Positions 1 through 24,545 of a stretch of 24,545 bases of DNA are shown here, one piece after another. The notes under the pieces are model-generated. The model was not told the origin of the DNA, did no database searches, and was given only the letters and a program-made list of their open reading frames with translations. Numbering within the stretch: position 1 is the first letter of the stretch; every line of letters begins with the position of its first letter. Source of the stretch: a virus; the IMG/VR virus record IMGVR_UViG_3300036770_000478, positions 1 through 24,545 of that record; one strand, 5' to 3'. The position numbers and the translations under genes were made by a program.

Positions 1-978
1 AGGCGTGACCTTGCCACCTTTTTTATAGGTGCCAGCCAACTCGGTGATGTACACCGGTGGCGGAGGCTTCTTCCTGCCCTGCGGCATGGCTACGGGTGCG
101 CCGCTATCATCAACATTTCCCGTAGCCTTTGGCTTTTTTACATCACCACCGTCTTTGTAACCGCTCATCATGCCGCCGCCCATCATGCCCTTTTCCAAGA
201 ACGCAGGCTTACCATCTTTCATGGGCATCTTGCCGCCACCAGCCATACCGCCTTTTTTGTAGCCGCCTTGACCTTTAACGACGCCACCGGTCTTGTAACC
301 ACCGGCGTTACCCATCTTCACGCCACCCGTTTTAGCAGGTGAGTGATCAGGATGGGTGGTTTTCATTTCAGTCGTTTTGTTGGACTTGGTCTTGATTACA
401 TTGCCGCGGTCAGAGAACTCCTCGTAGGAGCTTCCGCCTTTGGCCATTTTGACTTCGCCGCCCTTCTTGTATCCACCTTGACCCATGACAACACCGCCGG
501 TCTTTAGGCCTTTGTGGGCCTTGGATGCGGCTTTGTCCTCATGCTTCATCAGTTTGGCTTTGACGCGACCAATCTCTTCAGATTCATTACGAATCTCTTT
601 GTTGAGCTTGGACATCTTGCCGCCCTTTTTCATCATGGGCATTTCTTTCTCAGGCATCATTGCAGGAGCGGTTGCCTCAGCCATACGAGCGGCATCACCC
701 ACCGGAGCGGCAGGACCGGCACCAGTAGGCATACCACGCATGGCACGCCGACGAGCCATCAGAGATGGGCGCATCGGGCGCTTAGCAGGCATCATTCCGC
801 CACGGGCAGGCATCATCCCTTCACGGGCTGACATAGGAAGAGAGTCTTGTGCAGACATGGAGTCCATTGCTGGACCCCCTTGTTGCATTTTCTTCTCGAC
901 TTTCCCGCCCTTTTTGAGCTTCAGTTCGACTGAAGGCTCGGTGGTCATCATTTTGACCATGGGTTTAAATCCGGGCAT
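1..978 (-). CDS. Lys-Gly repeat ('YKxGG') phage protein, partial
   Basis: The reading frame opens at ATG 978..976 behind a TAGGAGG Shine-Dalgarno site and stays open for 326 codons to the window edge, so the C-terminus is missing. The N-terminal third is Met/Pro/Arg/Ala-rich. The remainder is low-complexity Gly/Lys sequence with at least five spaced copies of a Y-K-[KTD]-G-G unit. Two copies read GQGGYKKGG, at about 457-483 and 247-273. A short helical Lys/Glu stretch lies between the two parts. It is the last gene seen in the head block, after the beta-helix protein. The same K-x-G-G signature ends both large virion-associated proteins upstream. I do not recognise a catalytic domain; a virion-associated, perhaps nucleic-acid-binding, role is inference. 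The frame is certain, the function is not. Confidence 0.8.
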   Translation of the reverse strand, partial: MPGFKPMVKMMTTEPSVELKLKKGGKVEKKMQQGGPAMDSMSAQDSLPMSAREGMMPARGGMMPAKRPMRPSLMARRRAMRGMPTGAGPAAPVGDAARMAEATAPAMMPEKEMPMMKKGGKMSKLNKEIRNESEEIGRVKAKLMKHEDKAASKAHKGLKTGGVVMGQGGYKKGGEVKMAKGGSSYEEFSDRGNVIKTKSNKTTEMKTTHPDHSPAKTGGVKMGNAGGYKTGGVVKGQGGYKKGGMAGGGKMPMKDGKPAFLEKGMMGGGMMSGYKDGGDVKKPKATGNVDDSGAPVAMPQGRKKPPPPVYITELAGTYKKGGKVTP

Positions 979-991
979 GGAAGCCTCCTAT

Positions 992-2023
992 TTAGCTAGG
1001 GTTGACTGCAATACCACCCGCGGATGCTGACGGAGCCGCCATATCAACGTAGATCTGAGCCAGGGAGTTGGCATCGCTACCAAACTCGGTGATTCCGACC
1101 GTTGCTGAATTTTGGATCATCAACATACCGCCTGCCGAAGCAGGAAGCGTGGCAAGAGCAGACATCGTGGTGGAGGTCGAGGCAACGTTATTGATGAAGG
1201 AGCACCCTTTGAAGAGTGTCCAACGGTCAATTGCAGAAGCCGCCGAAGCCAACACGCCCAGAGGCGTACCCGCAGACGTTTGGAACGGGAAAATGCAGTC
1301 CACAAACGAGTTACGAGCCGTGCCACCAGCAAGCTCAACCGTTGCATTCGCGGCACTTCGAGCGACCGTATCGCCACCCAAGGTGCAGTTAATGAACGTG
1401 TGCTCACCGCCGCCATCAAGTTTTAGGGTACGGGCATTGGCACCACCTGCAGAGGCGGCGTCAGCCATACCGTAAATATTGACGTTGGAGTAGGCGTTAC
1501 GCGAGCCGCTATCGGTCCAAGCAATCATGCTGGCGTTACCAGTTGAGAAGCCACAGAACACAGAAACGTTCGCAAAGTAGCAACCCGAAGCAGTTACGTT
1601 GATGAAGCTCGTCGCGTTAAAAGTAGCGGCGGTGTAGGTACCCGAAGGAGGAGCAATACGAGCACGCTGGGCAACTGCCGTGGGGGCGCAAACACCGATG
1701 AGGTGCGTAGCGTCTTTGTTCCAGTTTAGTGTGCCGGTTGTGGCCGTAGAATCGATTTCCTGAGCCAGCGCCGTCGAAAGACGAGCCGAGCCAGAAGCCG
1801 CTCCATTACCAATAAGAACCACGACATCGTTATTGCCTGCCGTGCATTTAGCAAGAGCGCCATAAAGGGTCTTGAGGGGCAACTCAACGCTGCCCTCATT
1901 ACCGTCGGCACCATTCACGGGATCTACAAAGTAGTAGTCACCCGTGAACGGCAAGCCGCCGATAGTTCCAAGAACCGGCACCCCGAAGCTAGTAATCCCG
2001 TTGGGGAAGTTAGTCAGGGACAT
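992..2023 (-). CDS. Predicted right-handed beta-helix virion protein
   Basis: 343 residues, starting at ATG 2023 behind GGAGAG. Residues about 30-55 read YYFVDPVNGADGN followed by PLKTLYGAL, the usual opening of pectate-lyase-like beta-helix proteins. The rest is rich in Gly, Ala, Ser, Thr and Asn, with short alternating hydrophobic strands such as FINVTASGCYFANVSVF and HTFINCTL, consistent with stacked helix rungs. No signal peptide is seen. It sits 12 bases after the major capsid gene in the same direction. A capsid decoration, spike or fibre-like surface protein is the natural reading. Catalytic residues of a depolymerase cannot be assigned from sequence alone. The fold call is fairly firm; the exact virion position is inference. 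Confidence 0.75.
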   Translation of the reverse strand: MSLTNFPNGITSFGVPVLGTIGGLPFTGDYYFVDPVNGADGNEGSVELPLKTLYGALAKCTAGNNDVVVLIGNGAASGSARLSTALAQEIDSTATTGTLNWNKDATHLIGVCAPTAVAQRARIAPPSGTYTAATFNATSFINVTASGCYFANVSVFCGFSTGNASMIAWTDSGSRNAYSNVNIYGMADAASAGGANARTLKLDGGGEHTFINCTLGGDTVARSAANATVELAGGTARNSFVDCIFPFQTSAGTPLGVLASAASAIDRWTLFKGCSFINNVASTSTTMSALATLPASAGGMLMIQNSATVGITEFGSDANSLAQIYVDMAAPSASAGGIAVNPS

Positions 2024-2035
2024 GGTTTCTCTCCT

Positions 2036-2950
2036 TTAAACGCCAGGGGTACCGTAAACGGCACGAGGATCGGTAAACCCGAAGTCGTATCGCTCAGTAG
2101 CCTTGTAACGCATTGAGTCTGTCTCAAAATCGCCTTCCATGGTCTTCTCCAGACGACGGCGCATCATGAGCTTCATGCCCTCAGGAGCGTCGGTCTGCAC
2201 CCAGAATGCGGTGGCAGAAGTAAGACGAGACATAACCGCGGCACCCTCGTCCAGTAAGCCAATTGACTTAATGGGGTTGATGTCGTTGTTAGCGTTGCCA
2301 GCACGGAGAACGGACTTTAGGAGAACCTCAGCTTGGAAGACGTTGCCGGGTGCCACAATCAATTGACGGGGAACCAAGCGAATCTTCTTGCCGTTGTTGT
2401 CCACGGACTGTCGGATCTGGATGAGCATCTGCTCAAGCGAGGTCTGCGACAGGTTAGCGGCAGTCGTCAGCAGGTTGCTGAAGGTACCGTTAACAATGGG
2501 GTGAGAAGCAGAGTTTAACGACACGCCATCGCCACCGGGGAACGCTGAGTTAAAGGCGCGGTTGAGGATGTTAGCCCCAAGCGTTTCCTTTGTCTCAATC
2601 AGTGACTGGGCAAGGTGTCGAGCATAAACCTGACCGATACGGATATGGTCGCCGTCTTCAACAAGCACTTTAGTCAATGCGAAGGCGAGGCCATACACAT
2701 TGTAGACATAGCGCTTGAGGAAGAGCACACCACCCTGCTGATACGAAACCGGGGTTCCGTCAGGCAGTTGAGGTGCGGCACCGAATCCATAAAGGACTGG
2801 CTCTTCGTGATAGTTGCGGGGAATACCTTCTTGCTCACGGAAAACTCGTGACCATTCATCGGTACGCTGATCATAGACTCCATCGAAGCATTCGTTGAGG
2901 ATTGGTTCAACAATACTTCTAAAGTCGGTACTACGCATCGGGGCTGCCAT
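2036..2950 (-). CDS. Major capsid protein
   Basis: 304 residues from ATG 2950, with AAGGAGG nine bases upstream. The central segment (about 118-160) has ETLGANILNRAFN followed by a Gly-rich turn and SHPIVNGTFSN. This H-P-x-x-x-G-T-x-S-N pattern is typical of phage major head subunits. The C-terminus carries a run of charged beta-strand sequence ending ERYDFGFTDPRAVYGTPGV. It lies downstream of portal, scaffold-like and accessory head genes, where a capsid gene is expected. It would form the HK97-fold hexamers and pentamers of the icosahedral shell. No obvious N-terminal delta domain is visible, which fits the separate scaffold-like gene upstream. Confidence is high from motif plus position. 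Confidence 0.88.
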   Translation of the reverse strand: MAAPMRSTDFRSIVEPILNECFDGVYDQRTDEWSRVFREQEGIPRNYHEEPVLYGFGAAPQLPDGTPVSYQQGGVLFLKRYVYNVYGLAFALTKVLVEDGDHIRIGQVYARHLAQSLIETKETLGANILNRAFNSAFPGGDGVSLNSASHPIVNGTFSNLLTTAANLSQTSLEQMLIQIRQSVDNNGKKIRLVPRQLIVAPGNVFQAEVLLKSVLRAGNANNDINPIKSIGLLDEGAAVMSRLTSATAFWVQTDAPEGMKLMMRRRLEKTMEGDFETDSMRYKATERYDFGFTDPRAVYGTPGV

Positions 2951-2964
2951 TTTCTATGCCCTCC

Positions 2965-3567
2965 TTACACGGCTGTGCCGGCAACACCAGCGAACTGGTA
3001 TTCGGCGATTTGAGCACGAACAATGACAAAAGGATCTCCCCATGCATTGTCAGGATATGGAGCGAGGTCAACAATACGCATGACCGCGGTATTTCCTGCA
3101 CCTGCTGGAGTGATACTTAATGTCGCCTGAGACAATCCTGTAGTGGTCGATCCAGCAGTTACGTTGCTGAAATCAAACTCATCACCGATTGAAGTTTGTG
3201 GCAGAGTTCCGTCAGTCTGGATCTCATAAACGATTTGCGGATCGCTGTAGAAGTAAGCGACTACAGAACCGACCAAAAACGACTCATTGGCAGGCCAGAA
3301 GTTGGATACTCGACGACGACCAGTTGCATCCGTCCACTCAACGCCTGCAAAGGCACCGAGGAAGGGGTCACTGGCACCGGCTACAACGATGTAACCGCCG
3401 GTGTCCATCTTTACGGGTTGCCCCTTTAAAATGGTAGTGGCATAACCTGCCGAAACGTTTCCAGTAGTAGAAACGGCTTGAATTCCGTTAGCAAGCGCCT
3501 GAGCGCGATCCAGACCAGAGGGGTGGAACGCAGGACGCAGGCCGAACGGAGCATTGGTTGCTGACAT
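2965..3567 (-). CDS. Head protein next to capsid (possible decoration/cement protein)
   Basis: 200 residues from ATG 3567 behind AAGGAGT. It begins MSATNAPFGLRPAFHPSG, an opening I recall from small head proteins encoded immediately before the capsid gene in uncultured aquatic phages. The body is beta-rich with many Thr, Gly and Val residues and no membrane segment or cysteine cluster. It ends close to the major capsid start (14-base gap) and follows the 180-residue gene. A capsid-stabilising or decoration function is inferred from position and composition. It could instead be a second shell component. It is clearly a real gene from length, SD and spacing. Confidence 0.75.
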   Translation of the reverse strand: MSATNAPFGLRPAFHPSGLDRAQALANGIQAVSTTGNVSAGYATTILKGQPVKMDTGGYIVVAGASDPFLGAFAGVEWTDATGRRRVSNFWPANESFLVGSVVAYFYSDPQIVYEIQTDGTLPQTSIGDEFDFSNVTAGSTTTGLSQATLSITPAGAGNTAVMRIVDLAPYPDNAWGDPFVIVRAQIAEYQFAGVAGTAV

Positions 3568-3593
3568 AGCAAATACTCCTTAAAAAGTTGGTC

Positions 3594-4136
3594 TTAGCCC
3601 TCGAAAACGGGGACTTTGACATTTCGGTCCAAATCGCCAAATCCTTCGCCCTCAACCTGCGTCAAACTCTTGCCTGAACTGTCTCGAGCACCCTGAAGGT
3701 TCTCAACTTGAATCCGGATCTTTTCGGACTCTTCGTTAGGAAGATCGTGGTGCATCTGTTGCATGATGTCCTGATACAACTCAGCAGGGATCTTGTGCAA
3801 CAACATTTCATTACAAGCGACAAATCCAATATGTTCGCCAGCCTTGACGCGGTAGTTATCGAACCCAGGAAACTCATCGGCTTTCACCGGAACGTACCCA
3901 AGACGAATCCTCTTATCAATACTGTCGTAACCGTTGGTGGTTGAAAGCCAGCAAAGGTGCCAACCGGGTAATTCCGGTAGCTTTGGCAGCGCACTTTGTG
4001 TCCACTCATCGCTCCACATCTTTCGACGTTCCTGCGTTGAAATGAACTTATCTTCTACTGGTGCTCGTTCACAGTCTTGCGAAGACCGATTGTCACGCCC
4101 ACCAGCAGAAAGAGATTTTTTTAATCGAGAATCCAT
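3594..4136 (-). CDS. Conserved phage head-region protein of unknown function
   Basis: 180 residues from ATG 4136, with AGGAG upstream and only two bases after the previous stop. The N-terminus is basic and polar. The middle has an aromatic block WHLCWLSTTNGYDSIDKR, followed by GYVPVKADEFPGF. This resembles proteins found between scaffold and capsid genes of uncultured aquatic phages, although I cannot attach a family name. A helical segment with HHDLPNEESEKIRIQ follows. There is no signal peptide or membrane segment. Tight placement between scaffold-like and capsid genes suggests a head-assembly role, which is inference. Confidence 0.7.
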   Translation of the reverse strand: MDSRLKKSLSAGGRDNRSSQDCERAPVEDKFISTQERRKMWSDEWTQSALPKLPELPGWHLCWLSTTNGYDSIDKRIRLGYVPVKADEFPGFDNYRVKAGEHIGFVACNEMLLHKIPAELYQDIMQQMHHDLPNEESEKIRIQVENLQGARDSSGKSLTQVEGEGFGDLDRNVKVPVFEG

Positions 4137-4138
4137 TG

Positions 4139-5092
4139 TTAGCTCCTAGAGTTTCTTGCTTCAGTTGCGTACCGTTTGATCATTTTGTTGCGTTTGTCTG
4201 GGTCATCCCAGAATCCCGCATCTTTCATCGCACGGACTTGTTCAGGGCTTAACGTGAAGGTGTTTCTACCGCTAGCACCCCCGGTTTCCCTTTCCGAACT
4301 GGTTACAAAACTCTTTGGCCTCCTTCCGGATGTTTCTCGTCTTGTCCGATTGTATAAGTGTGGTAGCCGCTTTTGCAAGCGTTCATCCAATTCATCCCAA
4401 TAATCGGGTGATGCCGGGTTGTAACCCTCTTCCGTGAGACGCTCGTCAACCAGTTTGGCAATGGCGGTGTCTTCATCATTCTTTGCAGGGTCGTACCAAG
4501 AGTTCCTGCTCATCCACTCTTTGGCGTGCGCCTGAACCTTTGGGTTAATTGGATTGTTTTGTTGCGTTGCCGTATCCGTCATGCGTTTTTTGAGGGTTTG
4601 TATTGCCTCAACACGCTTACGGGCCTCATAGAGCATGTCCTGCGCCTTGATCATGGCGTCACCGTCACCTGCCTCGGTTGCCTGTTTGATCTTGGTCAGG
4701 GCGTACTGCATTCTTGCCTGCTCGTTATCCAAAGCCGAGTCAACCCGTGCGATGTCTGAGCTATGGGTCTTGCGCTCAACCACCGACAGGCGTTGCATCA
4801 GATCTTCGTTTTGTTGCTGCAGGAACACCAGACGCTGATCTTTTTCCTGATTGGTCTTACGGATCATGTCCTTTTTAGACCTGCGGCGTGCTCTACGAGC
4901 CTCTCGGATCGCCTCGGTATCATCAGGCCTGTCAGTGTCCTCGTCGTCTGACTGCGCCTCTAAACGTGGCTCTTGTTCGTCTTGGGATTCATCTTCGTCG
5001 TTCTGAGGATTCTCAACGCCTTCGGGCAGTTCTGCCGTGACGGAACCGTCTTGCTCCTCTCGGACTTGAATTTCTTCTTCTTTCTCGCTCAT
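4139..5092 (-). CDS. Scaffold-like acidic coiled-coil protein
   Basis: 317 residues. The start ATG overlaps the upstream stop in an ATGA junction (5089-5092), so translation is probably coupled to the GroES-like gene. The first about 65 residues are extremely acidic (runs of Glu and Asp). A basic Arg/Lys patch (REARRARRRSKKD) follows, then long heptad-like helices (QQNEDLMQRLSVVERK onward). The C-terminal end is basic and has an F-T-L-S-P-E-Q-V-R-A-M-K segment. This charge layout, helical content and position between portal and capsid fit an internal scaffolding protein. Scaffolds organise procapsid assembly and are then lost. No protease domain is visible. The role is inferred from composition and synteny. 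Confidence 0.72.
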   Translation of the reverse strand: MSEKEEEIQVREEQDGSVTAELPEGVENPQNDEDESQDEQEPRLEAQSDDEDTDRPDDTEAIREARRARRRSKKDMIRKTNQEKDQRLVFLQQQNEDLMQRLSVVERKTHSSDIARVDSALDNEQARMQYALTKIKQATEAGDGDAMIKAQDMLYEARKRVEAIQTLKKRMTDTATQQNNPINPKVQAHAKEWMSRNSWYDPAKNDEDTAIAKLVDERLTEEGYNPASPDYWDELDERLQKRLPHLYNRTRRETSGRRPKSFVTSSERETGGASGRNTFTLSPEQVRAMKDAGFWDDPDKRNKMIKRYATEARNSRS

Positions 5093-5523
5093 AGGAAGGC
5101 CCTCATCGCTAATGGATCACCAGTTACTTTTGCAATGACTTCGTGGTCGTTAAGGATCATGAACAGGGCTGAATCTTCTTCATCTTGACCCGGCACCGGC
5201 ACTTCCCATCGATCACCGCCATACTTAGGAACACGCAAATAGTCACCTATTTCGCACCACGAACCCTCAGGCCATGCCTGCATCGTGTCACGGTGTTTAA
5301 ACGCCAATGGTCCAATTGCAACGACCTTGGCCACCATGTTGTTCCACTTCTCGGTTTCTTTGGTTTCTTCAACCAAAATGATTCCCGCGCTGGTTGTCCT
5401 CTTTTTGGTTCGCCGTAACTGAACCAAGATTCTGCCTCCCAGAGGCTTCGCACCGGGGTCCACGCTCGGAAACGCCCAAGCCAATTCAGCTTCGCCAGAA
5501 GCTACCGGTTCATTCATCTTCAT
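5089..5523 (-). CDS. GroES-like co-chaperonin (Cpn10 fold)
   Basis: 144 residues. Residues about 28-75 match the GroES pattern: LGGRILVQLRRTKKRTTSAG, then IILVEETKETEKW, then VAKVVAIGP. This corresponds to strand 1, the mobile loop with its I-x-L tripeptide (here I-I-L), and the conserved V-x-A-V-G strand. A later EIGDYLRVPKYGG matches the V-G-D-x-V-x-F-x-x-Y-G segment. It is longer than bacterial GroES (about 97 residues), with an extra N-terminal 27 residues and a C-terminal extension. It lies between portal and scaffold genes, overlaps both neighbours, and has its SD (AAGGAAG) inside the upstream gene. T4 gp31 is the precedent for a phage replacing GroES in capsid folding. No GroEL gene is present, so it would work with host GroEL. 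Confidence 0.82.
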   Translation of the reverse strand: MKMNEPVASGEAELAWAFPSVDPGAKPLGGRILVQLRRTKKRTTSAGIILVEETKETEKWNNMVAKVVAIGPLAFKHRDTMQAWPEGSWCEIGDYLRVPKYGGDRWEVPVPGQDEEDSALFMILNDHEVIAKVTGDPLAMRAFL

Positions 5524-5695
5524 TTTCTTCCTTCATCAAGTTGTTGAGAATATCTAGGCTTTCGTCAAGCCCCTGATACTGTCCGACCATTCGCTGGTAC
5601 GCCTCAAAATTAGATGCGTGACCCTCTGCAAGAGAGGTTGCTATCTCTGCCTTCCTCGTTTTGACGGTACCAATAAAGTCCGATAGGGTTTTCAC
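5510..5695 (-). CDS. Small helical protein of the head block
   Basis: 61 residues starting with GTG at 5695..5693. That GTG overlaps the TGA of the preceding small gene (GTGA junction), which decides the start and implies translational coupling. The sequence is amphipathic helix throughout (DFIGTVKTRKAEIATSLAEG, then YQRMVGQYQGLDESLDILNN) and ends in an acidic tail EENEDE. The tail codons carry the SD for the GroES-like gene. There is no cysteine, membrane segment or recognisable motif. It is probably a small chaperone-like or assembly factor, or a structural filler protein. The function is unknown. Confidence 0.68.
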   Translation of the reverse strand: MKTLSDFIGTVKTRKAEIATSLAEGHASNFEAYQRMVGQYQGLDESLDILNNLMKEENEDE

Positions 5696-5844
5696 TTAGG
5701 CTTTTTCTCGAGTTGTGCCAGCGCTCCTTTCTTGGGTTCGGACTTCTCGCCCTTGGGTTGCTGGGATTGGCCGTCAAGTTTCACGCCCATGGCGATCCGC
5801 TTGTGCTGGCGAACCATTTCGCTTTTCTGCTCGTGTTCACTCAT
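5692..5844 (-). CDS. 50-residue basic hydrophilic protein after portal
   Basis: Translated by hand: ATG 5844..5842 lies one base after the portal stop, and TGA 5694..5692 overlaps the GTG of the next gene. The product is 50 residues, highly charged and Lys/Gln/Glu-rich, opening MSEHEQKSEMVRQHKR and ending KKGALAQLEKKPK, with no hydrophobic core. The tight one-base and overlapping junctions on both sides argue for a real, coupled gene. It may be disordered. Function is unknown; a role tied to portal or head assembly is only positional inference. Confidence 0.62.
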   Translation of the reverse strand: MSEHEQKSEMVRQHKRIAMGVKLDGQSQQPKGEKSEPKKGALAQLEKKPK

Positions 5845-5845
5845 C

Positions 5846-8374
5846 TCACATTCCTTTCATAAGGTCTTGGGCGACTTTGTCTTGATCCAACTTCAGTCGA
5901 GCCGCATCCCGAGAAAGTCGGGCCGCTTCGATGCGCTCTTCCATCTCCTGATCACCCAGTGCTAAGGCGATCTTAAGATCCTGTTCTTCCATCTTCATCT
6001 CGTACTCTTGCTCCATCTTCTCGCGCTCCATCTGCAGGCGCTGGGCCTCGGTCTGAGATTTAATCTGCATCTCAGCCTGGTCTCGAGCCGCACGACGTTT
6101 GGTCTCAGCCATGGAGGTCTCAAGCAGGACCTGACCGTCAGGCGTGAGATTGGGCTTTTGCTTGTACTTCTGAGCGAGTTGGACAATGCTTTGGATGACC
6201 GGCGTGATGCCTTGCAGGGTCTCCTCGGCGTCCAGAGAAACGTGCTGGGACGCCATAGCAAAAAGCTGATCGACCTGCTTGGGGTCGTTCATAAGCTCGT
6301 AGGGGTCCAGTTTGCGTCCCATGGACTTCTGGACGTAGCCGTTCATGCGGGTGAGGTACCACAAGCCAATGTGCTGCTTGAGGTGCTCCATCACCTTGGG
6401 TATGAAGGATGGCGCAATAAGAGGATTGGCACCCAAAGATGGGTCTTTGGCGTAGTCGAGGTGCGCCTGAATGTGCGCCAAGTGATCCTGCTCGGGGTAC
6501 GCAAAGGCGGCCTGCCCGATTGTCATCGCCACATTCTCGTTAGCGGCGTCGATCTTCACGGGCGGCGGTACGTTGGTCATTAACTCGTTGACACCCGGCA
6601 CCTTGATCTGTTTTAAGAAGCGCTCGATCACCGCTCGACGATTAAAGAGGTCCTTATTCTTGTCCATGATGGCCATAACCGCCTGGATTTGGGCCATTCT
6701 TTGGGTTTCAGAGAAGATATGCGGGTCCGACACGGGAATAACGTCCGTTTGACGACGGAAATCCTCTCGTTTGATCTCTAATTCCTCGATCAACTCGCCT
6801 TTTCTCATGTCTTCCAGATACCAGCGGTCAATACGCTGGAGAATCCGCAGAACACGGCCTTGCGAGTCGTGCAATCGAGCGTGAATTGCAGAAAACACCG
6901 CGGCACCCTGCTCAATTAAGGCTTGAGTCGTTCCAACAGGCGTATTGGAGTTCACATCGGCAATCTTTTCCTCTGCTGTCGTGACAACACCCTTGGCAGC
7001 GCTCGTTAACCAGCCTAAAAGCTGGAAAAGCACCGCACTTGGGGGGTTAAACGGCATCGGCATGGCGATCTTACGGATGTCATCCACACCCGGAGCGCCC
7101 TCAATCTCTGCCACCTGCGTGACTTCGACCTGCTGGGACTGCCCAGAGATCTTTGCGCCCTTAAGTTTGAGCATGGTTGCGGCGTTATTGATGTGCGCGG
7201 AGTCCAATAAAGCCCTCAGAGCGCCCGTTAGAGCCGCTGATAGACCTCCGATGAGGTGAGGCAAGCCAACGGCGTAAGCGCCCCGCCACGGGATGAATTT
7301 GAACTCGACAATCCAGTCCAATTTCGTCATCGTCTCATCGCCCTCTTCCCAGTTGCGATAAAGACCAATGACCTCGGCGTCCAGTTCGTCGATCATCAAG
7401 ATGTACGGAGCCATTTCACCCTTGGAATACTCGTCATCCGGCAGTTCCATGTGGGTGTAGATGTGAAAGACTCGTCGAATACCGTCTTCGTTGTCGTTTT
7501 CGTTCTTGCCCTCGATCTTCCATGTGGCTTTCTGAGCAGATGTAGGATCGGGGTCCATCGTTGCTTTGACGAAACGGATGTCACGGTACAAACCGATACG
7601 GATACGACGCTCAAACTCAAAGTTCGAGATGTCCTGAACCTCGGTAGCACGTTGGGCGGTGTAGAAGTTTGTGGCCGCAAAAGGCAAAAGAACGTTATCG
7701 ATAGGCAAAAACTCCGCACATGGGCGCTTTTGCTTCTCGTCGTACCAAAGTTTTAAGAACTGAGATCCGCCAAGAGGTAATTGAGTGAGCATCTGCTCCT
7801 GCTCGTCCCTGAATTCTGGGATCTGCTCGGTCAACTGCCAGTTCATGTAGTCGCGTTTACGCTCAGCGACCTCCACTTTGCTCTGGTCGATGTCACCCAT
7901 GATCTTGGTTCTAGTGGGACCGTCAGGGGGAAACAGTTCTTTGATGGCGCGAGAGGCAAAATCAATGCAGGCTTCGGCCATGATCGGGTGGACAACCTTG
8001 CTTGCACCCTCGAAGTTGGCTCCGCCAGGTGCGTCATGGCCTAATCCGGTGCGCTTAATGCCCTCTTCGTACTGTTTGTCACGTTCCTTACGGGCTTGCT
8101 TGTCCTTTTCAATGAGTTTGATATAGCGCAAGGCTATGGAGCTTAGATTCACCCCGTCAATCATGTCGTTATCGGCAAGGTTCTCGTAGAAGTCAGGGTT
8201 ATCCACAGGTCCCTTGGTGTCCAGCGAGACCACTACGGAGCCGTCTGGCAGTTCCTCAAGCTCAGAGTCATCAAGGTCAAGCTCTACTTCAACGCCTGCC
8301 TCTGCGTCTTCATCCATCGGTTGGCCGCCTACAAAGCGTCCAAACTCTGGGTCGATGGGGAATTGTTCTGCCAT
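5846..8374 (-). CDS. Portal protein
   Basis: 842 residues from ATG 8374, with only a weak SD. The N-terminus (about 20-60) is acidic. A long mixed alpha/beta core follows. Residues in the middle contain SNTPVGTTQALIEQGAAVFS and AIHARLHDSQGRVLRILQRI, a block I recognise from portals of uncultured aquatic phages. The last about 110 residues are an unbroken charged coiled coil (AETKRRAARDQAEMQIKSQ onward), resembling the C-terminal helical barrel of long P22-like portals. Twelve copies would form the DNA entry and exit vertex to which terminase docks and on which the head assembles. The length is consistent with large portals of short-tailed phages. The gene order terminase, internal proteins, portal, scaffold, capsid supports the call. 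Confidence 0.88.
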   Translation of the reverse strand: MAEQFPIDPEFGRFVGGQPMDEDAEAGVEVELDLDDSELEELPDGSVVVSLDTKGPVDNPDFYENLADNDMIDGVNLSSIALRYIKLIEKDKQARKERDKQYEEGIKRTGLGHDAPGGANFEGASKVVHPIMAEACIDFASRAIKELFPPDGPTRTKIMGDIDQSKVEVAERKRDYMNWQLTEQIPEFRDEQEQMLTQLPLGGSQFLKLWYDEKQKRPCAEFLPIDNVLLPFAATNFYTAQRATEVQDISNFEFERRIRIGLYRDIRFVKATMDPDPTSAQKATWKIEGKNENDNEDGIRRVFHIYTHMELPDDEYSKGEMAPYILMIDELDAEVIGLYRNWEEGDETMTKLDWIVEFKFIPWRGAYAVGLPHLIGGLSAALTGALRALLDSAHINNAATMLKLKGAKISGQSQQVEVTQVAEIEGAPGVDDIRKIAMPMPFNPPSAVLFQLLGWLTSAAKGVVTTAEEKIADVNSNTPVGTTQALIEQGAAVFSAIHARLHDSQGRVLRILQRIDRWYLEDMRKGELIEELEIKREDFRRQTDVIPVSDPHIFSETQRMAQIQAVMAIMDKNKDLFNRRAVIERFLKQIKVPGVNELMTNVPPPVKIDAANENVAMTIGQAAFAYPEQDHLAHIQAHLDYAKDPSLGANPLIAPSFIPKVMEHLKQHIGLWYLTRMNGYVQKSMGRKLDPYELMNDPKQVDQLFAMASQHVSLDAEETLQGITPVIQSIVQLAQKYKQKPNLTPDGQVLLETSMAETKRRAARDQAEMQIKSQTEAQRLQMEREKMEQEYEMKMEEQDLKIALALGDQEMEERIEAARLSRDAARLKLDQDKVAQDLMKGM

Positions 8375-8392
8375 TTTGTGTAATTCCGTGTT

Positions 8393-8403
8393 AAAGTAAC
8401 TTT
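8393..8403. promoter_or_regulatory. Palindrome in divergent gap between portal and small + gene
   Basis: The 50-base gap 8375-8424 separates two divergent starts and is AT-rich. It holds AAAGTAACTTT, a perfect 5-bp inverted repeat around one base, within TTAAAG...TTAA context. Divergent genes need promoters here, but no box pair with good spacing stands out on either strand. A small operator is possible; this is weak evidence. Confidence 0.25.
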
Positions 8404-8424
8404 GTTAAAAGAAAGGAGTTCTAC

Positions 8425-8649
8425 ATGGACGATGACAAAATATCCAAGCGAGCGACCATCGTCTCTTGGGAAGAAGACGGTAAGTATCTTCGCCTGAAAT
8501 ACAGGCAGGACGACGGGCAGGTCGTAGTAGCGATCATGGAGCGCATTGGTTGGGCGCGACCACCTGCTGAAGAGTTAAAGGAAATCATGGCTATTCTCAA
8601 TGCGGGTCCTCAGTCTACTTACAATAGACCAAACCACCGGTCTTCCTAG
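8425..8649 (+). CDS. Small hypothetical protein opposing the late operon
   Basis: 74 residues from ATG 8425 behind a good AAAGGAG site. It is the only rightward gene inside the leftward late block. Sequence reads as a small alpha/beta protein: MDDDKISKRATIVSWEEDG, two predicted strands (KYLRLKYRQ, QVVVAIMERI), then a helix PAEELKEIMAIL. Its last 35 bases overlap convergently with the 3' end of the 758-residue gene. No cysteine cluster or membrane segment is present. Orientation and position fit a moron-type accessory gene expressed from its own promoter, but function and timing are unknown. The strong SD and coherent amino-acid composition support it as real. Confidence 0.62.
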   Translation: MDDDKISKRATIVSWEEDGKYLRLKYRQDDGQVVVAIMERIGWARPPAEELKEIMAILNAGPQSTYNRPNHRSS

Positions 8650-10891
8650 TTTCTTCCTCGGCTGGAAAGGCTTGTCCTGCGGCAAGGCCTGTTGCAACAC
8701 CGGGAATACCCTTATCGCGAAGCACTCGTAAAAGATTCATCAAGTCTTCTCGATAAGGTTCGCCCCGGCTTTTTGCCGTCTGTTCGTATAACTCATAGAG
8801 TTCTCCTGCGGGTCGGCGTGCCGCTTCACTTAATGCGCCAACCTTTTTGCTTGATAACGGTTCAAGCGCTGAAAGCATTTTGCGTGTTGCCGCACCGCTT
8901 CCCGGTGGTTGTGTTAATTCTTCGGAGTAGTCAACGTAGTCGCCAACAAATTTGGTTGGAACAAAACGTTCGGCCCCCAATCTTTCGGAAATCAATTTTC
9001 TTTCAGCCTCAGTCAGCTTTTGACCAAACGGTACAACTGCTACGCCTTGCCCTAAATCGGACATGAACATATCTTCGGGTAATAACTGAGCAGAATACCG
9101 CATAGCCTCCGGATCAATGCGACCTTTCCGGGGCGGTATTGCTAGCATAGACTCGCCTGTTTCTGTTGGAATTTGCACATTCCACGGAGACCCGCGTTGA
9201 GCGGTCATTAAACCTCTTAAGGCCTCGGCTGCCGTTAACTCTTGCCTTGTTCGTCTTGGCACGGACAAACCACTTCCGAGCGGTACCTCTACACCAGAAG
9301 CAAAGCCGGGTTGCGTCTCAAGTGGATATCGAGACCCGGTATAGGCCATTTCACCTTCGGGTCGATAAGAGCCTGTCATTGTGCGTGTTTCAATCGGTTT
9401 TAGTCCTAAGGCACCCTGAAGAACGTCTCTGCCTTGAATGTCTTTAAATGGCGCGGCTGCACGACTTGAAAAGTGACGTCGCTTACCTAGCTCCTCATCA
9501 ATCAACCCCTCGAGATGGCCAACACCTCGACCCGGTATTGTTTCAAAAGTGCTGTACGCAAACGCCGATTCTGGTGATCCTGCAGTTGGAAGGCTGATTG
9601 TTTTTGCCCTGCTTTCACGACCGCGACCTTCTTTTAAGTCTTCAAGACGTTTTGCCGCTCTTTCAACTTCACGTTGCTCGGATAAAGACAGGCTTGGGCC
9701 GCGAGAACTAAACGGCGTTGGTTGTAGGCCTGCAAGTTGTTCTCCATAGCCGCCCTCTTCTAAAATCCTTGCGTATGCTGGATCTCTTAGCAGAGTTGCA
9801 AAGTCTGGCGTTCCCTTAATAACTTCCGGCGTAAGTAGTCCACGTTGCAGTATTTCGCGTGCCGGCAATCCTGTTTGCGCTTGCATTTCATACAGAGGCA
9901 TAAAGACCGACCATGTTGTTTCCTGCGCCTCTGACGGTAGCATCTTGGCCTTTTCTCCGGCCTCTCGAACCCGAGCGCTGGTGCCGATGTAGCCCGGTGT
10001 CAAGCCGGGATCGCCCCTCATCAATTGCAGTGCGGTTGGCGACCCACTAAATAGTTCTTGACCCACGCCAAGGCCGCCAGCCATCCATGCGTCGTTGGTA
10101 ACCCGGTAAACATCGTCGGCAAGGTTGCGATAAAACGAATCAACTTTAGGCCCTGACAGAGTGACTTTTGTTGGGTCTTGTGCCGATAGGACGCGGCTTG
10201 CGTTGTTTGCCCAGGCCTCGAGAACCGACTCCTCACCTTTGGTTCCCTGAACCGACGATCCCATAATGGCGCGAATCGAACGCTCATCCGTTGGACGTCC
10301 GGCAGCATTCCAGTTTTTCCAAGTGTTAAGCGTGTTAATCAGGTTGGATTCAACCGATGTTTGCGGGGACATGGCCGCTAGTAGCGACGAGAATCTTGGA
10401 GCGTCTACACCAAACACATCCATGATGGCCTGAGTGCTGGCTCTGTACCATCCTCGTTTTGGTTCTCCCATTTTTGCTACTGCAGACAGTTCTTTAGCGT
10501 CCGGTATGATTTTGAGTAACTGATCAATTTGCAGAACATTGTCAGCCCTTGAAATTGTTTTCATAAGCTCTTGCGGCGTCATAAACCGAGACGCTTTAGC
10601 AAACTCAGGAAACCTTTGCTTATAGGACTCGAGCAATTCCATTTGCTCGTCGGACAATTCTTTGCGTTGCATCTTGACAAGCTCTCGACCCGTTTGACCA
10701 CGAACGGGATCCACTTGCGGAGCGAGCACGCCAGGAAACTCTCGTGTTTTTGTAGCTTTTTGGGCTGCCTCCTGAGCAGTCTTAGCGCCCTTCGCAATAC
10801 CTTGAAGTACTTTGCCGCCAGTAGAGAACTTCTGGGAAAGGTTGCCTCTACCAAACATCGGGATCAACATGGGGTCTACTTGGAAAGGCAC
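8615..10891 (-). CDS. Large virion-associated protein with helical DUF7178-like domain
   Basis: 758 residues starting with GTG 10891..10889, chosen because AAGGAGG sits exactly six bases upstream. Residues 11-35 are a Gly-rich linker (PMFGRGNLSQKFSTGGKVLQ) shared with the 855-residue neighbour. Residues about 147-270 form a helical domain with FGVDAPRFSSLLAAMSPQT, SNLINTLNTWKNW and KVDSFYRNL, then VTNDAWM. This resembles a phage domain I recall as DUF7178, which has a helix-hairpin-helix-like look but no proven function. The rest is Pro/Arg/Glu-rich, and it ends KTGGLVYCK. Position next to portal and terminase suggests an internal or ejected virion protein. That is inference, as is the family name. 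Confidence 0.72.
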   Translation of the reverse strand: MPFQVDPMLIPMFGRGNLSQKFSTGGKVLQGIAKGAKTAQEAAQKATKTREFPGVLAPQVDPVRGQTGRELVKMQRKELSDEQMELLESYKQRFPEFAKASRFMTPQELMKTISRADNVLQIDQLLKIIPDAKELSAVAKMGEPKRGWYRASTQAIMDVFGVDAPRFSSLLAAMSPQTSVESNLINTLNTWKNWNAAGRPTDERSIRAIMGSSVQGTKGEESVLEAWANNASRVLSAQDPTKVTLSGPKVDSFYRNLADDVYRVTNDAWMAGGLGVGQELFSGSPTALQLMRGDPGLTPGYIGTSARVREAGEKAKMLPSEAQETTWSVFMPLYEMQAQTGLPAREILQRGLLTPEVIKGTPDFATLLRDPAYARILEEGGYGEQLAGLQPTPFSSRGPSLSLSEQREVERAAKRLEDLKEGRGRESRAKTISLPTAGSPESAFAYSTFETIPGRGVGHLEGLIDEELGKRRHFSSRAAAPFKDIQGRDVLQGALGLKPIETRTMTGSYRPEGEMAYTGSRYPLETQPGFASGVEVPLGSGLSVPRRTRQELTAAEALRGLMTAQRGSPWNVQIPTETGESMLAIPPRKGRIDPEAMRYSAQLLPEDMFMSDLGQGVAVVPFGQKLTEAERKLISERLGAERFVPTKFVGDYVDYSEELTQPPGSGAATRKMLSALEPLSSKKVGALSEAARRPAGELYELYEQTAKSRGEPYREDLMNLLRVLRDKGIPGVATGLAAGQAFPAEEETRKTGGLVYCK

Positions 10892-13443
10892 GCTAGGCCT
10901 CCTTTTTTCTTTAGTTGGGTGCGCTCCACTACATCACTTGGTGCAATGGCTCGTGCTCGAGTTGTTAGTAACTCTCGATTAAATTCATCAATGGGCAATG
11001 CAAGTCCGTACTCTTTACCTACAAAAGGGTCAACCATCAGCATCTCTATATGAGGATCTTCGCCTCGTGTAGCCGCCCGGCGGGTAGCGTAGTACTCAGC
11101 CACCTTCCTCTGGGGCGTGGTGGACAGGACAGGCTCCTCAAGCCTCTCGCCGGTGTAGCCGCGGTAGACGCCTTGAAGCATCTTCTTACCCTCTTTGGCG
11201 GCTTCGCTTGCGCCCTTACTGATACCTTTAAGCACCTTGCCACCCGGCGCAAACTTCTTAACGGAGCCACCCTGCTTGAACATGGGTAAACCCTGAGAGA
11301 GGATGTCGTTGCGCATCTCCTCTGTGATGGGCATGAAGTAGACCTCAGACTCTTTCTTGTCGCGCTCACCAAAAGGAATGGTGCGCTTCTCGAGTTGGAC
11401 GCCGTAACGCTTACCAATTTCGTTTAAATGCTTGGGCAGCATGTCGTCGTAGAACTTGTCCTTACCCTTTCCGCCGATCTTGAGGTCAAGGCCGCCCAAT
11501 TTCTGCACAGATTCACCAGAGAAATTAGTAGAGGTGGGCGCAGCCAATAGTTTCTCGGTCGTTTCTTTGCCAATGAGACCCGCTAACTCATCTGCGGGCA
11601 CCGTTTTATTGATTGCCAGCCGCCCATCTTTCTGGGCAATAAACGTGTTCGACTTCGGCAAGTAATAGATTTCGTCCACATGCTTACTCAAGTCATACCG
11701 GTCAGCAATAATTTGACCCACCGGAAACCCAATGCCACCCTTACCCTCTTTGGCGGCTTTGACGAGAAAGTTATTGATGACTGGCTTGTACCAGTTGCCA
11801 CGGAAGGGATTGTCGGGGGTAGTTTTGATCTCAATAGCGTTTATGAACCTGCGAATCTTTTCCGCGTTCTGCTTAGCAAACTCCATGTTGCCAAGCAGTT
11901 GCAGACCCTCATCCTGTGGGCCTCGATTTTGGTAGGCGTTCTTCGCTGCCTCTGCACGAGCCTCTGCCTTTGCTAATGCTTCCCTGGCTTTGCTTAATTC
12001 TTTTTTCTTACTGGCAAGCTGTTCTGGGGCGTCATAGCCCTGCTTGGCGCCCTTGATTGCCCAGTCGGACTGGATCTCTTCTGCAAAAAGCGTGGGCGTA
12101 CCGTCAATAGTGCGGTCGGTTGCACGGATGGAACCAAAGGTATTGTCGGCGTTGTCGAAGTGAGCAGGCGGGGGTTTGAACACTCCCTCAACCTTGTCAT
12201 CCGGTAGCTTATAAAGGATCTCGCGGTAGTTCTCGCCGCCAGGGATTTGATAATCATCGGCAAATTTGGTATTTGAGTTGAAGTCTGGCAACTCTGAAAG
12301 GATGTCGTCGATCCGATCTTGCTCGCTCTCAAGCCAATGAAACTTGCGTGACTCTGGTATGTAACGCACCTCGCCTGAACTGTCTTTTGCGTAGAAACCT
12401 CCGGTATCCGCGGCATCCACCTCAAGGTCATCAAAGTAACGATTAAGGGTGACCATCAGGTGGTTACGCAGGTGCGCCTTGTCCTCAAACTCTTCGTCAA
12501 GGTCGTACATATCCAGCCAGTCAAACTCACGGGGCAGCGTGTTTAACTGTTCTTTGCTTAAGCGACCAGCACCGGCCATGCGCTCGTCCTCAATCAACTG
12601 CAGGCGGTTGGTCTCAAGGTAGTCCTGCACCTCTTGCTTCGTAACCTTTGGGGTGTTCTTAAGGTACTCATCCAGCCCGGTAACCTTAATTTCTGCCAGA
12701 GGGACGCCCTTCATCTTGCTCAACTGGGCTAAGAACTGGGTGCCGGTTCCCTTGTCCTGCAACTTATCCACACCTTCAGACAGGCGTGATGAGAACCCGA
12801 GGGTATCTAGGCTGATAGCGCCTACCGGTGGTGTTGCAAACGTCTCTTGGACGGTCTCAACGGCCTTGGTGCCTACCTGAGTGGCGGCTTTGGTTGCCTG
12901 CCTGACATCCTCAGCGGCTTTCTGGCCGGCACGGGCAATGTTCAGCTTGCTCAGAGCAAAAGGCATATTCGCTAGGGGAAGCAACTCAACCGTGAATGGC
13001 GTATGAGGGATCTTGGCTTTATCCATAAGGTTTGCAAGCGGCTCCAGCTTCTCACCCGTTCGGATGGTGTACTCAAGCCCAAGGTCAGTCTTGGGTAGCT
13101 CAGCGCCCTCTAGGTACGATTCACCCAGCGCAGGCTGGTCGGTGGCTCGTCCGTACAACTCCACGAAAGGGTAGGTCATGCCACGACCAATGGTCGAGCC
13201 TAAGAACCCTGCGGCTTCACGGGCGCCCTCAATCTTCTCCGGCAGCGGTCGGGCGGCAAACTCCTCTTGGCGTTGCTTCTCCTCTAACTGCTTCCTGCCT
13301 TCGAGGATCTGCTTGAGCTTCTCGGCGTTAGGGTCAGGCTTTGAGATGGAGGGAACCTCATACACGCTAGGAAATTGAGACCCTTCGATCTGCTTTCCGC
13401 TCATGAGTTCGTTGAATAGGCGAATCTGCTCTTCGTCAATCAT
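10876..13443 (-). CDS. Large multidomain virion/polyvalent-type protein with ART-like C-terminus
   Basis: 855 residues from ATG 13443 behind AAGGAGG. Residues about 216-285 contain GTGTQFLAQLSKMKGVPLAE and KVTKQEVQDYL, a segment common in large phage internal proteins. Residues about 430-461 have GSIRATDRT and LFAEEIQSDW, characteristic of polyvalent-protein domains. That region ends near 722 with ITEEMRNDILSQGLPMF. A Gly-rich linker (720-745) follows, then a C-terminal module with VYRG (759-762), LSTTPQRKVAEYYA (773-786) and a late Glu (E820 or E824). This is reminiscent of the R-S-E layout of ADP-ribosyltransferases. It ends KKKGGLACLSK. It is probably packaged and ejected with DNA. Domain names beyond motif resemblance are inference. 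Confidence 0.75.
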   Translation of the reverse strand: MIDEEQIRLFNELMSGKQIEGSQFPSVYEVPSISKPDPNAEKLKQILEGRKQLEEKQRQEEFAARPLPEKIEGAREAAGFLGSTIGRGMTYPFVELYGRATDQPALGESYLEGAELPKTDLGLEYTIRTGEKLEPLANLMDKAKIPHTPFTVELLPLANMPFALSKLNIARAGQKAAEDVRQATKAATQVGTKAVETVQETFATPPVGAISLDTLGFSSRLSEGVDKLQDKGTGTQFLAQLSKMKGVPLAEIKVTGLDEYLKNTPKVTKQEVQDYLETNRLQLIEDERMAGAGRLSKEQLNTLPREFDWLDMYDLDEEFEDKAHLRNHLMVTLNRYFDDLEVDAADTGGFYAKDSSGEVRYIPESRKFHWLESEQDRIDDILSELPDFNSNTKFADDYQIPGGENYREILYKLPDDKVEGVFKPPPAHFDNADNTFGSIRATDRTIDGTPTLFAEEIQSDWAIKGAKQGYDAPEQLASKKKELSKAREALAKAEARAEAAKNAYQNRGPQDEGLQLLGNMEFAKQNAEKIRRFINAIEIKTTPDNPFRGNWYKPVINNFLVKAAKEGKGGIGFPVGQIIADRYDLSKHVDEIYYLPKSNTFIAQKDGRLAINKTVPADELAGLIGKETTEKLLAAPTSTNFSGESVQKLGGLDLKIGGKGKDKFYDDMLPKHLNEIGKRYGVQLEKRTIPFGERDKKESEVYFMPITEEMRNDILSQGLPMFKQGGSVKKFAPGGKVLKGISKGASEAAKEGKKMLQGVYRGYTGERLEEPVLSTTPQRKVAEYYATRRAATRGEDPHIEMLMVDPFVGKEYGLALPIDEFNRELLTTRARAIAPSDVVERTQLKKKGGLACLSK
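10898..10904 (-). promoter_or_regulatory. SD of 758-residue gene embedded in KKGG codons of upstream gene
   Basis: Read leftward, AAAAAAGGAGGC encodes the Lys-Lys-Gly-Gly of the upstream protein's C-terminal tail and is also a full AAGGAGG ribosome site. It stands six bases before the GTG start of the 758-residue gene. The two genes overlap by 16 bases. This decides the GTG start and indicates coupled translation. Confidence 0.8.
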
Positions 13444-13488
13444 GACGCCTCCTTATCGCGCCAGTTTAAGAGACCCGCCACTCGATGT

Positions 13489-14904
13489 CTACTGAGCATA
13501 CGGATTCTCGCGTCGCACCATGCCGGCATCGGCGTAGTCGTCCTCGTCCAACTCATCCCGCGGGGGGTCGATATCCAGCCATCCTGCATCCCGTAGAAAC
13601 CGAAGCGCTTGCGTACAGGCATCGACGTAATCATCATGCGTGGTCTCAGGAAACGCACAGATCTGGCTTACGAACCCTTCAGCCCAGTCCCTGACGTAGC
13701 CGGGTCTCTGACTGCTCTCAGGTATCCACACCCTGCCTCGGGCAATAATGTTGGAGACAATGTTAAGTCTCTGAATCTTGTCTGCTCGCCCTGGATTGTA
13801 GGCTCTGACAGGTAGGTGCGCCCTCTGAAGGTCTTGGATCAGGCTGATGCCTGCTGACTTATCCTCCACAAGGATCAGATCCACCCGTTTCCTGTCGTTG
13901 CCCTCACCAAAGACCGTGTCGTACTCCTCGACCACCTTAGGTCGTAAGTCAGGGTATTGCAGGCGGTCTTGCCAGCAGTCGATGACCATGACCGACATTG
14001 GACTGTCCGTAGGCTTAAAGACGCCAAAGGTAATGCAGGCGGTCGGGTCGTTCTGGGTCTTTTCAGTAGAGGCGCAGTCGTAAGACTGGATGATGTACTC
14101 GAACGCAGGGAAATCCCTACCGGTAGGCCATAGCTTGAAGTTATCACGCTTAACAATGCCTGACTCTTCGGGGTCGATGATCTCGGCGTAGATCTCCTGC
14201 CTGCCCAGCCGGGTACCCTCGTACTGCAGGATCTGCTTCTGAAAGGATGGCGCAAGGTTCGCCAGGTTCTCGTAGGTTGACGCCCGTGTAACCGTCACAT
14301 CCTCACCCTCTCTGCCCACTAAGTCCATGATCAGGTCTTTCGGCTTTGGAGTGGTGGTGGCCAAGATCCTCGTTTTCTTACCTAGACGCACGCCGAACAT
14401 AATCTGATCCCACGCCTCTTGCAGGTAGTCCCATGCCGCTAGCTCATCGAGCCATGCCCCGTGGAACTGAGGGCCTCTGAAGCGCTCTGGCTCCGATGCT
14501 GGGATGCCCTTGATAAGAGAGCCATTGGTGAGTTTCAACTCGTGGAACGCCCGGTTGTAGTCCACGATCAGTTGTGCTGGGATCACCGAAAGAAGACCTG
14601 AGTCACCCTCAAAGCACGTTGCCCTGACGTCAGAAGACGTTGGAGCGCCCACCAGCCACCGGGTGCCGGGTTCGGTCCATGCCCACCAGCCAACCTGTTC
14701 GGCAGCCGTCCGGGTCTTGCCTGCGCCTCGACCTGCAAGCATCAGCCAGATCGTCCACCAGTCACCAGGCGGCACGACCTGATGTTTGTGGGCCTTCGTT
14801 AACCAGTTAGCACGCCATGCCCATGCGGCTTGATCCTGAGGCTTTAAGAGCTTGAACTTGCCCTGTGTCTCTGGATCAGCAAGGATCTCACTCAGGTCCG
14901 TCAT
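13489..14904 (-). CDS. Terminase large subunit (ATPase/nuclease)
   Basis: 471 residues. The packaging ATPase is clear: Walker A LAGRGAGKT (56-64), Walker B HGAWLDE with D153/E154, and a coupling motif LATTTPKPK (181-189). The C-terminal RNase H-like nuclease has acidic residues at the expected places: D276 in SYDCAST, E347/D348 in LVEDKSAG, and D424, D425 and D428 in THDDYVDA. It cuts concatemeric DNA and drives it through the portal. The length is normal for the family. Its start lies 17 bases inside the 75-residue gene and lacks a strong SD, so coupling is likely. It follows the small terminase gene, as is usual. Confidence 0.93.
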   Translation of the reverse strand: MTDLSEILADPETQGKFKLLKPQDQAAWAWRANWLTKAHKHQVVPPGDWWTIWLMLAGRGAGKTRTAAEQVGWWAWTEPGTRWLVGAPTSSDVRATCFEGDSGLLSVIPAQLIVDYNRAFHELKLTNGSLIKGIPASEPERFRGPQFHGAWLDELAAWDYLQEAWDQIMFGVRLGKKTRILATTTPKPKDLIMDLVGREGEDVTVTRASTYENLANLAPSFQKQILQYEGTRLGRQEIYAEIIDPEESGIVKRDNFKLWPTGRDFPAFEYIIQSYDCASTEKTQNDPTACITFGVFKPTDSPMSVMVIDCWQDRLQYPDLRPKVVEEYDTVFGEGNDRKRVDLILVEDKSAGISLIQDLQRAHLPVRAYNPGRADKIQRLNIVSNIIARGRVWIPESSQRPGYVRDWAEGFVSQICAFPETTHDDYVDACTQALRFLRDAGWLDIDPPRDELDEDDYADAGMVRRENPYAQ

Positions 14905-15115
14905 AGCGCTCGTAAAAATGCTTTAAGGTCCAACGCTCCACACAACTCTCCCCGATCTGCATGATTCCCGGTTTAACCTTCAGTAGCTTCGTTAAGGTAA
15001 CCGCTCGGACCTTTCTGTGGCGACCATGAGTAATCCCGGTGATCGTCCGAACCTTCTTTGTACTGCTTATGACCCGGTCACCTACCTGCAAACGATCTGC
15101 GGCAGCGTCATCCAA
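14888..15115 (-). CDS. Small protein between terminase subunits
   Basis: 75 residues. The frame begins with TTG at 15115..15113, eight bases before the end of the small terminase gene, and ends 17 bases inside the large terminase gene. No ATG is available in frame near the start, so TTG or a slightly later codon must be used. The content is beta-rich and basic: RLQVGDRVISSTKKVRTITG resembles a small SH3/KOW-like barrel, followed by KVRAVTLTKLLKVKPG and an aromatic C-terminal helix. Overlaps on both sides support a coupled gene in the packaging operon. Function is unknown; DNA or terminase binding would be speculation. Confidence 0.6.
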   Translation of the reverse strand: MDDAAADRLQVGDRVISSTKKVRTITGITHGRHRKVRAVTLTKLLKVKPGIMQIGESCVERWTLKHFYERYDGPE

Positions 15116-15662
15116 CTTGCTTCTTTAACTCCAAGTTTTGCAAGATCGATGTAAACAACTCGGATGCATCTAACTGAACGGATGTCTGCAGGGGGTTCTC
15201 AGCGTCACCGGCAAGACTGACCCTGTCACCGTACTTCTTAGGCTTCAACTTGGATGCACACCACTTACGCGAGTCAATGCGTTGTCTCTGCCATTGGAGC
15301 CAACCGGTGTCTACCGTCTCCATCCCGTGCTTGTTGAGCATCATTCTGGGCGGCTCGTCAGACAGGGCTTGAATCTCGTCAGCCAAAGTGTCTGCTTGCT
15401 CTTCTCTGGCGCGAGTGTACTGTTCTGAAAATGAGGGGTAGCGGCCAATCCAACGATAAATCGTATCCAACGTAGGCATACCTGCTTCTCTACAGATATT
15501 CCTTAATGATTCCCCATTCGTTATCCTTGTACAGATCTTTGAGCATAGCTCTTCTGTGTACTTGGTGGGGCGTCCTAGCTTCTTTGGCGCGGGTTGTTCC
15601 GCGGCTTGTGCCGGCTTAGCGGCTTCTGTGGGTTTTCGCTTTTCAGGCATCACCTTAATCAT
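15108..15662 (-). CDS. Terminase small subunit-like DNA-binding protein
   Basis: 184 residues from ATG 15662; the ATG four codons later is an alternative, and neither has a strong SD. The N-terminus is Ala/Pro/Lys-rich and probably disordered. Residues 30-75 read GRPTKYTEELCSKICTRI, then NGESLRNICREAGMPTLDT, then IYRWI, a helix-turn-helix typical of small terminases. A helical central domain with EQYTRAREEQADTLADEI follows, then WLQWQRQRIDSRKWCASKLK, and a C-terminal helix for partner contact. It would recognise the packaging site and regulate the large subunit. Position directly before the large terminase supports this. Confidence 0.85.
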   Translation of the reverse strand: MIKVMPEKRKPTEAAKPAQAAEQPAPKKLGRPTKYTEELCSKICTRITNGESLRNICREAGMPTLDTIYRWIGRYPSFSEQYTRAREEQADTLADEIQALSDEPPRMMLNKHGMETVDTGWLQWQRQRIDSRKWCASKLKPKKYGDRVSLAGDAENPLQTSVQLDASELFTSILQNLELKKQVG

Positions 15663-15740
15663 CCGAAGTGGTTTCGATAGGGGTGATACTACATCGTCAT
15701 GGGGCTGGAGGCTACTACCCTGTGTGGTGGATGGGGGAGT

Positions 15741-15754
15741 TGAGGAAATCCTCA
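15741..15754. other. Small hairpin at the end of the membrane-protein gene
   Basis: TGAGGAAATCCTCA is a perfect 6-bp inverted repeat around AA. It overlaps the TGA of the 46-residue gene and stands before the about 90-base gap (15663-15751) leading to the small terminase. There is no U-tract, so a terminator is doubtful. The rest of the gap shows no gene and no convincing promoter. Confidence 0.3.
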
Positions 15755-15892
15755 GGTAATAACCCCCAGACCGATAACGACTTGAGATACCACCGTGATG
15801 ACAACACCTACCCAGAATGCAATGAGTAAGTAGTTGTCTCCACGAGTGATTTTAACACGGCTCTTGAGTTCAAGCCACTCCCGGCGTGTCAT
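15752..15892 (-). CDS. 46-residue single-span membrane protein
   Basis: Translated by hand. ATG 15892..15890 overlaps the upstream TGA (ATGA junction). The N-terminal half is charged (MTRREWLELKSRVKITRGDN). The C-terminal half is one hydrophobic span (LLIAFWVGVVITVVSQVVIG) ending LGVIT. The positive N-terminal part and a single span predict an inner-membrane peptide with N-in topology. Small membrane peptides in phages are sometimes holins, antiholins or superinfection-exclusion factors, but there is no lysis gene beside it, so no function is assigned. The overlap and composition support a real gene. Confidence 0.62.
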   Translation of the reverse strand: MTRREWLELKSRVKITRGDNYLLIAFWVGVVITVVSQVVIGLGVIT

Positions 15893-16068
15893 TCTGCGAT
15901 CTCCGGCACAGGAAACAATACCGATGCGGTCGATGCGTAAACGATAATCTCGTAGGTCTCGCCCCTCTCGGTGTGAATCGTGTAGACCCTCGAATAACTT
16001 CCGGTGCCAAGTTTGTGTGCCTCGGATGCCTCAACCTTCAGAACATTGTGAATGTGGGTGCTGATCAT
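15889..16068 (-). CDS. 59-residue hypothetical protein
   Basis: Translated by hand from ATG 16068 behind AGGAGAG to TGA 15891..15889, which overlaps the next ATG. The protein is small and beta-rich: THIHNVLKVEASEAHKLGTG, then SRVYTIHTERGETYEIIVYA. It reads like a compact five-strand domain. No cysteine pair or membrane segment is seen. It belongs to the leftward accessory cluster between replication and packaging genes. Function is unknown. Confidence 0.66.
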   Translation of the reverse strand: MISTHIHNVLKVEASEAHKLGTGSYSRVYTIHTERGETYEIIVYASTASVLFPVPEIAE

Positions 16069-16077
16069 CTCTCTCTC

Positions 16078-16269
16078 CTATACCGTTTCGGTTGTGGTTG
16101 TAAGCGAATTGGTTGATTCAATGAATCCTGTGCTCACGCCTTGGTGGTAAGCGTGGATCACCATGTAAGCGATTCGGTACTTCTGCTCGGCGGTTAAGGT
16201 GCTATCGCTGAGTTTTTCGATCTCAAGAATTTCTTGATAGATGTTGTCGTTGTCTGCGTAGTTCATCAT
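16078..16269 (-). CDS. 63-residue hypothetical protein
   Basis: ATG 16269 stands behind a strong AAGGAGAG site; the second Met is an alternative. The acidic N-terminus (MMNYADNDNIYQEILEIEKL) is followed by a helix EQKYRIAYMVIHAYHQG and a Ser/Thr-rich tail. It is a probable all-helical small protein. It is spaced nine bases after the previous stop and before the 59-residue gene, so it is part of one transcript. Function is unknown. Confidence 0.64.
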   Translation of the reverse strand: MMNYADNDNIYQEILEIEKLSDSTLTAEQKYRIAYMVIHAYHQGVSTGFIESTNSLTTTTETV

Positions 16270-16277
16270 GTCTCTCC

Positions 16278-16481
16278 TTAAAAAACGTAGCTAAGAACGG
16301 CTTCGTAAACCAAGTCGCTTTCGTTGTTCAACAGTTCCAACTCGGCGTCATTGAGGGGCGTGTGGGTATCGAGCCACTCGGCGTAATTGATGAATGCATC
16401 GCTGAAATCGGGGTAGTCGCGGGTATCAACATCATCAACTTCAAAGTTTCCAACAGGGCGGTTGTGAAAGATGTGTGTCAT
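16278..16481 (-). CDS. 67-residue acidic hypothetical protein
   Basis: ATG 16481 has AGGAG seven bases upstream, directly abutting the UUCG hairpin at 16494-16507. The protein is strongly acidic (DVDTRDYPDFSDAFINYAEW, then NDAELELLNNESDLVYEAV), with no basic patch. Small acidic phage proteins sometimes act as DNA mimics or inhibitors of host proteins, but nothing here proves that. It is co-directional with the cluster. Function is unknown. Confidence 0.64.
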   Translation of the reverse strand: MTHIFHNRPVGNFEVDDVDTRDYPDFSDAFINYAEWLDTHTPLNDAELELLNNESDLVYEAVLSYVF

Positions 16482-16493
16482 TTTGTTTCTCCT

Positions 16494-16507
16494 GGGGCCG
16501 AAGCCCC
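16494..16507 (-). other. UUCG-capped intergenic RNA hairpin, copy 2
   Basis: Read leftward, GGGGC-TTCG-GCCCC forms a 5-bp GC stem with a UUCG tetraloop closed by C-G, among the most stable RNA hairpins known. It begins five bases after the TAA codon of the upstream gene and abuts the AGGAG of the next gene. No U-run follows, so it is not a standard intrinsic terminator. It is identical to the copy at 16862-16875. Confidence 0.75.
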
Positions 16508-16513
16508 GTTAAT

Positions 16514-16843
16514 TTAATTGGCCTCAACTTGAGTGCGGTCGCCGTAACGCTTAAAAAACTTGCGAGCTTGTTCTTCACTAATTGATTTGATGGTGCATCC
16601 ACCTTCCATATCAGCAATAACCGCGTCTGCAGAGGCGGCACGCGAAATACACTTGACTTGCGTTCCGTTGGCCATGACGGGGCCTGTAACACCAAAAAAC
16701 TCGCCAGATGAGCCAAACACACGGATAAATGGGTCTGCAGCATAAGAACCTTTGCCGCCGCAAGAGAAGCAAACACCACGATCTGCATAAATTCCAGTGC
16801 CAGTGCAACGAGGACACTTTTTGTAGGTCGTTTGTTTGTTCAT
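16514..16843 (-). CDS. DnaJ-type zinc-finger small protein
   Basis: 109 residues from ATG 16843 behind GAGGAG. Two CxxCxGxG motifs, CPRCTGTG (10-17) and CFSCGGKG (25-32), form one DnaJ-like zinc-binding unit. DnaJ itself has four such motifs, so this is half a cysteine-rich domain with no J domain. The C-terminal part has a beta segment and then a helix (EEQARKFFKRYGD). It could bind nucleic acid or unfolded protein; related small zinc fingers occur in many phages with no known role. It is flanked on both sides by identical hairpins. Confidence 0.7.
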   Translation of the reverse strand: MNKQTTYKKCPRCTGTGIYADRGVCFSCGGKGSYAADPFIRVFGSSGEFFGVTGPVMANGTQVKCISRAASADAVIADMEGGCTIKSISEEQARKFFKRYGDRTQVEAN

Positions 16844-16861
16844 TTGTATTTCTCCTCGTTA

Positions 16862-16875
16862 GGGGCCGAAGCCCC
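16862..16875 (-). other. UUCG-capped intergenic RNA hairpin, copy 1
   Basis: Same element as 16494-16507: read leftward, AACGGGGCTTCGGCCCC is identical for 17 bases. It begins five bases after the TAA codon of the 99-residue gene, with the next SD (AGGAG) five bases after the stem. No U-tract follows. The placement stop, hairpin, SD, start is the same in both copies. Confidence 0.75.
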
Positions 16876-16881
16876 GTTGGT

Positions 16882-17181
16882 TTATTTGGCTTCGACCTTG
16901 ACGCTGAAACGAGCGGCGGTCTTGGTGTGCTTGGCAATGATGTCTGCCGAGATGCCGAGTTCTTTGGCAAGAGCTTTCCAGTCAACTGTGCTGACGTTGG
17001 ACTCGATGTAAAGAGCCTTGAAAGCATCACCCTCGAAGGTGCGGTCACCAGAAAGGTTGGCGACATCCTTGAGGTCGTCCTTGATGGCATCAGCCTTAGC
17101 GGTAAGAACCTTGATGTCAGCAAGCAGGTTGCCAAGGGTGTCGATACGGTCAGCGGTAATAAGGGCGGTTTCGTTTTTCAT
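16882..17181 (-). CDS. 99-residue hypothetical phage protein
   Basis: The start is placed at ATG 17181..17179, preceded by GAGG; an upstream in-frame ATG at 17232 would add 17 residues without an SD and read into a likely leader. The N-terminal half is a helix with Lys/Asp/Ala heptads (LLADIKVLTAKADAIKDDLK). The C-terminal half has ALAKELGISADIIAKHTKTA, which looks helix-turn-helix-like, and ends in a basic strand ARFSVKVEAK. It is the first gene of the accessory cluster and may have its own promoter just upstream. Function is unknown; DNA binding is possible. Confidence 0.68.
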   Translation of the reverse strand: MKNETALITADRIDTLGNLLADIKVLTAKADAIKDDLKDVANLSGDRTFEGDAFKALYIESNVSTVDWKALAKELGISADIIAKHTKTAARFSVKVEAK

Positions 17182-17230
17182 GATTTCCTCGCATTGAAAG
17201 TTAACTAACAAACAACTCATCCACAACTCC

Positions 17231-17259
17231 ACTGTAATTGAGAGTTAAACGACTTGCAA
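17231..17259 (-). promoter_or_regulatory. Possible sigma70-like promoter for accessory cluster
   Basis: Read leftward, TTGCAA at 17259..17254 and TACAGT at 17236..17231 are separated by exactly 17 bases. Each box matches the consensus at four of six positions. They lie in the only sizeable gap (17182-17286) between the replication operon and the accessory cluster, about 50 bases before the 99-residue start. The support is moderate to weak. Confidence 0.3.
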
Positions 17260-17286
17260 GTAGAAATCGACAAAAAACCTGTTTTT

Positions 17287-17607
17287 TTAATCAGACTTTT
17301 TAAGGGTGTCGTACTTTGTTGGATAAGACTTGGTTAACAATTCAATGGTCTCTTTCAGCAGATCCACCTCATCAAACCCCCAATGCTTGGTAAACCCCTT
17401 CGTGCCGAGGCCGTGTAGCCCCGTGGTGCCTCTGTGATGCTCTGGGCATAGTGGGATAGTCTCCCAGTGACTTGAGCGCCTTCCAGCCCCCGTTCCGGCC
17501 CTTTTGTGGTGTATTTCGGCTGGGGTGCCGGGGAAGCCCATCCGCCTGCAGACCGCACAACCCAGATCCGCTACCCGGCTGAGGTGCTTCTTCTCATCGT
17601 TCGTCAC
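17287..17607 (-). CDS. Ref-like HNH nuclease
   Basis: 106 residues from GTG 17607..17605, which overlaps the upstream TGA (GTGA). Motifs: GCAVCRRMG (C17, C20), AEIHHKRAGTGAGRR (H33, H34), HWETIPLCPEHHRG (C54, H57, H58) and a later GLHGLGTKGF with H65. This is the zinc-bound HNH arrangement of the P1 Ref (recombination enhancement function) family, which in P1 makes RecA-dependent cuts at displacement loops. It ends the replication/recombination operon, beside RusA. It is about the size of the Ref catalytic core alone. The family match is by motif; RecA dependence in this phage is inferred. Confidence 0.8.
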   Translation of the reverse strand: MTNDEKKHLSRVADLGCAVCRRMGFPGTPAEIHHKRAGTGAGRRSSHWETIPLCPEHHRGTTGLHGLGTKGFTKHWGFDEVDLLKETIELLTKSYPTKYDTLKKSD

Positions 17608-17936
17608 AGAGTTGCTTTACCTTCGGCTCGGTTGTTGGCCTGCTCCGTGCGCCAGATCTCTACCCGTGCCTGAGCGGCAATCAGATCCCACCGGAGTTTT
17701 TCTTCCATCTCAATGGCCACCTTCAGCCCCTCAAGCAACTGCTTGTATTCGTCATGGGCGTAAGCCTCTCGCTCTTGGCCGCCGATGGTGTCCTCCATAC
17801 TGCGCTTCATGAGGATCGCCTTCAGGCTCTTGCGGTATTCCTCCAAGTAAACCCGTTCGCTTTTTGCTTTAGCAAACCTCGTTGCATTGGCGATGATGTA
17901 GTCCACCGCCTTGTGTGGGTCTCTTTCCTGACTCAT
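17604..17936 (-). CDS. Helical hypothetical protein between RusA and Ref-like genes
   Basis: 110 residues from ATG 17936, which overlaps the RusA stop (ATGA). Its SD (GAGGAG) is encoded by the last Glu codons of RusA. It is predicted to be entirely helical and charged: HKAVDYIIANATRFAKAKSE, then RVYLEEYRKSLKAILMKRS, and a C-terminal coiled coil EEKLRWDLIAAQARVEIW. I recall proteins of this type beside resolvases in phage recombination cassettes, but no enzymatic motif is visible. It probably acts as a partner in recombination or replication, by position only. Confidence 0.72.
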   Translation of the reverse strand: MSQERDPHKAVDYIIANATRFAKAKSERVYLEEYRKSLKAILMKRSMEDTIGGQEREAYAHDEYKQLLEGLKVAIEMEEKLRWDLIAAQARVEIWRTEQANNRAEGKATL

Positions 17937-18280
17937 TGCATCTCCTCAATGGTTATCTTCAACATTCCGCCGATATCTGGCGACCAGTAAATTCTCAGGT
18001 CTCGGATCTGGTTGTCGTCACCGAACACATCCGCATGTTGCAAAGAGTCCAATGTGCTTTTCAAAAGGTTGTCGAGGTCTCGCCTGCGGTTGTCCGGGCG
18101 GTGCGCCTCAATCGTGACCTTCAGGTTGCAGTTATAGCGCTTGACCATGCCCTGCTCCCAGATGTGCTTGATCACGGCTTCTCGGTACTTCCTGCCCTCC
18201 ACGCTGATCACCATGCGACCACGCCATTTGCGCCAGTAGCCGTTAACGCTTGGTGGCCACGGCAGGGTTACTTGGATCAT
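17933..18280 (-). CDS. rusA: RusA-type Holliday junction resolvase
   Basis: The start is placed at ATG 18280, giving 115 residues and an ATGA overlap with the helicase stop. The upstream in-frame extension is merely the helicase read out of frame. The N-terminus MIQVTLPWPPSVNGYWR is the typical RusA opening. The catalytic acids are in RRRDLDNLLK (D68, D70) and in FGDDNQI (D88/D89), matching the D70, D72, D91 spacing of E. coli RusA. RusA dimers cut four-way junctions symmetrically, useful for resolving replication and recombination intermediates before packaging. The length is normal. High confidence. Confidence 0.9.
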   Translation of the reverse strand: MIQVTLPWPPSVNGYWRKWRGRMVISVEGRKYREAVIKHIWEQGMVKRYNCNLKVTIEAHRPDNRRRDLDNLLKSTLDSLQHADVFGDDNQIRDLRIYWSPDIGGMLKITIEEMQ

Positions 18281-19254
18281 TTGAACTCCATCGGTTGGTC
18301 GTCCCAGTTCTCGATGAACTGCTGGCTCTCCCGGTGATACCAGAAGTTGTACCACTCCTCGTGTTCACCGTTTCTCTGCTTCTCGCACATCATCCGCATG
18401 TCCGGCACCATCACATCTGCCGTGCCGTTAACCTGACGGTCGTGCTCCTTCTTCTTGTTGCGCCAGACCAGCAAGACGTTATCCACCTGATCTGCAATCG
18501 ACCCGCTACCCTTCACATCGTTTTTGTTCGGGGTGGCCTCCTCGCTTGCCAGCTTGCGGATGTGGTGGACCAGATGGATGTGCATGTCCTCATCCCGAGC
18601 CAATGCCGTGATCTGATCGACGAAGGCCTTCTGGGCGTTGTAGTCATCCTCACCGCTCACGCACTTCATCAGGCTATCAACAAAAAGGTGCTTGATCCCC
18701 AACTCCTTTGAGCAGAACCTGCCCATGGCGATGACCTGCCGAGCGGTCACCGTTCCCTGCTGGTCGTAAAACCAGAGCTTGTCTCGGGTGAAGACCTCTA
18801 GGTTTTCAAGGTGGCGGTGCAAAACCGAAGCGGTAAACATCGGAACATCAATGTTCTCCCGCGAGAACTGCCGCAGCATCCGCATCATCGTCCTCTTGGG
18901 TTTCATCTCAAACGAGGCGATGCAGACCTTGTAGCCCTGTTGCATCAGACTCAATGCGATCTGCCCGGTGACCAAAGACTTGCCGCCACCGTTTGATCCA
19001 GCGTAAAGCGTGACCTCGCCAGGTCGAAACCGAAAGGTTGAGTGCGTCTTTAACCACGGCATTACCGCAGAGTCGTCCTTCACCGGGTGCAGGATGTCCT
19101 GCCACATCTGGTCGATGACGGCGTTTGAGTTGATAACCGACTTGCTTAGATCTTCGGGTTCAGCGTATAGATCCTCATCGATGTCGGACCTGCGTATGGC
19201 TTTAGAGCGACGGATCTCGTCAAGCTCTCGTGCGCGTTCTTCGATGTTAGACAT
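18277..19254 (-). CDS. Replicative DNA helicase, DnaB/T7 gp4-like RecA core
   Basis: 325 residues from ATG 19254, eight bases before the end of the CHC2 gene; the longer frame upstream is a shadow of that gene. Residues 79-93 give GEVTLYAGSNGGGKS (Walker A, K92). SFEM holds the catalytic Glu (E116). HLFVDSL gives Walker B (D193). HLVHHIRK (228-234) is the H3-like sensor, and KGSGSIADQVDNVLLVWRN is the DnaB arginine-finger region. A linker with acidic residues precedes the core. There is no N-terminal DnaB domain and no fused primase, so it is a helicase core like T7 gp4B. It works with the initiator and zinc-finger protein encoded just upstream. Confidence 0.9.
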   Translation of the reverse strand: MSNIEERARELDEIRRSKAIRRSDIDEDLYAEPEDLSKSVINSNAVIDQMWQDILHPVKDDSAVMPWLKTHSTFRFRPGEVTLYAGSNGGGKSLVTGQIALSLMQQGYKVCIASFEMKPKRTMMRMLRQFSRENIDVPMFTASVLHRHLENLEVFTRDKLWFYDQQGTVTARQVIAMGRFCSKELGIKHLFVDSLMKCVSGEDDYNAQKAFVDQITALARDEDMHIHLVHHIRKLASEEATPNKNDVKGSGSIADQVDNVLLVWRNKKKEHDRQVNGTADVMVPDMRMMCEKQRNGEHEEWYNFWYHRESQQFIENWDDQPMEFK

Positions 19255-19657
19255 GATCGAGTGCCTCTCTGATTCGGTCACGGGCGGTAACGCACCGCTC
19301 GCGGTCTTGTTCTGGGATGGTCTTGCCTGCGGCAATGTCGTTGGCAACGATAGAGACAATCAGAGCCTCCCGTTCGATGATCCGCAAAAGATCACTCGCA
19401 AAGAACCGCGGCTTCATTCGTGGTTGATGGTGATCGAGCTTCTCCGGAAAGAGGTCCGTGACCTGCATTCCAACCGCACCCACAACGTCATGGACCGAGC
19501 ACCCACCGAAGCAATGAAGCAGAACCCGGCCATCCTCACCCTCCCGAATCGCAAGCGAGGGGGAGCCGTCGTTATGGGCAGGGCAGCAGGCGGTCCATGA
19601 GCCGTTACGTCCCTTGACCTTCTTGAGCCTGCCAAGCAGATTTTCGATAGGGTTCAT
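19247..19657 (-). CDS. CHC2 zinc-finger primase fragment (no TOPRIM)
   Basis: The start is set at ATG 19657, giving an ATGA overlap with the DUF1376 gene; 136 residues. Residues 23-35 are ACCPAHNDGSPSL and residues 45-53 are VLLHCFGGC, forming the primase-type zinc site (C25, H28, C49, C53) that reads the DNA start trinucleotide. The remainder is helical (ASDLLRIIEREALIVSIVAN) and carries no TOPRIM Glu or Asp-x-Asp motif. It is therefore only the template-recognition module. Lying directly before the helicase, it resembles a split version of the T7 gp4 zinc-finger plus helicase. Who synthesises primers is not clear from this window. Confidence 0.85.
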   Translation of the reverse strand: MNPIENLLGRLKKVKGRNGSWTACCPAHNDGSPSLAIREGEDGRVLLHCFGGCSVHDVVGAVGMQVTDLFPEKLDHHQPRMKPRFFASDLLRIIEREALIVSIVANDIAAGKTIPEQDRERCVTARDRIREALDHV

Positions 19658-20304
19658 ATGCCCTTCCGTTCTACCACCGCGGTGGCTCGTTTTTTGATCC
19701 ACTCGGCTTCAAACCCCTGCCAGCCGTTAGCCACGCATTGCGTCAACGCATCCTGCAGGCTGAGACCTGCCTTCGTAGCCTCCGCCCTGAGCCGGGTGAG
19801 GGCGGTCGCGGTGACGGGTGCCTTCTTTACTCTTCGTAAGGAAAGCCAATCCGCCCAGACCTGTTCCGATACATCGTCTGGTCGAGCCATCGACCGTCTA
19901 TTGTTTTTATATTCTTGGTTATTGGTTATTGGTTCTTGGTTGGCATCGATTTTCTTAGTCGGAGCATCCTCCGAGGATGCTTGGGGTATGCTCGGAGCAT
20001 TCTCCCATCTAGCTTTAGCCGCTCTCGACCCCTTCTCCTGCCGCTTTCGGTACGCATCTATCTCAATGTCGCACCTCTTATTCCTATAACAATCAACGTC
20101 TTCCGTAAAAAAATGCTCGAGAATGCTCGTAACATCCTCCAAGGATGCTCCAAGCATAAAAGCTAGTCTTTTCGGGTCTTTCGGAAGAGGTGTCTCACTC
20201 TCGTAATAACGCCATATGAGCCTGAGATACACCATGCATTGGCAATCATTCAAACGGTTTGTAGACCGAATGAAGTCGCCGATATGATGCTGGTAGTAGT
20301 ACAC
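19654..20304 (-). CDS. DUF1376-type replication initiator (O-like)
   Basis: The start is GTG 20304..20302 because AAGGAG lies exactly six bases upstream; the longer TTG frame lacks an SD. 216 residues. The N-terminal domain (1-80) reads YYYQHHIGDFIRSTNRL, then MVYLRLIWRYYESETPLP, a DUF1376 winged-helix fold found in phage initiators. A low-complexity linker (ASSEDAP, NQEPITNNQEYKNN) follows. A C-terminal domain ends ANGWQGFEAEW, typical of helicase-loader-contacting tails. The linker and nearby codons contain the repeat cluster at 19901-20157, proposed as the origin. It probably binds origin DNA and recruits the DnaB-like helicase encoded downstream. Confidence 0.82.
   Translation of the reverse strand: MYYYQHHIGDFIRSTNRLNDCQCMVYLRLIWRYYESETPLPKDPKRLAFMLGASLEDVTSILEHFFTEDVDCYRNKRCDIEIDAYRKRQEKGSRAAKARWENAPSIPQASSEDAPTKKIDANQEPITNNQEYKNNRRSMARPDDVSEQVWADWLSLRRVKKAPVTATALTRLRAEATKAGLSLQDALTQCVANGWQGFEAEWIKKRATAVVERKGI
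19901..20157. repeat. Candidate replication origin inside the DUF1376 gene (iterons + AT-rich 7-mers)
   Basis: Four tandem 7-bp units TTGGTT[A/A/C/G] start at 19915, 19922, 19929 and 19936, flanked by AT-rich DNA from 19901. The period of 7 is not a codon multiple. Next come a 19-bp palindrome AGCATCCTCCGAGGATGCT (19963-19981, 9-bp arms) and a 13-bp palindrome ATGCTCGGAGCAT (19988-20000). A second cluster holds AATGCTCG at 20112 and 20122, and CATCCTCCAAGGATGCT at 20133-20149, which differs from 19965-19981 at one base. The hexamer GAGCAT/ATGCTC occurs six times between 19962 and 20150. The layout resembles lambda ori within gene O. Confidence 0.55.
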
Positions 20305-20350
20305 GCCAATCTCCTTTGGTGCTGGCCTATCCGGTGGAAATTCCGGCAGG

Positions 20351-20446
20351 TCAGTACCCGTTGCGGGTAACAAATCGGTCAGATAGACCAGCCCAAAAGA
20401 GACTGACAGTCTGACCCGCTATGCGCTTTCCACGGCGCGAAAACAT
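20351..20446 (-). CDS. Possible 31-residue peptide
   Basis: ATG 20446..20444 directly follows the TAA of the 107-residue gene, with GGAG eight bases upstream, and the frame runs to TGA at 20353..20351. The product is basic with one aromatic stretch (QTVSLFWAGL). It overlaps the inverted-repeat region and may only be a chance frame. The alternative is an untranslated structured leader for the DUF1376 gene. Confidence 0.3.
   Translation of the reverse strand: MFSRRGKRIAGQTVSLFWAGLSDRFVTRNGY
20355..20416 (-). other. Inverted-repeat cluster upstream of the DUF1376 gene
   Basis: Three inverted repeats sit in 62 bases: TACCCG-TTG-CGGGTA (20355-20369, perfect), AGACTG-A-CAGTCT (20400-20412, perfect), and outer arms GGTCAGA (20377-20383) with TCTGACC (20410-20416). 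They lie between the two DUF1376 paralogues and would form hairpins in the leftward transcript just before the initiator SD. Confidence 0.5.
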
Positions 20447-20770
20447 TTATACCACTCCTCGACGCTTCCTACCACCCTTGTGACCATTACGACGATTGGT
20501 GACGCTAACGAACTTCCGGTGATCAATCTCCCTCTGCCATGCTTCATGAACATATCCCTCCGGGGTTGGTTTAAAAAACTTCTCCAATACCGGAGCCACC
20601 ACATCGTCATCCAACTTTACCCAATCCGAAACGGTTTCGATCTCCGGTGGGAAAGGCTTCTCAGTCGTGTAGTAGATGTCCCTCATACGGCGATACGCCA
20701 GATCTTCTGCGTCTGGTAACTCGTCCGTCTCGGCAACGTACTTCGGTATGTCGTGCTTGTACCAATCCAT
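20447..20770 (-). CDS. Short DUF1376-like paralogue
   Basis: 107 residues from ATG 20770 behind AGGGAGT, nine bases after the regulator stop codon begins the junction. The sequence parallels the N-terminal domain of the next gene: WYKHDIPKYVAETDELPD, then AYRRMRDIYYTTEKPFPP, then VLEKFF, against the neighbour's YYQHHIGDF, MVYLRLIWRYYESETPLP and ILEHFF. It lacks the linker and C-terminal loader domain and instead ends in a basic tail (NGHKGGRKRRG) suited to DNA contact. It may bind the same origin sites, help or modulate initiation, or act as a transcription factor. The fold is fairly sure; the role is inference. Confidence 0.75.
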   Translation of the reverse strand: MDWYKHDIPKYVAETDELPDAEDLAYRRMRDIYYTTEKPFPPEIETVSDWVKLDDDVVAPVLEKFFKPTPEGYVHEAWQREIDHRKFVSVTNRRNGHKGGRKRRGVV

Positions 20771-20779
20771 GTTGACTCC

Positions 20780-20980
20780 CTAAGAAAAAATTTCAGGCAG
20801 AAGATCCTTCCGCGTAACGGCTCCGTCTGTGAACTGCTCAATCAAGACCGCTAACTCCGGACTTGGCTTACGACGCCTTGACACAATCAGCGACATCCAA
20901 GTTCTCGTGATGCCGAGCTTGGCAGCCAGGTTCGCAGTCGTGCCTCTCGGCTTGTCTTTCAGGTACTGATCCAACTGCAT
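20780..20980 (-). CDS. YdaS/Cro-like helix-turn-helix regulator
   Basis: 66 residues from ATG 20980 behind a perfect AGGAGGT. The helix-turn-helix is at about 14-36: TTANLAAKLGITRTWMSLIV, followed by SRRRKPSPELAVLIEQF and VTRKDLLPEIF. This C-terminal pattern is typical of YdaS-type Cro-like repressors in prophages. It is the first gene of the leftward operon and lies next to a 16-bp perfect palindrome, so autoregulation of the divergent region is likely. No CI-type partner or YdaT is seen in the window, so whether it serves a lysogeny switch or only early-gene timing cannot be told. Confidence 0.85.
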   Translation of the reverse strand: MQLDQYLKDKPRGTTANLAAKLGITRTWMSLIVSRRRKPSPELAVLIEQFTDGAVTRKDLLPEIFS

Positions 20981-21010
20981 AACACCTCCTAAAAAAACAC
21001 CCTAAATCCA

Positions 21011-21037
21011 AAAATAGCACCCTAATTAGGGTGACAA
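21011..21037 (-). promoter_or_regulatory. Putative leftward early promoter
   Basis: Read leftward, TTGTCA (21037..21032) and TATTTT (21016..21011) are 15 bases apart, with TGC directly before the -10 box making an extended -10 (TGnTATTTT). The 16-bp palindrome fills the spacer. It is the best promoter candidate for the replication operon; the short spacer is a weakness. Confidence 0.4.
21018..21033. promoter_or_regulatory. Perfect 16-bp palindromic operator
   Basis: CACCCTAATTAGGGTG is an exact 16-bp palindrome lying between the proposed -35 and -10 boxes of the leftward promoter. A half-site CACCCTAA recurs at 20998-21005. It is a probable binding site for the YdaS/Cro-like protein encoded immediately leftward. 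Confidence 0.65.
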
Positions 21038-21041
21038 GTTT

Positions 21042-21053
21042 ACTACCGGTAGT
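21042..21053. promoter_or_regulatory. Second palindrome in the divergent region
   Basis: ACTACCGGTAGT is a perfect 12-bp palindrome, unlike the 16-bp one in sequence, so it may bind a different protein. A third, CCGTGTCACGG (5-bp arms), is at 21103-21113. GTGACA/TGTCAC occurs at 21031, 21052 and 21106. No clear rightward promoter could be identified in 21054-21182. Confidence 0.45.
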
Positions 21054-21182
21054 GACACTACAAACCGTCAAAACTTAACTTAATGTTACACGCTTACCAA
21101 ATCCGTGTCACGGGGTATTGTATTCTGCAGTTAAATGGTTTAGGCTTGATACCGTAGTCTCTTACTAACGAGGAAATGACCA

Positions 21183-21365
21183 ATGAATGACCACGAATGG
21201 AATCAGATCAACCTAGAGCGGCAACAGATGGTGGAGCAAGCCTTAATCCGGCTGGAGTCCCACCAAGCCTCAGAGAAAGATCGTGAATTAGTTTGGTTTG
21301 AGTGCGGTCTCGGAAATCGTTTTCAACAACTGAAAGGAAACACCCATGAGCATCATCGCCAGTAG
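21183..21365 (+). CDS. First gene of rightward cassette, 60-residue hypothetical
   Basis: ATG 21183 follows GAGGAAATGACCA, giving a usable SD. The protein is charged and helical (WNQINLERQQMVEQALIRLE, then KDRELVWFECGLG), with a His-rich end (HEHH) read out of frame with the next gene, which it overlaps by 20 bases. Being first behind the divergent control region makes it an early gene and possibly a small regulator. No family is recognised. Confidence 0.62.
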   Translation: MNDHEWNQINLERQQMVEQALIRLESHQASEKDRELVWFECGLGNRFQQLKGNTHEHHRQ

Positions 21366-21990
21366 CAATTCCACTAGCAGTTTCAAACCCGTTCCCTCGG
21401 GAATGCACCTCGCTCGTTGTTACCGGGTCATTGACTTTGGTACGCAGACGAGCACTTACCAAGGCAAAACCAACCACCTGCACAAGGTCCTCGTAGGCTT
21501 TGAGGTCCATGGTGAGGACGCAGACGGCAAGCCCATCCGGACGGACGACGGCAAACCAATGATCATTGCCAAGCAGTACACGCTCTCGCTTAACGAGAAG
21601 GCAAACCTTAGGGCAGATCTCGCCTCATGGCGTGGTCGTGACTTCACACCGGAAGAGATTCGTGGCTTTGACATGAAGAACATCCTCGGGCATTGGGCGA
21701 TGATCTCTGTGACCTCTTCAGAACGTGACGGGCGGGAGTACACCAACATCTCTAACGTCAACCCGGTACCCGCGCAGGTCAAGAAGGCTGGTCTGCCTGA
21801 GGGTGAGAACGAACTGGTTTACTGGCCGATCTCTGAAGGTAGCCTTGAAGAGCTTGAGAAGTTCGGCAAGGGCATCCAAGAGAAGATCAAGGGAAGTCCT
21901 GAATTTCAGCGTCGCGTGAATGGAGCACAGGAATATGCCAAAGCCACCGGGGGATCATTCGATGACCTTAGAGACGACATCCCGTTCTAA
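21346..21990 (+). CDS. Single-stranded DNA-binding protein
   Basis: 214 residues from ATG 21346 behind AAAGGAAA. The N-terminal part is beta-rich, fitting an OB fold: MHLARCYRVIDFGTQTSTYQ, then HKVLVGFEVHGEDADGKP, then MIIAKQYTLSLNEKANLRAD. A central helix ILGHWAMISVTSSERDG follows. The acidic tail ends DDLRDDIPF, the D-D-x-I-P-F C-terminus used by bacterial SSB and phage analogues to recruit partner proteins. It would coat single strands exposed by the helicase and feed recombination. The layout is of the phage SSB type rather than E. coli SSB. High confidence in function, lower in exact family. Confidence 0.85.
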   Translation: MSIIASSNSTSSFKPVPSGMHLARCYRVIDFGTQTSTYQGKTNHLHKVLVGFEVHGEDADGKPIRTDDGKPMIIAKQYTLSLNEKANLRADLASWRGRDFTPEEIRGFDMKNILGHWAMISVTSSERDGREYTNISNVNPVPAQVKKAGLPEGENELVYWPISEGSLEELEKFGKGIQEKIKGSPEFQRRVNGAQEYAKATGGSFDDLRDDIPF

Positions 21991-22144
21991 CGTCGAAGAG
22001 ATATGGCGTAAGCACGGCTGGGTTCCTCCCTCAACGGAGGACCCGGTCGTTTTCAAGCGTCAATCAGAAAGCCGGGGAGTCTATGGAGTGTCCGTCATGC
22101 GATGCGAAGAAAAGCGAAGTATTGGAGACAAGGACCCATCGTGA
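21962..22144 (+). CDS. Small hypothetical protein overlapping SSB and zinc-ribbon genes
   Basis: About 60 residues if the ATG at 21962 is used; this lies within the last codons of SSB in another frame. The part between the two neighbours, NVEEIWRKHGWVPPSTEDP, looks like real protein and resembles short phage proteins with a W-R-x-H-G-W-x-P-P motif. The last 20 residues overlap the zinc-ribbon gene and may be shadow sequence. The start and end are uncertain; the core is plausible. Function is unknown. Confidence 0.5.
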   Translation: MTLETTSRSNVEEIWRKHGWVPPSTEDPVVFKRQSESRGVYGVSVMRCEEKRSIGDKDPS

Positions 22145-22259
22145 CAAGAACACGGGTATTCCGTTTATTGAGCGTTCTCGACGATGCCTTAAATGCTCAA
22201 CAAAGTTCAAAACAATCGAAACAAGATTTCAGGACATACCCGCCCTGTTTTCAGAATAG
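22083..22259 (+). CDS. NrdR-like stand-alone zinc ribbon
   Basis: Translated by hand: ATG 22083 behind GGGGAG, stop TAG 22257-22259, 58 residues. It opens MECPSCDAKKSEVLETR, followed by IERSRRCLKCSTKFKTIETR. C3, C6, C35 and C38 form a zinc ribbon with the R-R-C-x-x-C-x-x-x-F-x-T-x-E signature of the NrdR N-terminal domain. The ATP-cone domain of NrdR is absent, so this is only the DNA-binding half. It may act as a small transcription factor, but the target is unknown. It overlaps the preceding gene by 62 bases. Fold confidence is good. Confidence 0.75.
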   Translation: MECPSCDAKKSEVLETRTHRDKNTGIPFIERSRRCLKCSTKFKTIETRFQDIPALFSE

Positions 22260-22270
22260 AGAGGATTTCA

Positions 22271-22461
22271 ATGGTTGGCGTCTTCTTGCGCTTTTCACTA
22301 AACCGCATAGCGACATCTGCACGGACTGCACCGAGACGTTTCATAAACAGATGCTCTCAGAGCGTCGGTGCAGGCATCCAGAGGTTGTCTTTCGTGAGGC
22401 GATGGATGGAAGCATCGAGGGATTCTTACCGCAGAAAGGAAAGAAAAATGATTCAGTTTGA
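22271..22461 (+). CDS. Cys-rich small phage protein, start out of frame (possible indel)
   Basis: The frame ending TGA 22459-22461 encodes WRLLALFTKPHSDICTDCTE, then FHKQMLSERRCRHPEVVF. Its C-x-x-C-T with a later R-x-C-x-x-P is a layout I recall from small phage proteins. The only start with an SD (GAGAGG, ATG 22271) is in another frame; that ATG meets the protein frame if one base were inserted just after it (a GG read as GGG). In-frame starts exist only far upstream inside the zinc-ribbon gene (ATG 22102, GTG 22141). Either a non-standard start or a one-base deletion in the sequence is possible. Function is unknown. Confidence 0.5.
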
Positions 22462-22771
22462 TTTTTTTAGTAAGCCGTTTGGGACGCATCCAAAAAAACT
22501 TGTACGTCACGACGATCCAGATACGAGCCACGCAAGCGCTAAGAAAGTTGACTCCACTAGGCTTGAAGGACTGGTGTATGACGCCATCAAATCCTTTGGT
22601 GAACGGGGTTGCATCAGCGATGAGATACGACAGCATTTTGCACATCTGCCTTATTCCAGCGTCACGGCTCGTTATAAAGCTCTTATTGATAAGGGGTTCA
22701 TTGAGGATACCGGTGAGCGTCGTGCAGGCAACTCCGGTAGACCACAACGAGTGATGAGGATAGTGACATGA
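22448..22771 (+). CDS. Winged-helix DNA-binding protein
   Basis: The start is placed at ATG 22448, behind AGGAAAG, giving 107 residues; the longer frame upstream is a shadow. The N-terminus has HDDPDTSHASAKKV, then a winged-helix domain: RLEGLVYDAIKSFGERGCIS, DEIRQHFAHLPYSSVTARYK and ALIDKGFIEDTGERR, with a Gly/Arg-rich wing (NSGRPQRV). Such proteins are common in phage early cassettes, usually annotated as helix-turn-helix proteins of unknown target. It overlaps the next gene by an ATGA junction. It is probably a transcription regulator of phage or host genes, by inference. Confidence 0.75.
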   Translation: MIQFDFFSKPFGTHPKKLVRHDDPDTSHASAKKVDSTRLEGLVYDAIKSFGERGCISDEIRQHFAHLPYSSVTARYKALIDKGFIEDTGERRAGNSGRPQRVMRIVT

Positions 22772-22938
22772 GCGACCTTAACGAAATGACTATGCGAGAT
22801 CTGCTCGCTATGTATGCGATGCAGTCCGTCTTTAATCGGTTTGGCTTTACTAATTTTGAGTTCCAAGAATTGGCGAAAGTTTCTTATGCAGTTGCCGACG
22901 CCATGATGCAGGAAAGAGAAAAGGGGGAAAGTCAATGA
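22768..22938 (+). CDS. 56-residue Met-rich hypothetical protein
   Basis: Translated by hand: ATG 22768 overlaps the previous TGA, and TGA 22936-22938 overlaps the next ATG, so both ends are coupled. The protein is helical and rich in Met and Phe: MTMRDLLAMYAMQSVFNRF, then FEFQELAKVSYAVADAMMQ, ending in charged residues. There is no clear membrane span or zinc site. Double ATGA coupling strongly supports a real gene. Function is unknown. Confidence 0.68.
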   Translation: MSDLNEMTMRDLLAMYAMQSVFNRFGFTNFEFQELAKVSYAVADAMMQEREKGESQ

Positions 22939-23576
22939 GCTACATCGTTGCAAGTATTCCGCCGATCAAATGCTTTGTGAAGCGCGAGTTTCTTTACAAC
23001 TTTGAGAGTGGCCATGGCGAACTAGAGCCTGCGATCTGGGTAAGCATCAAAGCCCTGAGAGGCCAGGTCTTTCGCATCGAGTCCTTGCTTCCTCAGTACG
23101 GTGCTTTGTACGACAAGCTACCTATCCATGCTTATGTGTGGAAGAGTAACTTTCAAGGCGACTTACCCATTGACGTACTGCAGTTGTGGGACTGCATGTC
23201 TTACCGGTTCACAGTTGTTGAGAAAGTTGGCCTGCGTAATCTTGGCGTTAAGTTTCTTGGCAAGGATAAGCAATGGCACTTCGGTCATTACCTCTTTACG
23301 GTGGACTTTTGTGCTGACGGTATGGACGTTGATACCGGTTTTACGGAGCAGGCTGAGGAGCATAAATCCTTTAACTTCATCCGTCTTGAGAACGGTCAGT
23401 TTGCCATTCAACCCAACAATCGTTGTTTGTGGTACGACCAAGCGCTTGTTGCCTCTGAGAGCAAGTGGCCAGACTTCCAAGCGGCTCGCACGTTCTGGAC
23501 GGTGGACGGCACCCGCAAGTGGTCAACGGGTAGTGACTGGTTTTATTCCCTTGATGAACGAAAGGAGGAAAAGTGA
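22935..23576 (+). CDS. 213-residue hypothetical phage protein
   Basis: ATG 22935 lies in an ATGA overlap with the previous gene and has GGGGGAAAG upstream. The sequence is an alpha/beta protein rich in aromatics: YIVASIPPIKCFVKREFLYN, FRIESLLPQYGALYDKLPIH, QLWDCMSYRFTVVEKVG and HYLFTVDFCADG. I recall relatives in early regions of uncultured aquatic phages, without a known function. No catalytic motif is apparent and no membrane span is seen. It is the longest unassigned gene in the rightward cassette. Confidence 0.75.
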   Translation: MSYIVASIPPIKCFVKREFLYNFESGHGELEPAIWVSIKALRGQVFRIESLLPQYGALYDKLPIHAYVWKSNFQGDLPIDVLQLWDCMSYRFTVVEKVGLRNLGVKFLGKDKQWHFGHYLFTVDFCADGMDVDTGFTEQAEEHKSFNFIRLENGQFAIQPNNRCLWYDQALVASESKWPDFQAARTFWTVDGTRKWSTGSDWFYSLDERKEEK

Positions 23577-23601
23577 TTACCAGCAAATATTGGAGAACAT
23601 C

Positions 23602-24090
23602 ATGCCGCGCAAAGACCCCGAGCAAAAACTTGCGTACAACCGTATGTACCAAGAGCAAAACAAAGAGTTGCTAAGGCAAAAGGCTTTGGACCGGTACTAC
23701 GCGAAGCGTGACGAAATTAACGCCAAGCGTAATGCTAAGTTGCGTGAGCAACGTGCCACGTTGCGTGACGATCCGGAGGCTTATGCCAAGTACCTCGAGA
23801 AGCGTCGGATCGAATACTCTGCGTGGCGCGAGGCTAATCTTGAGCATTACCAGCAATACCATCGCGCTTATATGGAGGTCTATTTAAAACGCCCAGATGT
23901 TATTGAGCGTGAGCGTTTAAGGCACTTTACTCATCAGAGAAAAGCGCGAGCAGAACTTCGGAATTCGTATGTAAAGCAAACCATTCGGCATGGCCGCAGT
24001 TATTCAGCTTGCGATATTCCTCAATCGCTTGTTGATGCAGTAAAGGAACTGAGGAAAATTCAACACAAACTCAAGGAGAGTTCACAATGA
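23602..24090 (+). CDS. Basic coiled-coil protein of early cassette
   Basis: The start is placed at ATG 23602, with GGAG eight bases upstream; the long in-frame extension before it is a shadow of the previous gene. 162 residues, highly basic: AYNRMYQEQNKELLRQKALD, RYYAKRDEINAKRNAKLREQ and RRIEYSAWREANLEHYQQYH. The C-terminus has SACDIPQSLVDAVKELRKIQ. The Arg/Lys helices resemble the N-terminal spacers of phage homing endonucleases, but no HNH or GIY-YIG catalytic site is present. Nucleic-acid binding is likely; enzymatic function is not shown. Confidence 0.7.
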   Translation: MPRKDPEQKLAYNRMYQEQNKELLRQKALDRYYAKRDEINAKRNAKLREQRATLRDDPEAYAKYLEKRRIEYSAWREANLEHYQQYHRAYMEVYLKRPDVIERERLRHFTHQRKARAELRNSYVKQTIRHGRSYSACDIPQSLVDAVKELRKIQHKLKESSQ

Positions 24091-24281
24091 AAAATGTAAC
24101 TGACTTACGCGATCGTTTGTCCACCGTTTTCAATAATCTTGAATCCGGTGAAATTGAAGCCCACAAAGCATCGGAACTTGCCAACATCGCAGGCAAGATG
24201 ATCAACTCCGCGAAGGTGCAAATTGAGTACTACGCACTTAGGAAGGAGCAACCATCCATTTCCTTCTTGGACGCTTCCTAA
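24087..24281 (+). CDS. 64-residue helical hypothetical protein
   Basis: ATG 24087 overlaps the previous TGA (ATGA) and has GGAGAG upstream. The protein is helical throughout: VTDLRDRLSTVFNNLESGEI, then HKASELANIAGKMINSAKVQ, then IEYYALRKEQPS. Phage proteins of this small helical kind commonly follow the preceding basic gene; I recall the pairing but cannot name a family. Its TAA shares a base with the next ATG. Function is unknown. Confidence 0.74.
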   Translation: MKNVTDLRDRLSTVFNNLESGEIEAHKASELANIAGKMINSAKVQIEYYALRKEQPSISFLDAS

Positions 24282-24460
24282 TGACTAAAGAGGAGGCTTG
24301 GCGTGAGTGGGTAGCCAAACATCGTCCACAGAACGAAGAAGCCTTCTGGATCTGTTTTACGGACGCATGGAGGGCTTGTGAAGACGAACATAAATCAACC
24401 ATTGAAGTGCTTAAGGCAGAGGTTAACTGGGCGCTTGGCGGTTACATAAAGAGGGGATGA
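24281..24460 (+). CDS. 59-residue hypothetical protein
   Basis: Translated by hand: ATG 24281 shares its A with the previous TAA (TAATG junction), and TGA is at 24458-24460. The product is acidic and Trp-rich: MTKEEAWREWVAKHRPQNEE, then AFWICFTDAWRACEDEHK. It is probably a two-helix protein. Coupling to the neighbour supports it. Function is unknown. Confidence 0.66.
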   Translation: MTKEEAWREWVAKHRPQNEEAFWICFTDAWRACEDEHKSTIEVLKAEVNWALGGYIKRG

Positions 24461-24461
24461 G

Positions 24462-24545
24462 ATGGAACGACAAGTCGGTAACTGGTTGCTCGGATTCACA
24501 ATCGGCATTCTTACGACATTGGCCTCGCAAAAATTGTTGTCTGAG
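24462..24545 (+). CDS. Small membrane protein, partial
   Basis: ATG 24462 stands one base after the previous stop with GAGGGG upstream. The 28 visible codons encode MERQVGNWLLGFTIGILTTL followed by ASQKLLSE, a short start and one hydrophobic span. The frame runs off the window, so the length is unknown. It could be a holin-like or other membrane peptide; nothing more can be said. Confidence 0.55.
   Translation, partial: MERQVGNWLLGFTIGILTTLASQKLLSE

Follow-up and report, generated by a model that had tools for sequence, protein, structure and literature searches.

A two-period repeat element in the codons of phage DUF1376 genes: a probable replication origin

What could a run of tandem and inverted repeats be doing in the middle of a phage gene? 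The question is raised by a 24,545-base virus record, hereafter the window (the whole stretch of DNA analyzed here, probably a fragment of a larger genome), in which such repeats lie inside a gene of the DUF1376 family. From the letters of this DNA, an earlier note had proposed a replication origin embedded in the initiator gene, as in phage lambda. We examined the element in the window, its distribution, the level at which it is selected, and the proteins that may read it.

RESULTS

The repeats lie in a replication gene cluster

Genes follow one another in the order YdaS/Cro-like regulator, stand-alone DUF1376, full-length DUF1376, CHC2 zinc-ribbon, DnaB-like helicase, and RusA. The features of the locus are as follows.

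20780..20980, minus strand: YdaS/Cro-like regulator gene, operon head (Pfam PF15943, 4.9e-10)
20447..20770, minus strand: second DUF1376 gene, stand-alone, 107 aa, lacking both linker and C-terminal module (PF07120, 4.2e-15)
19654..20373, minus strand: DUF1376 initiator-like gene, 239 aa, in the order DUF1376 domain, flexible linker, C-terminal module
20056..20298, minus strand: DUF1376 domain, predicted winged-helix-like, candidate binder of the 11-bp array
20112..20150, minus strand: second 11-bp-period cluster, in the DUF1376 domain, GAGCATCCTTG GAGGATGTTAC GAGCATTCTCG AGCATT
19961..20004, minus strand: 11-bp-period array of inverted half-sites, GAGAATGCTCC GAGCATACCCC AAGCATCCTCG GAGGATGCTCC (coding strand)
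19988..20000, no strand: perfect 13-bp palindrome ATGCTCGGAGCAT, part of the 11-bp array
19963..19981, no strand: perfect 19-bp palindrome AGCATCCTCCGAGGATGCT, part of the 11-bp array
19915..19942, plus strand: four TTGGTTN heptamers (AACCAAN on the coding strand) in 7-bp tandem, candidate melting or single-strand element
19898..19957, no strand: A+T-rich trough holding the heptamers, 31% G+C, candidate unwinding element
19247..19702, minus strand: CHC2 zinc-ribbon (primase-type) gene (Pfam PF01807, 1.5e-5)
18277..19359, minus strand: DnaB-like helicase gene, presumed client of the initiator (Pfam PF03796, 1.7e-17)

The N-terminal part of the full-length DUF1376 protein matched PF07120 in Pfam (3.4e-18; 66.2 bits against a curated cut-off of 30.1), and its C-terminal part matched phrog_678, 'replication initiation O-like', in PHROG (1.3e-20). 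The GTG at 20302-20304 is the more likely start codon of this gene. The stand-alone DUF1376 protein might be a regulator or a co-binder of the 11-bp array. A pair of stand-alone and full-length DUF1376 genes was also present in a relative (L003). Two perfect palindromes in the divergent intergenic region (CACCCTAATTAGGGTG, 16 bp, 21018-21033; ACTACCGGTAGT, 12 bp, 21042-21053) are probably operators of the YdaS/Cro-like gene.

The element combines a 7-bp and an 11-bp period

The four heptamers followed one another with an exact 7-bp period in A+T-rich DNA, as had been described, and the 60-bp trough around them was within the lowest 0.1% of 60-bp windows for G+C in the window. When the whole 24.5 kb was scanned, no other repeat reached 20 of 24 at lag 7. 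The two perfect palindromes reported nearby were also found, both as parts of one array in which GAGCAT half-sites (repeat family D1) were spaced 11, 11, and 11 bp. GAGCAT/ATGCTC hexamers were six in number (19962, 19988, 19995, 20113, 20123, and 20145), and the second cluster, likewise claimed by the earlier note, had the same 11-bp spacing and suppressed synonymous change (2 of 23 codons). Heptamers and 11-bp array both sit in linker codons, between the DUF1376 domain and the C-terminal module. That note had missed both the 11-bp spacing of the palindromes and how general the element is.

We resampled synonymous codons while keeping the protein fixed (5000 trials). Four consecutive AACCAAN never appeared, nor did six or more GAGCAT/ATGCTC hexamers, in agreement with the view that this number exceeds chance; a palindrome with 9-bp arms appeared in 1.8% of the trials. 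The earlier note had also argued that a 7-bp period cannot come from codon repetition. This argument did not hold as worded, since a 7-residue peptide repeat (NQEPITN) could yield such a period; excluding a peptide cause thus needed the separate tests given below, and these did exclude it as the sole cause.

The element accompanies DUF1376 across phages

We searched 2.9 million viral contigs for arrays of four AACCAAN and found them in at least 119. Among the viral ORFs collected through the array, its median position was residue 129, on the coding strand, and DUF1376 was present in 122 of the 125 that were aligned (a count that includes L004 and the ORF of the window). Their C-terminal halves belonged to many families (O-like, DnaD-like, DnaT, and Phg_2220_C). 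The array is thus tied to DUF1376 rather than to the C-terminal module. Such free exchange of modules exactly at the array border is what one would expect if the array were a recombination joint, kept for swapping C-terminal modules. Heptamers diverge while their period stays, however, and no module border coincides with the 11-bp module or with the intergenic copies described below, which makes a recombination joint very improbable.

We then considered genes gathered by DUF1376 protein similarity alone, namely 69 non-redundant genes including that of the window and its relatives. At lag 7, the score was 19.8 of 24, compared with 11.2 in controls with shuffled codons. Lags 7, 14, 21, 11, and 22 stood out, with most other lags at about the control level. 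The 7-bp threshold was passed in 61 of the 69 linkers versus none of 506 flanking windows, and the 11-bp threshold in 49 of 69 versus 5 of 506. Upstream of the 7-bp array, lag 11 reached at least 16 of 24 in 63% of genes, compared with 0.2% in controls; there, lag 11 (with 22) alone was elevated, and lags 8-10 and 12-13 remained at the control level. The 11-bp array usually stood directly before the 7-bp array, the two being separated by a median of 7 bp.

We extended the set to 173 non-redundant DUF1376 genes, some of them from loci to which the array itself had led. A 7- or 6-bp array was present in 161 of these genes, an 11-bp array in 105, and neither in 8. We scanned six phage records in full (AB_SZL4, BA3, Vibrio 1.052, IFTN2, AH02, and PGA; 243 kb), and all repeats above threshold at lags 6/7 and 11 were inside the DUF1376 gene and none was outside it. 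Vibrio phage 1.052 showed, like the window, a second lag-11 cluster in the DUF1376 domain. Going by existing annotation, 7 of 14 named phages had an adjacent helicase, loader, or replisome gene. The element is common to hundreds of related phages, and DUF1376 itself is present in many phages, in prophages, and in the Rac prophage of E. coli.

Heptamer arrays of this kind are widespread, and a neutral microsatellite, such as those of cyanobacterial and Bacteroidota chromosomes, could in principle account for the phage arrays. Yet location and order are fixed in phages, and the scorable viral arrays whose fetched locus had no DUF1376 all lacked the 11-bp module, with one exception, for which DUF1376 is present in the full record. 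With position and flanks thus tied to the DUF1376 gene, a simple microsatellite was refuted for the phage element, and we give neutral expansion hardly any credence. AACCAAN satellites are indeed common in cyanobacterial and Bacteroidota chromosomes (e.g., L231 and L277), apparently unrelated to the phage element, and a pattern scan of genome contigs, being mixed with these satellites, was left out of the counts. Plasmid RA3 was rejected as an AACCAAT carrier, the matches being primers.

The element is selected as DNA

Most arrays are coding, and the linker is predicted to be flexible, which would suit selection of the NQEPITN repeat as a peptide. We therefore scanned for the peptide NQEPITNNQ with all codons free. 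It can be encoded in 3072 synonymous ways, yet one identical coding was used at 85 of 100 distinct sites, which are not fully independent (related phages) and some of which had been fetched earlier by exact DNA pattern. The array also occurs in three reading phases, its variants give other peptides, and the intergenic elements encode nothing. The peptide as sole cause was thus refuted, and selection of the linker as a peptide is extremely unlikely. Comparing the window gene with that of its 87%-identical relative L003, codons differed at 4 of 50 identical residues in the element and at 40 of 130 elsewhere (Fisher P = 0.001).

Sequence variants pointed in the same direction. Where AACCAAN was absent, AAACAAN, ACACAAN, ACCCAAN, or AACCAGN stood in its place with the period kept. 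In a few phages (Pseudomonas AH02 and Bordetella IFTN2; L483 and L477), the hexamers ATACAG and AACCAG occupied the position of the heptamers, showing that the length of the repeat unit can change. A blind scan for predicted variant arrays placed 27 of 63 in DUF1376 genes; the others were five intergenic elements, or else plain microsatellites with neither the 11-bp module nor DUF1376 in the fetched locus.

The five intergenic elements belong to two lineages (L522, L534, L537, and L550 in one, L541 in the other). They consist of five ATGCGAACGCA-like 11-mers (four in L541), followed by four to five ACCCAAN and then by ATATATATA. In these lineages, the DUF1376 gene (PF07120, 7e-20) is encoded on the opposite strand at a distance of about 2 kb and is devoid of repeats. 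This natural separation of the element from the gene is the strongest evidence for selection at the DNA level.

A further array, L197, was rejected as a third detached origin: the same genome holds a degenerate in-gene array, so the L197 array is an extra copy. In the L559 region (G001:C1:36303-36329), we noticed a perfect second heptamer array with the 11-bp module, intergenic and, along the record, 30 kb from a DUF1376 gene that carries a degenerate in-gene array.

Collectively, these data show an element that is conserved and selected as DNA, that joins two periodic modules in a constant order, and that accompanies DUF1376. Chance, codon or peptide repetition, and microsatellite expansion are excluded as its causes for the family. 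The expectation that homologues would keep the repeats as DNA while the linker protein varies was strongly borne out.

The DUF1376 domain is a candidate reader of the 11-bp array

In the structural model of the window DUF1376 protein (mean pLDDT 87.8), the linker (about aa 127-168) was of low confidence and unstructured. The best PDB neighbors of the DUF1376 model in VIA-align were nearly all winged helices, with Z up to 6.6, while Foldseek against the PDB gave no match at E <= 0.001, and sequence search detected no relative of solved structure. The DUF1376 domain may thus be winged-helix-like, a weak assignment with Z under 7 and no Foldseek match at that threshold. Among gene pairs with alike DUF1376 domains and unlike C-terminal modules, 71% shared the type of 11-bp repeat, versus 38% of the converse pairs, for a baseline of 31-35%. 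Such covariation fits recognition of the 11-bp array by the DUF1376 domain, but could also come from physical linkage on the DNA. The type of heptamer tracked neither the DUF1376 domain nor the C-terminal module, so its reader is perhaps a shared or host-conserved partner.

A winged-helix look is found in many repressors, and the repeats clearly resemble protein sites. Might they then be an operator or other regulatory site, through which DUF1376 or another phage regulator controls transcription or DNA partition? In nearly every case, however, the site is found in mid-gene rather than at a promoter, and an A+T-rich tandem array is always paired with it. Moreover, the gene context is one of helicases and loaders, and the C-terminal modules match replication-initiator families. 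We hold a regulatory site to be unlikely on these grounds.

In the open literature searched, where five papers name DUF1376, we found no experiment on any DUF1376 protein and no description of the element.

DISCUSSION

The reading that we favor, and consider probable on sequence evidence, is that the element is a phage replication origin, lying in its initiator gene or occasionally detached from it, in the manner of lambda. The earlier proposal of a lambda-like origin in the DUF1376 gene is in this sense supported through DNA-level conservation, from which we infer the origin function. In lambda, ori comprises inverted iterons and a 40-bp A+T-rich region inside gene O; initiator binding and transcription open this strip, and the next gene delivers the helicase (PMC5043065). 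The DUF1376 element likewise has repeats of inverted symmetry beside an A+T-rich strip within a presumed initiator gene, upstream of a gene for helicase delivery. It differs in that lambda has four 19-bp inverted repeats for O dimers, whereas half-sites recur here every 11 bp, and in that the A+T-rich strip is itself an ordered array of 7-bp, sometimes 6-bp, units. In Pfam, the N-terminal part of the protein matched DUF1376 alone and not the lambda O family, and similarity of the phrog_678 'O-like' C-terminal part is at most partial.

Other origins share parts of this design. Iteron plasmid origins (RK2, P1, and F) associate phased initiator repeats with an A+T-rich region that may contain repeats bound as single strand (PMC5043065, PMC10797057). 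The candidate initiator sites described here are similarly phased with the DNA helix (period 11), although the initiator is unrelated: that of the window had no Pfam match to plasmid Rep families. At bacterial oriC, double-strand DnaA boxes are followed by short-period DnaA-trios read as single strand (PMC10797057). A like two-part logic is proposed for the DUF1376 element, which contains neither DnaA nor the trio sequence and has a period of 7, not 3. In the Rac prophage of E. coli, the best-known DUF1376 gene, ydaU, follows ydaS/ydaT and precedes the ydaV ATPase gene, an order resembling that of the window; its linker contains dyads TGTTCAAACA but no heptamer array. The position of Rac oriJ was not found in the literature searched. 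With ydaU lacking heptamers as well, we dropped oriJ as an experimental anchor.

The earlier note had also predicted that GC skew would turn near the element. The skew gave no useful confirmation: its minimum in the window was at 21492, about 1.5 kb off and close to where transcription diverges. Six other phages had a minimum set by gene direction and not by the element. Since skew follows transcription direction in the genomes tested, it does not discriminate, and we rejected it as an origin marker. The off-element skew, together with the absence of heptamers from ydaU and the few DUF1376 genes with neither array, nonetheless counts against the origin reading.

If the element is an origin, initiation might proceed as follows. 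The DUF1376 domain would assemble on the inverted half-sites of 19961-20004, helped by those of 20112-20150. With an 11-bp spacing, there would be one half-site per helical turn, all on a single face of the duplex. The assembly would strain the adjoining A+T-rich heptamer array (19915-19942) and lead to its melting. Steps of 7 bp ignore helical phase and do not keep to one face, which suits heptamers that would be read as single strand by a protein. The C-terminal module, variable between phages, would then hand over the helicase or loader encoded next door.

More tentatively, and as a possibility that we would not yet call probable, DUF1376 may mark out a class of initiators that is widespread among phages and has an origin grammar of its own. 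This grammar would comprise a double-strand 11-bp ladder read by DUF1376 and varying with the domain, a near-universal AACCAAN ladder read as single strand, and interchangeable modules for helicase delivery. It would be an independently evolved counterpart of DnaA boxes and DnaA-trios, usually written in codons.

The element predicts a role and DNA sites for DUF1376, a family of no known function, and would make it possible to annotate the origins of many phages with nothing but their sequence. Such a compact two-period origin would also be a test case for initiators that bridge double-strand binding and strand opening.
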